Positions 1 through 64,000 of a DNA stretch of 64,000 nucleotides are shown here, piece by piece (positions within the stretch are counted from its first letter, which is position 1; each line of letters opens with the position of its first letter). A program made the position numbers and the translations under genes. The DNA lies in contig NZ_CP018477.1 in the NCBI RefSeq assembly GCF_002277955.1, positions 1,612,001 to 1,676,000 of the forward strand, read 5' to 3'. The notes beneath the pieces are model-generated. The model saw only the letters and a program-made list of their open reading frames with translations, was not told the origin of the DNA and did not search any database. The DNA comes from Thermogutta terrifontis. Its GTDB lineage: Bacteria; Planctomycetota; Planctomycetia; Pirellulales; Thermoguttaceae.

Positions 1-1815
1 ATCTCGACTGTGGCTGTAAGTGAAGCTGAAGATTCCATCCCAATCCTGAAAAGCCCCAAAAGCCGCGATCATCGGAAATCCTTCGGCGGCGTATTCGTTG
101 GGAGCCGGGTGGTTGTATTCGCTCACGGTGAACGGCAAACCTTCGACACGCCGACTGGCGAGTCCGGAAAGTGTGCCTCCCGGCTGATTCACGAGGGCCA
201 GACTACGCACATACCAGTTTTCCGGATCCCATGGCCTGCCGGGGAAAACGGGATGCTGCCAGTAGGCATGCGAGTCGATGTAGTCCAGCCCAGCTTGAAT
301 GTGAACTGGACTGTAGGAGAGTTGCGTTCCCGCGACCAGCGGCTTCAGCTTGAGTTCCTCCTTCAGAAATCGGTACATTCCCCACCAGTAGTCGCGTTCG
401 AGCTCCCACAAAAAATCTGCGAAGTCGGCCCGGGCGGCGGCCGTCATTTGCGGTCCGCGAGCAGGAACAATGGGAACCGTCTGATCGGCGAGGGATTGGC
501 CCTCTTCCAGGCCGATGACCCCACCCGGCCGGAGTGACACGTCTGCCAGTTCGTACGTCCCGGGACGGAGTTGGCTGAACGTGATCCTGGCATTTGGATC
601 ATCGCGATCCGCCACAAAGCTGAGGCGATATTCCTTCCACTCGGCCGAGGTTTGAACATCCGCGGAAAGGCCGAGACGCTGCCAGGGATCGTGGTTCATC
701 ATGCAGTTCACGTCGATCCGGCCCGGTTTGTCCGCTTTCAGCCAGAATCGGAGAGTGTACACCTGACCTTTCTGAACTGAAAAACCGCCCTGGCTTAACT
801 GGGGGATCCAGGTTTCTTGTCCGTTGCGGATGACGCGCAAACGCAAGGCGGGTTTGCCCTGAAAGCCATTCGGAATGACCTCGGCGACGACCTCCGAGAG
901 ATTGTCACGCTGGAGGTTCCACACCTTTTCCCACTGGCCGGAAAAGTCACGATTTTTCAGGATTTCCTCGCCCAGGGGTTGACGCTGGGCATTCCACGCT
1001 TTGCGAAGCGCGTCGTCACTGCCGTATTTCTTTTTCAGCCAGGCATTCCACAGCTTGCGGAGTTGGCTGGCGTACGGCTCGGGCAAATGATCAAACGCTC
1101 CCTTGCGGTACTCGTCAAACGCTGCATTTTCGTTATTGATTTCGACCATCGCAATGGCCGGTTCGTTGATGTACGCCGTGCCGGTGTAGGGATTGACGTG
1201 CGTGAGCAAATCGCGGGCATATTTTTTCTGGTACTCGATCATCCGGGGTTCAAAGTTGTCGATCCCTTTATCGTAGTTGGGGAGGCCCTCCACCGCGGGA
1301 AAGCCTTCGGCCGGGCCAAACTCCCGGGACACATGCAGATTGAGGTTGGTATAGATCCCGTGCAATTTCAATTGATAAATCAGGTAATCCAGCTTATCCA
1401 GCATTTCGGGATCAATCGTCAGCTTATTGGGGCTTTTACCCCAGATGTGCCGATTGTCCATGTGATGCATTCGCACACAATTGATCCCCAGGCTGGCGAG
1501 ACGCCTGGCAAGGCGTTCTGCCTCTTCCTTGGTTGGGAAGCAGGCTTCAAAACAGAGGTTAGTGGCCCACAGCCGGATCCGCCCGGCATCTGTCACAAAG
1601 TGCCCATTTTCCGCCCGAATAAACCCGTGCTTCCCAGCGGGACGGTCAAGCCATTCTGAGATGTTTGTGATGCTGTCCGTTGGTTCGTAGCTCAGGACAA
1701 ACGGAAAGAGCTTGCCTGGAGTTGCCGTTTCTTCTCCCCGAGAGGGTGTTGCTCCGAAGCACAGTAGCCCAAGTAGCAGGATCAGAATGCAATCGAACGC
1801 AACGTTTCGCCTCAT
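1..1815 (-). CDS. Secreted glycoside hydrolase (GH5-like/clan A), 3' end outside window
   Basis: This open frame of 605 codons has no stop and runs off the left edge, so the C-terminus is missing. Residues 1-27 form a signal peptide (MRRN, then a Leu-rich core). A TIM-barrel glycosidase follows: RMHHMDNRHIW near 115-125, an acid/base candidate Glu229 in VEINNEN, and a nucleophile candidate Glu566 in TVSEYNHP. Between them, around residues 285-420, lies a segment beginning with NRDFSGQWEKV that resembles a carbohydrate-binding module. The two Glu residues in strands 4 and 7 fit a retaining clan GH-A enzyme acting outside the cytoplasm. The substrate cannot be read from the sequence. The ATG at 1815 is chosen because the signal peptide starts there. 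The neighbouring oxidoreductase is transcribed in the same direction. Confidence 0.85.
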   Translation of the reverse strand, partial: MRRNVAFDCILILLLGLLCFGATPSRGEETATPGKLFPFVLSYEPTDSITNISEWLDRPAGKHGFIRAENGHFVTDAGRIRLWATNLCFEACFPTKEEAERLARRLASLGINCVRMHHMDNRHIWGKSPNKLTIDPEMLDKLDYLIYQLKLHGIYTNLNLHVSREFGPAEGFPAVEGLPNYDKGIDNFEPRMIEYQKKYARDLLTHVNPYTGTAYINEPAIAMVEINNENAAFDEYRKGAFDHLPEPYASQLRKLWNAWLKKKYGSDDALRKAWNAQRQPLGEEILKNRDFSGQWEKVWNLQRDNLSEVVAEVIPNGFQGKPALRLRVIRNGQETWIPQLSQGGFSVQKGQVYTLRFWLKADKPGRIDVNCMMNHDPWQRLGLSADVQTSAEWKEYRLSFVADRDDPNARITFSQLRPGTYELADVSLRPGGVIGLEEGQSLADQTVPIVPARGPQMTAAARADFADFLWELERDYWWGMYRFLKEELKLKPLVAGTQLSYSPVHIQAGLDYIDSHAYWQHPVFPGRPWDPENWYVRSLALVNQPGGTLSGLASRRVEGLPFTVSEYNHPAPNEYAAEGFPMIAAFGAFQDWDGIFSFTYSHSRD

Positions 1816-1938
1816 GGTGGGACCTCTCTTGGGTGCAGGATCTTATTTGACGGTTTGCTGATCCGACACAACATTCTCACGGCGGACGCACGGTGTGCTG
1901 CCGCAGGCAAGAGGTGGCATGCGAGAGTTGATTATAGG

Positions 1939-3279
1939 CTACAAACTCCAGCCATTGCGATAGGGTGGATTCAGGAGGGCATTAGCTTCGTCGGAGTTGG
2001 TGAACCGCAGTTTTTCCGCATCCCAGAAAAGTTTTTTCTGGGTGCGAATGGCAATATTTCCCATAAGTACAACGGCTGCGAGATGGGCTGCATGATCGAC
2101 GAAATTACTTCCCGGCGCTGGGCCACCTTTACAGGCCTGGATCCATTCCTCGTAGTGGCCGGGCGAACGGGGAAGCATCTTGGGTGGGTCCCCCACTTCT
2201 TTGGCCCGCGATTCCGGCAGGAGGCGATCGCCCCACAACATCCCCTCGTCACCGACGATCAGGGTGCCGTCCCCGTCGAAAATGTTTTGATCCCCCAGCG
2301 CCTTGGGAATCGGTGGCATCATTCCTCCGTCGTACCACCGCAGGACGATTTCCGGGCGATCTCCCTCTGGAGGGAACACGTAGGTGACGATCGAGGCGAT
2401 GGGGGCTGTTTCACGAGTGATTTCCGGCGGAGCGCTCCAGTGCGTGGAACAGGCCTCCACGGAGACCGGCCACTTGAGCTTCAAGGCTTTAAATGCGGCG
2501 GAAAGATTGTGACATCCAATATCCCCCAGAACACCGGTGCCGAAGTCCCACCAGCCCCGCCAGGCGAAGGGATGATAGCACGGGTGGTAAGGACGCTCCG
2601 GTGCCGGTCCCAGCCACAGGTCCCAGTTCAGGTAATCGGGCACAGGAGGAGTTTCTTTGGGCCGGGGAATGCCTCGTGGCGAAATATCGGGACGACGATT
2701 GGACCAGGAATGGATTTCACGGACCTTGCCGATCGCTCCCGACCAGATGTACTCGCAAATGCGGCGTGCTCCCTCCGAGGCCTGACCCTGGTTCCCCATC
2801 TGCGTGGCTGTTTTGGCCTGAGCGGCCAGCTCTTTGATGGCGAGGGCCTCACCCACGCTGTGGGTTAACGGTTTCTGGCAAAACACGTGCTTGCCCAGCT
2901 TGAGTGCCATGGCGGTCACCACGGCATGATTGTGGTCGGGAGTCGCCACCATAACGGCGTCGATGTCCTTTTGTTCTTCCAGCATCTTCCGGAAGTCGGC
3001 ATAGATTTTGGCGCCAGGATACTGAGCGGCGACCTGCTCGGCAAAGCGGCTATCCACATCACAGATGGCCACCACGTTTTCCGTTTTGGCAGCCTGTGCG
3101 ATGTCGTGTCGTCCCATTCCCCCGACACCGACCGCTGCCACATTGAGCCTGTTATTTGCGGAGGGTTGACCCGGCTCGAGTCCCAGTGTTTTCGCTGAAA
3201 CGTACATCGCGACGGCTGCGCCAGAACCTGCCGCCAAAAAACTGCGGCGGGACATCGCGGAGGGATGCGTGTGGGCCAT
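1939..3279 (-). CDS. Gfo/Idh/MocA family oxidoreductase with TAT leader
   Basis: 446 residues. A twin-arginine leader (SRRSFLAAG, residues 10-18) marks it for Tat export. The Rossmann dinucleotide motif GVGGMG is at 51-56 and the conserved VATPDHNH at about 111-118. The position where most family members have EKP reads CQKPLTH (134-140). The C-terminal half has the usual family features WDLWLGPAP and WWDFGTGVLGDIGCH. Members typically oxidise or reduce sugars or inositols with NAD(P); in planctomycetes many copies are exported and their substrates are unknown. The start at 3279 has GGGAG eight bases upstream; an ATG 15 bases earlier is possible. It is divergent from the isomerase-like gene at 3485 across a 205-base gap. 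Confidence 0.88.
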   Translation of the reverse strand: MAHTHPSAMSRRSFLAAGSGAAVAMYVSAKTLGLEPGQPSANNRLNVAAVGVGGMGRHDIAQAAKTENVVAICDVDSRFAEQVAAQYPGAKIYADFRKMLEEQKDIDAVMVATPDHNHAVVTAMALKLGKHVFCQKPLTHSVGEALAIKELAAQAKTATQMGNQGQASEGARRICEYIWSGAIGKVREIHSWSNRRPDISPRGIPRPKETPPVPDYLNWDLWLGPAPERPYHPCYHPFAWRGWWDFGTGVLGDIGCHNLSAAFKALKLKWPVSVEACSTHWSAPPEITRETAPIASIVTYVFPPEGDRPEIVLRWYDGGMMPPIPKALGDQNIFDGDGTLIVGDEGMLWGDRLLPESRAKEVGDPPKMLPRSPGHYEEWIQACKGGPAPGSNFVDHAAHLAAVVLMGNIAIRTQKKLFWDAEKLRFTNSDEANALLNPPYRNGWSL

Positions 3280-3484
3280 GGTATCGTCTCCCATCAACAA
3301 AGTGTGGTGCACGTGTTGGTTCAGTACGCGACGGCATTGTAATGGAGACGATGGCCGAAAGAAAGTCACCGGGCCCAGGGACCCCTTTGCCAAATGGATT
3401 AGCAAGAGGTTATCATGATGGGGCGTTTGGACTTGTTATCCACAAGATGACACTTCTGGGATCAATCGCGAGGAGGAGACAGCT

Positions 3485-4327
3485 ATGGATCTGACACGTC
3501 GCGAATGTCTTAAGCTGGGGGCCGCAGCCGCCCTAACCGTGGCGGTGAAGAAAACGTCCTTTGCGGGACTGGAGCGCAAAAAGATTCCGGTCGGGGTTCA
3601 GCTCTATTCCGTACGCCAGGATGCGGCCAAGGATTTGCCGGGAGTGCTCAAGGCCATCAAAGAGATGGGCTACGAGGGCGTGGAATTTGCGGGTTACTAT
3701 GGACACGACGCGAAGACCATTCGCAAATGGCTGGATGACAACGGCCTGAAATGTTGCGGAACGCACACGGGCTGGGACACACTTCAGCCCGATAAGCTGG
3801 AAGCCACCGTTGAATTCAATCAAACGCTCGGAAACAAATATCTCATTTGCCCGTGGCTGAACCCGGCTGAGTTTGCTTCCAGCAAAGAAAAAACGATTGA
3901 GTTTGCCAAACGTTTCAATGAACTGGCAGAGAAGGTGAAGGAAAAAGGAATGCTCGTGGGCTATCACGCACACGGGGGGGACTTCAAGAAGTTGAATGGT
4001 GAAACGGCGTGGGAGATCTTCTTCAGCCATACTGTCCCCGAGGTCGTCATGCAAATGGACATTGGTAACTGCCTGGGCGGTGGCGGGGATCCCTACGCGA
4101 TTCTTGAAAAGTTTCCAGGCCGGGCCAAGACGATTCACCTCAAGGAACACGGTGGACCGCAGGGAGCAGTCATTGGAGAAGGCGAGGTCAAATGGGAGTG
4201 GGTTCTCCATTTCTGCGAGACGAAAGGCGGGACCGAGTGGTACATCGTGGAACAGGAAAGCTACGCCGTGCCGCCGCTGGAGGCAATCCGGAAGTGCCGC
4301 GAAAACCTGCGGAAGATGGGTGTCTGA
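3485..4327 (+). CDS. TAT-exported sugar phosphate isomerase/epimerase-like TIM barrel protein
   Basis: 280 residues. The N-terminus MDLTRRECLKLGAAAA is a twin-arginine leader. The rest is a xylose-isomerase-like TIM barrel (AP endonuclease 2 superfamily), with GVEFAGYYG, GTHTGWDTL, GYHAHGGDF, MQMDIGN and HLKEHG supplying the likely metal-binding Glu/His/Asp residues. The start is well supported by AGGAGGAG just upstream. It stands alone between a divergent promoter region and a bidirectional hairpin. Its divergent partner is a Gfo/Idh/MocA protein, and the two families often occur together in sugar or cyclitol conversion, so a joint role is plausible but unproven. Confidence 0.87.
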   Translation: MDLTRRECLKLGAAAALTVAVKKTSFAGLERKKIPVGVQLYSVRQDAAKDLPGVLKAIKEMGYEGVEFAGYYGHDAKTIRKWLDDNGLKCCGTHTGWDTLQPDKLEATVEFNQTLGNKYLICPWLNPAEFASSKEKTIEFAKRFNELAEKVKEKGMLVGYHAHGGDFKKLNGETAWEIFFSHTVPEVVMQMDIGNCLGGGGDPYAILEKFPGRAKTIHLKEHGGPQGAVIGEGEVKWEWVLHFCETKGGTEWYIVEQESYAVPPLEAIRKCRENLRKMGV

Positions 4328-4367
4328 ACCTCCTTGTTTGATCGTGTGATTGTTTTCGAGAAAGAAA

Positions 4368-4399
4368 AAGCCCAGGGACTGTTAAGGGTCCCTGGGCTT
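4368..4399. terminator. Probable bidirectional terminator hairpin
   Basis: An 11-bp perfect stem, AAGCCCAGGGA (4368-4378) with TCCCTGGGCTT (4389-4399), and a 10-base loop lie between two converging genes. An A-rich run precedes it and a T-rich run follows, so it could stop transcription from both sides. Confidence 0.8.
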
Positions 4400-4445
4400 A
4401 TCTTTCCGGTTGTTCGATTAGTTTTGACTTGCAGAAAGAGGTTTT

Positions 4446-5135
4446 TCACGCGGGCCGTGTCGTTTTTCGCCGTCTGAGAATGGCCAGGGCGGCTGCACCA
4501 CCCGCCAGAGCAACCAGTGCCGAGGGTTCCGGGATGGGCTCAATGCTGTATCCCAACCGGCGAATGAGGATGTCCTGATCGATGGCCTTTTTCACATAGA
4601 CACCCCCCGCCACGACTTTTTTGATCTGTGGGTTGGGGAGAGAAATCTCCACAGTTTTCCAATCCACGAACTCTTCCAGATAGACCCATTCATTCCAGAT
4701 GAGGTTGTTGGCAGCATCGAAGGCCAGAATGAAGCCGATCTCATCTGGATTCGCCCCGCCGTAAAAATCGTTCCGGTAAAAGTCCATGGCGACGTAGGAG
4801 ACGGGACTGTCAAAAACGGCTTGGAGGTTGGCCCACTTGCCCCGCCAGGAAACCTGATCGGTGTTCACTGGTGGTATAACGTGCCAACCAAAGAAGTGAA
4901 TCGTGCTGGGGTAGTGGCCTTTATCGTCCACGAGAGCGAGGACCCGGCCATCGGGGGGATTCTGGTTTGTGTTGCCCAGCACTGCGGTGAGAGTCACAAA
5001 CGGGGGCGTAATTTGTGAGCCCACCGCGTAATCATCAGGGTTCACCCACACGATTCCTGCGTGGGCGTCCTGGCTGCCCCAGAATGACAGACCAGAAAGG
5101 ACGACAAACAAACCCAGGACTCGAAACGTTCTCAT
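4446..5135 (-). CDS. PEP-CTERM sorting-domain protein
   Basis: 229 residues. The signal peptide (MRTFRVLGLFVVLSG, cleavage near DAHA) is followed by a beta-rich extracellular part. The C-terminus has the sorting tail: the PIPEPSA motif, a hydrophobic Ala/Leu helix, then RRRKTTRPA. In known systems exosortase processes this tail and the protein becomes exopolysaccharide- or envelope-associated; no exosortase gene is in the window. The mature part has no motif I recognise. The ATG at 5135 is preferred over one 75 bases upstream because the leader begins there and GGAG lies at the right distance. Confidence 0.88.
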   Translation of the reverse strand: MRTFRVLGLFVVLSGLSFWGSQDAHAGIVWVNPDDYAVGSQITPPFVTLTAVLGNTNQNPPDGRVLALVDDKGHYPSTIHFFGWHVIPPVNTDQVSWRGKWANLQAVFDSPVSYVAMDFYRNDFYGGANPDEIGFILAFDAANNLIWNEWVYLEEFVDWKTVEISLPNPQIKKVVAGGVYVKKAIDQDILIRRLGYSIEPIPEPSALVALAGGAAALAILRRRKTTRPA

Positions 5136-5622
5136 GACTCTTCTCCAAATGCCTCTCGAGCTCTGTTCCGGAAAACGTTCTGCCCATCTAACTGATTTTA
5201 CGTGCGACATTCATCTCCACTAACTCATCCATATTAACCAAACCTTCTCGTGTGAATCAAGAGAGAATGAGAAATTGGGATTGAATGCAGAAAATGCGAA
5301 GATCGTTTACTTCTAATGGGGGGTTATCTCGGTTTTGACAAGTCAATGCGAGACAGCCTCGTTGAATTTTGACGGCTGCACCCGTGGAAAAGTTCCCCCC
5401 GTGTGAGTGAAAGCGTTTCTTTATGTTTCTTACACCATGCAAATTGTGCAATATGCCAGGTTGGTCTCAAAGTCATTTAGACGATTGATCCCATCGAGAA
5501 TTCCGGCCTGCGCCATTTCCCGCAGAAACTGCGTTGGTCAGGCCCATTCTCTCGGCTCGGGGCGTTGTATATTTAGAGGTGGTCCGTCAAAAACCGGAAA
5601 ACCAAGTCGGGGGTCTGATGTA
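5136..5622. other. Intergenic, divergent promoter region
   Basis: This 487-base gap separates divergent genes for the PEP-CTERM protein and the protease. It is relatively AT-rich around 5215-5300. Open frames reaching into it are upstream extensions without gene-like features. It must hold the promoters of both flanking genes, but I cannot define their elements. Confidence 0.5.
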
Positions 5623-6807
5623 ATGACAAGTAAAATGATCAGAAAAAGGTTTATCTGGGCTATTGTCAGCTTTGCGTTTGTGCTCAGTGGGGGGGTTTAC
5701 GCGGTTGAGGCTGAAGAGGCGGGTCGAGTCAGAACGATCACCATAGCGGTCGATCGCTACGGTCCGATGGATCAGCAGGCCCGAGCCGCGCTACAGCAGC
5801 AGTTAGCCGACGCGGTCAAAGTGCTCCAGGCGCAGGCGAACGCCACCCGACTCATTGCCAAGCTCGTCGGCCCAGCCGTGGTGCATATCGAGGCAGAGGT
5901 TCTTGGCCGACGTGCCCTTCAGCATGGGGCTGCCCGGCCGGTGGAAGAGGCCGGCTCCGGCATCCTTGTCAAACTGGCCGGAAAGACGTGCGTTTTCACC
6001 AATCGCCACGTCATCGCGGGGGCGTCTCCGGAAAAGGTGCGGATTTCGCTCGCCGATGGACGGATCATTCAACCGCTAAGAATTTGGTCGGATCCAGAAA
6101 CGGATGTGGCTGCGATGGAAGTCGGGGTGGAGGATGTCGTTACGGCACCGTTGGGTAATAGCGATGAGGTGGAAATCGGCGATTTCGTCCTGGCGTTTGG
6201 AAGTCCCTTTGGGCTGAGTCATTCCGTCACGTTCGGCATCATTAGCGGTAAGGGTAGGCGGGACCTGGACCTCGGTGACTCCAACGTCCGGCTCCAGGAC
6301 TTTCTCCAGACCGACGCGGCCATTAATCCGGGAAACAGCGGAGGACCGCTGGTCAACCTCAACGGCGAGGTGATCGGTATCAACACGGCCATCGCGAGTA
6401 GTTCCGGCGGAAATGAAGGTGTGGGTTTCGCGATCCCTATCAACACATTTCTGTTTACGGCCAAGCAACTCGTCGAGAAGGGAACCGTGACGCGGGCCTT
6501 TTTAGGGGTCACGCTTGATGCCCGGTTCGACTATCAGGCCGCGCAGCAGGCGGGTTTACAACAACTTGTAGGGACGCGAGTTGTGACGGTCACACCGGAC
6601 TCCCCGGCCGCCAAGGCGGGGCTTCAGCCTGGCGATATCATTTTACGGATGGACGGGAAACTCATCGAAAACGATGCCCACCTCATCACGCTTGTCAACA
6701 TGAGTGAGGTGGGCAAGGAAATAACGCTCCAAGTTCTCAGAAACGGCCAGATGCTCGATGTGAAGGCGGTTCTGGTAGCCCGTCCGCAGAATCCTGCCCA
6801 GGGATGA
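5623..6807 (+). CDS. HtrA/DegP-like trypsin-type serine protease with one PDZ domain
   Basis: 394 residues. An N-terminal signal or anchor segment (residues 8-27) places it in the periplasm or at the membrane. The chymotrypsin-like domain shows the full triad: His129 in TNRHVI, Asp161 in PETDVAAM, Ser239 in NPGNSGGP. A single PDZ domain (about 295-385) contains the VTPDSPAAKAGLQPGDIIL-type motif. DegP has two PDZ domains and DegS one, so this copy is closer to the DegS/HhoB layout. It probably degrades or senses misfolded envelope proteins. ATG 5623 is chosen because the hydrophobic leader starts there; the upstream frame is unlike protein, and ATG 5635 is an alternative. Confidence 0.9.
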   Translation: MTSKMIRKRFIWAIVSFAFVLSGGVYAVEAEEAGRVRTITIAVDRYGPMDQQARAALQQQLADAVKVLQAQANATRLIAKLVGPAVVHIEAEVLGRRALQHGAARPVEEAGSGILVKLAGKTCVFTNRHVIAGASPEKVRISLADGRIIQPLRIWSDPETDVAAMEVGVEDVVTAPLGNSDEVEIGDFVLAFGSPFGLSHSVTFGIISGKGRRDLDLGDSNVRLQDFLQTDAAINPGNSGGPLVNLNGEVIGINTAIASSSGGNEGVGFAIPINTFLFTAKQLVEKGTVTRAFLGVTLDARFDYQAAQQAGLQQLVGTRVVTVTPDSPAAKAGLQPGDIILRMDGKLIENDAHLITLVNMSEVGKEITLQVLRNGQMLDVKAVLVARPQNPAQG

Positions 6808-6812
6808 ACGCC

Positions 6813-7397
6813 CTATGCATTGCGTCCGACGGGTTTTACCGTGGTGGTCTTGCGGGGGACGAGCTTCGGGCAAGGCGGTTCATCGATGGCCACACCGCAC
6901 TTGCGTAAAGAGCACGCAATGGCCGTTTTGTGTTCACCCTGCGCCTGGGCGAATCCGGCCTTGAGGACGCCAATCGCATTGGGGCCGGCGACGCGCTGGA
7001 GAGCCATCCGCACGTCTTCACCGAGATCGGCATCGAGGAGCAAGGGCAAAGCCGACGCCTGATCGATCTCCTCATCCTTAATGATTTCCGAGAGCATCCA
7101 CACGATATCGCGGCGGAGTTGCAGAGGGAGCCGGGTATCGCCCAGCATTTCTCCGAGGGTTTCCACCACCGGACGCCGAAGTTCTTCTCTACCGGGTGCT
7201 CCCACGTAGCGAACAATCTGCCACATCCCTCGGTTCGCTGCTCGAGAGATTTCCAGCTCTCCTTCGGCGGCAAGATCGGCCAGGGGACGCAGGGCGGCGG
7301 CACCAAGAGGCCCCGCAGCCAGCCAGGCGTCACGTCGAACAAACGGATCCGGCGATTTGAGCAATTCAACCAGTTTTTGCACGGTCAATTCTTCCAT
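6813..7397 (-). CDS. HEAT-repeat-like protein
   Basis: 194 residues, alpha-helical, with HEAT-type repeats (SPDPFVRRDAWLAAGPLG; LQLRRDIVWMLSEI; LGEDVRMALQRVAGPNA). No signal peptide is seen, so a cytoplasmic binding or scaffold role is likely. It lies 76 bases downstream of a TAT-exported Gfo/Idh/MocA gene on the same strand and could share its transcript. AGGGAAG precedes the ATG. Its stop is 5 bases from the stop of the convergent protease gene, so no terminator fits between them. The partner is unknown. Confidence 0.78.
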   Translation of the reverse strand: MEELTVQKLVELLKSPDPFVRRDAWLAAGPLGAAALRPLADLAAEGELEISRAANRGMWQIVRYVGAPGREELRRPVVETLGEMLGDTRLPLQLRRDIVWMLSEIIKDEEIDQASALPLLLDADLGEDVRMALQRVAGPNAIGVLKAGFAQAQGEHKTAIACSLRKCGVAIDEPPCPKLVPRKTTTVKPVGRNA

Positions 7398-7473
7398 TGT
7401 TGGCTTCCCTTTATTGCTAAACTGTTCATTTTCGGCTCGAAAACGAACGGCGCTTCTTGATCACCTGTTCCGA

Positions 7474-8835
7474 TCAGAGATGGTAAGGGTGCCGCTGGGG
7501 ACGCACCATCAGGCGGCGGGCTTGCTCGTCACCAATAATCTCCTGTTTGACGGGATCCCAGTGCAGCTTTCGCCCGAGCATGTAGGAGAGGTTGCCAAGG
7601 ATGCAGAGGAAGGCGACTCCCACGCCAGCTTCGACATCCATGATCGTTTTCTTGCCGGTGCGAATTCCCTCAAACCAGTCCTCAAAATGGCCAGGGCTTT
7701 TGTAGACATCCTTGGCCCCCGGGGGCGGGACCCATTCACGGACCTTTCTTTCCACCCAGGTACCACCGTCGCCACCCCAATGGACCATGGTGCCTTTCTC
7801 GCCGCGATAGACGGCGCCATAGCCGGGCCGTGTAATCTTGCCACCCGGCTCTTTTCCCGTCCGTTCCTCCGGCGGGACCGGTTCTCCGGGCTGGTTCCAG
7901 GTGAGTATCCAGTCGGGATTCTTGAAGACATACGTCACCTTCATTTCCACGCAGGAATCCCACAGACCTTCTTCGGGTGGAGTTCCGGTGGCTTCCACTT
8001 CCACAGGACCTGTGCCGTCCGCTCCGAGCCACCACATCGCGCAGCTCATAACGTGGGCGCCGCGGTCCCGAATCTGTCCGCCACCTGATTCCAACAGCCA
8101 GCGAAACACCCCATGCAAATACCGCTTGTTATAGGGTCGCCAGCGCAGCGGGCCGAGCCACAAATCCCAGTCCAGCTCCGGTGGTGGATCGGAATCGGGC
8201 GTGTGACTTTTATCGACTGGGCTTGGATAATGCCAACAATCGACCCGATAAACCCGCCCGATGTTGCCGTTGACGAGATACCGGTGTGCCAGGTACGCTT
8301 CGGGCTGCGAACGGCCCTGGGAGCCGATCTGGCTGGCGATCTTGTTTCGCCGGGCCGCTTCGATCATGGCCTTTCCTTCTTCGATGGTGCAACAGGCGGG
8401 TTTCTCACAATAGATGTGTTTGCCACATTCAGCAGCATGGACGAATTGCACGCCGTGCCAGTGATCGGGTGTCGCGATCACCACGGCGTCCACGTCCTTG
8501 CGTTCCAGGATGTAGCGATAGTCACGGTACACGTCGGCCTGGGGACCCACGAGTTTGGAAGCCTGTTCGAGTCGCGTATCATCGACATCACAAATGGCCA
8601 CGTGTTCGCACAGGCCGGCGTCTCGCAGCCCTCTCATTTCGCCGTATAACCCTCGTCCTCTCCCACCCATACCGATATGCGCGACGCGGATTCGCTCATT
8701 GGCGCCGGGCTTCCCATTGGACGCGAGGGCGCCGGGGGAGATCAGTTCTGGAATGGCCACACTTCCGGCTGCCACTCCTAGTCCGGCCGTCTTCAGAAAC
8801 TCGCGGCGTTTGACTCTTTTTCCATTACCGGGCAT
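7474..8835 (-). CDS. Gfo/Idh/MocA family oxidoreductase with TAT leader
   Basis: 453 residues. A KRREFLKTAG twin-arginine leader is followed by a Rossmann domain (IGMGGRGRG), VIATPDHWHG, and the usual catalytic-type motif YCEKPACC. The C-terminal domain has WDLWLGPLRWRPYN and GGGQIRDRGAHV. It is an exported NAD(P)-binding oxidoreductase of unknown substrate. ATG 8835 is chosen: GGAGG lies seven bases upstream, whereas the ATG 75 bases earlier leaves a long leader without a site. It is probably first in a two-gene unit with the HEAT-repeat gene. Confidence 0.9.
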   Translation of the reverse strand: MPGNGKRVKRREFLKTAGLGVAAGSVAIPELISPGALASNGKPGANERIRVAHIGMGGRGRGLYGEMRGLRDAGLCEHVAICDVDDTRLEQASKLVGPQADVYRDYRYILERKDVDAVVIATPDHWHGVQFVHAAECGKHIYCEKPACCTIEEGKAMIEAARRNKIASQIGSQGRSQPEAYLAHRYLVNGNIGRVYRVDCWHYPSPVDKSHTPDSDPPPELDWDLWLGPLRWRPYNKRYLHGVFRWLLESGGGQIRDRGAHVMSCAMWWLGADGTGPVEVEATGTPPEEGLWDSCVEMKVTYVFKNPDWILTWNQPGEPVPPEERTGKEPGGKITRPGYGAVYRGEKGTMVHWGGDGGTWVERKVREWVPPPGAKDVYKSPGHFEDWFEGIRTGKKTIMDVEAGVGVAFLCILGNLSYMLGRKLHWDPVKQEIIGDEQARRLMVRPQRHPYHL

Positions 8836-9265
8836 CACAAATCCTCCATTGCTAAAGAACACGGCCAGCGGGCTGGGGGAGGCCTTTGGCGCTGGTGCGA
8901 TCGACGGCATTACTTTATCCGCTCAAGCAGCGCGTAGCAACAACCGGGAAGGAGGGTGCGTGACAAAATCCCCCCCTTTTGGTGGGCAACTCTGCGCCGT
9001 TGGCCACAGGCGGCGGTCACGGAATTCCGTGGGTCAACCGCCGGTCAGAAGCTCCTTACGGAATCTCGGAGCCTGATGAAGCGGGCCGGCTGTGACTCGC
9101 CAGGCTTGTCGTAACTCATTGTCGAAGAATAACTTGCAGCTTTGCCCGGGACTCTGTGGGGAATGCGGTGGCACAGTTGGCGCTCAATTTGCTTAAACCA
9201 AAGCAGCCCTCCCACCAACGACCCGCCTGAAACGAACTTAGCGCTTGTGGTCAGGAGTGTGTACA
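8836..9265. other. Intergenic, divergent promoter region of the sigma factor
   Basis: This 430-base gap has no supported gene. It holds the start regions of the oxidoreductase (leftward) and the ECF sigma factor (rightward), plus a nested inverted repeat at 9013-9043. Confidence 0.5.
9013..9043. repeat. Nested palindrome upstream of the ECF sigma gene
   Basis: The 14-base perfect palindrome CACGGAATTCCGTG (9019-9032) is enclosed by GGCGGT (9013-9018) and ACCGCC (9038-9043). It lies about 220 bases before the sigma gene. It may be a protein-binding site or an RNA hairpin; there is no T-run for a terminator. Confidence 0.5.
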
Positions 9266-10015
9266 ATGATCTGTGTCCGAAAATTTCGCAAGCGAGCTCG
9301 TTCGGTTGGCCGCCGTCGCGGTTTGTTGCCGAACGTGCTTTCTCGAAAAGCCGTACTGAAAATGGACGCGCTTGCTGGACACCAAGATTGGCAAGGTCAG
9401 GGGCCGCCCCGACCGGAATGGTCCGATGAGGACCTCATTCGCGAGTACCAGATGACTGGTTCTCCGCAGGCGTTTGAGGAACTGGTCCGTCGGTACGAAC
9501 GCGAATTGTTCAATTATTTGTGCCAGTACCTGCGCGACCCGGAAATGGCCGAGGACGCTTTCCAGGCCACTTTTCTTCAGGTCCACCGCAAGTGTCATCA
9601 ATTTGACGCAGGACGACGGTTCCGCCCGTGGTTGTACGCAGTCGCCACCAACCAGGCCATTGATGCCCAGCGACGGAGCCGCCGTCATCGCTTGGTGAGT
9701 CTGGATCAGCGAACCTTCGGCCAGCTGACCGAGAATGAGACAGGCGCGTTGGTGGACATCGTGGAAGGGGCGGAGCTCGACCCCGAAGAACGACTTGAAC
9801 TCAGTGAGCGTAAAGAGGATGTGCAGCAGGCCCTGGAACACTTACCGCCCGCTCTGCGGGAGGTGATCCTTCTGGTGTACTATCAGGGGCTTAAATATCG
9901 GGAGGCTGCAGAAATTCTCAATATTCCGGTGGGGACTGTCAAAAGTCGCCTGCACTCCGCGATTCGCAAACTTGAACATCATTTAAAGCTGCCTCAGTCG
10001 CCAAGCCATGCCTGA
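9266..10015 (+). CDS. RNA polymerase sigma factor, ECF (sigma-70) family
   Basis: 249 residues. Region 2 (about 55-125) contains LIREYQMTGSPQAFEELVRR and the core helix EMAEDAFQATFLQVH. Region 4 (about 175-235) contains LPPALREVILLVYYQGL and a helix-turn-helix with YREAAEILNIPVGTVKSRLH. Regions 1 and 3 are absent, as in ECF factors. The start is uncertain: ATG 9266 has AGGAG nine bases upstream, while ATG 9362 lies just before the conserved part but lacks a site. The stop overlaps the start of the next gene by eight bases, typical of sigma/anti-sigma pairs made in fixed ratio. Confidence 0.93.
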   Translation: MICVRKFRKRARSVGRRRGLLPNVLSRKAVLKMDALAGHQDWQGQGPPRPEWSDEDLIREYQMTGSPQAFEELVRRYERELFNYLCQYLRDPEMAEDAFQATFLQVHRKCHQFDAGRRFRPWLYAVATNQAIDAQRRSRRHRLVSLDQRTFGQLTENETGALVDIVEGAELDPEERLELSERKEDVQQALEHLPPALREVILLVYYQGLKYREAAEILNIPVGTVKSRLHSAIRKLEHHLKLPQSPSHA

Positions 10016-10970
10016 CCATCTGGAAGCCCAGTTAATCGGCTACCTCCTCAATGCACTGGATGAAGAGGAGCGCGAGCAACTGGAAGCGGAGTTGGCTCAA
10101 CGGCCAGGATTACGGCGGCGCCTGCGACAGTTAAAGGAGTTTTTTGAGGTTCTCGACAAAACCCGGGAGGAGTGGATACCACCGGAGGGCCTGGTTACTC
10201 GGACCTGTGCCCTTGTGGCTCGGGATCGGGTGCGGTGCGGTCAGCCGAATGGGCGGAGCGGTCCGGTAGCGGCCCGTGCCGTAGCCGGAAACGCCTCGGG
10301 AGCCACTTACCGCTCAGGCAAGGTCGGTTTCCGGTGGGCACCTTTGGGCGACCACTGGGCTGGGGAACGGTCTTCGTGGTCGCTTCTCGATCTTCTCGCC
10401 AGTTGCGTCGTCATCTTTTTGCTGGCAACCCTCCTTCTGCCGGCTCTGGTGGAGACACGATTCCACCACCAGGTGGTTGCCTGCCAGGAGAACCTTCACC
10501 GGCTGTACACCGCGCTCGGTCATTACCACACACTTCACCCGGAAGTTCGTTTGGCCGCCTTGAATGGACAAGATGTCCCGTTTGTCGCCCTCGGTGCTCC
10601 TTCCCTGGTACATTTCGGTTACGAGCCGCAGGGTTGTCCGGGTTGGTCCGTAAAACAGGTGGGTCGGGAAATTCCGGGAGAAACCGAGCTGGCCAGCCTG
10701 GGAAGTCCCATGGGGTACGCCTGTGCTCCCTGGAGCTTGAGTCCTTCCTCCCCACAGATCGACGGAGAAATGGTGAGTCTTCCCAGCACGGTCATCTGCC
10801 GCGATGCACGCGTTGCCAGCGTGTGCGGGAGTCGATCCTGGAATCACATGGGCAGGGGTGAGAACTGGTTATTCGCCGACGGTCACGTCCAGTTCGTGCC
10901 CCAGCCAGCCGTGGTGGCCTGGGAGCGTCCGACTTTTCAGACCATGGTCGAGCAAGTCTCCATCAAGTGA
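10008..10970 (+). CDS. Anti-sigma factor fused to a DUF1559/pseudopilin-like domain
   Basis: 320 residues. Residues 1-55 are a small helical domain (YLLNALDEEEREQLEAELAQ) of the type found in anti-sigma factors, without the zinc motif HxxxCxxC. Residues 124-147 form the only membrane helix. From SWSLLDLLAS to LLLPAL this helix lines up position by position with the pseudopilin motif FTLIELLVV...LLLPAV. It is followed by ACQENLHRLYTALGHYH, like the DUF1559 QCQNNLKQLGLALHNYH, and ends with NWLFADGHVQFV (286-297), the H-x-DG-like end of DUF1559 proteins. I infer a membrane anti-sigma factor with a pseudopilin-derived sensor outside. It is coupled to the sigma gene and overlaps convergent fmt by eight bases. 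Confidence 0.8.
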   Translation: MPDHLEAQLIGYLLNALDEEEREQLEAELAQRPGLRRRLRQLKEFFEVLDKTREEWIPPEGLVTRTCALVARDRVRCGQPNGRSGPVAARAVAGNASGATYRSGKVGFRWAPLGDHWAGERSSWSLLDLLASCVVIFLLATLLLPALVETRFHHQVVACQENLHRLYTALGHYHTLHPEVRLAALNGQDVPFVALGAPSLVHFGYEPQGCPGWSVKQVGREIPGETELASLGSPMGYACAPWSLSPSSPQIDGEMVSLPSTVICRDARVASVCGSRSWNHMGRGENWLFADGHVQFVPQPAVVAWERPTFQTMVEQVSIK

Positions 10971-11997
10971 CTTCCGGACGTCTCGATTCCTCATCGTTTT
11001 GCTTCACAGCGTTCTCTGAAGTCGTTGCCCCATTGATTGTGGACGGCTCTTCCGGAGGACCGAAGCGGTCCCCAGGTCGAAGTCGGTAACCTCGCAGGAA
11101 CTCATCGGCGGACATCATTCGTTTTCCTGCTGGTTGGAGCTGCGTGATCACGACGCCCCCCTGACCGGCAGCCACCACGATTCCTGACTTATCGGCCTTC
11201 ACAACGGTTCCCGGTGGGGCGTCAGGCGGGATTTCACTGGTCGTCGAGACGGGGCCAAGAATGATTTGGAGTGGCGGCTTGCCCGGCCGATGCCAGTAGG
11301 TGAAGGTTTTCGGCCAGGGTTCCATCGCCCGTACCTGATTGCGAATGGCCTCCGCAGGCCGACTCCAATCCACCAGCCCATCGGATTTTTTCAGCCGGGG
11401 TGCCCGGGAAGCCAGACGAGGATCCTGGGGCAGGGCTTCGAGGAGTCCCGCTTCCAGGTTGTCCAGGGCGCGGCGAACAAACCACGCGCCCAGCTTGGCC
11501 AGCCGCTGTTCGAGTTGGGGAGCTGTTTCATCGGGAAGGATTTCGATCTCCCCTTGAGCAATGATCGGGCCAGCATCCACCTGGGGCGTCATGTGGATGA
11601 CGCTCACGCCGGTTGTCTTTTCGCCGTGATAGATGGCCCAGTTGATTGGCGCGGCGCCGCGATACTTGGGAAGCAAGGAAGCATGGAGGTTGATCCCCCC
11701 TAACCGTGCCGTGGCCAGTGTCTCGGGCGCTAGAATCTGCCCATAATCGCAGACGACAAGCAGGTCGGCGTCCTGACTGGCGAGAAATTCTCGGGAGGAC
11801 GGGGTGTTGATGTCCTCGGGGTCAAAAATCGGCGTGCCATGAGCGAGGGCAATTTCCCGCAGCGGGCTGGGAGGAACAGGCTTTCCCCGGCGAATAAGAG
11901 GGGCCGTTACCAGGCACACCACTGAATGATGAGTGCGGTAAAGCTCCTCAAATGTGGGAACGCCGAATGGACCTGTACCAATCATGATCAGCCGCAT
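10963..11997 (-). CDS. fmt: Methionyl-tRNA formyltransferase
   Basis: 344 residues, the usual length. It transfers the formyl group from 10-formyl-tetrahydrofolate to initiator Met-tRNA in the cytoplasm. The N-terminal Rossmann-type domain starts MRLIMIGTGPFGVPTFEEL. The catalytic region NLHASLLPKYRGAAPINWAI includes the Asn/His pair, and VIHMTPQVDAGPI supplies the Asp. The C-terminal OB-like domain covers about residues 205-315, and the tail past 315 is polar. No def gene is adjacent. The last eight bases overlap the end of the convergent anti-sigma gene. Confidence 0.95.
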   Translation of the reverse strand: MRLIMIGTGPFGVPTFEELYRTHHSVVCLVTAPLIRRGKPVPPSPLREIALAHGTPIFDPEDINTPSSREFLASQDADLLVVCDYGQILAPETLATARLGGINLHASLLPKYRGAAPINWAIYHGEKTTGVSVIHMTPQVDAGPIIAQGEIEILPDETAPQLEQRLAKLGAWFVRRALDNLEAGLLEALPQDPRLASRAPRLKKSDGLVDWSRPAEAIRNQVRAMEPWPKTFTYWHRPGKPPLQIILGPVSTTSEIPPDAPPGTVVKADKSGIVVAAGQGGVVITQLQPAGKRMMSADEFLRGYRLRPGDRFGPPEEPSTINGATTSENAVKQNDEESRRPEVT

Positions 11998-12581
11998 TAG
12001 ACCGCGCCATCCTCGTTTGCAGAGTTATCTGGCCAATGTGAGCAAGAAATCCTTATTCTTTCGCGGGATACCGCAAGGTGTCCAGTCGCCAGCCTCAAGG
12101 GGGAGATGTTCGGCTGGTTCCCCGCGGCGGGGAGCAGTTCTGGTGCCCAGTGAATAGACGTGGTTTCCCCAATGTTGGAAGGCGGACTCCGCAAAGCATC
12201 TGTCGCCAAGCATCCTCCGGAAGTGCATCCATGCGATGTTGACTCCGGAGTTGATCGAGTTCTTCCATTTTTTTCGCCGTGCATTCCGGCAGAACGAGCT
12301 TCCCATGCAAACGGCATTTGAAGGTAAGTGAAGATATGAATCTTTTTTGGGCGTGGGGCCAATCAACGGTGAAATCAGCGGCGCTTGCTTGCTTTGCCTA
12401 TGTTGCCCAATTATTATCGAGTATGATCGCAGGTGATGGCCACTGGCTGCGAATAGGTTGGGGGGCTGGAACCAAAATGGGCTCCCCTGTTTCTAAACCG
12501 TTTGGGAGGCCGGGTCCTGATCGTTCACCGAAGTCGATTCAACTTGTTGGTGCGTTTGCACTGGTGATGGAGAAGAGTCTC
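11998..12581. other. Intergenic, no clear gene
   Basis: This 584-base gap lies between divergent fmt and the DUF1598 gene. A leftward frame at 12095-12310 (71 codons) reads plausibly for its first 45 residues, then loses protein-like character; it could be a gene remnant but has no ribosome-binding site. The rightward frame upstream of 12582 looks non-coding. Confidence 0.4.
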
Positions 12582-13970
12582 ATGTATCAGTCAGCTTTTC
12601 GTGCAGGCCTGGGGTTGAGCGTTGTCCTGCTCCTTTGGTGGGGTGGGCTCGTCGGGAGGAGTTTTGCCCAGCAGGATCAGAACGCCGGCATGGCAGGCGT
12701 GGTTGTCAGCCCTGACGGCGTCCTCCGCACACAGGTGGTTTCCGATCCCACCGGCCAGATCATGCGGGACAGGATTGCCGCCGCCCGAAGCACGCTCCCT
12801 GCCGACATCGCCAGGTTCAGCAAGCTGCGGAAAGTTTCGCTGCCACGGTTGGAGCGAGCAATCATCCGTCAGCAGGGAGTCGTGACGGAAGACATGAAAT
12901 ATCTGGCCGGGTTGCTGCGGATTCGCTATGTGTTCCTTTATCCGGAAAGTGGCGATATTGTGCTGGCCGGGCCGGCCGAAGGTTGGGTCGAGGATCCAAC
13001 TGGGCACGTGGTCGGACTGACGACGGGTCGGCCTGTGATCCAGCTTCAGGATTTGGTCACGGCCCTGCGGGCGTATCCGCCGGATGGTGAAGGCCCGGCC
13101 GTTATCGGTTGCTCCATCGATCCGACTCAGGAGGGACTTGCCCGAATGCAGGAGTTCCTGCGGAGCATGGGAAGTTTCTTTCCGCCGGGAAGAGAGCAGG
13201 AAGTCGCTGCGAAGATGCTGGCGGGAGTCAAGCAGAGTTTGGGAATGCATCAGATCACGATCACGGGAGTCCCGCCAGACACGCATTTTGCCCACGTGCT
13301 GGTGGAGGCGGACTATCGGATGAAATTGATCGGGATCGGCTTGGAACGCCCTCCCGTGCGGATGGTGAGTTTCGTGGATCGCGCCCTCTCCTCCTCCGTT
13401 TCCCCCAATCAGCTCTTCCGCTGGTACTTTGTGCCCGATTATCAGTGTTTGCGTGTTAGCGACGACGGATCGGCGCTGGAGTTGGTGGGCGAGGGGGTCA
13501 AGTTGGTGGGCGAAGACGAACTCGTAACGGCAAGTGGGGAACGCAAGACGGCGTCGGCAGCGAGCCTCGCCAGCAAGGCATTCACCACAAGTTTCACCAA
13601 GAACTATCCGCAATTGGCGGCTCGCGTGCCGGTGTATGCCGAATTGCGAAACCTCATCGACATGGCGGTTGTCGCGGCGTACATGCAAAAGCAGGACTAT
13701 TACGGACGGGCGCAGTGGAAAATGGAATTCTTCCGTGATGAGAAGAAGTTTCCCGTTCGCGTGTATCCTGCCCCGAAAATGGCCGAGTCGGCTGTGACCG
13801 CCGTCATTCGGCCCGGCCGGGTTAGCACGCCGGTGGGTGGCGGGGTTCAGATCGAACCGGAAGAAGCCCTCCAGTCCGAAAACCTGCTCCCCGATGAGAA
13901 AGGCGAGGTCCAGAAAACTAAGCAGAGCATTCGGATTGATGTGCCCGAGGATGCCTGGTGGTGGGATTGA
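12582..13970 (+). CDS. DUF1598-type secreted protein
   Basis: 462 residues. The signal peptide (residues 1-29, cleavage near RSFA/QQD) precedes a long soluble domain with IQLQDLVTALRAYPPDGEGP, ISCSIDP-like IGCSIDPTQEGLARMQEF and EADYRMKLIGIGLERPPV, which I recognise as the planctomycete DUF1598 family. The function is unknown; it is probably periplasmic. ATG 12582 is chosen because GGAG lies nine bases upstream and the signal peptide starts there; ATG 12567 is possible. The gene ends two bases before the stop of the convergent photolyase gene. Confidence 0.85.
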   Translation: MYQSAFRAGLGLSVVLLLWWGGLVGRSFAQQDQNAGMAGVVVSPDGVLRTQVVSDPTGQIMRDRIAAARSTLPADIARFSKLRKVSLPRLERAIIRQQGVVTEDMKYLAGLLRIRYVFLYPESGDIVLAGPAEGWVEDPTGHVVGLTTGRPVIQLQDLVTALRAYPPDGEGPAVIGCSIDPTQEGLARMQEFLRSMGSFFPPGREQEVAAKMLAGVKQSLGMHQITITGVPPDTHFAHVLVEADYRMKLIGIGLERPPVRMVSFVDRALSSSVSPNQLFRWYFVPDYQCLRVSDDGSALELVGEGVKLVGEDELVTASGERKTASAASLASKAFTTSFTKNYPQLAARVPVYAELRNLIDMAVVAAYMQKQDYYGRAQWKMEFFRDEKKFPVRVYPAPKMAESAVTAVIRPGRVSTPVGGGVQIEPEEALQSENLLPDEKGEVQKTKQSIRIDVPEDAWWWD

Positions 13971-13972
13971 TT

Positions 13973-15565
13973 TTAAAGACGATCGAATAAACCGGGACCC
14001 TCGGATGAGCTGCCAGGTGCGGTGCCGTATTTTTGGAGATAAGCCTTAACTCGGAGTTTCCGCATGGCACTGGCGGTACTCATGTAACGAACTGTGCCGA
14101 AGATGGGCCTTTCGGGACCCCACGGGCGATCGTAGCGGCCAAGGATCCAGCAGATACCGGTGTAGGAGTTGGGATCACAGCCGTCCAGGGCGTATCGGTC
14201 GTTCAACTCGATCATCGTTTCGAGTGCCGATTCTGGAGTGGGTGACCACTCCAGAATTTTTTTGCCCCAGAGCATTCTCAAATAGTTATGCATCCGCCCG
14301 TGCTCGCGAAGTTCGGTCTGGGCTGCGTTCCAGAGGATGTCGTCTGTGGCGGAGCAGGCCAATTGGGTCTCGGTGTAGATTTTTGGACGGGGGTCGCGGC
14401 GGTGAGCGGTGAGCGTCCGCCTCGCCCATTCCGGAAGCGAGTTCCACGATTTATAGTCCCGCTGGAAGACACAAAAATTGAAACCAATTTCTCGCCAGAC
14501 CAGAAGTTGGTCCAAAAATTCCGCGAAGCCGGAGGGGAGTCCCCACCAATTCGTCGGAATAGGCTTTTGGGCAGCCGGCAAAGGGCTGTTTGTTCTCTCT
14601 GGCCAACCTGACTCATTTGCCCTGCGGAAGATGTCGCGAACCAACTCGAAGGGAGAAATCATGCCAAAGTGAAGATACCCGGACAAACCGCTGGTCGCTT
14701 CGGCGTCGGGATGATTGCGCTGGCTGTCATAGTGTTCAATTTTGTGGGTCAGGAAATGCCTCCAGCGGGCATGCGCTGCCTTGGAACCACCCCGTTCCCT
14801 AACAGGCGGCACGGTGTGATCTACCCATGCAGGATCACAGCTCGGTGAATCTGTTGAGAGATCCGGCATCTCCTCCGGAGTAAACGGCGGCCACCAGTCA
14901 GCGCTCGCGACGTGGTGTGCTCGCTGCCATCGATCGCCGACAGGTCTTGGATCAGGGAGGTGCTGAAGCCAGTATGGAAGGAGTTCCTGAACGACGCGGC
15001 GGAAACCTCGCGCCGTGGGAAAGCATCTCGGATGAACCGCCAGGGGCAGGAGACCACAGGAATCCACCGCCTCCACCCGGCACTGGGCTTTGTTACCGAG
15101 TCGGTCGAGGAGTTCCCGGTATTCGTGGTAGGGAAAGTCATCCACGATGAGGGCGCCGCAATGCGACGCAGCCTGAAGAAGCCGCTCCAAAAAAACTTCC
15201 CAACGGTGGGGGCAGCCAGCCACAAAATCTCGACCCCATGCTGATAGGTCGCTCGAATGCTCGCGGACAGCATCCCACCAGAATTTAAAGTGTCGGGCCG
15301 TCAACCGCTGAAACGGAGCCGGTGTTTCTACAACCAGCAGATGAGATGCCTGGCACAGTTGGGCGATCTCGACCGCCCGATCCAGGGCAAAATTCCAGCT
15401 CAGACGATGCTGGACACCCATCCAGTAGATGATCGGTCGGGAGAGTGGAATCGGGGCATCCCGCAATAGGCGAATTCGTTCGCGGGGTACAGCAATGGCG
15501 TGGCCCGGCCGGGGAAATTCGTGGCTTTTCACGGCCTCTCTGGCACGCGGATGTTCCGTTTTCAT
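13973..15565 (-). CDS. phr: Deoxyribodipyrimidine photolyase, class II
   Basis: 530 residues. It splits cyclobutane pyrimidine dimers in DNA using light and FADH-. The N-terminal antenna domain includes YWMGVQHRLSWNFALDRAV. The C-terminal FAD domain has SGYLHFGMISPFELVRDIF, WWGLPSGFAEFLDQLLVWREIGFNFC, HGRMHNYLRMLWGKKILEW and SYTGICWILGRYDRPWGPERP, motifs typical of class II enzymes. The length is slightly above the common 450-480 because of N-terminal and C-terminal extensions. The gene is monocistronic as far as seen. Confidence 0.94.
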   Translation of the reverse strand: MKTEHPRAREAVKSHEFPRPGHAIAVPRERIRLLRDAPIPLSRPIIYWMGVQHRLSWNFALDRAVEIAQLCQASHLLVVETPAPFQRLTARHFKFWWDAVREHSSDLSAWGRDFVAGCPHRWEVFLERLLQAASHCGALIVDDFPYHEYRELLDRLGNKAQCRVEAVDSCGLLPLAVHPRCFPTARGFRRVVQELLPYWLQHLPDPRPVGDRWQRAHHVASADWWPPFTPEEMPDLSTDSPSCDPAWVDHTVPPVRERGGSKAAHARWRHFLTHKIEHYDSQRNHPDAEATSGLSGYLHFGMISPFELVRDIFRRANESGWPERTNSPLPAAQKPIPTNWWGLPSGFAEFLDQLLVWREIGFNFCVFQRDYKSWNSLPEWARRTLTAHRRDPRPKIYTETQLACSATDDILWNAAQTELREHGRMHNYLRMLWGKKILEWSPTPESALETMIELNDRYALDGCDPNSYTGICWILGRYDRPWGPERPIFGTVRYMSTASAMRKLRVKAYLQKYGTAPGSSSEGPGLFDRL

Positions 15566-15954
15566 GAATGCCTTTTCCTATTCGTTGGATAATTGGGAGA
15601 AATTGGATGGCTGGGGAAATTCTCGCACAGGCGCAAAGTTACGCGCTTATGATGTTGGCGTAAGGAGCTGGAGCCGAGAACCTGACACCAGGGTGCCAAG
15701 TGCCAAGGGTGTCAAGATGGCGAGACGGCTGATGTTGAACCTGGTCGCGAATTTCGGTACCCTTGCACCCCTTCGTGGGGCGAGGGTTTAGCCGCCGTTT
15801 CCATGGCATCCAGGCGACGGTGGTCTCGGTCCCCCAATTATAGGGCGGTAAGCGAGCGCCAACCTCAAGGTTGGGAAACTCGCCAGGCTATCCGATGGCT
15901 CTCCGAAATCGCGGCCAGGCTTAATGGCAGGCGAACACGCGTTGGAGAGGTCGT
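15566..15954. other. Intergenic, divergent promoter region
   Basis: This 389-base gap lies between the photolyase gene and an unknown gene. It contains a strong GC-rich hairpin at 15759-15787. No gene is supported. Confidence 0.45.
15759..15787 (+). other. GC-rich hairpin with TTCG loop
   Basis: ACCCTTGC pairs with GCGAGGGT (one G-T pair), then a CCC/GGG extension after one bulged A, closed around a TTCG loop; TTTA follows. It could be a weak terminator or a structured leader for the downstream gene at 15955, although it is 168 bases away. Confidence 0.45.
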
Positions 15955-16491
15955 ATGATCGACTTCGAAATACAGCGTTGTACCCGACACTGTGCGGTCA
16001 CCGGTCGGGAGTTCAAACCCGGCGAGATTTTTTACTCCGTGTTACTGCCCGATGGCAATTCCTGGAAACGCCTTGATTACTCCGCCGAGTCCTGGCACGG
16101 TCCGCCCGACGGTTGCATCGCCTGGTGGCGGACCCAGATGCCCGCGCCGGAGCAGAAACGGCGGTGGGCGCCCAGCGAAGTCATGATCCGATGCCTGGAA
16201 GAGCTGGCGGAGCGGCCCGATCAGGCGGACTTCCGGTATGTGCTGGCACTCCTCATGATCAGACGCCGGATCCTACGGCTGGAAGAAACGCGAAGAGAAA
16301 AAGGGATGGAAATTCTGCGGGTCTATTGCCCACTCACGGATGCCGCATACGAGATTCCGGCGGTGGTGCCGCCTGAGGAACGGTTGCAGGAGATAGAGGG
16401 GGAACTCCTCAACCTTTTGGAAGGCGATGAACAGGAATTGACTATTGACCCAGATTCAGCACATGCATCAAACCAGTGTCCGGCGAGGTAG
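15955..16491 (+). CDS. Conserved-type hypothetical protein
   Basis: 178 residues, not recognised. The N-terminal 35 residues hold Cys9, Cys13 and a GREFKPGEIFYSVLLPDG segment that resembles a small metal-binding or beta-hairpin unit. SWHGPPDGCIAWWRTQMP follows. The rest is helical and charged (about 55-160) and acidic at the end. There is no signal peptide or membrane helix, so it is probably cytoplasmic. GGAGAGG precedes the ATG. It lies 60 bases upstream of a lipoprotein-like gene in the same direction. Confidence 0.7.
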   Translation: MIDFEIQRCTRHCAVTGREFKPGEIFYSVLLPDGNSWKRLDYSAESWHGPPDGCIAWWRTQMPAPEQKRRWAPSEVMIRCLEELAERPDQADFRYVLALLMIRRRILRLEETRREKGMEILRVYCPLTDAAYEIPAVVPPEERLQEIEGELLNLLEGDEQELTIDPDSAHASNQCPAR

Positions 16492-16551
16492 GCGGACGGC
16501 AGTTCGGAAAAGGACAGAGACGTCGGTCAAGGAAGGTCAGGGACGACCTGT

Positions 16552-17553
16552 ATGCTGTACCAGCGCGGAAAATGTGCACAGAACGCCTGCGATGACTGTC
16601 GCTCAAGGCAACCGGTGTGGGGGCGGTTCATGTTACTTGGTTTGACTACTTTGATGCTGGGCTGTCGGGTCTTCCCGGCACCCCCGGAACCTTACACCGG
16701 GCCGCAATTGCCGCCCAATCCGAGCCTGGAGCAGATTGCGGCTTTCGTCAATGGGAACAGCTCCAAGATTCAAACGATCATCGCCGACCAGGGGTCGCTG
16801 TCCGCACCGGGGATGCCCACCCTTCGGACGGAAATCCTTTTCGAACGGCCGTGGCGTCTCAGGATGCGGGGGGAAACCAGTTTGAGCGGGCTGGAAATGG
16901 ACGTGGGAAGCAACGACGAGCTTTTCTGGTTTTGGGTGAAGCGAAATGAGCCGCCCGCTTTCTATTTCTGTCGATATGCCGATTATGACCAACCGGCAAG
17001 TATCGCCAGGCGTGTCGTGCCAATCGATCCACGCTGGCTGGTGGAGGCGTTGGGGGTCACGGAGATCGATCTGAATGTGCCCACCCAAGGCCCTGTCGCT
17101 TTGGCGGGGCAGCGGTGGGAAATTCGACAACAGCGGCAGAGCGTGGATGGTCCCATGACAAAGGTGGTCGTCGTGGATGGTCAGTACGGCTTCGTCCTGG
17201 CCCAGTACCTCTACGACGCCCAGGGGCGGCTTCTGGTGAGCGCCCTCAGCTACGATCACCGCAGGGAACCTGTCAGCGGCCTTGTGTTGCCGCGGTCCGT
17301 GGAAGTGAGTGTGCCCGCCTCGGGAATGGCTTTCCGACTGTACCTCGGTAACGCCCGCATTAATCAACCCATTCCCAGCCCTTCTGTGGCCTGGAATATG
17401 CCGGTTTACCAGGGCTACCCACTCGTCAATTTGGCTGATCCGCGGAATTTTGCGGGCATGGTCACCGTTGCGGGGGCTGCTTCCGGCTGCCCGGTGCCCG
17501 CGGGCACAATCTCCTCGTCCCCAGGACTAACCTGGATTCCCGTGACGCAGTAA
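16552..17553 (+). CDS. Lipoprotein with LolA-like or similar beta-sheet fold
   Basis: 333 residues. A lipobox LMLGC near residues 34-38, after the hydrophobic stretch MLLGLTTL, points to lipid anchoring. The mature part starts with a Pro-rich linker, then IQTIIADQGSLSAPGMPTLRTEILFERPWRLRMRG and beta-strand-rich sequence, reminiscent of LolA/LppX-type or DUF4292-type lipoproteins. That resemblance is weak. The start could be ATG 16552 (AAGG region upstream, positively charged leader) or ATG 16630, which leaves a very short leader. It follows the unknown gene at 15955, possibly in one transcript. Confidence 0.72.
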   Translation: MLYQRGKCAQNACDDCRSRQPVWGRFMLLGLTTLMLGCRVFPAPPEPYTGPQLPPNPSLEQIAAFVNGNSSKIQTIIADQGSLSAPGMPTLRTEILFERPWRLRMRGETSLSGLEMDVGSNDELFWFWVKRNEPPAFYFCRYADYDQPASIARRVVPIDPRWLVEALGVTEIDLNVPTQGPVALAGQRWEIRQQRQSVDGPMTKVVVVDGQYGFVLAQYLYDAQGRLLVSALSYDHRREPVSGLVLPRSVEVSVPASGMAFRLYLGNARINQPIPSPSVAWNMPVYQGYPLVNLADPRNFAGMVTVAGAASGCPVPAGTISSSPGLTWIPVTQ

Positions 17554-17699
17554 CATAGTGTTTTCCGCGCGAACCTCATGCGGCTGAGACGGTCTGCGCC
17601 TCCAGTGTAAGTCCACGGGGGAAATCGGGCGGCAATTGCGGAAAAGCGGTAGACATCAGATGATTCCAAAATGTGGCCCTGAAAGGACCGGTAAGCTGC

Positions 17700-17760
17700 C
17701 AGCGATAAAAAAACGATAAAAAAACGTATTGGGTGCCAGCGATGAAAAATTGAGTGCCAG
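17700..17760. repeat. Short direct repeats before folD
   Basis: CGATAAAAAAA occurs twice in a row (about 17702-17724) and GTGCCAG twice (about 17733-17760) just upstream of folD. They may mark the promoter or leader; no known motif is recognised. Confidence 0.4.
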
Positions 17761-17771
17761 GGAGCAAACGA

Positions 17772-18668
17772 ATGCCTGCGGAGATCATCGACGGTAAAAA
17801 AATCGCCCAGGAGCTGCGCGAGGAAATCCGTGCTGCTGTGGAGGAACTGAAGAGTCGGTACAACGTTGTCCCCGGGTTGGCGACGGTATTGGTGGGAGAC
17901 AACCCAGCGTCGGTGTCTTACGTGTCAGCCAAAAACAGGGCTTGCGCAGAACTGGGAATGCGATCGTTCCAGCACACACTTCCCGAAAGTACCAGCGAGG
18001 ACGAATTACTGTCGCTGATTGCGGGACTGAATGCAGATCCCCTGGTCCACGGCATCCTGGTGCAGTTGCCACTGCCTCGAGGCTTATCCGAAGATCGCGT
18101 CCTTCGCGCTATCGATCCCAAAAAAGATGTGGATGGTTTCCATCCGTACAACGTGGGGCTTCTCGCCTTGGGAGACCCGGTCTTTCCCCCATGCACCCCC
18201 GCAGGAATCCTGGAACTCCTCATTCGATCCGGTACGCAGGTTGAAGGGGCGGAGGTTGTTGTGGTCGGGCGAAGTAACATCGTTGGCAAACCCGTCGCCC
18301 TGATGCTCATGCAAAAACGAAAGGGCGCTAATGCCACGGTAACCGTCTGCCACACCCAGACGAGAGACCTCGCGTTCCATACCCGGCGGGCGGATATTCT
18401 CATCGTCGCCGCGGGGAAACCGCAAGCGGTTACAGGGGACATGATCCGTCCGGGGGCCACCGTCATTGATGTGGGGGTCAATCGAATCGGATACACGGAG
18501 GCCGGTAAAGCCAAACTGGTCGGCGATGTGGACTTCGAATCGGCGGTTCAAATTGCGGGCAAGATAACCCCTGTTCCAGGGGGGGTTGGCCCCATGACGA
18601 TCACGATGCTCATGCGCAACACTCTCCGTGCGGCTCGGCTAAGTTTGGGCCTCAACTTGGATGACTGA
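17772..18668 (+). CDS. folD: Methylenetetrahydrofolate dehydrogenase/cyclohydrolase
   Basis: 298 residues. This bifunctional cytoplasmic enzyme interconverts 5,10-methylene-, methenyl- and 10-formyl-tetrahydrofolate with NADP. The N-terminal part has VGDNPASVSYVSAK with the catalytic Lys, then DVDGFHPYNVG. The NADP domain shows VVVGRSNIVGKPVALML, and the C-terminal signature is PVPGGVGPMTITML. ATG 17772 is chosen over the GTG 18 bases earlier because AGGGAG lies seven bases before it and homologues begin with PAxIIDGK. 10-formyl-THF, its product, is the substrate of the fmt product encoded earlier in the window. Confidence 0.96.
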   Translation: MPAEIIDGKKIAQELREEIRAAVEELKSRYNVVPGLATVLVGDNPASVSYVSAKNRACAELGMRSFQHTLPESTSEDELLSLIAGLNADPLVHGILVQLPLPRGLSEDRVLRAIDPKKDVDGFHPYNVGLLALGDPVFPPCTPAGILELLIRSGTQVEGAEVVVVGRSNIVGKPVALMLMQKRKGANATVTVCHTQTRDLAFHTRRADILIVAAGKPQAVTGDMIRPGATVIDVGVNRIGYTEAGKAKLVGDVDFESAVQIAGKITPVPGGVGPMTITMLMRNTLRAARLSLGLNLDD

Positions 18669-19201
18669 CCTGCCTCACCGCAAGATCAGTTCCAGGTGCA
18701 CGAAAGCGGCGCAGGCTCTCCCAAGGTGGCACCGCCGAGTGTCGCGACGGATCCTCGGCCGAGTTGGAAATCACGCCGGGTTATTCGTAAAATAAGGCAG
18801 GGAGAGGATGGCAATGTTTTGGGCTGAGGGGGCGGAGCTTGTCCATTAGCGGTCGCACGCCGGTGCGACTCTCACCAATACCTGCGGCGGGGCCAGGATT
18901 GTGGCCTGATTCTCAGCCGCGGGATCTGCATCGGTAACTGGCTTAGCAGTTTCGGCCAAGCAGGGAGGAAGTGACGACAGGCAAGGCCAGGGATTCCATC
19001 AAATTCGATGAGCAACTGACTGGCCGAATCGCCTGGCGACTGGTGGTTGCCCCATCGGTTTCTTCCAAGGCTTGGACCGGAACTGCAACAGCGGTAGGAT
19101 AAAGTGTCAACGTGCGTTGATTAACGGTTGGCTTGTGTTTGGGTTTCCTTTGCCAGGAACTGGGTGTTGTCTATGGTTCTGGAAAAAGATGGAAGGTGAC
19201 T
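18669..19201. other. Long gap before infA, possible structured RNA
   Basis: This 533-base region has no long open frame in any direction. It contains several strong local hairpins: GTCGCAC with GTGCGAC around a GCCG loop near 18851-18868, and GCGGC...GCCGC enclosing GGCCAGG...GGCCTGA near 18884-18922. It does not match tmRNA, RNase P RNA or the SRP domain IV signature as far as I can read. Either an unrecognised RNA or plain non-coding DNA is possible. Confidence 0.35.
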
Positions 19202-19426
19202 ATGGCGAAAGAAAAGGAAAAAGGTATTGAAGTTCAAGGTGTGGTGACAGAAGCACTCGCGAACACGAACTTCCGGGTACAGCTCGAGACCGGCCACACG
19301 GTGTTGGCCTATGTGGCCGGGAAGATGCGGAAGAACTTCATTCGGATCGTGCCCGGAGACAAAGTCCGCGTCGAGCTTTCTCCCTACGATCCTACCAAGG
19401 GGCGGATCACTTATCGCGAGCGATAG
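19202..19426 (+). CDS. infA: Translation initiation factor IF-1
   Basis: 74 residues, one S1/OB domain. It binds the 30S A site with IF-2 and IF-3 during initiation. The sequence [24 protein letters not shown], then [26 protein letters not shown] and [13 protein letters not shown] is the full family pattern. GGAAGG lies shortly before the ATG. It is not in the ribosomal-protein cluster seen in many bacteria, since neither neighbour is a ribosomal gene. Confidence 0.97.
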
Positions 19427-19701
19427 TTTCTGTTCACCCCGCCTTTCTGCCACCAGCCTTGAGCTCGCCTGGCACCGTTTGCGTTTGAATTGGATGGGCA
19501 ACGGCACCGAGGATCGTTGTGCGCGCGGTGCTCAAACGGTTTCTATGTCTTTTTCTGTGGTTGACCCACTGACCCAAGTACTGGTGCCGGTGGGCTGGAA
19601 AAGTCCGGGCCATGGTCGATAGGATAAGACGGCTTCGGGAGTGTTTTGTGCTTTTTCTCCTGCAATAAAAGCCCGGACTGAAATCAGCAGGACTGAAGCC
19701 C

Positions 19702-20553
19702 ATGTCAGGAGATATCCCGGCCAAATCAGTCGTGGTGATTCATCCGTACGTGGATTTGGACGCCTGCGCTTGTGTGGCTTTTGCAGGCGCGGACGTGGAA
19801 CACGTGAAATTTCTTCCCAGCCATATCACCGAACGACCGCCCGAACTGGCGAGTGCTCGCTTTCTCGACCATCCGCTGGGTATTAAGGGGGCGCGAGAAG
19901 ACGGTGGCCTGGTCCATGCAGCGTGCCTGTTGATGCCGGAAGTGGCGGATCTGGTTAATTCTCCGTTGTTGAGAGAGATTGATTATCAGGACACCTATGG
20001 GTGGTCATTTCCCCGCTACAATCTGGCGACACTCATCACCGCTCTGCGCGCCGAATTCAAAGCCCAGGGTTTGGAAGGTGAGGGGCTGGATCGGGCCATT
20101 CTGCGGTGTATGGTGCCGATCATTCGTGGGTTGGCTCGGTTAGAACGGCAGCGCCGAACAAAGCAGGTGACGCTCATCAAAATCGGAGCGTGGCCTTTTG
20201 CCCTGCGGGTGGACTCGGAGAACCTCGACCCGCATTTGTCGCTTCAGGTGATTTCTGATCAGGAGGGCGAGGAATCACGGCCGGTGGGCGTGCTCTACCA
20301 GGAGGGCTACAATCTGGGAATCGCGCGGTTTGCCCCGTTCACCGAGCCTGATTTCCGACCGCTGGCTGCCCATCTGCCCGGCTGGTTCATTCATTCTTCC
20401 GGCTTTCTCGCGTGCTGGGGCTCGAATAAAGCTCCGCGGTCAGAGCCGCCGCCGGCAGGCACGCCGCAGAACTGGGTGGAACTGTTGCAACTGGTCCAGA
20501 AAGTGCTGAGCAACCCCGTGACGAGCTCGGAAAGCGATCCCTCCCGCACTTGA
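19702..20553 (+). CDS. Hypothetical protein with a weak DHH-like N-terminus
   Basis: 283 residues, no signal peptide. The start VVVIHPYVDLDACACVAFAG resembles the first motif of DHH-family phosphoesterases (HxxxDxDA), and FLDHPLG (55-61) could supply further metal ligands. The canonical DHH triad itself is not seen. The middle has REIDYQDTYGWSFPRYN and a helical region, and the C-terminal half IKIGAWPFALRVDSE and GVLYQEGYNLGIARF. A metal-dependent hydrolase is possible but unproven. It follows infA after 275 bases. The ATG at 19702 has AGGACTGAAGCCC upstream, a modest site. Confidence 0.68.
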   Translation: MSGDIPAKSVVVIHPYVDLDACACVAFAGADVEHVKFLPSHITERPPELASARFLDHPLGIKGAREDGGLVHAACLLMPEVADLVNSPLLREIDYQDTYGWSFPRYNLATLITALRAEFKAQGLEGEGLDRAILRCMVPIIRGLARLERQRRTKQVTLIKIGAWPFALRVDSENLDPHLSLQVISDQEGEESRPVGVLYQEGYNLGIARFAPFTEPDFRPLAAHLPGWFIHSSGFLACWGSNKAPRSEPPPAGTPQNWVELLQLVQKVLSNPVTSSESDPSRT

Positions 20554-20655
20554 TTCTTCGTGAAAGGTTGGTCACACTAAAAGCCCGGAAGGTCGGTCGG
20601 AAATCTTGAGGGCCGACGCTCGATTCGTGGTTTCATCGCTTCCGGGAGTTTAGGA

Positions 20656-23172
20656 ATGGTCCAACACGCCTGGCGTAGCCCATCGCAGGGGTTCGGCGGC
20701 GGTTTGACGGTACGTTTTTCGCCGCGGCCACGACTGCTCTGGAGCCTTGTCGGAGCCGTCTTTCTCAGCACATGCTGGGCGACAGGGGCAAGGGCGGAGC
20801 AGGTCCAAGCTTCTCCCGGCACCTGGAAGCCAGGGCCATTACTTCAAAAGATGCTGGCCGGGCCGCTCTCCAACGTGGAAGAGATTGTCTTCGCCGTGCG
20901 CGTTCCTGGTCGCGACCACTGGTATGTAACCTTCGGCAATTATTCGGACGATTCCCAGTATCCCCGGGCGCTGGGATTCAAATTCGAAGACGGCGTGTAC
21001 TGGGGCTATGGGGAGGGAGGACGGCTTTGCGCGCTGAACCTGCGGACCGGTGCGGTCCGAGTATTGCTAGATGACCCACGCGGTGGCGTCCGTGATCCCC
21101 AGGTGCATTATGATGGCCAAAAAATCCTTTTCTCGTACCGCAAAGGTGGTACTCATCCCTTTCATCTTTATGAAATCAACGTTGACGGGACGGGGCTCCG
21201 GCAATTGACGGACGGGCCAGATGACGACATCGAGCCCACGTACTGCCCGGACGGAAGCATCATCTTCTGCTCTTCGCGGTGCAGGCGGTTCGTTAATTGC
21301 TGGTACACCCGGGTGGCCGTCCTGTACCGGTGCGACGCGGACGGAAAAAACATCCGTCCGCTTTCCAGCAACAACGATCATGACAACACGCCCTGGATGC
21401 TTCCGGATGGTCGCGTCCTCTACATGCGATGGGAGTATGTCGATCGCAGCCAGGTGCACTTCCATCATTTGTGGACGATGAACCCCGATGGAACATTTCA
21501 GACGGTGTTCTTTGGCAATATGTACGGCGGGGTCGCCATGCTGGATGCCAAGCCGATTCCCAATACGAATAAGGTTGTCGTTTCCTGGTCTCCTGGACAC
21601 GGTCGGCCGGAGCACCTCGGTCCCGTGGCCATCGTGGATCCCAGTCTTGGTCCGGATAACCAGGCAGCGGTGAAAATTTTGGGAAAGGGGCGCGATTGGA
21701 AAGATCCTTATCCGATCAGCGAAGACTGCTTTTTGGTGGCCCATCCGCGTGGGCTTTTCATCATGGATGGGGAGGGCAACAGTGAGTTGATTTATGAGCT
21801 TCCCCCGGAAGAGCGCACGAAGTTTCAGTGCCATGAGCCGCGGCCGATTGTTTCCCGGCCTCGAGAGCGAGTGCTTGCCTCGCGTGTGGATCTTTCCAAG
21901 CCGACCGGCACACTCATCCTGGAGGATATCTACACGGGGCGCAATATGGCGGGAGTTCCCCGCGGTACTATCAAGAAACTTCTGGTTCTCAAACAACTGC
22001 CGAAGCCGGTTAATTTCTCCGGTGGCATGGAGCCTTTGACGATTGGCGGGTCATTCACGCTGGCGGAAGTGGTGGGGGAAGTTCCGGTGGAGCCGGACGG
22101 CTCGGCGCATTTCGAGGTGCCCGCGCTCCAATCACTGTTTTTTGTTGCACTCGATGAGAACGACATTTCTGTGAAGCGGATGCACAGTTTCGTCACGCTC
22201 CAACCGGGAGAAGTAACCAGTTGCGTTGGGTGTCACGAAGTGCGGACCCATTCCCCCCACGTTGTTCGGACCGATCTTATGGCCCTGCGACGTCCCGCAG
22301 ACAAGATCCAGCCTATTTTGGATGTGCCCAAAGTACTGGACTTCCCACGGGACATTCAGCCTATTCTGGATCGGCACTGCGTGGCCTGCCACAACCCGGA
22401 CAGGCGAGAAGGAAAAATCGACCTCACCGGTGATCACACCGCTCGTTACTCCATCAGCTACTGGACGATTCGGGTGCACAACCTCGTTTCAGATGGGCGA
22501 AATGAGCCCCGCGGAAACCGACCGCCTTACAGTTACGGGAGTGCTGCCAGCCGTCTCATGAAGCTCGTGGATGGAAGTCATTACGGGGTCAAACTGAGCC
22601 CGTTCGAACTGAAGACGCTTCGCCTGTGGATCGACACGAGTGCGTGTTATCCGGGAACATACGCCGCGCTCGGTTGCGGTTATTATCCGGTCAACCTCCC
22701 CTGGGGCGATCTGGGACAGCGCTGCGGCAGTTGCCATATCAAAGAGGTGACCACGCCGGAGGGACCAACGAAAACGCCTGTATTTAACGGAGGTTTTCCT
22801 GGCGCCCTGGAGCCCCTTTGCAATCTGGACAGACCGGAAAAGTCCTTTATATTGCGGGCTCCGCTGGCCAAATCGGCAGGAGGTTTGGAAGCCTGTGGCC
22901 AGGCAGTGTTTGCCGACACCAACGATCCCGTTTATCAGAAGACACTGGCGGCCATCGTTGACGCCCAGCGCCGCCTGCAGGAAGGAAAGCGGTTTGATAT
23001 GCCGGGATTTCGGCCCAATCGCCATTACATCCGAGAAATGCAGCGATTCGGCTTTCTCCCCAAAGATCTAGGGCCGAATGATCCCATCGACTATTACAAA
23101 GTGGACCGCGAGTACTGGGACTCATTCCTCTACCAGCCGTTGAACACGGCGGGGCTCGCCACCAAAGAGTGA
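20656..23172 (+). CDS. Hydrazine-synthase-alpha-like PD40/c-type haem protein
   Basis: 838 residues. A signal peptide (to about residue 47) is followed by beta-propeller PD40/TolB-type repeats (DDDIEPTYCPDGSIIFCSSR; WMLPDGRVLYMRWEYVDRS). Three c-type haem motifs are visible: CVGCH (about 520-524), CVACH (about 574-578, after DIQPILDRH) and CGSCH (about 690-694). This arrangement resembles the alpha subunit of hydrazine synthase and the many related planctomycete proteins. The beta and gamma subunits are not nearby, so anammox function should not be assumed; a periplasmic electron-transfer or surface role is more likely. GGGAG and AGGA lie just before the ATG. Confidence 0.85.
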   Translation: MVQHAWRSPSQGFGGGLTVRFSPRPRLLWSLVGAVFLSTCWATGARAEQVQASPGTWKPGPLLQKMLAGPLSNVEEIVFAVRVPGRDHWYVTFGNYSDDSQYPRALGFKFEDGVYWGYGEGGRLCALNLRTGAVRVLLDDPRGGVRDPQVHYDGQKILFSYRKGGTHPFHLYEINVDGTGLRQLTDGPDDDIEPTYCPDGSIIFCSSRCRRFVNCWYTRVAVLYRCDADGKNIRPLSSNNDHDNTPWMLPDGRVLYMRWEYVDRSQVHFHHLWTMNPDGTFQTVFFGNMYGGVAMLDAKPIPNTNKVVVSWSPGHGRPEHLGPVAIVDPSLGPDNQAAVKILGKGRDWKDPYPISEDCFLVAHPRGLFIMDGEGNSELIYELPPEERTKFQCHEPRPIVSRPRERVLASRVDLSKPTGTLILEDIYTGRNMAGVPRGTIKKLLVLKQLPKPVNFSGGMEPLTIGGSFTLAEVVGEVPVEPDGSAHFEVPALQSLFFVALDENDISVKRMHSFVTLQPGEVTSCVGCHEVRTHSPHVVRTDLMALRRPADKIQPILDVPKVLDFPRDIQPILDRHCVACHNPDRREGKIDLTGDHTARYSISYWTIRVHNLVSDGRNEPRGNRPPYSYGSAASRLMKLVDGSHYGVKLSPFELKTLRLWIDTSACYPGTYAALGCGYYPVNLPWGDLGQRCGSCHIKEVTTPEGPTKTPVFNGGFPGALEPLCNLDRPEKSFILRAPLAKSAGGLEACGQAVFADTNDPVYQKTLAAIVDAQRRLQEGKRFDMPGFRPNRHYIREMQRFGFLPKDLGPNDPIDYYKVDREYWDSFLYQPLNTAGLATKE

Positions 23173-23239
23173 AAGAGTCACCCGCAGTGGAGATTTCTGG
23201 CCTCGCGCAATGTGGCCGTGGTCTGGCGAGGGGGCCTTC

Positions 23240-24193
23240 TCAGTCGCTCTCCTTTTCATCGTCCAGCTCCACTTCCACAAGCGGCGAGATGGTCCCATCC
23301 AGTTTGAACCTGCCGAGGAGTGACTCGCTGATCAGATTCTTTCCAAGTACGGCCCGATTTGCCGGGGGAGTCAACGAGCGATAGAGAACCCATTGGCGAT
23401 CGCCAATCTGGATGCGATATCCAACTGCCTCCTCGTTGGTGACCTTCCGTAGGCATTCACTGACCGTAAGATGCCGCCAGGTAAACTCCGGGAGGCCGTC
23501 CGGTTGATTTTCCCCGTCCTCCGCAGTGGCGAGTTTGTGTTCCACCCGCCAGAGCGCCAGAAAAACAGGGAAGAAAAACCGCCGCCCCGTGATCCGGTAA
23601 CCCATTCGGATTTCGTTGTCGATGATCGTGATGCTGCCTTGGTTGAATCCTTGTTTCCATTCGGGGAAGGCAAGGGGCAGGATGAGCCCTTTCACGCCAG
23701 CCCCGCTGACAAGAATCTCGTGGGTCTCCCGGGCGGTCCGTAATTCGACGTCTTCCGAAACTGAAAAACGGAGGTTGTACACCCAGTCTCGTTGTTTTGG
23801 ACTCAAGAAAGTTTCCGCGAAGAGGACAAACCCGTCGATGGGGCAAACGGTGATTTGTCTTTGCTGACGAATTCCTGGGGCCAATTTCCGTTCATATTCG
23901 CGGTGATGGGCTTCACGATCGGCAAATTGGCATACTTCCTTCCACGGACTGGTTGGTTCCGGAATTTCCCCATCAACTTCGACGGACGAATGCCAGTTTC
24001 CCACAATGACAGATTCTCCAGCGAGGGTGACCGTGCAGGCCATCTCATGCTCAGTGACGGCCAGGTCCACACGGAGGCTTTCCCGAGTCCTCCTCGACCC
24101 AAGGCGGACACGGGCAAATCCGCTTGATTTTTTTTGGCGGGGAAGCGATGGTTGCCCTGACTGCTCCATTGTCTGAGGTGCTTGCTGGTCCAT
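23240..24193 (-). CDS. Hypothetical protein
   Basis: 317 residues, not recognised. There is no signal peptide or membrane helix. The N-terminus (1-35) is polar and basic, and the middle is rich in beta strands (TVTLAGESVIVGNWHSSVEV; VCPIDGFVLFAETFLS; GSITIIDNEIRMGYRITGRR). A possible C-terminal ligand region has GYRIQIGDRQWVLYRSL, and the last residues are very acidic (EVELDDEKESD). It converges on the haem-protein gene with a 67-base gap. The gene-like amino acid composition and length support it as real. Confidence 0.72.
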   Translation of the reverse strand: MDQQAPQTMEQSGQPSLPRQKKSSGFARVRLGSRRTRESLRVDLAVTEHEMACTVTLAGESVIVGNWHSSVEVDGEIPEPTSPWKEVCQFADREAHHREYERKLAPGIRQQRQITVCPIDGFVLFAETFLSPKQRDWVYNLRFSVSEDVELRTARETHEILVSGAGVKGLILPLAFPEWKQGFNQGSITIIDNEIRMGYRITGRRFFFPVFLALWRVEHKLATAEDGENQPDGLPEFTWRHLTVSECLRKVTNEEAVGYRIQIGDRQWVLYRSLTPPANRAVLGKNLISESLLGRFKLDGTISPLVEVELDDEKESD

Positions 24194-24423
24194 GTTTGCG
24201 TTTTTTCCATGAAGGGGAAAGTGCCCATGCGTGGGGCTATTCGCTGCCTTTTCCCACTCGATCTCATCGATTATCGTAGTGAGGGGAGAGCAAGTTCAAC
24301 CGCCAGTGGCGCTCGGATTGATGGGACTCCGGGAGAGAACCCTGGAGATCGCGGCTGATGGAGAGACTTGGCCTTAGCTTTTAAGGTTGCACCCTTTAAG
24401 CGTACGCTTCTTTTGGAAAAGAG

Positions 24424-25815
24424 ATGGCGATGAGACCGCAGACACGGGTAGGTTTTCTGGTTATTGTGTTGAGTGTTATCTCCTTTCAGACCGGATGTCG
24501 CAAGGAGAGACCGGGGTCCGCTGTTTCTCAATCGCATACTCATTCCCATGAAATGGCGGTTGTTCGGGCGGATGAGGGGAAACGTGCCCAACCCGCCAGT
24601 CCGTCTGTGGCAAAAGCACCGGAGGCGGATACCGGACAGGCAGCGCAGTCTGCGGTGAATTTGATGGACATCCTGGACATTGAGCTCAAGGCTGCCACAG
24701 AATGGCAGGCTGGGAATGAGGTCACTTTTCATGTGGAGGTGCGGAACCATGGAGAGGTTCCCGTTGATCAAATTGAGATTCAGGGCACGATCCAGTTCGG
24801 GCTTCAGGATACGATCAGCGAAGCACGATGGACATTTCCCGTGGGGCGGCTCTCGGCTGGAGAAACCGTCTCGCCGGTGCTCAGCTATGTTTCTACAAAG
24901 CCAGGCATCTGGTATGTCGCGGCGGCCATCTACCAAAAAGGTGAATTGATCAAGGCGACGACAAGGACGCTCTATATTCGGGAAACGGAACCCCCGAAAC
25001 CATCCGAAAAACCTGAGAAGGAGGCCGTGTCGCTCGGTCCGCCGCTCGTTGACCATCCGGAACGTTTGCAGCGGCTGCACCCCGAGTCTCCCATCTGGTT
25101 GGATGCAGAAGGTCGTGCAGTGGTAATGATCGGCCAGGTGTGTCAGCGTCAGGCCCCCCTGGAATTATTCGCATGTTTGAAGAACTCCAAGGAACACGAA
25201 TCAGTGGTGTCCATTGATACCCGCGCCTACATCGTCCATGCTGGGCTTCTGGCGCTGGGAGTGGAACCCGGACGCCCTGTGCAGTTCTATCCCGAATACC
25301 GCCCGGCAGAGGGACCGGAAATCGATGTGATTGTGGCCTGGAAGGATCCTGAAGGTAAGGTCCACACCGCACCGGCACAACAGTGGGTAAGGGACGTCCG
25401 GACGAAACAGGCGATGAGCTACCCATGGATCTTCACGGGCAGCCAGCTCCTCACCGATGAGGAGACCGGGAAGCAGTATTATTATGCCGACACCACAGGA
25501 GAGCTTATCTGCGTCTCGAATTTTCCGTCAGCGGTGCTCGACCTGCCCATTCGCAGCAGCGACAGTAACGATGCGCTCCTGTTCGAGGCGTTTACCGAGA
25601 ATATTCCGCCGCTGGGAACCGCTGTGACCGTGATTCTGAAACCAAAAGGGACGAACGTATCGCAAAAGCCCTCGGAACAGCGAGCCACGGCAACGTCGCC
25701 GACACCTGCCGAATCGGCAGGCGAGAAAGGGCCTGCCCATCCACCGGCCGACAAGTCCGGTGTGCCGGAACAAAAGCCTGCGGTTGATCGTTCCGGGAGT
25801 TCACCGATGGAGTGA
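24424..25815 (+). CDS. Lipoprotein with CARDB/DUF11-like domain
   Basis: 463 residues. The signal peptide ends in FQTGC (lipobox), so the protein is probably lipid-anchored. Residues 80-175 read like a beta-sandwich of the CARDB/DUF11 kind (IELKAATEWQAGNEVTFHVEVRN, VDQIEIQGTIQFGLQ). A second beta-rich domain follows (HPESPIWLDAEGRAVVMIGQ; PIRSSDSNDALLFEAF). The last 60 residues are a Pro/Ala/Glu/Lys-rich low-complexity tail. The role is unknown, probably in the envelope. The start has GGAAAAGAG before it. The next gene begins 76 bases after its stop. Confidence 0.8.
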   Translation: MAMRPQTRVGFLVIVLSVISFQTGCRKERPGSAVSQSHTHSHEMAVVRADEGKRAQPASPSVAKAPEADTGQAAQSAVNLMDILDIELKAATEWQAGNEVTFHVEVRNHGEVPVDQIEIQGTIQFGLQDTISEARWTFPVGRLSAGETVSPVLSYVSTKPGIWYVAAAIYQKGELIKATTRTLYIRETEPPKPSEKPEKEAVSLGPPLVDHPERLQRLHPESPIWLDAEGRAVVMIGQVCQRQAPLELFACLKNSKEHESVVSIDTRAYIVHAGLLALGVEPGRPVQFYPEYRPAEGPEIDVIVAWKDPEGKVHTAPAQQWVRDVRTKQAMSYPWIFTGSQLLTDEETGKQYYYADTTGELICVSNFPSAVLDLPIRSSDSNDALLFEAFTENIPPLGTAVTVILKPKGTNVSQKPSEQRATATSPTPAESAGEKGPAHPPADKSGVPEQKPAVDRSGSSPME

Positions 25816-25891
25816 TAGGCAGCCGGAACTCGCCAATGCGTTTGGGTGGAATGTTACGTTTGTAACTGAAGAGGAGGTTCAGATCACGTCC

Positions 25892-26827
25892 ATGGACCAG
25901 ACCAATTTCTTGAAGGCCAAGCTACTGGAATGTCTGGGCGGGCCGTGGCCGTCACCCTGCCATCTCGAACCCGAGTGGGGACAGCCAATCCAGCGAGATG
26001 GTTACACCATTACGCGTGTGACCTACCAGGTAGAACCGAATGACCGGGTCCCGGCGCTCCTCCTGGTTCCTGACGGAGTGGACGAGAAGAATCCTGCACC
26101 GGGTGTTTTGGTTTGGCATCAGCACAATGGGGAATGGCATCTCGGCAAGAGCGAGCCAGCGGGTCTGGCCGGCAATCCGATGCACCACACAGGAGTGGCA
26201 CTGGTTAAGGAAGGCTACGTCGTCCTCTGCCCCGATGCCCTGTGCTTCGAGGATCGCCAGTCACCACATTTGAAGGGTGGGGATTACGAACGATTTGTCT
26301 TTCTAAAGTATGTGGTGGAAGGGAAATGCCTCGCCTGGAAAAACATTCTCGATATGCGGCGGGCAGTGGACTTTATGAGCTCGTTGCCTTTTGTGGATGG
26401 TTCCCGATTGGGATGCTATGGCCATTCTATGGGATCAACATTCACCTGGCTTGTGGGGCCGTGGGAGGAGCGGCTGGTGTGCCTGGTGGGAAACTGCTGC
26501 TTGCCCACGTACAAGGCCATTCACCGCAAACATCTTCTCCACTGCTTTCCCAACTTCATTCCAGGTTGGCTGCGCTACGGAGATACGCCCCACATCGCCG
26601 GGTTGATTGCACCCCGGCCGCTTCTTCTCAATTTCGGCGAGCTCGACGAAGGCAGCCCGATTGAAGAAGTTCGCGAGGGAGTTGAAATCATCCGTGCTTT
26701 CTATGAGAGGGCAGGGGCCCGGGACAATTTCAGCGTGTTCATCCAACCGGGCGTGGGGCACGTCCTCTCAGAAGAAATGTGGGAGCGCACAAAGGCCTGG
26801 TTTGCGCGACACCTCAAACGTTTGTGA
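25892..26827 (+). CDS. Alpha/beta hydrolase, acetyl-xylan-esterase/dienelactone-hydrolase type
   Basis: 311 residues. The alpha/beta hydrolase core shows PGVLVWHQHNGEWHLGKSE, the nucleophile elbow GCYGHSMGSTF with Ser, an acid region GELDEGSP and a C-terminal catalytic His in QPGVGHVLSEEM. This matches the Abhydrolase_7-like esterases common near sugar-degrading genes. There is no signal peptide, so it is likely cytoplasmic. ATG 25892 is the first good start for the domain, but GGAGG lies 14 bases upstream, longer than usual. It is cotranscribed in direction with the lipoprotein before it. Confidence 0.87.
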   Translation: MDQTNFLKAKLLECLGGPWPSPCHLEPEWGQPIQRDGYTITRVTYQVEPNDRVPALLLVPDGVDEKNPAPGVLVWHQHNGEWHLGKSEPAGLAGNPMHHTGVALVKEGYVVLCPDALCFEDRQSPHLKGGDYERFVFLKYVVEGKCLAWKNILDMRRAVDFMSSLPFVDGSRLGCYGHSMGSTFTWLVGPWEERLVCLVGNCCLPTYKAIHRKHLLHCFPNFIPGWLRYGDTPHIAGLIAPRPLLLNFGELDEGSPIEEVREGVEIIRAFYERAGARDNFSVFIQPGVGHVLSEEMWERTKAWFARHLKRL

Positions 26828-26847
26828 TTTCGAAAATCCCGGCCCAC

Positions 26848-28188
26848 TCACGAACTCGTTTCATCGCCAAGTGTGGATTTTCGGCGGAGGATATGGTGGT
26901 AATGCTGGGCAAAGCGGTGGGCCTCGTCCCGCACGTACTGTAGCAGTCGCAGCGCGAAGGAATGCCGGCTGAGGCGAAGAGGTTCATCTTTCCCTGGCAC
27001 AAATACTTCTTCTTCTCGCTTGGCCAGCGAGATAAAAACGGGGCGAGGACCGTCCCATTGCTCGAGAGCAGAAAGGGCTGCGTGGAGTTGGCCTTTGCCA
27101 CCATCAATGAGAAAGATGTCCGGTGGAGATTCATCCTCCTCACGCAGTCTGCGGAACCTCCGATGGACGACTTCCCTGATGGCCGCGTAATCGTCGATCC
27201 CTTCCACTGTTTGAATCCGATACCGCTTGTAACCGGGCTTAAACGGGAGACCGTCGATGAAGCGGACCAGGCTGGCGACCATCTCGCACCCGGAAAGGTG
27301 GGCGATATCCACGCCTTCAATCGTCCTCGGCGGCTGGGCCAGCTTGAGAACGCGCTGGAGTCCTGCCAGTCCTTTCTTGGGATCCACATGAAAAACCTCG
27401 GGCTGGACATGGATGTCGATCTTGCCCCGCTCGTCCAGCTTCTCGAGGTACTCGATTTCATCCCGCAAGCGGGCGGCCTCTTCGAACCGCAGCGCTTCCG
27501 CCGCTTCTTTCATCTCTCGCCGTAAATCTTTGAGAAGCTCCTGTTTGTCGCCTTCCAAGAACCGCTGAAGTCGTCGGATATCTTTGCGGTATTCCTCCTT
27601 GGAAATGCGCAGGTTACAGGGGGCCGAGCACTGGTTGATTGCTGCCAGCAGACACGGGCGGAAATGCCGCCAGCGCGGGTCGTCTTCTCGTATGTCAAGC
27701 TGGCACGTGCGGAATTTGAAAATCTTTTGCAGGACCTGAATTGCGCCCCGCAGGACACGGGGGCTTGTGAACGGCCCGTAAAGCTTGGTGCCCCGCTCTT
27801 GAGGTTCCCGCGTGAACACCACCCGCGGGAAATCCTCACGGATATAAATTTCCAGGTAAGGAAATGTTTTGTCGTCTTTGAGCTCGCGATTGTATTTGGG
27901 CTGAATGTCCTTAATCAGCCGTGCCTCCATGAGCACGGCATCCACTTCACTTTCCGCCTCGATATAATCGATGTCCCGGATTTCCTGGACAAGTTTTGCC
28001 GTGCGCGGGTCCTCGGCAGCAGCCTTGAGAAAGTAACTGCTTGCGCGATTGCGGAGGTCTTTGGCCTTCCCGATGTAAATAACCCGGCCTGCCTCATCTT
28101 TCATGAGGTATACGCCGGGCTTGTGCGGAAAGCTTTTGACCTTCAACGCGGCGGGAGAACGTGTGTGATCCGCTTCCATGGACGCCAT
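26848..28188 (-). CDS. uvrC: Excinuclease ABC subunit UvrC, short form
   Basis: 446 residues against about 600 in typical UvrC. The GIY-YIG nuclease (KPGVYLMKDEAGRVIYIGKA, residues 22-41), UVR motif (EAAEALRFEEAARLRDEIEY, about 203-222) and RNase-H-like nuclease (GVDIAHLSG, LIDGGKGQL, RDEAHRFA) are all present. The sequence stops shortly after RDEAHRFAQHYHHILRR, so the C-terminal double helix-hairpin-helix, normally SALDEIPGIG onward, is absent. The frame ends cleanly and the hydrolase gene lies 20 bases away, so this is not an artefact of the edge. It incises damaged DNA with UvrAB. Confidence 0.9.
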   Translation of the reverse strand: MASMEADHTRSPAALKVKSFPHKPGVYLMKDEAGRVIYIGKAKDLRNRASSYFLKAAAEDPRTAKLVQEIRDIDYIEAESEVDAVLMEARLIKDIQPKYNRELKDDKTFPYLEIYIREDFPRVVFTREPQERGTKLYGPFTSPRVLRGAIQVLQKIFKFRTCQLDIREDDPRWRHFRPCLLAAINQCSAPCNLRISKEEYRKDIRRLQRFLEGDKQELLKDLRREMKEAAEALRFEEAARLRDEIEYLEKLDERGKIDIHVQPEVFHVDPKKGLAGLQRVLKLAQPPRTIEGVDIAHLSGCEMVASLVRFIDGLPFKPGYKRYRIQTVEGIDDYAAIREVVHRRFRRLREEDESPPDIFLIDGGKGQLHAALSALEQWDGPRPVFISLAKREEEVFVPGKDEPLRLSRHSFALRLLQYVRDEAHRFAQHYHHILRRKSTLGDETSS

Positions 28189-28707
28189 CTTCAGACACCT
28201 CCAGCGATCCCTGTTTTGATTATACCGGCTGAGACTTGGAGAGGGCTGAATCTGGTACTCACGATTGCAGCGAAACTACGATCCCGAAAGAAACCAATCA
28301 GGAGCAAGCAAACAACTTTCGTTTGGCTTTGGAGGATACGGCTAACGTGAACAAACGCACACACCGGCGCGATTCATACTCAAAGCTGGTGGTCCCAGAA
28401 CAGCATCCGGTAAGAGTCACTAGTTGGTGTGACATGGAAGCCTTCACCCGCGCTTGGCCGTGATTGGAGAAGCTCGCCCCGCGGTCCCTGGTAACTGACT
28501 TCCGTAGTTTTCATTTCGCAGGTTTATATCCACCCCCTAAATAAGGGGGAGGATGCCGACGCCTACAGGCAGTTCCGAAGAGCAGCGCTGTCGCTGGTCA
28601 AATGAATCGTGAACGATTATCATAAAAATTAGTGCGAATTGCCGGGATCTGCCGCCAGCGGCAGCCCCTCACAAGTCGGATCTGTCGTTTTCTAACAGGT
28701 GACCGCA
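28189..28707. other. Intergenic, no clear gene
   Basis: This 519-base gap separates divergent uvrC and the next rightward gene. A small hairpin CCCCCT with AGGGGG (28533-28549) is present. A 75-codon frame at 28236 is not convincing. Nothing else is recognised. Confidence 0.4.
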
Positions 28708-29022
28708 ATGGCTCGGAAGATCTTGGACCGGAAAGCCCTCCGTCAGCAGGCGGAGGCGGCAGAGGCGGCTTCCCAGGAGGCGAATTCAAAAGCGAAGTCT
28801 TCTCGGAAAAGTCGTCCAAAAGTCAAAAAGGTCGTCAAGCGTATTGCCTTGTGGGGAGTATTCAGCCAGGCCCTCGTCGAAGTGCAAACATTCGATTATG
28901 CTCATCGGGAAGACGCCGAACGTGTGGCAAGGGAGCTCTCCGAAAGCAAGAAAATCCCCCACTTTGTTCAGCTCGTCAAACGGGAAGTTGAAGTAGAGAT
29001 GCCGGTGGAGGACGAGGCGTGA
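28708..29022 (+). CDS. Hypothetical 104-residue protein
   Basis: No family recognised. A basic, Ala/Ser/Lys-rich N-terminal 45 residues (AARK...SSRKSRPKVKKVVKR) is followed by a compact alpha-beta part: RIALWGVFSQALVEVQTFDYAHREDAERVARELSESKK, then a strand FVQLVKREVEVEM. The basic head suggests nucleic-acid or membrane binding, which is inference. The gene starts at ATG 28708 after CAGGTGACC. It precedes the lipoprotein gene at 29149 by 126 bases. Confidence 0.65.
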   Translation: MARKILDRKALRQQAEAAEAASQEANSKAKSSRKSRPKVKKVVKRIALWGVFSQALVEVQTFDYAHREDAERVARELSESKKIPHFVQLVKREVEVEMPVEDEA

Positions 29023-29148
29023 CTGGCGGCGGGTGACTCCGTCCTTAAAATGTTGTCCGGGCCGGAGCCTTCCAGTCGGCTGGCATTTCAGTGAGGCCGT
29101 ACCGGCAGACTTCTCGGCATGGTTGTTTGGTACCGAGAGGGCGAAAGG

Positions 29149-30117
29149 ATGGCATTGCATAATTCCAACCTGCGCCGGGTGCGAATAGGTGTGTCCTTTG
29201 TGGTGATCGGGGCACTTGTCCTATCGGAGGGATGTGGAAAATCAGGGGCCCCCAGTGACGGAGGATCGCCATCCGTGGCCCGACTGGACGCCGGCGAGCT
29301 TCCCAGTCTCGGTGATCCACTTCCGCCGCTTGATGAAGGCCGCCTGGAGATCAGTCCTCCGCGGGATTGGGTGGTGTCACCGCGGTCTAGCCGGTACATC
29401 GTCCGATTCCAGGCAGGGGAAGGGAATCCTTACCCCACCGTGATCGTAACAGCCCAGGATTGCCCGCAGTTCAAAAACATCGATGCCGGCAATGTGGGTG
29501 CGTTTGCCAAATTCGTGGCTTCGGAGCTTGCTTCCGCGGGTGTCAAGACCACCGTGAAGACGGGGCAAATTGGTCAGCTTATCGGAGTCATGTACACCCG
29601 GCGGGCAAAGGTAAAAGACGCCCTCGGCGGGATCGTGGATCGGGTCTTCTTTGATACGGTGGTGGCGGGCCGTCGATACCAGTTTGAGCTTCGCTCTCCG
29701 CCGGAAACCGTGGGATTGGCCGAGCCTTATCTATTGGCCATTGTGCGGGGGACGAAAATAACTGGGGTGGGAGAACTGGAGGAAACGCTCGCCTCCGAGG
29801 AAAATGCTTCCAAGCCGGAAGCGAAAACGGCTCCCGCGCCCGCCTCGAAAGCACCGCAGAAACCGGAAAAAGAAACCGCTGCGTCTCAAAAGCCGGAAAA
29901 ACCGGCTCCACAGGCGAAAACGCCAGAGCAAAAGCCAGAACAACCTGCCACGGCGGAAAAGTCCAGCCCAGCAAGCCGCCCAGAGGAGACCACGGCACAG
30001 CAGACTAAACCGGCTTCCCCGGCTCAACCGGAGCAGTCTCAGCCCGAGGACGGCGGAAAGAAAAAGGGCAAGTCGGCAGAGGACCTGCTCAAAGAAGTGG
30101 ACAAGCTGCTTCAGTGA
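29149..30117 (+). CDS. Lipoprotein with a Lys/Pro/Glu-rich tail
   Basis: 322 residues. The signal peptide with lipobox LSEGC (around residues 26-30) marks lipid anchoring. Residues 50-200 form a compact domain (LEISPPRDWVVSPRSSRYIVRFQ; VDRVFFDTVVAGRRYQFELRS) that looks like a small alpha-beta unit. From about 215 on, the sequence is Ala/Pro/Glu/Lys low complexity with repeated KPEK/PEQKPEQ blocks, then KKKGKSAEDLLKEVDKLLQ. The tail may span the cell envelope or bind peptidoglycan; that is inference. GAGAGG lies eight bases before the ATG. Confidence 0.78.
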   Translation: MALHNSNLRRVRIGVSFVVIGALVLSEGCGKSGAPSDGGSPSVARLDAGELPSLGDPLPPLDEGRLEISPPRDWVVSPRSSRYIVRFQAGEGNPYPTVIVTAQDCPQFKNIDAGNVGAFAKFVASELASAGVKTTVKTGQIGQLIGVMYTRRAKVKDALGGIVDRVFFDTVVAGRRYQFELRSPPETVGLAEPYLLAIVRGTKITGVGELEETLASEENASKPEAKTAPAPASKAPQKPEKETAASQKPEKPAPQAKTPEQKPEQPATAEKSSPASRPEETTAQQTKPASPAQPEQSQPEDGGKKKGKSAEDLLKEVDKLLQ

Positions 30118-30617
30118 GGCCGATCTGGGATGCCGGATGAGTCACATGGAGCGAACGGTCTCACCCATTCCCACTTCTTTGAAGGATTTGTCGGAGCCTG
30201 AAGGCATGGGGTGCGGCAGGGGCAATTCATGAATTGTCCCTTCGTTTTGCGGGAATTGAACCTGGCAGATACAAATCGGTCCGTGAGTTGGGTTGTGCAA
30301 GGTCGCAATGTGGACCTAACACGTAGGTCCCTCCGAGGTGATTTTGACTGCCGCCGAAAGTCTCCACCAGGTTCAGGTTCCTTCCCGACGGCAGAGGAAA
30401 AGTGGGGATAACTCAGGCGAACGGGATATCGACAGACGCCTCTGGTTGAATCACAATGATAGACAAGCCGCGCTGGGGTCCAAATTGGTAGAACAGCACG
30501 GCGGGAGGTGCCCGGCATTCGGAGGACGGTACCTTGGGTTTGGGGGCATGGAGTGCCGAAGGTGCATAGTCACGTTACAGGTGTCTCCTCAATTGTGTTT
30601 GGTGGGAAAGGCCAGCG
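30118..30617. other. Intergenic, leader region of the Hsp70 gene
   Basis: This 500-base gap precedes the Hsp70 gene and carries two inverted repeats: GGGGCAATTC...GAATTGTCCC (about 30220-30241) and GGACCTA...TAGGTCC (30312-30330, loop ACACG). No gene is supported. Confidence 0.45.
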
Positions 30618-32195
30618 ATGCATTTCGAACCTGGGCATACGGTCGGCATTGATTTGGGAACAACGTTCTCCGCAATCGCTATTCTGGATGACGAAGGACG
30701 CCCGCGAGTCATTCCCAACGATGACGGAGAAATCGAAACGGCCAGCGTCATTCTGCTGGCAGAGAGTGGCCACGTGATCGTCGGGCCCAACAGAATGCGG
30801 GCGGCTATGGAAGATCCGCAAAACGTCATTGAGCGGATCAAGCGATACATGGGCATGCCCGACTATCGCCGTACCTTCGACGGGCGCGAAATCTCTCCCG
30901 AATTTATTTCAGCCCTGATTCTCAAAAAGTTACGGCAGGACGCAGAAAAGCAGATCGGAAAGATCGGCAACGCGGTTATCACCGTACCGTATTACTTCAA
31001 CGATGCGCGGCGCAAAGCCACCCAGGACGCGGGGCGGATCGCCGGGCTCAATGTGATCGACATTATGAATGAGCCGACTGCCGCCACGCTGACATACGCC
31101 TATAAAGAAGGTATTCTCGGGAACCCGGAAGTTCGGGTTGACAAACCCCGGAAGGTTCTCGTGTACGACCTGGGTGGTGGGACGTTCGACGTGACCGTCG
31201 TGGAATACACCCCCACCCAGTTCCGGGTCCTGGCGACCGACGGTGATGTGCAGCTCGGTGGCGTGGACTGGAATGACCGTCTCCTCGACTATGTGGCGGA
31301 CACGTTCAAGCAGCGGCACGGCATCGATCCGCGGGAATCACCCCAAATGATTCAGATCCTGCGGAACGACTGCGACCTGGCCAAGATTGAGCTCTCGGAA
31401 AAGACTGAGACGGTGATCCATTGCCGGTATGAAGGTCGTGCCATCGACGTGCCAATCACCCGCGAATTGTTCGATCAGCTAACGGCTGACCTGCTGCAAA
31501 GAACAGCTGACACAACGCTCCTCGTCCTAGAGGAAGCCCGCGTACGGCCTGAGGAGCTGGAAGCGATTGTGCTGGTGGGTGGCTCCACATTGATGCCGCA
31601 GGTGCCCGCCATGATCCGCCGGATTCTCAATCGCGAACCGTATCGCGGCATCTCGCCGCACACGGCGGTAGCCGAGGGCGCAGCGATCCACGCGGCAATT
31701 CTCGAAGCCAAATACCGCGGGGAGCAGAGCGTGCTTGCGGAAAGAATCCGTCGACGGCTGCAACTGGTGCAGCAGGAGAACGTCAACTCGCATGGGCTGG
31801 GGATTGTGGCCCTCGACCCGAAGACGGGGAAAACGATCAACCATGTGATGATCCCTCGTAACAGCCGGATTCCGATCGAAGTCCGCAGAATCTTCAAAAC
31901 CACCAAAGATAACCAGGAACGGATCACGGTGCAGGTTTTGGAGGGAGACGCACCGGATCCCTTCGCGTGTTCGCTCCTCGGAAAGTGCCGCATTACCGAC
32001 CTGCCCCCCAATTTGCCGAAGGGCTCGCCGGTCGAGGTGACCTATGCGTTCAGTGCTCAGGGACGCGTCATCGTGACGGCACGCGACAAGACCAGCGGGC
32101 GTGAAGCACGCATTGAGATTGAACGGCGGGGAGTGCTCGCTGAAGAGGAAGTTGACGCCCTCAAGCGTCTGGCTGACGAATACAAAGTCGATTAG
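30618..32195 (+). CDS. Hsp70-family protein, lid-less
   Basis: 525 residues. The ATPase domain is complete: GIDLGTTFS (10-18), VPYYFNDARRKATQDAGRIAG, NEPTAAT, VYDLGGGTFDVTVVEY and VLVGGSTLMP. The substrate domain is only about 150 residues and ends after a beta part (ITVQVLEGDAPDPFACSLLG), so the helical lid of DnaK (638 residues in E. coli) is missing. It lies 11 bases before a gene for a membrane protein with a J-like domain, so the two probably act together; a soluble cytoplasmic location is likely. GGGAAAGG precedes the ATG. Confidence 0.9.
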   Translation: MHFEPGHTVGIDLGTTFSAIAILDDEGRPRVIPNDDGEIETASVILLAESGHVIVGPNRMRAAMEDPQNVIERIKRYMGMPDYRRTFDGREISPEFISALILKKLRQDAEKQIGKIGNAVITVPYYFNDARRKATQDAGRIAGLNVIDIMNEPTAATLTYAYKEGILGNPEVRVDKPRKVLVYDLGGGTFDVTVVEYTPTQFRVLATDGDVQLGGVDWNDRLLDYVADTFKQRHGIDPRESPQMIQILRNDCDLAKIELSEKTETVIHCRYEGRAIDVPITRELFDQLTADLLQRTADTTLLVLEEARVRPEELEAIVLVGGSTLMPQVPAMIRRILNREPYRGISPHTAVAEGAAIHAAILEAKYRGEQSVLAERIRRRLQLVQQENVNSHGLGIVALDPKTGKTINHVMIPRNSRIPIEVRRIFKTTKDNQERITVQVLEGDAPDPFACSLLGKCRITDLPPNLPKGSPVEVTYAFSAQGRVIVTARDKTSGREARIEIERRGVLAEEEVDALKRLADEYKVD

Positions 32196-32206
32196 GAAGT
32201 CCGGGT

Positions 32207-33199
32207 ATGGCAAAGAAGCCGATCGACGTTTATCGCGACTGGTTGGGGATTGAGGAAACCCAGCGCCCGCTCAATTACTATCAGCTTCTCAAACTTCCCC
32301 TCTTTGAAGACGACGTCAACAAGATCCGGGAGCAGTACCGGAAACTGAACGCATATGTCCGCAAGTATGCGACGGGCGACTATGCTTTTGAGTCCCAGCA
32401 GCTTCTCAATGAACTGGCAAAGGCCATGCTGTGCCTCACCGACGCCCAGCGAAAGCGCGAATACGACGCGATGCTGGGGCGAAAGGATTTTGGTGAGGGC
32501 GTGCGGCGCACCGTTGAGGAGATTCTCCTCGCCAACAAGGCGATCACACCCGAGGCTCTGGAGCGGGCGAGGCGCTTTGCCCAGGCGGTAGGGCTGCCCA
32601 TCCATGACGCCATCATCCAGCAAAAGCTGGTGCCGCCGGATGTGGTGATGCAGGCCTACGCCGAATCACAGGGTTTACCCTTTGTTGATCTTCAGGAAAC
32701 GGCGATCGACATGGCCCTTCTGGACAAGATGCCTGCCGCGCTCGCCCGCCAGTATTCTTGCCTGCCCGTCATGGTGGACGACAATCAGTTGCTGGTGGCG
32801 TCACCTTTTCCGCTCAATCCCGATGTGGAGGAGACACTTCGTCACCTGTACGGTTTGCCTGTGCGGAGCGTGATCACCACGCCAATCGGCATCAACGCGG
32901 CGATCACACGGTACATGTCTGGCAGGGGTGACGGGCGGGGCCAAAAGGCTGCCGCCGCTCCACAAAAAGCAGCCGCCACACAAAAAACTTTCGCCCCGCG
33001 TTCCCCGGAACGTTTTCGTCAGGACCTCCAGTATGCCATTGTGGCATTTAACCTGACAGTCATTATCCTTATGCTCGCACAGTTCATGCTAAGGACTGTC
33101 TATGACTGGTCCACTCTCTTTGGGATGATCATTTTGGCGGTGATCGGAGGACTCATCGTGGGAGCAGGGACGTTCGTGTATCTTTCCCGGCGGCCATAG
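32207..33199 (+). CDS. Membrane protein with J-like domain and MshEN-like domain
   Basis: 330 residues. Residues 20-90 resemble a J-domain (YYQLLKLPLFEDDVNKIREQYRKL; LCLTDAQRKREYDAML), but the HPD motif between helices II and III is not present. Residues 105-235 resemble the MshEN/type II secretion ATPase N-terminal domain (IPDAIIQQK-like HDAIIQQKLVPPDVVMQAYAESQGLPFVDL, DKMPAALARQYSCLPV, LLVASPFPLNPD). A Lys/Ala/Pro linker (240-265) leads to two C-terminal membrane helices (about 277-295 and 305-326). With the upstream Hsp70 gene 11 bases away, a membrane co-chaperone function is inferred, not shown. Confidence 0.75.
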   Translation: MAKKPIDVYRDWLGIEETQRPLNYYQLLKLPLFEDDVNKIREQYRKLNAYVRKYATGDYAFESQQLLNELAKAMLCLTDAQRKREYDAMLGRKDFGEGVRRTVEEILLANKAITPEALERARRFAQAVGLPIHDAIIQQKLVPPDVVMQAYAESQGLPFVDLQETAIDMALLDKMPAALARQYSCLPVMVDDNQLLVASPFPLNPDVEETLRHLYGLPVRSVITTPIGINAAITRYMSGRGDGRGQKAAAAPQKAAATQKTFAPRSPERFRQDLQYAIVAFNLTVIILMLAQFMLRTVYDWSTLFGMIILAVIGGLIVGAGTFVYLSRRP

Positions 33200-33373
33200 C
33201 CAATTGCTCTGTCATTAATGAAACTCCGCTTCCCAGCGAGCATTTTTCCGGGAGGTCCTCATTTAGGCCAAAGCCTGCCGATTATCACTGGCCAGGTGGA
33301 AAAAAGGCTGCTGCGGGTATTCATGCCCAGTTAGAAGACCGTGCACTGACCATCTGCTACTTACTGATCGGCC

Positions 33374-35206
33374 TTAGCGCGTCGCGCCGTCTCGCTGGGC
33401 GAGGATCTGTTGGGCAGCCTGAAGGCCAGCCTCGAGAATTGGATCTCGCGAGGTTGACAGCAATGCCGGCGAGCCTGCGTCCCCAGAAACCGAGAACGGA
33501 TTGCCATCTGTGTTTGATCCTGAATCCGAGGGCGACCGGGCGACAAGAGGTCGTGCTGCGACCTGGACCCGAATATCCGGGATGACGCCGCGTCCCGCGT
33601 AGGGTTGGCCTCGCGGGGAGAAGAATCGCGCGGTCGTCAGCCGCAGGCCAGCGCCGGTGATGGCCAGTGGAAAGATCCCCTGGATCGATCCCTTTCCGTA
33701 ACTGGGGGTGCCCACAATCGTGCCCCGGCCCTGGTCCTGGAGGGCACCAGCAAAGATCTCCGCAGCGCTTGCACTTTCATGATCGATGAGAACCACCAGG
33801 GGCAGGGCACATTTACGAGCTTCTTGCGCGGTGTAAACGAGGTTTTCCTGAGAGTTTCGACCCTGTGTCGAGACGATGGTTCCGCCGGTCAAAAACAGAT
33901 CCGCCGTTTCCACAGCCGCTCCCAAAAGCCCCCCGGGATTGCCCCGCAGGTCGATGATGAGCGAACGCACGCCCTGAGCTTCCAGAAGACTGAGGGCCGT
34001 TTCCACATCGTGGGCTGTGGTTCGCTGAAAGCTGAGCAGTCGAAAATATCCGATTTTTGCCCGCTCATCCAGAATCCGCACGTCGGCCACGCTAGGGACT
34101 TCAACCCGCGTGCGGACTACAGAAAGCGTTCTTAGCTGGCCTGCGCGGTCCGCGATTTCCAGCGACACACTTGTTCCTTCCGGTCCTTTCAGCAGCTCTG
34201 CCGCGCGATCTGGAGATATATCTCGCACGTTCTGTCCGTCCACGGCCATAATTCGGTCCCCGGGTCGGATCCCCGACTTCTCTGCGGGACTTCCCGCAAT
34301 GACCCGCAGAACGATGAGGGCATCTTCCTGAGGACGCAACTCAACCCCGAGACCTACAAAATTACCCTCGATCTGGGAGTAAAGGTCGGACAGTTGGGCG
34401 GGAGTCAAAAAGGCAGAATAAGGATCCAGGGAGTTCACCGCTCCGCATATCATCTCCATAACGGCCGCACTGGCCGGCAGCCCAACCTTTTCGTGCAGCC
34501 ACTGTGCCAAACGGTTAACAGCGTCCAGAGCCGTCGTCCGAGACTGCACGCGAATTTGCGGAACGACAAACTCCAGATCGCGCCCGGCGCTGGCTGCCGC
34601 CTCTGAAGACAAGCTGATTTGATAGGCGGCGAGAAACTTGGGCTCGTTTAACGCGAGAGCCAAACCATGGACACCCTGACTGTAAAGTTCATTCCAATGG
34701 GGTGAGTCCACATAATGGGCCTGGATTTTAACGAGCACCTCGTCATACAGTTGGAGTGCATCTCGGGCCGAAAGATTGCGAACGGTTGTGAGAAACGTGC
34801 TATCGGCATACCGACGGATGAGGTCATAATGGAGTCGCGCTTCGTGGAAGCGTGTTTGCAGCTCCGGATGGCCCGGGAAGCGACGGATGGCTTCTTCATA
34901 AAGGCTCAGCGCCTCGCCCCAGCGGGATTGCCGCTCGAGGGACTGCCCCTGCTCCAAAACCGCTTTCAGTTCTTCCAATTCGTTTGCTGAGAGCGAAAGT
35001 TGGTCAGAAGACGGAGCATTGTTGAGCTTGCCGCCATCTGGAGCGGCCAGTCCGAAACTCATCGAAAGGAGCGAGATGCCAATGACGACTATGCAGACGG
35101 CAACTCTCAACAGCGCGATTCGCCACCGATTCGGGCAACGATGACGAACCGTGCCGGAGATCGTATGGATGGATTCGACGGATGAGTCCGGGCCTGCGTG
35201 CTCCAT
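33374..35206 (-). CDS. S41-family C-terminal processing peptidase with PDZ domain
   Basis: 610 residues. One N-terminal membrane segment (about 30-52), then TPR-like helices (WGEALSLYEEAIRRFPGHPEL), a PDZ domain (VIAGSPAEKSGIRPGDRIMAVDG) and the S41 protease domain. The catalytic Ser lies in HESASAAEIFAGALQ and the Lys in SYGKGSIQGIF. It probably trims or degrades envelope proteins at their C-termini. ATG 35206 is preferred over an ATG 111 bases upstream because GAGG/AGGA lies before it and homologues begin near this point. The TPR-like N-terminal part is an extra compared with short CtpA. Confidence 0.9.
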   Translation of the reverse strand: MEHAGPDSSVESIHTISGTVRHRCPNRWRIALLRVAVCIVVIGISLLSMSFGLAAPDGGKLNNAPSSDQLSLSANELEELKAVLEQGQSLERQSRWGEALSLYEEAIRRFPGHPELQTRFHEARLHYDLIRRYADSTFLTTVRNLSARDALQLYDEVLVKIQAHYVDSPHWNELYSQGVHGLALALNEPKFLAAYQISLSSEAAASAGRDLEFVVPQIRVQSRTTALDAVNRLAQWLHEKVGLPASAAVMEMICGAVNSLDPYSAFLTPAQLSDLYSQIEGNFVGLGVELRPQEDALIVLRVIAGSPAEKSGIRPGDRIMAVDGQNVRDISPDRAAELLKGPEGTSVSLEIADRAGQLRTLSVVRTRVEVPSVADVRILDERAKIGYFRLLSFQRTTAHDVETALSLLEAQGVRSLIIDLRGNPGGLLGAAVETADLFLTGGTIVSTQGRNSQENLVYTAQEARKCALPLVVLIDHESASAAEIFAGALQDQGRGTIVGTPSYGKGSIQGIFPLAITGAGLRLTTARFFSPRGQPYAGRGVIPDIRVQVAARPLVARSPSDSGSNTDGNPFSVSGDAGSPALLSTSRDPILEAGLQAAQQILAQRDGATR

Positions 35207-35616
35207 GCGTCCTGTCCTCACAGTGCTCCCTCGCCGAGTTCCTGCGGACGCCCACCTGCCAAAAGCAGGCAAAAGCAATTGTTGTGAATTCTTTACGTGG
35301 CGATCTTCCCAGAGCAATTCCTGCCTGGCAGCGTCAAATGACGCGCCGCCAAGCCCACATTACTCTGTTCGGATGAGTATAGCTCAGGCATCGACTCCGG
35401 GCAAAAACCCCAGCGGTGTTTTTCCCCGATTTGTCCGTTAAAACCGGCAACCTCACGAGACGGACACGCCGAACCTGATCATGGCAGAAAAGTTGACGAT
35501 AAAACATGCCATGCCACAGGAAGCGGCAGCGCCAGATTGGTAAAATTTCGCTGCATCCCCAGGGAAGATGGGGAATTTGATAAGGCAAGACCGCTATTAC
35601 TCGACGGACCAGTCGC
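35207..35616. other. Intergenic, no clear gene
   Basis: This 410-base gap precedes the S41 gene and follows the end of the oxidoreductase gene. No gene or obvious hairpin is supported. Confidence 0.4.
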
Positions 35617-36639
35617 TCAAACTTTAACGGCACGCCGCCGCTTGACAGATTCAATCTCCCGGTGGGCCAGGACAAGGGCATCCCGCGCCAGACGGCCATC
35701 GAGGAACGTGGAAGTTTCTCCGCTTTTGATGCAGCGGATCACTTCGGTGAGTTCCGCGGCGAAGTCATCGACAGGATCGCGGGCAGGAAGTTTCGGCCGC
35801 TTCACTTTTCCATCTTCGGTGAGGATTGTCACCGGCATATTCATCCACGAGTCGAAAACGAGCGTTGCTTTTTCCAGATGGATCTCGTAGCCGTTGGTGA
35901 ACGGCCGACCCTGCTGCATGATCACCCCACTGGTTGCCGTGACCACGAGACGGGGGTCATCATAGAGGAACTGTGTACTGAAATACTCGGGGACTTCTCC
36001 CCGCATGCGTCCCACGCTTTGCACGGCCTTCGGCATGCCGAACAAAAGTCGGATGAAATGAGCGTCATGGATGTGAAGATCAATGGCAGGGCCACCACAA
36101 ACGTTCGGATCGTAGAAGTCTTTCAGCCACAGGGGATCGGAGATAACCCGGTTGAAGTGGCCCCCCAGGCACGCTCCGTACTTTCCGCTAGTGACAGCCT
36201 CGTAGGCGAAGCGATAAGCTGCGAAGAAAGGGAGCACATGGCCGATCAGGAGCAATTTGCCCCGTTTTTCCGCCGTTTTGACCATCTTGTCGGCCGCTGG
36301 AACCGTAAGCGCAATAGGCTTTTCACAGAACACGTGTTTACCGGCTTCCAGCGCTGCGATGGTCGCCTCGGGATGGAGGGCCGGTGGCAGGCAGATATCC
36401 ACCACATCCACATTCGGATCTTTAAGAAGCTCCGAGATTTCGGAATACTTGGCGACGCCTCTCAGGTCCATCTTCCGGCCGGGCGGTCCGAAATTCCCTT
36501 TGATGGATCGCCAGTCTCCAGCCAGTCGTTCCGGTATCTTCTCACAGATCGCCGTGACTTTGGCACCCTTGATCTTCTGATAAGCCAGATAGTGGATCAT
36601 TCCCATGAAGCCGATGCCCACGATCCCAACGCGAACCAT
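35617..36639 (-). CDS. Gfo/Idh/MocA family oxidoreductase (cytoplasmic type)
   Basis: 340 residues and no TAT leader, unlike the two exported homologues in this window. The Rossmann motif GIVGIGFMGMIHY is at the N-terminus, the catalytic-type FCEKPIALTV near 94-103, and the C-terminal domain has IDLHIHDAHFIRLLFG. It uses NAD(P) on a sugar-type substrate. ATG 36639 is chosen because GGAGG lies five bases upstream; the earlier ATG at 36657 is less good. It follows the rhamnulokinase-type gene by 225 bases on the same strand, so both may belong to a deoxysugar pathway. Confidence 0.9.
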   Translation of the reverse strand: MVRVGIVGIGFMGMIHYLAYQKIKGAKVTAICEKIPERLAGDWRSIKGNFGPPGRKMDLRGVAKYSEISELLKDPNVDVVDICLPPALHPEATIAALEAGKHVFCEKPIALTVPAADKMVKTAEKRGKLLLIGHVLPFFAAYRFAYEAVTSGKYGACLGGHFNRVISDPLWLKDFYDPNVCGGPAIDLHIHDAHFIRLLFGMPKAVQSVGRMRGEVPEYFSTQFLYDDPRLVVTATSGVIMQQGRPFTNGYEIHLEKATLVFDSWMNMPVTILTEDGKVKRPKLPARDPVDDFAAELTEVIRCIKSGETSTFLDGRLARDALVLAHREIESVKRRRAVKV

Positions 36640-36864
36640 CTCGTCCTCCTTCGTCAATGAGTGTTCTTCTACAACTCACCAGAACAGGTTTGCGTGTACG
36701 CCAGGGCTATTGCAGCCAGGTTTTGCCGATGCCGATATGTTTAGGTGGTGTTCCGCGAACCTGCCGATTCACTCGCCTGGGCCAAGTCCGGGTTTGTGCG
36801 CAGCCATTGTAAAAACATCCGGTCTGCGCCGCTGCCGGGGACCATTATCCGAATCGTGAATGAA

Positions 36865-38364
36865 TCACACATCTGCCTCCAGGATCTGGAGGAACCGCGG
36901 AAATGCCTCATCCCATGCTGCCGTGTTTTGGGGTGAATACTCATCCAGCGGAAAGCTTTGCCGGATGATTTCGCGGGCTTCGGAAATGCTGCCCACCTCT
37001 CCGGCAGCCACGGCCTGCATCATGATGTTTCCCAGCGCGGTCGCTTCCACTGGACCCGCCAGGACCGGGCGACCGCAGGCATCCGCTGCAGCCTGACACA
37101 ACAGGCGATTCTTGGTTCCCCCGCCGACAATGTGAATGACCTCGATCCGTCGGCCAATGAGTTCTTCACACATTCCCAACACATGCCGGAATTTCATGGC
37201 GATGCTATCGAGAGCACATCGCAACACGGCCCCCTCTGTTGACGGCACCGACTGGCCTGTGCGACGTGTGAACTCACGAATGGCTTCTGGCATGTCGGTG
37301 GGGGCCAAAAACATGGGATGATCGGGATTAATGAAACTGACCAACCCCGGCGACTCGGCCGTCAACCGATTGAGATCTTCCCAATCCCAACTCCGGCCTC
37401 CCTGATTCCAGATCCGCCGACATTCCTGAACCAACCACAGGCCGGTGATGTTCTTGAGAAGCCGGATCGTGCCTCCCACGCCGCCCTCGTTGGTGAAATT
37501 GAGGGCCAACGACTTTTCCGTGATGACGGGCTGCTTGACCTCGACTCCCATCAGGGCCCACGTCCCCAGGCTGATGTAACACCAGTTTGGCCAATCCTCG
37601 CAAGGCTCTCGTGCTGGTACGGCCATGACGGCACTCGCGGTGTCGTGCGTGCCCGGCAACACCACCTGCGTCTGGGTGAGACCCGTCTCGGCCGCCACAC
37701 TTGGCCGGAGCGGGCCCAGGACTGTTCCCGGCTGCACGATCGGACCCAGGATGTGCGTGGGCAGTCCGAATCGCTCAAGCAACTCGGTCGCCCATCGGCG
37801 CTCCACGGGATTGAAAAATTGGGTGGTGGTGGCGTCGGTAAACTCGTTGCATTTTTCGCCGGTTAACATCCAGTGAAAGAGGTCCGGCATCATGAGAAGC
37901 CGGTCCGCGATTTCGAGGAGCGGGGAACCAGCGAATTTCATGGCCAGCAGTTGATAGAGCGTGTTCAACTGCATGAATTGGAGCCCCGTTTGCCGGAAGA
38001 TTTCCTCTCGCGGCACGATTTGAAAGGCCTTTTCCATCATGCCGTCGGTGCGGTGGTCTCGATAGTGGTAAGGGTTGCCCAGCAGTTCGTCGTTGCGGTC
38101 AAGCAGCCCGAAATCAACCCCCCACGTGTCCACTCCCACGCTTGCCACAGTCGTATTGACGCGGGACCCGGCCGCATAGAGTCCATTGCGGATATGCGTC
38201 CACTGGCCCAGCACATCCCAGTAGAGCCGATTTCCCACTTCCACCGGCCCATTTTGGAATCTGTAAACTTCCTCCAGCTTTACCCGACGGCCATCAAAAA
38301 GGCCCACCACATGGCGCCCGCTGGATGCCCCCATGTCAATGGCGAGAAAGGCTTTGTCGGACAT
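36865..38364 (-). CDS. rhaB: FGGY-family kinase, rhamnulokinase type
   Basis: 499 residues. FGGY kinases phosphorylate sugars at a hydroxyl with ATP. The N-terminal DMGASSGRHVVG is the phosphate-binding signature of this branch. VDTWGVDFGLLD, NTLYQLLAM, LPGTHDTASAVMAVP and IHIVGGGTKNRLLCQAAADA follow the RhaB pattern, so L-rhamnulose is the likely substrate, with L-fuculose also possible. No rhaA, rhaD or regulator is visible in the window. AGGTGA precedes the ATG. A 14-base-spaced inverted repeat lies about 140-160 bases before the gene. Confidence 0.88.
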   Translation of the reverse strand: MSDKAFLAIDMGASSGRHVVGLFDGRRVKLEEVYRFQNGPVEVGNRLYWDVLGQWTHIRNGLYAAGSRVNTTVASVGVDTWGVDFGLLDRNDELLGNPYHYRDHRTDGMMEKAFQIVPREEIFRQTGLQFMQLNTLYQLLAMKFAGSPLLEIADRLLMMPDLFHWMLTGEKCNEFTDATTTQFFNPVERRWATELLERFGLPTHILGPIVQPGTVLGPLRPSVAAETGLTQTQVVLPGTHDTASAVMAVPAREPCEDWPNWCYISLGTWALMGVEVKQPVITEKSLALNFTNEGGVGGTIRLLKNITGLWLVQECRRIWNQGGRSWDWEDLNRLTAESPGLVSFINPDHPMFLAPTDMPEAIREFTRRTGQSVPSTEGAVLRCALDSIAMKFRHVLGMCEELIGRRIEVIHIVGGGTKNRLLCQAAADACGRPVLAGPVEATALGNIMMQAVAAGEVGSISEAREIIRQSFPLDEYSPQNTAAWDEAFPRFLQILEADV

Positions 38365-39057
38365 GGTCGATCACCTGTCTCTGGGGAGTTCTCTCCGAAA
38401 CCTCGTCCGTCCCTTGCGGGGTCATTGAATTGCCTGATGACGTGAAACACAAGCCGTTCTAACCGGCCAAGGATTCTCGTCATGTCCGCACAAAATGGCC
38501 ACCGGTGCTCGTACTTTGTGACCGGTGGTCCTCCCCACCTCCCCAAACTCGGTCCGTAGGGTCGCAGAACGGTACTTCCACGCGTCTCGGTGCCGTTAAC
38601 TTGGACACCGACATACAGCCCCGCGTGGAGTATTGATGCGTTATCTTGCACCCTGTCAACGGGAAATAGTGGCCGGAAATTCATGTCACGTCAAGCCCCT
38701 GCAAGATGAGAAATCTTCTCCAGCTCTGTTTTCTGCGTCTGGATGAGTGTCCTGTGGGGCACGATCGCAATGTTTTCTGTTCGACCGGGTAGAATGAAAC
38801 TCGATAGAAGCGCGACGCGCTCTGGACGGGGTTGGTCGGAACAAATCCTGGCAGCTCTCAGAACTCGTGCTCTCGACAAATACCAATCCGAAACACCGTA
38901 CACCACCGGCCAGCCGCTCGGCGGCTTTGTCCAGACGTTGGCCGGAGCAGAGCGGTCCCGCTGTACCCACCACGTGTGGATTTCTGAAGGCCACACTGAC
39001 GGTAATCGCACGGATCATTGAGCGGCTCAGGCCTCGAAAGCTGTGAATTTTGTTTCT
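38365..39057. other. Intergenic, divergent promoter region with inverted repeat
   Basis: This 693-base gap lies between the leftward rhamnulokinase-type gene and rightward mutY. It carries the inverted repeat at 38499-38528. Longer frames here overlap each other on opposite strands and have no ribosome-binding sites, so no gene is supported. Confidence 0.4.
38499..38528. promoter_or_regulatory. Inverted repeat, possible operator
   Basis: CCACCGGT (38499-38506) and ACCGGTGG (38521-38528) are exact complements separated by 14 bases. Lying upstream of a sugar kinase gene, it could bind a dimeric repressor or activator; a hairpin is also possible. Confidence 0.4.
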
Positions 39058-40227
39058 ATGAAAACAAAAAATCATCGCTCGGCACATCCCGAAAAGATGG
39101 CGGATTCGCCGGTGGATCAGCAGCTCGTAACGCTGGCGCGTGAGGAACTCCTTCGCTGGTTCCGTGGCCACGCCCGGGACTTTCCCTGGCGACGAACCCG
39201 AGATCCCTATGCGATCTGGGTAAGCGAGATCATGCTTCAGCAAACCACAACCCAGGTAGTGGAACCGTATTTCCGGCGCTTTCTGGAGCGATTTCCCACG
39301 CTGGAAAGTCTGGCGTCAGCCGACGAAAGCGATGTGCTCAAAATCTGGGAAGGCCTGGGATACTACCGCCGCGCTCAAAATCTCCATAAAACAGCCCGCA
39401 TCCTCCGAACAGAGTTTGGCGGGCAATTTCCTCGAGATCCTGCGGTCCTAATGCGGTTGCCAGGGATTGGCCGGTACACGGCGGGAGCCATCCTTTCTCT
39501 CGCGTTCAACCAGTGCGTTCCGATCCTGGAAGCCAACACGCGGAGACTCTTTCGCCGGTGGCTGGGCGGATTCAACGATGGAACGCCGCTTTCGGATCGA
39601 GTTCTCTGGCAGGTGGCCGAAATGTTCCTCGCCCCCCGCCGGGCGCGCAGGATTAACCTGGCGCTCATGGATGTAGGAAGCGTTATCTGCCTCCCGAAAG
39701 CACCGCTGTGTGAGCAGTGCCCACTCCAGTCAACCTGCCAAACTTTTCAGAATCGCCTACCGGTAGAGCAAAGCTCCCAAAAGAGGCAGTCGTACACGCT
39801 TCGCCATGAAGTGGCATTTGTTGTGGTTTGGAAGCAGCGACTTCTCGTACAGCGGCGCTCGGAAGGACGCTGGGCGGGATTGTGGGAGTTTCCCAGGATT
39901 CTATTGCAGGAGGGCGGTTGTGACGTACCAACACCTGAGCAGATCGCCCTGCCAGAACTCGTGCGGCAGACCGGGCTCTTCGCAGGCCTTGAGCCGCTCA
40001 GCGGTCATCACTTTGCACGGCTCCGCCACCAGGTGACGCGCTTTCGTATTGTCTTGGACGGCTTTCTTATTCGGGTTTCTGGAAAGGCTAAACCGCACCA
40101 CTCGGATGGACAGTCGGAGCTAGCCTGGATGACGCTCGACGCCCTCGAGGGACTACCCATGCCCGCACCCATCCGCCGAATGCTTCGCCCTCTAAGGAGT
40201 GCGCTCGGTAGTAACTGTTTCGATTGA
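39058..40227 (+). CDS. mutY: A/G-specific adenine glycosylase MutY
   Basis: 389 residues. MutY removes adenine mispaired with 8-oxoguanine. The catalytic Glu57 in VSEIMLQQT is intact, as is the HhH region LMRLPGIGRYTAGAILSLAF. The position of the second catalytic residue, normally Asp in ILDGNV, reads ILEANT (Glu158). Cys-X6-Cys-X2-Cys-X5-Cys near 210-226 (CLPKAPLCEQCPLQSTC) binds a 4Fe-4S cluster. A C-terminal NUDIX-like domain (about 245-375) reads the opposing oxoG. The start is uncertain: ATG 39058, GTG 39043 and ATG 39097 are all possible; no clear site decides. Confidence 0.92.
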   Translation: MKTKNHRSAHPEKMADSPVDQQLVTLAREELLRWFRGHARDFPWRRTRDPYAIWVSEIMLQQTTTQVVEPYFRRFLERFPTLESLASADESDVLKIWEGLGYYRRAQNLHKTARILRTEFGGQFPRDPAVLMRLPGIGRYTAGAILSLAFNQCVPILEANTRRLFRRWLGGFNDGTPLSDRVLWQVAEMFLAPRRARRINLALMDVGSVICLPKAPLCEQCPLQSTCQTFQNRLPVEQSSQKRQSYTLRHEVAFVVVWKQRLLVQRRSEGRWAGLWEFPRILLQEGGCDVPTPEQIALPELVRQTGLFAGLEPLSGHHFARLRHQVTRFRIVLDGFLIRVSGKAKPHHSDGQSELAWMTLDALEGLPMPAPIRRMLRPLRSALGSNCFD

Positions 40228-40356
40228 GTCATGGGTTTATTCGGAAAAGGATGAACCCGACCGCGATCGATCGCCGGACCGGGGACAACCCACATTGTGC
40301 TGCAACAAAAATGGCGCAGGTCAACTTTGAGGCGACCCGCGCCAAATTGGGCCCAT

Positions 40357-40380
40357 TTCCGATCAAGTTATTGGTCGGAA
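40357..40380. terminator. Hairpin between convergent mutY and Fe-S carrier genes
   Basis: TTCCGATCAA (40357-40366) pairs with TTGGTCGGAA (40371-40380) with one G-T pair and a GTTA loop. It lies between two converging genes, so a terminator is plausible; T-runs are weak. Confidence 0.5.
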
Positions 40381-40426
40381 TTCAAGCTTTGGGAGCGTCC
40401 GCTTTCGCGAGGTGAGGACTGTCCGC

Positions 40427-40765
40427 TCACGAGATGGAGAACGAGGTCCCGCAACCGCAGGTGCGGACCGCCAGGGGATTGTGGAACACAAATCCCCGCT
40501 GAAGTATGCCGTTTTGATAATCGATGGTTGTCCCGGCTAGGAACTGAAGGCTTTTCTTGTCCACCACGACTTTGACGCCGTGAGACTCACAAATCACGTC
40601 GTTCGCCGCATCCGGATTGGTCTCAAAATCCAATCTGTACTCAAACCCGCTACAGCCCCCACCGACCACGGAAACGCGGAGGGCTGTATCAGCCGCAAGT
40701 TGATTTTCCGCCAAAAGCCGCTTGACCTCTTGAGCAGCCGATTCAGTTAGGAACACTTGACTCAT
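40427..40765 (-). CDS. erpA: A-type Fe-S cluster carrier/insertion protein
   Basis: 112 residues, full length for the HesB/IscA family. The three conserved cysteines are in GGGCSGFEY and TCGCGTSF. The protein accepts Fe-S clusters and passes them to apo-enzymes in the cytoplasm. I cannot separate ErpA from IscA or SufA by reading alone; no isc or suf operon is adjacent, which favours a stand-alone ErpA-type role. GAGGAG lies just before the ATG. MutY, an Fe-S enzyme, is encoded convergently 200 bases away and could be a client, although this is only position. Confidence 0.88.
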   Translation of the reverse strand: MSQVFLTESAAQEVKRLLAENQLAADTALRVSVVGGGCSGFEYRLDFETNPDAANDVICESHGVKVVVDKKSLQFLAGTTIDYQNGILQRGFVFHNPLAVRTCGCGTSFSIS

Positions 40766-41130
40766 TTCTCACTCCTCTTTGGAACCACACACTTCATCCA
40801 GACCTTATCGCCAGTTTATCAATCCAAGTCAGCGATCATTTGTGACCGATTGATAAAGCCCACTATCAAGCCGGGTACTGGGTGGGAGCACAACCCAGCT
40901 CGGCGGGCACTTTTTACGGCCTGAAAGATGGCTCAGTGAATCTTCGTCATTGACAATCCTAGACCCCGACCAAAAAATGTCAATTGCCACATATCAAAAT
41001 GTGTTAATCGTCCGGTTCCCACGGCGACATACACCTTATGTGGGGGATGGTAAAACTCTGTAGTGGTGCTTCTCGTGGTGAGGATAGACGATCGGGTACC
41101 GGTGCGCGTTTTGGTGTTAAGAGACCCGCG
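40766..41130. other. Intergenic, hairpin with T-run
   Basis: This 365-base gap between divergent genes has GCCGGGTACTGGGT pairing with ACCCAGCTCGGC (about 40870-40904), followed by TTTTT at 40911-40915. No gene is seen; the hairpin may be an attenuator or a terminator of an unseen transcript. Confidence 0.4.
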
Positions 41131-42207
41131 ATGACCAGCGACGATTTCAGGCAACATGTGGAGACAATTATTCGGGCTATTCGGGATCTGCCTGCATGTC
41201 TGGCTGTTGAACACTGGCACCAGGCGGAGGTTGTCGTTTCCGGGCCCGACGCCGACGATTTTCTCCACCGGGTATCCACGGCGCCGCTCCGCGGGCTGAC
41301 GACGGGAGTCGGCCGACGCATGCTCTTCCTGGATGCCAAAGGACATGTGAAGGCCGCCGCAACAGGATGGAAGCGTGCGGAAGGATGGGCCTTGGAGACC
41401 GAGCTCGGCCAGGCGGAAAACCTTGTTGAGCATCTTGAATGGTTTCACATCCGGGAACGCCTGGAAATCCGAAATACCTCGCAAAATTCGCGGAAAATTC
41501 TCTTATTGGGCAAGGAGGCCGAAAGCACAGTTCGTGGCATCACAAAGTCACAGCCGGAATTTGCTGTGAATTCTGCTGGACTTGCGGAAACACGGATCGA
41601 TCTGGATTTCTTGACCGAACAGGATCAACAAACAAATTCAACGCTCGGAACCCGGGAGCTACAGAACCACGCCGCGGCCTGGGCGAGGCGTTTTGACCAT
41701 CCTTTACTGCCCACTTTGGAACTTGTCTGTCCGGCGTCGCAGGAAAAGCATGTGTGGTCTCGGCTGCGAACTACCGCCCAGGTTGTGTCCCAGGATGCAT
41801 GCGAGTGGTTGCGGGTTCTCTTCGGCATGTGGAGTTATGGTCGAGATGTGACCGAGGAACGCTTGGGCCCTGAAGTGACCGATGATGAGCGTGTCATTGG
41901 GCTTAGCAAGGGTTGTTATCCAGGACAGGAAGTGGTGGCCCGAATTGTTTCCCGGGGGCATGTCAACTGGCGACTTCGGGGCCTGAGCCTTCCCGCGGGC
42001 CCTAAGCTGGCACCTGGTTCGGAAATTCTTGTGGACGGCAAGAGGGCGGGATGGTTGACTTCCGTGGCCAATGTACCAGGGACTCACTTGGCCGTGGGAT
42101 TGGGGTATATTCGCCGGGAATTCGATATCCTGGGCAAAATGTTGCTTACCGACGCTGGACCCGTTGGAGTGCATCCTCTCCCTTTTCGGCTGGAAAGCCC
42201 AGGATGA
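41131..42207 (+). CDS. ygfZ: YgfZ/GcvT-like folate-binding protein
   Basis: 358 residues. The family signature SKGCYPGQEVVARIVSRGHV is intact (about 271-290), preceded by a GcvT-type folate-binding fold (VVSGPDADDFLHRVSTAPLRGL). YgfZ/IBA57 helps repair or assemble Fe-S clusters in certain enzymes using folate. The neighbouring A-type carrier gene, divergent and 365 bases away, fits this role. ATG 41131 is chosen because the domain starts there; the ATG 93 bases upstream lacks a site, and AAGAGA is only a weak one for this start. Confidence 0.88.
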   Translation: MTSDDFRQHVETIIRAIRDLPACLAVEHWHQAEVVVSGPDADDFLHRVSTAPLRGLTTGVGRRMLFLDAKGHVKAAATGWKRAEGWALETELGQAENLVEHLEWFHIRERLEIRNTSQNSRKILLLGKEAESTVRGITKSQPEFAVNSAGLAETRIDLDFLTEQDQQTNSTLGTRELQNHAAAWARRFDHPLLPTLELVCPASQEKHVWSRLRTTAQVVSQDACEWLRVLFGMWSYGRDVTEERLGPEVTDDERVIGLSKGCYPGQEVVARIVSRGHVNWRLRGLSLPAGPKLAPGSEILVDGKRAGWLTSVANVPGTHLAVGLGYIRREFDILGKMLLTDAGPVGVHPLPFRLESPG

Positions 42208-42338
42208 TCCATCAGTTGCTGGTTTTTACCACGGGAATGTTGTCGCGGTCGGTTTTACGTCGTTCTCGGTGAGCCGGCCCAGATTGTCCGAAACAACAAA
42301 AATCAGCAGGCGTCTTGTTCAACGCTTTTACCAGAGGG

Positions 42339-42357
42339 GCGCCCTTGTTTGGGGCGC
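42339..42357. terminator. Small hairpin between convergent genes
   Basis: GCGCCC (42339-42344) pairs with GGGCGC (42352-42357) around a T-rich loop between the ygfZ-type and HDOD genes. The stem is short, so confidence as a terminator is low. Confidence 0.4.
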
Positions 42358-42363
42358 GAGCAG

Positions 42364-43290
42364 TTAGGCGTCTGCGGCGGCCTTCTCTTCGCTGACTTTG
42401 CCCTGGTAAACTTCGAGCAGAGATCGGCCGGGGATTGTGATGCGCAAAAGCGGGGCAATTTCAGCGTAGGCCTGGTCCACTGTTGCCAGAACCTCTTCGG
42501 GTTCTGGAAAGCCCTGTCGGAAGAGTTTGCGATACCCGGCTTCGAAGAGCGGTTTCTCGTGCCACACTGCGTCACTGACTGGGGGCAGGGCTGCCGACAG
42601 CGCCACGATGGCGCAACCCAGGTCGGTCTCGTTGGGGCGGAAAGTCATCACATCCATGAGATGGTTCTCGATCAATTCGACGAAACGCTCGGGAAGATTC
42701 CATCGCCGTCCGACCCACCCTGCCGCCTGAGCGTGATTCCATCCGCAGCAGGCCATCTCAACCGTGGAAAGCCGTCTCTGACCCTGCTTGCGAGCGGTCA
42801 ACAGACGCGTATAAAGGTCGGGATCCTCTTTGGCCAGCAACGGCACCGCCATATCCTGGAGAAGTGCCGCCGCGAAGAGTTCCTCAGCGTCCTTAAGCTG
42901 ACAGAGGTTGCCCATTTGTCGAGCAAACAGGGCACGGCGGAGAGAATCCTGCCACAGCGTTCGCAGATCGAAAGGCCCGCACTTGGGACTGGGCATCAGG
43001 CTGAAGACAGCCGACCAGAGTACGAAGTTCTTGATCGTCTTGACGCCGACCAGCGTGATCGCTAGCCGAACGCTGGAAATCTCGCGGGAGAAACCGAAGT
43101 AGGACGAATTGACAAACCGCAGCACCTGACCGGTCAGGCCGGGATCAGTCTCGATCGGAATGGCGTATTCCACCGGGCCAGCATCCGGGTCCTGAGAAAC
43201 CTGCAACATATGGATGGCACTCTGGGGAAGAGCCGGTAAATTGGCATTGGCAAGAATTTTTTCAAAAGATTTTGCGGTTGCCAGCGTCAT
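42364..43290 (-). CDS. HDOD-domain protein
   Basis: 308 residues. The HDOD domain covers about 15-215: LPALPQSAIHMLQVSQDPDAG, GLTGQVLRFVNSSYFGFSREISSVRLAITLVGVKTIKNFVL and MACCGWNHAQAAGWVGRRWNLPERFVELI. Such proteins are regulators linked to signal transduction, motility or pilus control; they lack phosphodiesterase residues of true HD-GYP. GGAGG lies five bases before the ATG. It lies 182 bases downstream of the pseudopilin block on the same strand, so it could regulate or be cotranscribed with it. Cytoplasmic. Confidence 0.88.
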   Translation of the reverse strand: MTLATAKSFEKILANANLPALPQSAIHMLQVSQDPDAGPVEYAIPIETDPGLTGQVLRFVNSSYFGFSREISSVRLAITLVGVKTIKNFVLWSAVFSLMPSPKCGPFDLRTLWQDSLRRALFARQMGNLCQLKDAEELFAAALLQDMAVPLLAKEDPDLYTRLLTARKQGQRRLSTVEMACCGWNHAQAAGWVGRRWNLPERFVELIENHLMDVMTFRPNETDLGCAIVALSAALPPVSDAVWHEKPLFEAGYRKLFRQGFPEPEEVLATVDQAYAEIAPLLRITIPGRSLLEVYQGKVSEEKAAADA

Positions 43291-43472
43291 TCTAGCCTCC
43301 TACTGCCGCACTTCCGACGGGATGGTGCGCGTGCGACCATTGCGCGAGTTGTCAACCTCGCGCTGGCGAATCTCCCATTCCTCTAAGAAAAGTTAGGCCA
43401 TAAACACGACAGAAGCAAAACGAATTTCGGATTCTTCGGCCGCCGGAAACCACGGCAAAAACGCACTCCGTA

Positions 43473-44402
43473 CTACGGCTCGAACATTTCTGGCAGGGCA
43501 CCGTCGGCACGGTGGGCCAGTTGCCGCCATACCCGCGGATCCACATTCAGCCCGATGGGTTTGACGCTTTGCATCCCCATGAGGACTTGGATGACCGCGG
43601 GGTGCATCGTCGAGAATCCGCCCACAAAAAGGGGAGAGGGCTTTTCCGTGGAGGGGACAGCATTGTTCGCCGCCTTTTCCGCCGCTTGTTGAGGACGTTC
43701 CGCCTCCGCGCCCGGTTTTTTCTCCGGAGGACTGGAGACTGTCGATCTTGCGCCCCAGACACTTGGCGGACTACCGGTGTTCCGAAGCGTTGCCCGCGTA
43801 CCGGAGGCCCATCCCAGATCGTCCGGATCAACTCCTTTTTCCGACACAAACAGTGTGTAGGTCACTCCGTCGGGAAAATCGTCTTCTTTCAGCCAGCGAT
43901 TGAGTACGAGAGCTCCCTGCGTGTTGGAATCGATGGGGGCCTCCTCATGATGGTAACACCCCGCATAGTTGGACGGCGCCCATTTGGCTGCGGCGGCCTG
44001 TGTCCGGGGAAAAGATGGACAAACGACCGGACTCAACGTGGTGGTTCGGACGGCGTCGTTCCTGGGATCGTGAACGCTCTTCGATAGGTCCAGCTTTCGA
44101 TAGTAGACCTCTGCATCGAGGTAGGGGAGCAGCGGACAGACCCAACCGATATGCCGGCCCACGGGTTCGTTGCGAATCGGCGAGGTGTCGTTGACAACAC
44201 CAGCGGGAAAACATTCGTAGCCGGCGTAGTAGCGGGACAATGCCAATCCGATTTGAGACAGATTCTGCGAGCACTGGGCTCGGCGAGCCGTTTCTCGGGA
44301 GGCCTGGATGGCGGGCAGGCCGAGTGCGACGAGTATCCCAATGATGGCAATCACCACGAGAAGTTCGATAAGTGTGAACCCACGACCATTTTTTCGCTGC
44401 AT
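43473..44402 (-). CDS. DUF1559-type pseudopilin-like protein
   Basis: 309 residues. A short leader ends in [20 protein letters not shown], a canonical class III prepilin cleavage and membrane helix (9-30). [23 protein letters not shown] follows, as in DUF1559 proteins. A Pro/Glu/Ala-rich linker of about 45 residues (about 210-255) interrupts the globular part, and the expected C-terminal H-x-DG motif is not the usual one. It is probably processed by a prepilin peptidase and set in an assembly. AGGAG precedes the ATG. It is the last gene of the leftward pseudopilin block. Confidence 0.87.
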
Positions 44403-44468
44403 GATCTGTCTCCTGTATTTTCTCGGTCGCCCTCACATCCCAATCTGTTCGTCGGGCATGTCGGTCAT

Positions 44469-45710
44469 TTAACGCAGCGCATCGTCGGTGCCTTCGCCGT
44501 CGCTGCGATGCGCCAGACTCCTAAGAACTTTTTGCTCGATGTCAAATCGCAATTTTCTTGCGGATAAATCTCCGAACAGGAAATTGACGCCGCCAGGGTG
44601 TGCAGACCCGAAGCCCCCGATAATTGGGCCGCCTTCGGGAAGGGAACCCAGGATTTCCAGGAGTGCCTGTTTGACTGCGGGGGTGGTCGCCGGTCCCTCA
44701 GGGATGCGGGCCAAAACGTCTGGAGGCACCCCCCAAACGCCCCGATCATCCCGACACGAGGTCCAGAACCGGTGTACGTCTTCCCGTTCCGGGTTCTGGA
44801 TGATTCGAATGATCTCTTCTGTACTGACAGCGTGAGAGTCGTGAGGGGGAGGAGTGCCATGAGAAAACTTCTCCAGGGGCAGTCCCGCATTGCGAAGTGT
44901 CGCTCGGGTTCCGCTCAGCCAACCCCATTCAAGCCCGAAGGGCAGTTTTTCGCCGAGAAAGATCGTATGACTCAATCCGTCAGTGATCTCATCGGGTGGT
45001 AAAAACCGATTGCGGATAAAAACCCCATGATCGTTCTCGTCGATGGGTTTGTCTTCCTCGCCGTGACATCCTGCGTAGCTGGGACTGGCGCCGCTTGTGT
45101 AGCGCAATGATGGACAGCGAAGTATCCAATCGCAATGTTCCTCAGTAGCCAGCATTTCGAGATTGGGAGGGTCGTAAACACTCAGATCGGCCCGTATCAG
45201 TCGGGCAGGAACAGGGTCAATCCAGGGCACCACGGCGATCAGCCAATTATGGTGATAACCGATCGGCACATTGCGAACAGGACCACCCGGTTCCACCACC
45301 CCAGCGGGAAACCGGCCGTGAAAGGTTTCGTAATTTCGGATCGCCAGTCCCAGCTGAAGCAAATGGTGCTGACACCGGGTGTTGAGGGCGATTTCCCGAC
45401 AGGCCTGGATCGCTGGCAAGAGCAGACTGATGAGAGTGCCGATGATCAGAACCACACACCACAGCTCGATTTGGGTTATACCCCGCTGCTCGTGAGGGCT
45501 AGCACGATCTATCCATCTCGCCGCACGTGCTTCGGCTGTCAGCTCGAAGGTGTCAAGAGCTTCACCGGAAACCCCGCAGAACCGTGCTCTGCCGTCATAT
45601 TCGCCATCCCTGCGCGGGGAATCTCTCGCCACGTCATCTTCAGGGAACAAGAACGTTTTCCCTGCCGAACAAGACGAGCCGCTCGCAGTATTCAAATTAG
45701 TCCGCATCAT
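44469..45710 (-). CDS. DUF1559-type protein with long N-terminal extension
   Basis: 413 residues. A pseudopilin-like helix starts only after about 76 residues, at G77|ITQIELWCVVLIIG, followed by LLLPAIQACREIALNTRCQHHLLQLGLAIRNYETFHGRFPAG. The C-terminal part has GGVNFLFGDLSARKLRF, the H-x-DG-like region of DUF1559. The 76-residue head has no leader character, so either it is a true cytoplasmic extension or the real start is a rare codon nearer the helix; I see no ATG, GTG or TTG there. Two adjacent ATG codons at 45710 and 45707 are candidates. A GGGACGAG site precedes them. Confidence 0.75.
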   Translation of the reverse strand: MMRTNLNTASGSSCSAGKTFLFPEDDVARDSPRRDGEYDGRARFCGVSGEALDTFELTAEARAARWIDRASPHEQRGITQIELWCVVLIIGTLISLLLPAIQACREIALNTRCQHHLLQLGLAIRNYETFHGRFPAGVVEPGGPVRNVPIGYHHNWLIAVVPWIDPVPARLIRADLSVYDPPNLEMLATEEHCDWILRCPSLRYTSGASPSYAGCHGEEDKPIDENDHGVFIRNRFLPPDEITDGLSHTIFLGEKLPFGLEWGWLSGTRATLRNAGLPLEKFSHGTPPPHDSHAVSTEEIIRIIQNPEREDVHRFWTSCRDDRGVWGVPPDVLARIPEGPATTPAVKQALLEILGSLPEGGPIIGGFGSAHPGGVNFLFGDLSARKLRFDIEQKVLRSLAHRSDGEGTDDALR

Positions 45711-45805
45711 TTCAATCTCGTCCCAGGACAATCGGGGAAATTTACATAACCAATTTACATGACCACAGGATGCTCCACTGGGATTCGAAATCAGCCGATC
45801 TTCTG

Positions 45806-46261
45806 TCAGGGAAGCGTCAACCGCCGAGTTTCGCTCACCACGAGTTTCTGGTTGAGAAACAGCTTGACCTTCAGTACAAGAGATCGCGATTTGCCTCCGT
45901 CGTGCTTCACGGTCGTGCGGACCACTCCCCGGAGCCCGCCAGGCAGCTCATTCTCGGGTATCTCCCAAGTTTCACCCTGGTAGGCAGCATTTTCGCGGAT
46001 GGTGGAAACAGCACGGTCGATCGCCGATGCTACCAACCAGTCGGCCTGGATGAGAAATCGCTCTTGCTGTGCATCGCGTACCCGCAACCACAACTGGTGG
46101 GCGAGGGTTGCCGCAAGCGTCGAAACGACGACCAGACACACAAGGATTCCCAGTGCCGCGATCCCCCGACCCCAGCGTGTCTGGCGAGACGTCTCCGCCG
46201 TTTGACGGTAATCCGGATATTGGCGAAAAATGCCGGAAGGTACTGAAACGAACGTGTTCAT
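45806..46261 (-). CDS. Small membrane protein, PilX/GspK-like position
   Basis: 151 residues. A basic head (RQTRWGRG) and one membrane helix (about 33-54, IAALGILVCLVVVSTLAATLA) are followed by a periplasmic part with LWLRVRDAQQERFLIQADWLVASAIDRAV. It looks like a minor pseudopilin of the PilX/GspK kind, but the Glu at position 5 of the helix is not present. Its ATG overlaps the stop of the gene before it by four bases (ATGA), so translation is coupled. It belongs to the leftward pseudopilin block. Confidence 0.75.
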   Translation of the reverse strand: MNTFVSVPSGIFRQYPDYRQTAETSRQTRWGRGIAALGILVCLVVVSTLAATLAHQLWLRVRDAQQERFLIQADWLVASAIDRAVSTIRENAAYQGETWEIPENELPGGLRGVVRTTVKHDGGKSRSLVLKVKLFLNQKLVVSETRRLTLP

Positions 46262-46857
46262 TGCTGTCCTTCCCCTTTCTGGGTTGTTGGTGCGGGCTCG
46301 GTGGAATCATGAAACACGGTTGCTGGGTTGAGCTGGTCCCGACCGACATACGCCAGGATCTGCCAGGTGCGGCGGGATCCACGCTCCTGGCCGGTGACCG
46401 GATCGGCTGCGCCGAGCTCTAACGTGAGGACAGCACGTGTGTGGGTGCCGTCACTCTCCTGACGGAGACCCACCCGGTAGCGTGGATCGAGAGGAAATCC
46501 CTCTCTGGTCACCACGCCGCCATCTCTGACCCGCTCCCGCAAAATTCCCCCGTGAACCCGGTAGCGCACAATTTCCTGGCGAGGGAGACGCAGCTCACAG
46601 ATCAGTTCGTCCTTATCCGCGAGTGAGACCGTCTTTTCTGGTTTTGGGATGATCACACCTTCGGCCTGATGTACGTCTTTGCGAAAAACGAGGCTCAGTC
46701 GCCCCAGCGTCCGTTCACCTTCGACTTGACGGGAAGTCACGGACGAGAGTCCCATGACGACACCCGTCAGGGCGACAGCCATCGCCAAGAGCACGATCGA
46801 AATGACAGACACGAGCGTCATCTCGAGTAAAGTAAAACCTCGGCGCGTTTTCATCAT
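46258..46857 (-). CDS. Prepilin-type protein, GspJ-like
   Basis: 199 residues. MMKTRRG|FTLLEMTLVSVISIVLLAMA is a canonical prepilin cleavage site with Glu at position 5. The soluble part has SRQVEGERTLGRLSLVFRKDVHQAEGV and a beta-rich domain like GspJ minor pseudopilins. It overlaps the upstream gene by four bases and the downstream gene by four bases, so the three small genes are translationally coupled. A role in pseudopilus tip assembly is inferred. Confidence 0.85.
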   Translation of the reverse strand: MMKTRRGFTLLEMTLVSVISIVLLAMAVALTGVVMGLSSVTSRQVEGERTLGRLSLVFRKDVHQAEGVIIPKPEKTVSLADKDELICELRLPRQEIVRYRVHGGILRERVRDGGVVTREGFPLDPRYRVGLRQESDGTHTRAVLTLELGAADPVTGQERGSRRTWQILAYVGRDQLNPATVFHDSTEPAPTTQKGEGQQ

Positions 46858-47381
46858 TCACCTCTATCGTTGGCCACCCGTTGAACGTTTGTATCTTGGA
46901 CAAGTTGCCTTGTGGGGCCACTGGGGCGTGAAGATTGTGATGCCGGTGGAGCGCCGACGGTGGGAAACCGGTATGCCACCAGCGAGACACTTCCTGGCAA
47001 TTTTCCCTCACCATTAGGCCATTCGACAGTCACAACCAGGCGTCGCCCCTTGCCCGCAGCGAAAACCTCCTGCCGCACCACTGCCGATTCCAGAACCGAT
47101 TGGCCGGCGGGAGAACACGGGCGGACTTCTTTTTTGCCCACAGACAACTCGTCCCACGGCTTTGCGAAAAGCGTTTCCATGACATTGGCAGCCTCCTGAA
47201 GGGCCCATGCTCGCTTTCGTTCTTCCCTCCGCAATCGCACGGTGGAAACGATCAGTTCGCCGCAAATACCGGTCAGGACGGCCAGCAGGGTTACGGCGAC
47301 GACAAGCTCGACGGCCGTCGTGCCAGAGCGTCTTCTCTTACCCGGTGAACGGACGATACGCTGCGGCTCAGTCTGTTGCAT
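46854..47381 (-). CDS. Prepilin-type protein, GspI/PilV-like
   Basis: About 175 residues. A basic leader ends KRRRSG|TTAVELVVAVTLLAVLTGI, with Glu at position 5 of the helix, followed by RRERKRAWALQEAANVMETLFAKPWDEL, similar to GspI/PilV minor pilins. The start is uncertain: ATG 47381 gives a 20-residue leader, ATG 47402 and GTG 47429 are alternatives; the GTG is three bases after the preceding stop. The C-terminal 30 residues are polar and Gln/Ser-rich. It is coupled to the next gene by an ATGA overlap. Confidence 0.8.
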   Translation of the reverse strand: MQQTEPQRIVRSPGKRRRSGTTAVELVVAVTLLAVLTGICGELIVSTVRLRREERKRAWALQEAANVMETLFAKPWDELSVGKKEVRPCSPAGQSVLESAVVRQEVFAAGKGRRLVVTVEWPNGEGKLPGSVSLVAYRFPTVGAPPASQSSRPSGPTRQLVQDTNVQRVANDRGE

Positions 47382-47432
47382 GATCGAAAAATCCCGAAGC
47401 ATGCGAGCTATTTCTGGCACGGTTGTCACATT

Positions 47433-48716
47433 TCACAGGAGGTTGTAGGCAATTTGAACCAGGAAAACAAAGCATCCCAAGTAAACTGCGCCGACCAAGA
47501 GCGCCATGATGGCCACAATTATGAGATAGCCATAAATGCCCCACCACCGCAGTCGAGCTGCCGCTCGGTCGCGATACCACGCCGCGAGGGTTTCCAGAGC
47601 CTCCGGGAGATTGCCCATCGACTCGGCGGCTCTGATCACTTCCGCGTCCGTAAGGCTGATGAGCCGCCAGCGGAGCAGGGCCTCGGCGAGATCGTCGCCT
47701 CGTCGGATCGCGTTGTGAACTCCCCGCAACCGCCAGCAAATACCCAGCGGCACCCTCGCCGTGATCCCTTCCCAGAATCGTGGCGCAAATGCATGGATCA
47801 ATGCTTCCAGAATCGCGGGGCAGGTTTTTTGGGCACGTGTTCCGAGAGCCAGCCCTTGCAGGATCAGACTCCGGACCCGCGAAGAACACCCGGTCAACGG
47901 GAAAAAGTCGCGCAGAATGTTAAGTCCCCCCGTCCAGTACAGTCCGATCAAAATGATGACAAGAAGCGGCAAACCCAAGGGGAACAACAGGGAGTTTGGC
48001 ACCGTCTTGGCCACGAACGCCATAATCGACAAAACGGGATGGGTCGTAATCAACTCCCCAAGGCCGAAGTCCTCGGCGATGAACACAAACATCCTCATAA
48101 CTCGCCCCAGGATGAAGAGAGCACCAAACAGCGCAACAGTCGCCACGAGGACCAGCCCAAATCGTCCATAGAAAAGTTCTTCTGCGTCGCTGAGCTCCAG
48201 TTCGTTCTCATCGGCAGTGTCAATCGCATTGTTCCAGGCACCGGTGAGGGCTCCCAGATGCACCGCAATACGATCCCTCAGTTTCAGGCGGAGTGTGCGA
48301 ATCGCTTTTTCCACTGGCTGCCCAGCTGCCAGGGATCGCAGCAAACTTGGGTGTGGATCGAGTGCTCCCCGGTCTTTTAGATATGCAGACAAGGTGGGAA
48401 GCAAAGGAAGATTATTTCTGACAGCCGACGAAAAAGTAAGCCAGAATGATCGGGAGGTGCCGGTGTACATGAGACTGATAGCGACAAAAAGGACGACTAT
48501 TCCCAACGGCCCAAACAGAACCAGACCTGCCGCGGCGAGCACAATCACTGCAGCCAGCCGAACCGCCAGGATCCAGGGTGCAGTATCCCGGAAAAAGTCC
48601 TTCCCTTTGGGACGGGTCCACCAGAGGCACAAAAGCGCGATCAAGATCCCCGCCAGTCCACCGACAAGTGGCAGGAGGACGTTCTCAATAACCCGCAGAT
48701 ACACCTCAGGTATCAT
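47433..48716 (-). CDS. GspF/PilC-like inner-membrane platform protein (third copy)
   Basis: 427 residues. It has several membrane helices and T2SSF-type segments: SLLRSLAAGQPVEKAIRTLRLKL, LVLVATVALFGALFILGRVM, LPLLVIILIGLYW and SLTDAEVIRAAESMGNLPEALETLAAWYRDR. The N-terminus is unusual, starting directly with three membrane helices (about 10-85). In type II and pilus systems the GspF/PilC protein is the platform contacted by the ATPase. It begins 27 bases after the previous GspF-like gene and ends next to the GspI-like gene. Confidence 0.8.
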   Translation of the reverse strand: MIPEVYLRVIENVLLPLVGGLAGILIALLCLWWTRPKGKDFFRDTAPWILAVRLAAVIVLAAAGLVLFGPLGIVVLFVAISLMYTGTSRSFWLTFSSAVRNNLPLLPTLSAYLKDRGALDPHPSLLRSLAAGQPVEKAIRTLRLKLRDRIAVHLGALTGAWNNAIDTADENELELSDAEELFYGRFGLVLVATVALFGALFILGRVMRMFVFIAEDFGLGELITTHPVLSIMAFVAKTVPNSLLFPLGLPLLVIILIGLYWTGGLNILRDFFPLTGCSSRVRSLILQGLALGTRAQKTCPAILEALIHAFAPRFWEGITARVPLGICWRLRGVHNAIRRGDDLAEALLRWRLISLTDAEVIRAAESMGNLPEALETLAAWYRDRAAARLRWWGIYGYLIIVAIMALLVGAVYLGCFVFLVQIAYNLL

Positions 48717-48743
48717 TGGCGGCCCTTGCTTTGTATCTTGCGC

Positions 48744-49838
48744 TTACCAGGTAAATGTGGCCAAGCAGGATTGCACCGCAACAAACCAGGCAAAAAGGGG
48801 CATCAGTGCCGGAATAAGTCCCAATAGCATGATGCCTGTGAGATTTCTTTCTAAAACTGCCCGCAGGGAACTGACCTGGCGATCAAACAGCGAGCAGAGA
48901 GCGCGAAAGCGTTCCTCCAGCGGGATAGTCTGGGAAGAATCCGCGAGAAACGCCAGGAACGTGGCCGACATCCACGGGCACTTCGCCATCGCTTCGCCGA
49001 GTGGAATCCCCTCTTCTGTACGGCGGCTCGCTTCCTCCAGGGCCTTCTTCAACTTGGGCCATCGCGAAACCCTGGCGGCTGCGGATAAAGCGGCAGGCAT
49101 CCGCACTCCCTGATCAAGCAACGCTGCCATCACTCCGGCAAGATAGCTCAGCGCTGCCGTCCTGTAGTACGTGCCTACCAAGGGCATCCTGTAGATCCAA
49201 CTGGCGGAGGAAAGCCTGGTAGGCCCCAGTGCAATGATCAGCAAGACGGCCGTGGCTAACACTAAGATGACCAGAAAAAGAAGTGACGCCAGCCACCAGA
49301 CCGATACCTGAACGACAATTTCAGCGGAAGAGGTAGAGGAACAATCCGGCGCTGAAACCGACCAGATATCAGGATAATTTGCCAAATTAATGAGTGAAAA
49401 CCCCGACGTCAACCACTGAGAGAGCAAAATGGGTAACCCCGCCATGATCACGAGGCCACACAGGATCGGATATCCCAGCACCGCGCGAAGATCAAAAAGT
49501 GATTCCTGATAATGACTTCTTAGCTTAAGCAGTCTTGACAGCGCTTCGCCTGGTTGGGGACAGAGTGTGCCGGCCTCGAGAATGGCCCGCAATTCGCGGG
49601 ACTGTGCGTTCGAAATGCGCCGCAGGCCATCTTGCAGCGACATGCCCCGGGAAATGAGTCTGGCGAGCTGGCGGAAGGCTGACTTTGTGGCTCGATCGGG
49701 GCAGTCCTCAGCCAGGGCCTCCAGAGCATTGGGCAGGGGAAGACCGGACCGTACACTCTGAGAGATGACGTCTGCCAGTCTTTCCCAATCTACCGGACTG
49801 CCGTCAAAGCGTGCTCCAGGACACATGTTCTCTCCCAT
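48744..49838 (-). CDS. GspF/PilC-like inner-membrane platform protein (second copy)
   Basis: About 364 residues. T2SSF motifs: WERLADVISQSVRSGLPLPNAL, SAFRQLARLISRGMSLQDGLRRI, VLGYPILCGLVIMAGLPILLS, then VGTYYRTAALSYLAGVMAALLDQGVRMPAALSAAARV, with two to four membrane helices. ATG 49838 is chosen; the ATG 114 bases upstream would overlap the small zinc-protein gene and has no site. It sits between two further GspF-like genes, all reading leftward. Confidence 0.82.
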   Translation of the reverse strand: MGENMCPGARFDGSPVDWERLADVISQSVRSGLPLPNALEALAEDCPDRATKSAFRQLARLISRGMSLQDGLRRISNAQSRELRAILEAGTLCPQPGEALSRLLKLRSHYQESLFDLRAVLGYPILCGLVIMAGLPILLSQWLTSGFSLINLANYPDIWSVSAPDCSSTSSAEIVVQVSVWWLASLLFLVILVLATAVLLIIALGPTRLSSASWIYRMPLVGTYYRTAALSYLAGVMAALLDQGVRMPAALSAAARVSRWPKLKKALEEASRRTEEGIPLGEAMAKCPWMSATFLAFLADSSQTIPLEERFRALCSLFDRQVSSLRAVLERNLTGIMLLGLIPALMPLFAWFVAVQSCLATFTW

Positions 49839-49896
49839 AACCGTCTCTGTTCGTCCGTTGCGAGCTTTTAAACGGTGCGCGCGGTTGTTGTCCCGA

Positions 49897-50142
49897 TCAG
49901 TCTTCCTGACTGTCCATTGAGCCGGGGCCAGAGAAATCGGCCCATTCCTCACTCCCCCGTGCCATGCGGTTCCAGGGCGAATCAGGGGCCTCCAAAATGC
50001 CCAAAATCTTCTCCCGACCGCATTCCTCGCAATACTCTGCCGCTAATGCCCTCTGCTGTTCACTGAGGCAATACGCCGGCTTGGTCCACCAGTCCTCTTC
50101 GATCACGTCCTTACAGGAACGACAGCGTCGCGCGGGGCTCAT
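49897..50142 (-). CDS. Small zinc-binding-type protein
   Basis: 81 residues. Two Cys pairs, CRSC (7-10) and CEEC (38-41), with Cys25 between them, suggest a zinc ribbon or similar metal knuckle. The C-terminus is Gly/Ser/Asp-rich. The ATG is well supported: AGGAG lies seven bases upstream, and the gene fits between two GspF-like genes without overlap. It could be an adaptor or regulatory protein of the block; no family is recognised. Confidence 0.7.
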   Translation of the reverse strand: MSPARRCRSCKDVIEEDWWTKPAYCLSEQQRALAAEYCEECGREKILGILEAPDSPWNRMARGSEEWADFSGPGSMDSQED

Positions 50143-50266
50143 ACGGCAACTCCTGAATTTTGGCCAAATCCGTGTGTCTTACTGTTGACGGACCTCTCTA
50201 CCACTCTACCGACCAAGATGCTTCAGCAAGTACCTGCTCGGTCTGGCCGTGAGGGGAGCCGCCATG

Positions 50267-51355
50267 TTACGGCCGGAATTCCGCCATTTTGAGAAGCAAT
50301 GACCACCACGGCCAGCCGAAAATGAAAATGATCCCAAGAACAATGATCACGCTCGGAATAATGATGGCCAAAGGGACTGTGACCGTGCGAAACACCTGCA
50401 TGCGGCGCTGACAACGATTACCCCATTGCTCAGCCAGACTTTTCAGAGAGTCCGCCAGCCGTGGGGATGTGATCCCGTGCACAATTGTCAATCGCACGCC
50501 AGCAGGAATTCTGCTGTAGTCCTTGGCCAGTGCCGCCGACCAATTCTGAGCACCAATCGCGTCCGCCAGCCGGTTTGCCTCTTCTCGCCAGGTCCGATCA
50601 CCCAGGATGGTGCCCGCCAGTCGGACGGCTTCATCTACCGGCACACCATGCTGTATTCCCAGAGACAGGAGATCCGTGAACACCGCGACCTGCTCGCTCC
50701 GGACGATCCCCCGGACCCCCGGGAACCATCCCAGCCGCCAGACAAAGTAATCCGGCATCAAAATGCGGGTCCGATGAATCAAGAGTGTCCAAAAAAGAAA
50801 CAGCGCGAGGGGAACAAGTGCCCCCGCCAGGACCCAGTAAGGCAGGCCGGCACGCAGCGCCTCGAGCAAGCGGAGCAGGCCTGACCCATCAGCCCCCCAG
50901 TCACGCATGCTCTCCAAAAGGACGGGGAAGATGAATGCGAGGAATCCCGCAAGCAGTCCTAGAGCCGCGAGAAAAACAACGAGCGGGTAGACCAGGGAGG
51001 CAACCAATTGATTGCGGATGGCGATTGCCCGCTCTCCAAATCGGCCAATGTCCGCCAGAATCGCCCCGGTCTGGGCAGACCTGTTTCCCAACCGAAGCAC
51101 CGCGCCGTAAACCGGTGCCAAATCTTTTTCGACCCGCTGAAGGGCTTCCTCCAGGGGGATGCCTTGGCGGAGGGCCTCACTGATTTGCTGGACGGTTTTT
51201 CGCCAGCGGCGGCTGCCACCCACATTCCAACGTGCCAGAAAACCTTCCAGGGGCAGCCCCAGCTTCACCAGGGACGCAATCTGCCTGTGCAGAGTGAGAA
51301 ACTCAGTGGCTGAAAGCGAACTTCCGCGCGAAGAGGATGAATGCGGCTGCGACAC
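50267..51355 (-). CDS. GspF/PilC-like inner-membrane platform protein (first copy)
   Basis: 362 residues. T2SSF motifs are clear: LHRQIASLVKLGLPLEGFL, ISEALRQGIPLEEALQRVEKDL, NQLVASLVYPLVVFLAALGLLAGFL, then EQVAVFTDLLSLGIQHGVPVDEAVRLAG. Three membrane helices are visible, ending in PLAIIIPSVIIVLGIIFIFG. GTG 51355 is chosen because AAGGAG lies eight bases upstream; the alternative TTG is only two bases from that site. This copy is the most canonical of the three GspF-like proteins and heads the leftward block. Confidence 0.85.
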   Translation of the reverse strand: MSQPHSSSSRGSSLSATEFLTLHRQIASLVKLGLPLEGFLARWNVGGSRRWRKTVQQISEALRQGIPLEEALQRVEKDLAPVYGAVLRLGNRSAQTGAILADIGRFGERAIAIRNQLVASLVYPLVVFLAALGLLAGFLAFIFPVLLESMRDWGADGSGLLRLLEALRAGLPYWVLAGALVPLALFLFWTLLIHRTRILMPDYFVWRLGWFPGVRGIVRSEQVAVFTDLLSLGIQHGVPVDEAVRLAGTILGDRTWREEANRLADAIGAQNWSAALAKDYSRIPAGVRLTIVHGITSPRLADSLKSLAEQWGNRCQRRMQVFRTVTVPLAIIIPSVIIVLGIIFIFGWPWWSLLLKMAEFRP

Positions 51356-51600
51356 GGACAAGGCTCCTTCGTGGCAAGAGAAAGCTCAAAGCCACTCGGA
51401 GTATAGCCCCACTCCCTCTGCGATGTCAATCAGCCGCCAGTTTTGAAATCATCGGCCTGGGAATCTGACGTCCTGTCAGTGTTGCACGATGCCACACTGG
51501 CCAAGTAAGGCCAATTGATTAGAAGAGCACCACTTTGTGCTCCGAGATAGCGAGTTGGTACTCGACTGCAAGGGAGTCGCGGTCTGGCACTTTCCAGACG

Positions 51601-52479
51601 CTACCCCGCGACTTTGTTTCTTGGGTAAAGTTTTTCTCTTTCCTGAAGGTACTCGGCAAGAGCGTCTTTCCAGTGTGGTAACGGTGGTGCGTCAACGAAT
51701 CGTTGATATTTCGAGGTGTCCAGCACGCTGAAGCGAGGACGGGGCGCTTTTGCGCCATATTCCTCAGTGGTTATTGGCGAGATTTCGACATCCCAGTTGA
51801 GTAGCCGAAAAATCTCGCACGCAAAGCGATACCAGGTGGTGAAACCATCGTTGACAATGTGAAACGTTCCAAACATGGATGTCCCGAGCAAGTAGCGAAT
51901 CGCCCGCGCCACATGCACCACGTAGCTGGGAGTACAGAACTGATCATCAACCACCCGCAGAGACTTGCCCGAGCGGCCCAGGCGAATCATGGTCTCTACA
52001 AAATTGCCTGGGGAATTGGCCCCCAAACGACCGTACAGGCCGCACGTCCGCACGATGTAGTGCTTCTCCCAGGCGAGGACTTTCAACTCCCCCTCGTATT
52101 TGCTTGTTGCATAGACTCCCTGCGGGGAAGCGGGATCCTCTTCGCGGAACGGTTCCGTCCGAAATGGCTCTCCACCAAACACGTAGTCGGTGCTGACGTA
52201 GAGCAGCGGACAGTTCAGCTCCCTGGCCAGTTCAGCCAGCACGCCGGTGGCGGTGGCGTTGATCGCGAAGCATCTGTCGGGCTCCTCTTCGGCCTTGTCC
52301 ACGGCGGTGTAGGCAGCCGCATGGACAATGGCGTGGGGACGGAGTTCTCGGAGAGTTCTTCTCACCCCGTCGAAGTCAAGGAGATCGAATTCTGGCAGGT
52401 CCAGTCCGACGGCCTCCGACCCCCACTGGCGACAGAGTTCTCCCCCCAACTGGCCTTTGGCACCGGTTACGGCAATCAC
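51601..52479 (-). CDS. rfbD: dTDP-4-dehydrorhamnose reductase
   Basis: 292 residues from a GTG start. It reduces dTDP-4-dehydro-L-rhamnose to dTDP-L-rhamnose with NADPH in the cytoplasm. The Rossmann motif AVTGAKGQLGGEL, YVSTDYVFGG, and YATSKYEGE (Tyr/Lys pair) are intact. GTG 52479 is chosen because GGAGG lies six bases before it and homologues begin with this Rossmann strand; the frame reaches 52635, but that head is not protein-like. rfbA, rfbB and rfbC are not in the window. A relation to the rhamnose-type kinase gene at 36865 is not supported by distance. Confidence 0.94.
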   Translation of the reverse strand: MIAVTGAKGQLGGELCRQWGSEAVGLDLPEFDLLDFDGVRRTLRELRPHAIVHAAAYTAVDKAEEEPDRCFAINATATGVLAELARELNCPLLYVSTDYVFGGEPFRTEPFREEDPASPQGVYATSKYEGELKVLAWEKHYIVRTCGLYGRLGANSPGNFVETMIRLGRSGKSLRVVDDQFCTPSYVVHVARAIRYLLGTSMFGTFHIVNDGFTTWYRFACEIFRLLNWDVEISPITTEEYGAKAPRPRFSVLDTSKYQRFVDAPPLPHWKDALAEYLQEREKLYPRNKVAG

Positions 52480-52594
52480 GGCGCTCCTCCAACCCGGGTC
52501 AAATAAAAGGTCAAATCTCTCTCGTCCGGCTTTTGATAAGCTAGTATAAACTAGGTTATAGAAGAAATGGGGAAACTTCTGGACCCCAACCCAT

Positions 52595-52629
52595 AAAATC
52601 GGTTCTGCCTTTCTACCGGAACCGGTTTT
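52595..52629. repeat. Inverted repeat between rfbD and zinc-ribbon gene
   Basis: AAAATCGGTTC (52595-52605) pairs with GAACCGGTTTT (52619-52629) with one G-T mismatch and a 13-base loop. It lies between divergent genes and may be an operator or a hairpin of a leader RNA. Confidence 0.45.
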
Positions 52630-52709
52630 CAGCAAAACGTTGAGACCAGTACCAAGTCAACCTGTGTGAAGACCCTGGACAGAGAATAGCCAGAGAAAAG
52701 GAGCCAGCC

Positions 52710-53384
52710 GTGCCAATCTACGAGTTTTACTGCGCCGATTGCCACACGGTGTACAGCTTCTTTTCACGCAGAATCAATACTGAAAAACGGCCCGATTGCC
52801 CGCGCTGTGGCCGACCTCAGCTAGAGCGCCGGGTTTCCCGATTTGCGATTGGTCGCGGAGGAAAATCTGAGTCGCAGAAAGGAGAAGGCGAGCAGGAGGA
52901 CGACGACCTGTTGCCGCCGGGGTTCGATGAAGAGAAGTTCGAACGGGCGATGATGGAATTGGCCTCTGAGGCGGAGAATCTGGACGAGGAGGATCCCCGC
53001 CAGATGGCGCGTCTCATGCGGAAGCTTTCCCAGTCCACAGGCCTGGAATTCGGCGGGGCGATGGAGGAGGCCATCCGACGCCTGGAGGCAGGAGAGGATC
53101 CTGAAAGCATCGAAGAGGATTTGGGCGACCTTCTGGAGGAAGAGGAACCGATCTTTCAGCAGTCAGGGCGGTCGCTCAAGACAATCGTTCAGCATCTTTT
53201 GCCCCCCAAGCGGGAAGAAACTCTTTACGATCTCGATGCCGCACCTTCAACAGAGCCTGCACCATCTGCGGCTCACAAAGAGAGTGCGGCAGCCGTCAAG
53301 AAGCCCGCGAAAAAAGCCTCCAAAAAGGCGTCAGCGAAGAAGTCCACCCAATCGGCTACTTCGAAACGAAAGAAAAAGGGCTAA
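52710..53384 (+). CDS. FmdB-type zinc ribbon protein with Lys/Ala-rich tail
   Basis: 224 residues. The N-terminal 45 residues are an FmdB/putative regulatory zinc ribbon: MPIYEFYCADC and CPRCG give four Cys ligands. A long acidic helical region (about 60-150, many Glu/Asp) follows. The C-terminal 40 residues (KKPAKKASKKASAKK and onward) are Lys/Ala-rich, like histone-H1 or AlgP tails, so nucleic-acid binding is likely. AAAGGAG precedes the ATG. It has no partner gene nearby. Confidence 0.85.
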   Translation: MPIYEFYCADCHTVYSFFSRRINTEKRPDCPRCGRPQLERRVSRFAIGRGGKSESQKGEGEQEDDDLLPPGFDEEKFERAMMELASEAENLDEEDPRQMARLMRKLSQSTGLEFGGAMEEAIRRLEAGEDPESIEEDLGDLLEEEEPIFQQSGRSLKTIVQHLLPPKREETLYDLDAAPSTEPAPSAAHKESAAAVKKPAKKASKKASAKKSTQSATSKRKKKG

Positions 53385-53690
53385 ACCCACTTTCTTTCCA
53401 ACCGATTTTTCCGACCGGTTCCCAGTGTGCGATCTCAGCGAAATATCATCACTGGCCAATGGAGAACCGGCCGGGCTTGAACTTGAGCAAGTATCTCTCC
53501 GCTTGGGGGCTCCGCGAAAAGAATTCCCGTTTTGAATCCTGGCCGCTTATCTTCCGGGAAAAATGCCCCCGCGGCGAGCGGGAATCTCTTGCGCCAGCTC
53601 CTGCTATCAAGCGGACGGCATTATATTGTGTGATGTCGCGTTGAGGTTGATTCAAAATTGGTCTTCCACTCGAGAGACGGGGACAAAATC
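53385..53690. other. Intergenic, no clear gene
   Basis: This 306-base gap precedes the large secreted gene. It contains GC-rich stretches but no convincing hairpin and no gene. Confidence 0.4.
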
Positions 53691-56690
53691 GTGCGAACCA
53701 TAGCCATCCTGCTGGTGACAGCCACCTTGCTTGCGACGAGCTTTGTTCCAATCCTGAAACCAGCTTGCGGACAATCCATTCATAGGGAGGGCGATGTCTG
53801 GCGAATAGCGTCCGAGCATTACACGCTTCAGATCAGCGCTCGGGATGGAAGTCTTTTGGAAATTCGTCAGGGCGACAACACGTCTGTTATTGCGCGGAGC
53901 GGTGAAGATGGGCTGTGGCGGATTCGCTGGCGGGACAATACGGAGCTGACCGCCCGACAAACGACTGTACAGTCAGAGTTGGTGGGAAAGTCTCAGCTCC
54001 GGCTCGTCTTTTCCCATCCGGAGGTCAAAGTAAACGTTGTAGTGGCAGCAAATGCGGATGCCGTCGATTTGCACGCCACGATCAGCCCGGAGAAGAAAGA
54101 GGTCCTGGACTTTGCCCTGCCGGCACGTTTGCGGTTTGAGCCTCAAGCGGTGAGCCGCCTTATTTTCCCGATGGGCGGCAACACGGCGGTGGGGATTGCC
54201 TTTCTCCGCGGGTTCTTTGAAGCCCAACCACCGGACCGTCCGGCGGGATGGGAGCGGCAGAGTGTCGGGGCAAGGGCGTTCGTGCGTTTGTTTGGGGCAC
54301 CGCTGGAAATTCGTCCCATGGATGAACCGGCCGTGGCTTTGCGTGCGACAGACGCGGGCAAGAAGTGGTTGAGTCCAGAGGCCTTGCGGTTGGTGACGCA
54401 ACGGCAGGTCATCGTCAATCGACCCCCGCGGCCTGTTGCCGGCATGGAAGTCCTTGTGGAGTCTGTCGACGGGCGACCGTTTTACGTGGGGAAAAAGGTG
54501 GGGCAGGGCACCCTCTGGCTGATGGGAGGGCAGATCGGTCGCGGCGATCTCGCGGCACTCCAGGTGGCACTCGTGAAAAGCACGCTCGACCGGCTGGCAC
54601 TTCAGGGAAAGCCGATCGGCCTGATCAACCTGCCCAACGAAACGGCTCAGGGAGGATGGACCGCCACATCTGTGAACCAGTGGCGGGATGCTTTGTCCAC
54701 GCTGGGGACCGTTGTGGAGCTGCGAAATGGACGCGAGTTACAAACTGCGCTGACCGACGGATCGGTGGCCGCCGTCGTTAACCCTTATGCCGAACGATTT
54801 CCTGTCGACCGGAAGGAAGACTTTGATCAGGCCATCGGCGTTCTCGAACGCTATCTCGAACGGGGTGGTCACTGGTTTGAAGTGGGCGGTTATCCTTTTC
54901 ACTATGCCTTGACGCCAAGTCTTTATTACCGCCGCGTGTTCTGGAATTATCCGCCTGCATTTGCCGACTTTCTCCATCTGGATACAACGGCTGGTTCGGT
55001 CTCCGTGTACCGGATTCAGCCGCGGAACTGGCAACCGTGGGAGGGACGGACCCGCAAAACGGCTCTCTTTGTTCCCGGTGGAGTGAGCTGTGGTGCCGAT
55101 GAACACGGCGGGTATCTCGAACGCCAATTCGGGACTTTTGTAACAGCCCGGGAATGCTGGGAAGCACCGATAGTTCGTCTTCAGGTCGGCAGCGCACCCG
55201 AGGTGGCCCTTCGCCAGTATGCCGCACTCAATGGGCTTCAGCGTCGGCTGGAGGAGAAACTTCCGGCCGATGTGTTCGCGAAGTTCAAAAGCGCTGTTCT
55301 GGTTCGGCTGACGGCGAGCGGCCAGCGGCAGGTGGAGCAGCACAGGGCCGCCCTGCCGTATTTGCCGGTACCCAGCATCGTCCATTGCACGGAGCATTTG
55401 CCGTTGGGGTTCGACCGTTCGTATCCCATCCACTTCCCGCCGCCGGAATGGTACGGCACGGCCGAAGAGTTGGCCAAATTCATGCGTGAAGCACGCGAGC
55501 TTGGACATCTGGTCATGCCCTACACCAATCCCACGTGGTTTCCCGATCAATCGCCAATCTGGAAGAGGGAGCAGGACGCCAAATCCGCCCTGGCACTGGA
55601 CCTTCAGGGGCAACCGTACCGTGAAAGCTACGGCGGCGGCCATGCGACGGGATACGGAATTTGCCTCTGGCATCCCCTTGTTCAGCAGTACAATCGAGAA
55701 ACGGTCCGCCTGTTCACGCAACAACTTCCGGTGGATATCCTCTTCCAAGATCAATGCGCTGCCCGGAGTTGGCGATATGACACCAATCCGGCGTCACCAT
55801 CACCGATTGCGTACACGGAGGGGATCCTTTCCATGGTTGCGGAAGATTCCCGGCGTGTGCCGCTTTCCACGGAAGGGGGATGGGATTGGGTGGCGGAGTA
55901 TCAGGTACAGCTCTGCGGAATGAGCTTTGGTATCGTTCCCACCGAGCCTCGCCCGGCCTGGGACCGCCTTCTCCGCGAGGTGTATCCGCCGAACCTCTGG
56001 CGGGTGTATCCGGTGGCGGAGATCCTTGTTCATGAGAAAGTCTCCATGGTCATGCACGATTTGGGGGCCAGCGTCAATGACTTCGAGGACCTGGCCTGGG
56101 TATTGGGACTGGGATTCGCGCTGCAATACCGGGTGAACGCTGTCACTCTCACCAAAGACCAAGCCGCCCAGGAATGGCTTAAGTGGCTGGCGGTTCTTCA
56201 GAAAACGGTCGTTGCACAGTATCTCGGCGAACCGATGAATAGTTTCACCCACGAAAGGCATGATGCCGAAAGCGGAGATCGCGACGGGGGGATCATTCGG
56301 GCACAGTATGGTGCACTACACATCTTGGCGAATCTCAACACGCGACCGCATTCCGAAGGCTCTTTGGTGCTGGCGCCGTTTGGATTTCTGGCCACTGCAC
56401 CAAATGCGATGGCGGGCTCGCTGCAACAGGTGGGTGGGCGTGATTTTGGAGAAGATCCCGTCTGCTTTGCCCTCGCGTCAAACGGGAAGGAAAGGGAACT
56501 GTGGATATACTGCCGGCCCGGATTGGTAGTGGCGGTCCCCGCTGGACAATTCGGTGGGAAGCCTGTCCAACTCCAATGGGATGATGGAACGATGAGTGAG
56601 GCGGAACTGCGCGACGGCTCACTCCATTTCCGTGCGCCAGGTGATCCCGGGCCAACCGTTCGGAAGGTCTGGCATGCAACTCTCAGATGA
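53691..56690 (+). CDS. Large secreted glycosidase-like protein (DUF6259-type barrel)
   Basis: 999 residues from a GTG start. The leader VRTIAILLVTATLLATSF is a signal peptide. The first 500 residues are beta-rich; the rest contains a TIM-barrel-like section with YPIHFPPPEWYGTAEELAKFM, VMPYTNPTWF, DILFQDQCAARSWRYD and PLSTEGGWDWVAEYQ. These fit the DUF6259/GH36-31-like glycosidase group as far as I can judge, with carboxylates in FQDQC and STEGGWDW as candidate catalytic residues. The substrate is unknown. GTG 53691 is chosen because the upstream codons are TTG-started and not leader-like. It converges on another glycosidase gene. Confidence 0.78.
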   Translation: MRTIAILLVTATLLATSFVPILKPACGQSIHREGDVWRIASEHYTLQISARDGSLLEIRQGDNTSVIARSGEDGLWRIRWRDNTELTARQTTVQSELVGKSQLRLVFSHPEVKVNVVVAANADAVDLHATISPEKKEVLDFALPARLRFEPQAVSRLIFPMGGNTAVGIAFLRGFFEAQPPDRPAGWERQSVGARAFVRLFGAPLEIRPMDEPAVALRATDAGKKWLSPEALRLVTQRQVIVNRPPRPVAGMEVLVESVDGRPFYVGKKVGQGTLWLMGGQIGRGDLAALQVALVKSTLDRLALQGKPIGLINLPNETAQGGWTATSVNQWRDALSTLGTVVELRNGRELQTALTDGSVAAVVNPYAERFPVDRKEDFDQAIGVLERYLERGGHWFEVGGYPFHYALTPSLYYRRVFWNYPPAFADFLHLDTTAGSVSVYRIQPRNWQPWEGRTRKTALFVPGGVSCGADEHGGYLERQFGTFVTARECWEAPIVRLQVGSAPEVALRQYAALNGLQRRLEEKLPADVFAKFKSAVLVRLTASGQRQVEQHRAALPYLPVPSIVHCTEHLPLGFDRSYPIHFPPPEWYGTAEELAKFMREARELGHLVMPYTNPTWFPDQSPIWKREQDAKSALALDLQGQPYRESYGGGHATGYGICLWHPLVQQYNRETVRLFTQQLPVDILFQDQCAARSWRYDTNPASPSPIAYTEGILSMVAEDSRRVPLSTEGGWDWVAEYQVQLCGMSFGIVPTEPRPAWDRLLREVYPPNLWRVYPVAEILVHEKVSMVMHDLGASVNDFEDLAWVLGLGFALQYRVNAVTLTKDQAAQEWLKWLAVLQKTVVAQYLGEPMNSFTHERHDAESGDRDGGIIRAQYGALHILANLNTRPHSEGSLVLAPFGFLATAPNAMAGSLQQVGGRDFGEDPVCFALASNGKERELWIYCRPGLVVAVPAGQFGGKPVQLQWDDGTMSEAELRDGSLHFRAPGDPGPTVRKVWHATLR

Positions 56691-56815
56691 GACAGCGGGC
56701 TGAACGGGCACTGGTCAAAGCCGACGCATTCGCCGGGACGGCTTCGGAATGAGGCAGGCTCTCTTGAGGGGGTAGAGGGCTGCCGTGACGCGGCGAAAAC
56801 GGTCCATTTGGTCGA

Positions 56816-58870
56816 TCACGGAGACCGGCCGCCCAAAGGCGCCGAAGGCGCAAGAGAAGCTTCCCAGAGGACGATGCCCCAGGGAGGCAACGACACACGC
56901 CAGGGGGCGTCGGGAAGAAGTGTGAGAGGTTCGGGAGTCACCCGTTGGGCATAGCGAATTCGAAGAGTAATCAGCCCGCTCATCTCGCGAGGGAGTTCCC
57001 AAACCTCGCGCGGTTGGAGAACAATTTCGCGTGGCTCTGGTGCAGGGTTCCGCAAAATAAGGGTGCCCTTGCCGTCTCCCCATGCTGCGTACCCGTAAAT
57101 TTCGCCTTCCATGGGATTGCCACCGACCCAGTGCACATCAGCCAGGGTGGATTGGTTGGCTCGGGCCCAACGAATGCATTCGGCCAGATGATCCCAGGAG
57201 TTCGGCGTGAGAAGCTCAGGCGTGACATAAAGTTCCGCCAATTGGGTACCGCTGGCAAACCCCATCCACATTTCGTCTCGAAGGTCCGCCTCGTCTGGGG
57301 CGCTGAGGCCATCGACTCCCAACCGCGCGACCAGTCCTCGGCGTGCGAAGCATACCGGAATGGTCATCAAGGAATTCAGCGGATAAAGAGGTGCCCGATC
57401 AACGATCATCCGCTTGACCGTGCCATCCCGATAGGTCATCCACCGCTGCCGGGGCGTTCCCCAACCTGCGATCCCGCAATCATCGCCATTTCTCCATACA
57501 GAATCCCCAAACCATAACCAGTAAGGCGAGGGCCAGGTGCCGGTGGTGATGCTGAGATAAATGTCGGGTTTGATTCCGCGGAGGTCTTCACACAATCGCA
57601 ACAGAGCTTCGACATCCGCGGCAAATTTTTCTCCGGCGCCACTGGCATTGTTTCCGGCGATGCCGTCGAACTTGAAATAGTTGACGTCGTACCGTTCGAT
57701 CATTTCACGGCAGATTTCCCTGAATCTGGCAAAATATTTTTCGCCAGCGAGAGAAAAACCGTAATCAGCTACCTCATAACCCTGTTCTCGCCCGTAGGCC
57801 AGGCGTTTCTTCTTGGCCTCTCCATAACCACCGAAGGGCGAGAGCCACGTCCCGACCGCCGACTGATACTCCCTCGCTTTAGCCGTCAAAGGGGCAAATC
57901 CATTGGGAAAACCCTCATGAAATGCCCATAGCGTTCGAGGATCGTCCCAACCGTCATCGAATACGAAGGAGTCCATTCGCACACCGCGACGCCGGGTAAG
58001 CTCTTCCCCAAAACGCTCGATCACGTTGAGGCACTCGGGCTCGGTCATCTGTTTGCCGCCATCGGCAATGTCCCACCAGGAGTTGTAATTGACAAACAGC
58101 CCATAAGGCCGAGCCCGACGCCGTTCCACATACCGCTGAAAATCCCGTCGCAACTGCCCGGGCGCAGTCTTTCCGAGCGCGAATGTGTACACGAAATGAT
58201 CTCGGCCGGGAACCTTCCTCGCATCCACCGCCGCGAGTACCGTTTCTTCCGTGACTTCGTTGCTGGCCATCGGATGTTCGCAACCAAGGAACCATTCTCC
58301 GCAGACAATGGGCGAGCCACTGACGGCACCGGCTGGCCGCGCCGCCGCCAATTCCTCCCGAAAGAAAATCACCCGTGTTGGCCGATCCATGTGCAAAGCA
58401 GGCCAGCGAACCCCCATGACCAAATAGTGTGCGCCCTCACGCAATTCCGCCCACCACGTCACAGTGGCCCCTGAGGGCTGCACAGCGAACTCCTGCTCCA
58501 CGCGCCATCCTGGAAAGCGGTCCTCGATGCGAACAGCGCCGGATTCCGCAGGGATTGTTGTCTCCCGCGGAGCACCGCGTTTGGACAGTGCCAAAGGCTG
58601 CCAGGTCGAACCGTCATGGCTTTCGACCGACAAGAGGGGAATATTTTTCGCCGGTAACACGCTCCCGTCCTTGAGGCTCGTCACCTGTACGAGAAGGGGA
58701 AATGGGCCTTCCAGGTTGAGCGTGGCCGAGAGGGCGCCGTTTTCCAGCTCCCATCGGCCGTCTTTCCGGTGAATGGTCACCTCTTCACTCGCGGTTTTTG
58801 CCCCTTCCACCGCAAATGAAACGCCTGCTGTCCAGGCGAGCACGGCAAAAACGCAACTGTAGGGACGCAT
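56816..58870 (-). CDS. Secreted alpha-galactosidase-like glycoside hydrolase (clan D)
   Basis: 684 residues. The signal peptide ends near SFAVEGA. An N-terminal beta domain (about 35-255) precedes a TIM barrel with YGLFVNYNSWWDIADGG, SFVFDDGWDD (about 305-312), YFKFDGIAGN (about 397-406, nucleophile Asp) and SITTGTWPSPYWLWFGDS (about 435-455). These are features of GH27/GH36-type retaining enzymes. The C-terminal beta domain (about 600-684) ends Pro/Gly-rich. It converges on the gene at 53691 with a 125-base gap. Substrate and secretion target are inferred only from the family. Confidence 0.85.
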   Translation of the reverse strand: MRPYSCVFAVLAWTAGVSFAVEGAKTASEEVTIHRKDGRWELENGALSATLNLEGPFPLLVQVTSLKDGSVLPAKNIPLLSVESHDGSTWQPLALSKRGAPRETTIPAESGAVRIEDRFPGWRVEQEFAVQPSGATVTWWAELREGAHYLVMGVRWPALHMDRPTRVIFFREELAAARPAGAVSGSPIVCGEWFLGCEHPMASNEVTEETVLAAVDARKVPGRDHFVYTFALGKTAPGQLRRDFQRYVERRRARPYGLFVNYNSWWDIADGGKQMTEPECLNVIERFGEELTRRRGVRMDSFVFDDGWDDPRTLWAFHEGFPNGFAPLTAKAREYQSAVGTWLSPFGGYGEAKKKRLAYGREQGYEVADYGFSLAGEKYFARFREICREMIERYDVNYFKFDGIAGNNASGAGEKFAADVEALLRLCEDLRGIKPDIYLSITTGTWPSPYWLWFGDSVWRNGDDCGIAGWGTPRQRWMTYRDGTVKRMIVDRAPLYPLNSLMTIPVCFARRGLVARLGVDGLSAPDEADLRDEMWMGFASGTQLAELYVTPELLTPNSWDHLAECIRWARANQSTLADVHWVGGNPMEGEIYGYAAWGDGKGTLILRNPAPEPREIVLQPREVWELPREMSGLITLRIRYAQRVTPEPLTLLPDAPWRVSLPPWGIVLWEASLAPSAPLGGRSP

Positions 58871-58971
58871 GGCGACACCCCCTCGAATTCAGCAGGGTAA
58901 AGATTGCGCACACGGCCAGTCCGCCGTCACTCATCGGCGTGTTCAGGCCTTTCGACTACTCGTCGAGGGAA

Positions 58972-59814
58972 TTATCGCACGGGGGCAATAGTCCCTTCCA
59001 TAGGGCTACTGGCGGTGGCGTAAAGCTTTTTAGGAATCCGTCCGGCCAAATACGCGAGTCGGCCCGCCTCCGCGGCGTGTCTCATGGCCACCGCCATGCG
59101 TAACGGATCCCGAGCGTGGGCAATGCCTGTGTTGAGGAGAACTCCGTCGACGCCAAGTTCGAACGCCACCGTCACATCGCTCGCCGTTCCCACCCCAGCG
59201 TCGACAATGACGGGATAGTCCGGATCGTTTTCCTTCAGGTACTCGAGACAGATTCGGATATTGTTTGGGTTGAGGATACCCTGTCCGGAGCCGATCGGGC
59301 TGCCGGCGGGCATCACGCTGGTGGCCCCGGCATCCTTTAAACGCTTCGCCACAATCGGGTCATCCGTGGTGTAAACCAGAACCTGAAAGCCCTCTTTGAC
59401 CAGAATTTCCGTGGCCTGAACGGTGGCAATGGGATCCGGAAGCAGCGTCTTCTTGTCACCCAAAACCTCCAGCTTCACCCAGTCTGCCCCGGGATTACCA
59501 AGCTGCGAAAGGATTTCCCGTCCCAGTCGGGCTACACGGACGGCATCCTCGGCCGTGAAACACCCCGCCGTGTTGGGAAGAATCGTGTATCGCTTGGTGT
59601 CAATAAAATCCAGAATATTTCGCCCCTGCTGATCGAAAAGGCGCTCGCGACGAACTGCCACCGTTATGCATTGGGTGCCCGATAGCTCGAGCGCCTGCTG
59701 CATGACCTCGAAAGAACTGTACTTCCCTGTTCCCACGATGAGTCGGCTGGTGAAGACGTGGGAACCGATACGCAGAGGGGTGTCGAGCGGAGTATCAATC
59801 TGTGCGGAAACCAT
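58972..59814 (-). CDS. thiG: Thiazole synthase
   Basis: 280 residues. ThiG forms the thiazole phosphate of thiamine from 1-deoxyxylulose-5-phosphate, dehydroglycine and ThiS thiocarboxylate. [39 protein letters not shown], the Schiff-base Lys in [10 protein letters not shown], and [11 protein letters not shown]-like [14 protein letters not shown] are all present. ATG 59814 is chosen; the frame also opens with TTG at 59829, which would overlap the thiS stop. It follows thiS directly. No thiH, thiE or thiF is in the window. Confidence 0.95.
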
Positions 59815-59825
59815 GATGATGACGA

Positions 59826-60053
59826 TCAACCTCCACCTACGAGGGTTACAATTTCCAGGCGGTCACCCTCTGAAAGGGTGGTTTGCTCATGACGTGCGCG
59901 GGGAACAACTTGCAGGTTGCGTTCCACCGCCACTGGCTTTTCGGCGAGGCCCCATTGACGGAGAAGTTCCCCAATTGTGGTCCCGGCAGGAACTGTGTGC
60001 CACTCCCCGTTGATCAAAACGCGGATTTGAGAAGTGTTCTGGGGAGAACTCAT
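59826..60053 (-). CDS. thiS: Sulfur carrier protein ThiS
   Basis: 75 residues, usual length. The ubiquitin-like fold ends in the required Gly-Gly (VGGG), which is adenylated and thiocarboxylated. [19 protein letters not shown] fits the family. It donates sulfur to the ThiG reaction encoded next. A hairpin CCAAAAC...GTTTTGG lies about 65 bases before the start (60118-60136), but I do not see the THI-box sequences of a TPP riboswitch. Confidence 0.95.
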
Positions 60054-60307
60054 AGGATTACGTGGGTAATCTCAAAGGGAGAATCAAAAACTTTCCGATA
60101 GGGCCCCAAAAGAACCGCCAAAACGCTCAGTTTTGGCCGTGTAAGGTTAATCTTTTTCGGTCAATTCCGGCCCCGCGCGGCGATTAACCCTCTCCGGAGC
60201 CCATCGCCTTTGCCCGCGGGCGGTATCACGTTCAGTATATCGGGGAGAAGGGACAACGACCATTCGCAGCCCACGCGGTCGTCGCCCTTGCGGCTGGATG
60301 GGCAGTT

Positions 60308-60910
60308 TCACTCGGTTCTCAGCACGACCGAGCTGAACTGTTCCGCCGCCCATAATTGTAGAGGTGTGGCGAACGGCTGATTGGCAGAATGCCGTTCCGG
60401 GGACCAGGGCACCATGTACACAAGTACAATTCCCGTGTTGGTCTCAGCGACGTAGAGCATCGTCTGGCCTGGCCGAACCCCCACGCTTGGTCCCCGCCGG
60501 ATATCAGCGACGCCGGTGACCATCAAATAGTTGGGCGACTGGGGGATTTGGATTTCCGGGCGAGGCGGTGCACCGGTTCGCCGCAACTGGGCGTTGGCCT
60601 GGGCGATCTCAGCATTTTTTGCCTGGATGACCGTTGTCAGGTCTGCGAAAACGTTGGCCTCGTACACCGTCTGAAAATTCCGCGTCTGATTGGAAAGGAC
60701 CGCCCCCTTCAACTGACCAGTGAGAAAATCAAGGAAGAAAAAGGCTTCCACACCGGCATCCACGGGACCGGTGCAGATCGCAAAATTTTGCCCCCGATCG
60801 GTGGCCACCGCATGGGCCGGCGTCTGGGGCCAGAATCGTGCGGCCACTATTCCCACCACCACTCCCACTCCGAACACCAGCGTCCAGGTTCGAACATGTT
60901 CCAGGACCAT
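60308..60910 (-). CDS. Hypothetical membrane-anchored protein
   Basis: 200 residues. One N-terminal membrane helix (about 7-27, TWTLVFGVGVVVGIVAARFWP), then an extracytoplasmic domain with QNFAICTGPVDAGVEAFFFLDFLTGQLKGAVL and YVAETNTGIVLVYMVPWSPERH. A helical segment (ADLTTVIQAKNAEIAQANAQLR) separates the two. No family is recognised. ATG 60910 has GGGAG eight bases upstream; ATG 60931 (AGGGG site) and ATG 60991 are alternatives. It is monocistronic as far as seen. Confidence 0.72.
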   Translation of the reverse strand: MVLEHVRTWTLVFGVGVVVGIVAARFWPQTPAHAVATDRGQNFAICTGPVDAGVEAFFFLDFLTGQLKGAVLSNQTRNFQTVYEANVFADLTTVIQAKNAEIAQANAQLRRTGAPPRPEIQIPQSPNYLMVTGVADIRRGPSVGVRPGQTMLYVAETNTGIVLVYMVPWSPERHSANQPFATPLQLWAAEQFSSVVLRTE

Positions 60911-61180
60911 CGTGCGTTCTCCCGGCGACATCGCAGCCACCCCTAAAAACGAGCTCCTTGCAAGGCCTTTTCCAACAGGCGCCATCGCCATGTCGATCCC
61001 GTCATCCTAGCAAATTAAAGGGCTCGATACCAGCCAAAATCTGCGGCCGGAGACGGGAAATTGCCCTGTCCTTCCCGCAAAGTTTTTCCGGAACGTTCAG
61101 TTTTTCTATCCTTCTCAGAGACTACCGGTAGGAGCGAACGGACTGTTCGTGAATGGAGCGACGACCGCATGATTACCGGA

Positions 61181-62221
61181 TCACTGGCCCACCAATCTTT
61201 GGACCAACCAGTTTTCGTAAAGTTCCATGTTTTTCCAGCGAACTGCTGCCCTGACAGGTCGCCCTGACGCATCAATGCGGGTAAACCCGTCGTCGGTGAC
61301 CACCAGGGAGAGAGTTTCCATCTCCACGAGCTGCTCTTCCACGGCGAGATAGACTGCGACCGTGTCGTACAGGGTACTGCTGCGGTCCGGTGGAGGCAGT
61401 TTCTTTTTCTCGCCCTCTTCACGCCAGATTTGATAGTTTTCCATCAACGCCTGTACCGATTTATCCGTGCACTCATAAACGCGGCGGAATTTTTCGCCAG
61501 TAAGATGTACCAGCCCACAGGTGTCGAGGGGAGTAATAGTGACTTCCCAGTCTGCCGCGAATACAGCCTGGAGGGCTTTGGGGTCCACTCTGACGTTGTA
61601 TTCAGCCGAAATTTCAGTGCTGCCTCCGTAACCCTTGTAGATACTTCCGTGCATTCCCACAAAACGGGCATTTTGAGTAATTCCTGGATCGCGCTTGAGA
61701 GCTTCCGCGATGTTCTGGACAGGCCCGATGCAGATTAGCGTTACAGGAAACTCGCTTTTCCTGATTGTCTCGATGATGGCCGCCACACCATCTTCGTAAA
61801 CGGTGCCGGGATATTTTTTGAGGTCGTAGTCCGCGACCCACCGTGATTGCCTCCCGGGCCGTTCATCCAATCCCACGCCAAGACCAACAGGTATGTCGGT
61901 GCGTCCCGCCACCTCGAGCAACTTTGCGATAAGTTTTCCGCGGTAGATCGCGTTTCTATTGTCACCCACGACCAGGCGGACATCCAATTCCGGGCATTTC
62001 AAAAGAAGTGTTAAAGCCCAGGTGTCGTCAATGTCGTCCCCGATGTCGGTATCAAGAATGACGGGGATTTTCCTGCCGGAGCGGATGGCGGAAAACGCCG
62101 CCTCTGCACCAAACCGCGGCTTGTTTTCAGCTCGGCCCAGGCAATTCCAGGCCAGGCTTCCGGCAAATCCGCCCATAAGCAATCCCGAAACAAAATCCCG
62201 GCGTTTCCAGTTCCGCGGCAT
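61181..62221 (-). CDS. Inosine/uridine-preferring nucleoside hydrolase, TAT leader
   Basis: 346 residues. The leader NWKRRDFVSGLLMGG is of the twin-arginine type. The signature DTDIGDDIDDTWAL (57-70) binds the Ca2+ and ribose of nucleoside hydrolases, and LVVGDNRNAIYRGKLIAKLLEVAGRTDIPV follows the family pattern. It probably cleaves N-glycosidic bonds of nucleosides outside the cytoplasm; specificity is unknown. AGGAG lies nine bases before the ATG. Confidence 0.9.
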   Translation of the reverse strand: MPRNWKRRDFVSGLLMGGFAGSLAWNCLGRAENKPRFGAEAAFSAIRSGRKIPVILDTDIGDDIDDTWALTLLLKCPELDVRLVVGDNRNAIYRGKLIAKLLEVAGRTDIPVGLGVGLDERPGRQSRWVADYDLKKYPGTVYEDGVAAIIETIRKSEFPVTLICIGPVQNIAEALKRDPGITQNARFVGMHGSIYKGYGGSTEISAEYNVRVDPKALQAVFAADWEVTITPLDTCGLVHLTGEKFRRVYECTDKSVQALMENYQIWREEGEKKKLPPPDRSSTLYDTVAVYLAVEEQLVEMETLSLVVTDDGFTRIDASGRPVRAAVRWKNMELYENWLVQRLVGQ

Positions 62222-63181
62222 GAGTGGGTCTCCTCACCGAAGCATGTTTTCACTGCTTGGCCGTTTCGGCCTGACGGCCGATAGATCGCCTGGTCGAGAC
62301 GCATCGACGCCCCATTATCGTAACTTGGTCCCCGCCCGGCAAGCCGCGTGCGGTGGGTAAGCTGAGGACGGCAGCCGGGTTGCCCGCATGGAGAAGTTCA
62401 CCCACCCCTGGGGACTGACAGCGCGACGGATAAAATGGGACGCGACTTTCCAGTTTATCGGCGAACTGGCCCGTGCGGGGAAAGAATCATCCTCGGGTTC
62501 TCGCGAGCGGTATGTACTTTCTGATAGCAGAGGCCGACGCCTCGGGGGCTCTTCTGATGTGGGCTGGTGTGGGCTGATTTCGACGCCAGCCCCGCCACTA
62601 AACAAAAAATGGCCTTTTTGCACGCTTCGGGGCATCACATTCAGGATTAGCAGGCGGGCGGCCCCACCTAGCAAAACGCCGAGAAGAGACGCATCAGTCA
62701 CGTGGTGAATTACCTCGCCCCGAGAGATATGCGGGCCGTTTTCCTACACATATAATCCCAGCGCGGACAACGAGGCGCGACTTGGGGCGGGCTCGTAGGC
62801 CAAATCGACCGGAAGTGATCTGTGTTTCTGGGGAAATAGGGGACGTTGAGCAAGATCCGGCCAACCCGGAAAACCGATCGAATCGGTCGGGCGTAGAAAA
62901 ATGGGACAGTCTCCCCGAAGTTTAGAGGCATGGGGCGGCGTGGACGGCGATGAAAACCGCGGACGGTCCGCGAACCTGCAAATTTGAGGGATCCCCCGGC
63001 CAGTAGGTAGCAGATTAGAAAAAACCGAATTAAAATGGCAGAAAGGTTAGGAGCGGGATAGACTTTCCGAAAGGGATTTCCTCGCCTCGCCAAATAGTCC
63101 TACCCTGTTGTAAATCATCATCGGGCGTCATCGAGGTCTGGACCGGCGAGTGGTCGGTCGCATACGGGAAGGAGGTTAGCC
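62222..63181. other. Long gap, no supported gene
   Basis: This 960-base stretch is the longest gap in the window. Frames of about 100-128 codons exist on both strands near 62315-62708, overlapping each other and lacking ribosome-binding sites, so neither is supported. A short hairpin CGCGGA/TCCGCG near 62960 and a strong AAGGAGG at 63169-63175 (for the next gene) are seen. Nothing else is recognised. Confidence 0.4.
63169..63175 (+). promoter_or_regulatory. Ribosome-binding site deciding a CTG start
   Basis: AAGGAGG lies six bases before CTG at 63182. No ATG, GTG or TTG occurs in this frame between the upstream stop and this site, so the site supports initiation at CTG. Confidence 0.6.
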
Positions 63182-64000
63182 CTGAACCGGTCAAGCTTCA
63201 CCATCGGTTTGGGAGCAGTAGTGCTCCTGGTGCTTTTGCGGATCACGATTGGTTGGCACTTTCTCTATGAGGGTGTCTGGAAGATTGCCAATCGGGATAA
63301 GTTTTCTGCGGAGCCCTTCCTGACTCAGGCCAAGGGTCCGTTCGCTTCCTTTTTTTACGCCATGGTTCCCGATATAGACGGGAAGATTCGGTTCCAGATT
63401 GTTAAGACTAAGGAAGGGGAACTCGTTGTCGTCTCTCCCGCTTATGAGGAAGCTTGGAAAAAGGCGTGCGATGAGTACGTCCGCTACTATCGCATGGACG
63501 AGAAGCAGAAACGGGAGGCGGAAGCAACCCGGGATCGTTTCGTTCAAGCCCTGAACAATTACCTGGCGCAAAAGCGGGACGATATTCTTGCGTACTTTGA
63601 CAGTCTCGAGCGATTCGAGAAAGAGGAAAAGGCTTCGCGCAACCTTGGGGCTTACTTTCAAAGGGAACGCCTCTGGGAACGGCAGCAAAAGCTGCGGGGC
63701 GAGGTGGCCGTTTGGTTCGCAGAGATCGACAACATGGGTCGGGCATATCTTCGTACCTTGTGGGGGATTCTCACCCCGGAGCAAAAGTCGCGGGGTATGA
63801 TTAAAGTCCCCCTCTGTGAAACGCAGCGGCTGCCTGTTCGGTTGCCGTTTGCCGCGACCAGGACAGAACTGCTCAACGTGGTGGTCACTTATTCGCTGAC
63901 GGCCATCGGTCTGTGTTTGATGGTTGGGGCGTTCACACGTCTGGCCGCCCTGGGAGGAGCAGCGTTTCTCGCTTTCGTGGTGATGACGCAATGGCCGTGG
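63182..64000 (+). CDS. DoxX-like membrane protein, 3' end outside window, CTG start
   Basis: The frame is open to the right edge (273 codons). The N-terminal helix with LRITIGWHFLYEGVWKI, then a long soluble insertion (about 50-205, charged helices such as EEAWKKACDEYVRYYRMDEK), and a second membrane region with LTAIGLCLMVGAFTRLAALGG fit the DoxX/DoxD family, with an insertion unusually long between helices 1 and 2. DoxX proteins are poorly understood membrane proteins linked to redox or sulfur metabolism. The CTG start is inferred from the AAGGAGG site; TTG 63209 and GTG 63221 are alternatives inside the first helix. Confidence 0.8.
   Translation, partial: MNRSSFTIGLGAVVLLVLLRITIGWHFLYEGVWKIANRDKFSAEPFLTQAKGPFASFFYAMVPDIDGKIRFQIVKTKEGELVVVSPAYEEAWKKACDEYVRYYRMDEKQKREAEATRDRFVQALNNYLAQKRDDILAYFDSLERFEKEEKASRNLGAYFQRERLWERQQKLRGEVAVWFAEIDNMGRAYLRTLWGILTPEQKSRGMIKVPLCETQRLPVRLPFAATRTELLNVVVTYSLTAIGLCLMVGAFTRLAALGGAAFLAFVVMTQWPW

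Follow-up and report, generated by a model that had tools for sequence, protein, structure and literature searches.

The window, a stretch of 64,000 nucleotides from Thermogutta terrifontis, contains two genes 11 bases apart on the plus strand, to which all features described below belong. The first (positions 30618 to 32195) encodes a lidless Hsp70 of 525 amino acids (aa); the second (32207 to 33199) encodes a 330-aa protein with a J-like domain without HPD (aa 6-92; 32222 to 32482), an MshEN domain (aa 103-238; 32513 to 32920), and two C-terminal membrane helices (aa 267-297 and 301-327; 33005 to 33187) predicted from a model and from hydropathy. An earlier note on this DNA had described this arrangement, including the spacing of the genes, the missing lid, and the three parts of the second protein, and all of these features were recovered here. 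The Hsp70 matches PF00012 with E = 2.9e-118; because this match reaches only position 518 of the 599-position profile, we conclude that the protein has no lid. All 25 complete ortholog records, including that of the window, are 524-527 aa long. The family libraries that we used label the module only as HSP70 and MshEN; the findings below indicate a planctomycete chaperone layer.

By gene content and gene order, the two genes are a conserved module in two planctomycete orders. In a panel of 292 genomes of the order, the Hsp70 is present in 64 genomes, all of which also have the partner (64/64), with no Hsp70-only genome; in one family of another planctomycete order, both genes are present in 32/32 genomes. 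The order-panel set omits 6 of 70 positive genomes in which nothing but a paralog of 45-47% identity was matched, and 3 of 36 genomes were omitted from the other-order family set on the same grounds. The genes lie side by side (<1 kb, same strand) in 40/64 and 24/32 genomes, respectively, so that the adjacency in relatives, the absence of which the earlier note had regarded as fatal to its reading, is conserved. In four genomes (G452, G464, G472, and G497), they are far apart on one replicon, yet both are present. Based on these co-occurrence and adjacency counts, the pairing exceeds chance.

HPD is regarded as essential to J-protein action. In an alignment to Escherichia coli DnaK, both positions that the HPD aspartate contacts are changed in the pair Hsp70: Arg167 is replaced by Asp in 30/30 rows (Asp148 in the window; codon at 31059 to 31061), and Gln378, the second contact, is replaced by His in 30/30 rows (His358; codon at 31689 to 31691). 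The interdomain linker reads VQQEN in the window (31767 to 31781), the counterpart of VLLLD in DnaK, and leucines 390-392 are mostly replaced by polar residues across the rows, in which D477 is also lost. The catalytic residues E171, T199, and D201 are kept in 30/30 rows and K70 in 28/28 covered rows; this 30-row alignment counts one genome (G402) twice. Arg is present at position 167 in E. coli DnaK, HscA, and HscC and in the DnaK of the same genome, which retains Arg167, Gln378, and the linker leucines. The NBD and SBD-beta of this DnaK are homologous to those of the pair Hsp70 (38% identical) and share the catalytic residues; however, the pair Hsp70 lacks the lid and the DnaK-type C-terminal tail, carries R167D, Q378H, and a polar linker, and has a chain-end motif of its own, Y-x-V-[E/D]. 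This motif reads YKVD in the window (32181 to 32192); among 41 distinct C-termini, Y and V are present in 41/41 and a final E or D in 40/41, the sole exception being Y-x-V-S. The window Hsp70 scores below the cut-offs of two NCBIfam DnaK models (414.5 bits, cut-off 648; 397.3 bits, cut-off 822.55) and the HscA model (326.2 bits, cut-off 708.55), and the NCBIfam matches listed included no HscC model. In a tree of the NBD, the Asp167 Hsp70s group in a single clade, separate from E. coli DnaK, HscA, and HscC. The D211 loop is missing not only from the pair Hsp70 but also from the DnaK of the same genome and from HscA and HscC, and E217 is missing from the same-genome DnaK, which weighs against the reading of an altered contact.

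The homology of the first domain of the second protein to J domains, for which the earlier note had proposed a profile comparison, rests on sequence profiles because the Foldseek E-values are not significant. In the window protein, the Pfam DnaJ match (E = 0.012, aa 23-87) is below the cut-off (20.6 bits, cut-off 27.8); across the family, all 21 of 21 J-like rows have PF00226 matches with E ≤ 1 (the best being 3.1e-5), and a profile of the J-like rows finds the J domain of CbpA (E = 8e-5). J domains also top the structure lists, which derive from low-confidence models (pLDDT about 60 and 67) built from alignments of only six rows. With the J-like model, the best Foldseek E-value was 0.18, and VIA-align (pLDDT 67 model) gave a best Z of 6.7, with 5nro_B at 6.0, values that may reflect a common arrangement. 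HPD is found in 0/67 rows of the second protein, 63 of which contain the J-like domain; the realignment that, according to the earlier note, could have revealed one did not do so. The former HPD position is ambiguous and corresponds to RK[YF] in an ungapped alignment and to A[TSA]G in an HMM alignment. Taken with the Hsp70 alignment, these data indicate that both halves of the classical contact have changed together, which is new here and agrees with the pair without the classical J/Hsp70 contact that the earlier note had envisaged.

The residues flanking the former HPD (aa 48-69: N48, R52-K53-Y54, G57, S63-Q64, and N68; 32348 to 32413) decay at specific sites where the Hsp70 is missing. In 51 Hsp70-positive rows, N48, R52, G57, Q64, and N68 are present in 51/51 and S63 in 49/51, whereas in 10 Hsp70-negative rows, N48, S63, and Q64 are present in 0/10, N68 in 1/10, and G57 in 4/10. 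R52 and ten further sites of the J core (Y25, L27, M74, L77, D79, R82, K83, Y86, D87, and G91) are kept in 10/10 of the latter. In three more Hsp70-negative genomes, the J-like domain is gone altogether; genomes that have neither the J-like domain nor the Hsp70 nonetheless retain MshEN and the C-terminal region. Among these thirteen Hsp70-negative genomes, completeness is 75% for G070 and 84-87% for G153, G259, and G283. In another five genomes, in which no Hsp70 ortholog was found, the J-like motif is intact (G217, 98% complete; G241, 85%; G244, 84%) or has one of six sites changed (G039, G57S, 82%; G130, N68G, 89%). If these five are added as Hsp70-negative, N48, S63, Q64, and N68 are each present in 5/15 rows, vs 0-1/10 without them. 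The comparison of 51 with 10 rows leaves out G130 and G241 (no Hsp70, motif kept) and G274 (cut by a contig end), and G039, G217, G229, and G244 are not part of it. In the MshEN tree, 5 changes are needed, of which only 2 are forced by well-supported branches; the losses are thus few, and the rows are therefore not independent. Between the two orders, the identity of the J-like domain in Hsp70-positive genomes (60-74%) exceeds that of MshEN (28-52%). A simple charge swap between R52 and D148 was rejected because R52 is retained in 10/10 rows without the Hsp70, and R52 is therefore structural rather than a contact residue. K53 (K in 47/51 and R in 1/51 rows with the Hsp70; K in 3/10 without) is a better contact candidate, as yet unproven.

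The conservation of the module, the paired presence, the site-specific decay, and the residue swaps are facts at the level of sequence. Building on them, we consider it probable that the two proteins form a membrane-tethered J-like/Hsp70 pair with an HPD-independent recognition code of its own, in which the J-like domain would bind the Hsp70 and stimulate its ATPase. According to this model, a two-component chaperone would sit at the inner membrane, where the second protein would be anchored by its C-terminal hairpin with the J-like and MshEN domains facing the cytoplasm, and the J-like domain would recruit the lidless Hsp70. The docking faces would be those of DnaJ and DnaK: for the J partner, the end of helix II, the loop, and the first part of helix III, and for the Hsp70, the region of Arg167 and the linker; however, the residues at this shared face would differ, with no HPD on one side and Asp, His, and a polar linker in place of Arg167, Gln378, and the leucines on the other. 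With this altered code, the pair would be insulated from the DnaK and DnaJ of the cell, and MshEN would probably choose the client or the site. A 2026 review notes that whether departures from HPD arose by accident or by positive selection "remains enigmatic" (PMC13254874, section 7). The window pair makes this question directly testable: it is a natural case in which HPD has disappeared, all Hsp70 ortholog rows covered carry the opposite charge at the receptor residue, and genomes lacking that Hsp70 show a different J-like surface around the former HPD site. A possibly insulated chaperone pair would also be useful for engineering.

Alternatively, the J-like domain could be only a tether that holds the Hsp70 at the membrane without stimulating its ATPase, with the Hsp70 acting as a slow or peptide-controlled holdase. 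We consider this unlikely but worth weighing, since section 7 of PMC13254874 reports that HPD replacements abolish stimulation, with HPE the sole tolerated one, and since the polar linker and the changed R167/D481 clamp suggest altered allostery. However, a designed HPD-less J analog stimulates Hsc70 (PMC13254874), the catalytic residues of the pair Hsp70 are intact, and the J-like sites that depend on the Hsp70 lie on either side of the old HPD site and not on another face.

MshEN is a protein-docking module in pilus and secretion ATPases. The MshEN domain of the window protein matches PF05157 at aa 156-240 (E = 7.7e-19; 67.9 bits, cut-off 23.1), and its fold matches the PilF GSPIIB, PilB, MshE, and XpsE domains (5htl_B, TM 0.76 by target length). 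These domains share fold and Pfam family with the window protein, which differs in having neither an attached ATPase domain nor a c-di-GMP motif. The module could accordingly serve the assembly or quality control of type IV pili or type II secretion systems; by competing with the N-terminal domain of the PilB/GspE ATPases, or by mimicking it, MshEN would bring the Hsp70 to that machine. This reading is compatible with, and not exclusive of, the membrane-tethered pair. It would fit the four PilB/GspE-like ATPases that the genome encodes and the persistence of MshEN and the C-terminal region in the absence of the J-like domain and the Hsp70; nevertheless, the recurring ORF clusters (at least 4 loci) in 16 neighborhoods hold no pilus or secretion gene recognizable by eye, and we regard this explanation as rather improbable.

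The earlier note had further proposed that the pair senses c-di-GMP. A c-di-GMP-binding MshEN domain consists of two 24-residue RLG...Q motifs (PMC5013675). Among 67 rows, the Arg of motifs I and II is present in 1/67 and 0/67, the first Gly in 2/67 and 0/67, the turn Gly in 18/67 and 0/67, and the Gln in 0/67 and 3/67, respectively. With the NCBIfam model of the motif (cut-off 38), the window protein reaches 17.6 bits, whereas three of five control MshEN proteins of the same genome pass (43.6, 59.6, and 64.3 bits), one scores 32.3, and one is unmatched. Although the MshEN domain is there, c-di-GMP sensing was rejected on the published motif and on this model with its own-genome controls, and a c-di-GMP-sensing chaperone pair is very improbable. 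Even harder to credit is that the proteins are decayed relics without mutual contact, kept by shared descent: while the losses of HPD, lid, and linker could each occur in degenerate proteins and inheritance of both genes is mostly vertical, the J-like domain is strongly conserved in Hsp70-positive genomes, more so than MshEN, and decays at specific sites in partner-less ones.

Known systems resemble the favored membrane-tethered pair in part. In E. coli, the gene for the specialized Hsp70 HscC lies near those for the tail-anchored membrane J proteins DjlB and DjlC, which have an altered motif, and HscC has lost the D211 loop (PMC8215388). However, DjlB and DjlC have HPE at the HPD position, which the window protein lacks, and the passages of PMC8215388 on them mention no MshEN domain; HscC (556 aa) has a shortened lid (PMC8215388) and retains Arg167 and Gln378. 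With neither an HPE J motif nor an HscC-type Hsp70, as seen in the sequence rows and the NBD tree, the window pair is not an HscC-DjlC system. Pam16/Tim16 of the mitochondrial import motor likewise has a J-like domain in which HPD is replaced (PMC13254874, section 7), but its partner is Pam18, a true J protein, and its target is Ssc1, whereas the window J-like domain is paired with a dedicated Hsp70 lacking the opposite half of the contact; the structural match of the J-like model to the Pam16-type 2guz_B is weak (Z 4.3). Type IV J-domain proteins, in which a recognizable J domain has a non-conservatively replaced HPD, are called presumably non-functional in PMC13254874, whereas the conservation of the window J-like domain tracks a specific Hsp70. 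Genes for HSP70 and DnaJ-domain proteins also occur in a different setting, namely GTPase-centered conflict systems that are found mainly in actinobacteria and firmicutes (PMC7159879). In the titles and abstract openings of the literature matches listed, with subscription literature mostly outside this scope, the module is not named, and for MshEN together with DnaJ the listing contained nothing related.

On a broader scale, the evidence leaves us evenly divided on whether planctomycetes have a separate Asp167 Hsp70 branch, with the linker [N/D/E]-V-N-[S/A] and HPD-less J-like partners of its own, that would constitute a second orthogonal code beside DnaK/DnaJ in the same cytoplasm; the window pair would be its variant with a membrane-bound partner and a Y-x-V-[ED] docking tail. 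HPD would in that case be fitted to Arg167 and not a general requirement of J-type contacts. Other neighboring genes for an HPD-less J-like protein and an Asp167-type Hsp70 occur in G322, G468, G029, G328, and G309; among 12 stretches with Asp167 Hsp70s outside the pair, a J-like gene is nearby in 1 only (G029). A defense-system reading was rejected, as there was no PADLOC match at E ≤ 0.001. A search for a third conserved gene in the 16 neighborhoods, which differ in length, showed nothing in 16/16 except the pair and its opposite-strand ORFs. An ORF that by eye resembles an M20 peptidase precedes the pair on the same strand, at a distance of 0.9-1.4 kb in 5/16 and farther away in a sixth.

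The genome that carries the pair (4.81 Mb, single contig) encodes a normal DnaK and two proteins of DnaJ type that have HPD; J-like proteins lacking HPD number five, the second protein of the pair included. The Hsp70 gene (30618-32195; 525 aa) is followed by the gene for the second protein (32207-33199; 330 aa), which starts 11 bases past it and for which the nearest named record found is from a Thermogutta sp. MAG (92% identity). Because the Hsp70 covers the PF00012 profile only to position 518 of 599, its chain ends at about the start of the lid; together with the 524-527 aa of complete orthologue records (n=25), this confirms the lidless Hsp70 described in the earlier note. In the second protein, aa 6-92 form a J-like domain and aa 103-238, approximately, an MshEN domain, and two hydrophobic helices follow at the C-terminus; in a crude hydropathy tally of 67 orthologue rows, some of them truncated at contig ends, two peaks were found in 49, a single peak in 15 and no peak in 3. 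The opposite strand downstream of the pair carries a 647-aa ORF (33374-35317) that by eye resembles a PDZ/S41 C-terminal-processing protease.

Of the order-panel genomes, 83 of 296 have the second protein (E<=1.6e-30) and 64 of 292 have the Hsp70 orthologue, not counting six genomes whose sole match is a paralogue. Each of these 64 also encodes the second protein; no genome carries the Hsp70 by itself (Fisher p=9e-48, a value inflated by shared descent). In the phylum panel, the counts were 35 of 294 (E<=1e-20) and 33 of 288 (three paralogue-only genomes excluded); the Hsp70-positive genomes are that of the window and 32 that belong to a single family of another order, and every one of them has both genes; in G012 and G034 the second protein occurs without the Hsp70. 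The genes are often neighbors in relatives, a point that the earlier note had proposed to check: they are adjacent (at most 1 kb apart on one strand) in 40 of the 64 order-panel genomes, with separate contigs in the other 24, and in 24 of the 32 other-order genomes, with four far apart on one replicon and four split over contigs. In every one of 52 two-gene locus records, some of which are overlapping stretches of a single genome, the Hsp70 gene comes first on the same strand, with a gap of -4 to 339 bases; in G508, a genome outside these records, the gap is about 500 bases. No third gene recurred in all of 16 neighborhoods; an M20-peptidase-like ORF lies upstream in five. We conclude that the Hsp70 and the second protein form a conserved two-gene module.

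By itself, the J-like domain of the window scores under the Pfam cut-off for PF00226. Each of the 21 J-like rows matches PF00226 at E<=1, the best of them at 3.1e-5, and their profile finds the J domain of Escherichia coli CbpA (E=8e-5). The top structure matches of a model of modest quality (pLDDT 67) are mostly J domains with only middling scores, among them the DnaK-bound J domain 5nro_B (Z 6.0). The domain is present in 63 of the 67 rows and HPD in none, as the earlier note had stated for the second protein; its position reads RK[YF] in a gapless alignment and A[TSA]G, with a longer helix II, in an HMM alignment.

According to excerpts of PMC8215388, in the DnaJ/DnaK complex His33 of HPD bonds to L391 of the linker, Pro34 contacts P419, Asp35 bonds to R167 and Q378, and the charged DnaK residues E206, D211, E217 and D477 position the J domain. 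In 30 rows of the pair Hsp70 (29 genomes or records), R167 is always Asp and Q378 always His, polar residues prevail at L390-L392, and D477 is replaced by Ala, Ser, Gln, Arg or Glu. V389 is Val or Ile in 30/30 and D393 is Asp in 21/30; P419 and the catalytic residues K70 (28/28 covered rows), E171, T199 and D201 are kept. The DnaK of the same genome keeps R167, Q378, VLLLD and D477, and E. coli DnaK, HscA and HscC retain R167 and Q378. The D211 loop is missing from the pair Hsp70 and E217 is mostly Arg or Gln; these positions are uninformative because the genome's own DnaK lacks both. Judged from these alignments, the classical J/Hsp70 contact is altered on both the J-like and the Hsp70 side.

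The second protein occurs without the Hsp70 orthologue in three groups, i.e., the f13 family (n=7) and the genera g3 (n=3) and g20 (n=3), with completeness of 92-99% for most f13 and g3 genomes, 75% for G070 and 84-87% for the g20 genomes. In all three g20 genomes, the J-like domain is missing while the MshEN domain and C-terminal region are still present; G259 and G283 carry the weight of this result because the G153 contig ends about 140 bases upstream. In the ten f13 and g3 rows, all Hsp70-negative, J-like identity to the other order is 30-55% compared with 60-74% in Hsp70-positive rows, while MshEN identity is alike (27-38% and 28-52%); G274, truncated by a contig end, was left out of the comparison. 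N48, R52, G57, Q64 and N68 are each present in 51/51 Hsp70-positive rows and S63 in 49/51; among Hsp70-negative rows, N48, S63 and Q64 are each kept in 0/10, N68 in 1/10, A71 in 3/10 and G57 in 4/10, while Y25, L27, R52, M74, L77, D79, R82, K83, Y86, D87 and G91 are kept in 10/10. Mean retention over 95%-conserved columns is 0.73 for the J-like (35 columns) and 0.86 for the MshEN domain (9 columns), a modest gap. Thus, as read from residue conservation, the Hsp70-linked change is site-specific and concentrated around the former HPD. The MshEN tree needs five state changes, two of them forced by well-supported branches; therefore, at least two, and perhaps five, occurred. Five genomes in which no Hsp70 orthologue was found have the J-like motif intact (G217, G241 and G244) or with one change (G039, G57S; G130, N68G). 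G241, G244, G039 and G130 are only 82-89% complete and the Hsp70 gene may therefore be unassembled; G217 (98% complete) is a genuine counterexample. With these five added, N48, S63, Q64 and N68 are each retained in 5/15 negatives. For a sixth such genome, G229, part of an Hsp70 was recovered at the end of a contig.

Because the MshEN domain and C-terminal region are retained without the Hsp70 and J-like domain, we suggest that MshEN serves a function of its own and that the Hsp70 adds an activity to it. The earlier proposal of c-di-GMP sensing did not hold. The binding motif, RLGxx..G..L...L..Q present twice (PMC5013675, in part), has lost these residues in the 67 rows (motifs I and II: Arg 1/67 and 0/67; Gly 2/67 and 0/67; turn Gly 18/67 and 0/67; Gln 0/67 and 3/67), and the NCBIfam motif model gives the second protein 17.6 bits, below its cut-off of 38. 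When five further MshEN proteins encoded by the genome were scored, three passed (43.6, 59.6 and 64.3), a fourth reached 32.3 and the last had no match. We therefore reject the second protein as a c-di-GMP sensor. An 814-aa protein of the same genome (L170:673-3117) has three MshEN matches and no match to the c-di-GMP motif.

The pair probably works as follows: the hairpin would tether the second protein to the inner membrane, the J-like domain would dock the Hsp70 on the usual face using other residues, MshEN would bind a client or site, and client contacts of the lidless Hsp70 would be fast and loose. The 41 distinct Hsp70 C-termini share the ending L-A-x-x-Y-x-V plus one last residue, which is Glu in 34, Asp in 6 and Ser in 1, with variable intervening positions; such a chain end is as would be expected of a docking tail recognized via its free carboxylate. 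In three stretches from the other order (L161, L162 and L163), second Asp167 Hsp70 copies end in Y/F-x-V-[E/N/D] with no J-like neighbor in the stretch read. A literature search for an Hsp70/J-like-MshEN module found no description; the closest known case is E. coli HscC with the tail-anchored DjlB/DjlC (PMC8215388, in part). However, DjlB/DjlC retain HPE and HscC retains R167, while the pair has Asp at this position and a J-like domain without HPD.

In a nucleotide-binding-domain tree of 42 Hsp70s, all 26 Asp167 rows and one Asn row form one clade (support 100/97) apart from DnaK, HscA and HscC, and one change suffices for the Asp/Arg label at position 167. Four more planctomycete Hsp70s, in which position 167 is Gln, Ala or Lys, branch just outside. 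The linker is [N/D/E]-V-N-[S/A] in 24 of the 27 clade members. HPD-less J-like genes adjoin clade members also outside the pair, e.g., in G322, G468 and G029. G322, from another family of the phylum (contamination estimate 8%), has consecutive genes for a kinase-Hsp70 fusion, a J-like protein and an Hsp70, the fusion being a single 840-aa protein of a Ser/Thr kinase and an Asp167-type Hsp70 (L227:1387-3909) with the other two directly after. G468 has consecutive J-like, LamG-domain and Hsp70 ORFs, and in G029 the Hsp70 and J-like genes are divergent. G328, with Gly at position 167, and G309 have the order Hsp70, J-like; neither J-like stretch of G344 contains an Hsp70, one being truncated by a contig end. 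G322, G468, G328 and G309 were chosen on account of J-like genes already found there; among 12 Asp167 (one Asn) Hsp70 stretches outside the pair, only that of G029 has a J-like gene and, therefore, the pairing is not general across the clade. Q64 is kept in the J-like genes of the window, G468, G322 and G029 and not in G328; among the remaining rows compared, it is present in one only, from the window's own genome and adjoining a kinase.

That genome encodes a 204-aa J-like protein (L067:2874-3488) with a hydrophobic C-terminal stretch and the motif part C-Q-x-I-L-N-E, just 5' of an ORF resembling a Ser/Thr kinase; a second lidless Asp167 Hsp70 (L064:4975-6528; 517 aa, 45% identical), whose 13-kb stretch contains no J-like gene; a 774-aa Hsp70-like protein (L065:4185-6509) with altered active-site residues and a hydrophobic C-terminal stretch; and neighboring Hsp70-like genes of 980 and 600 aa on the same strand (L066:3377-8165).
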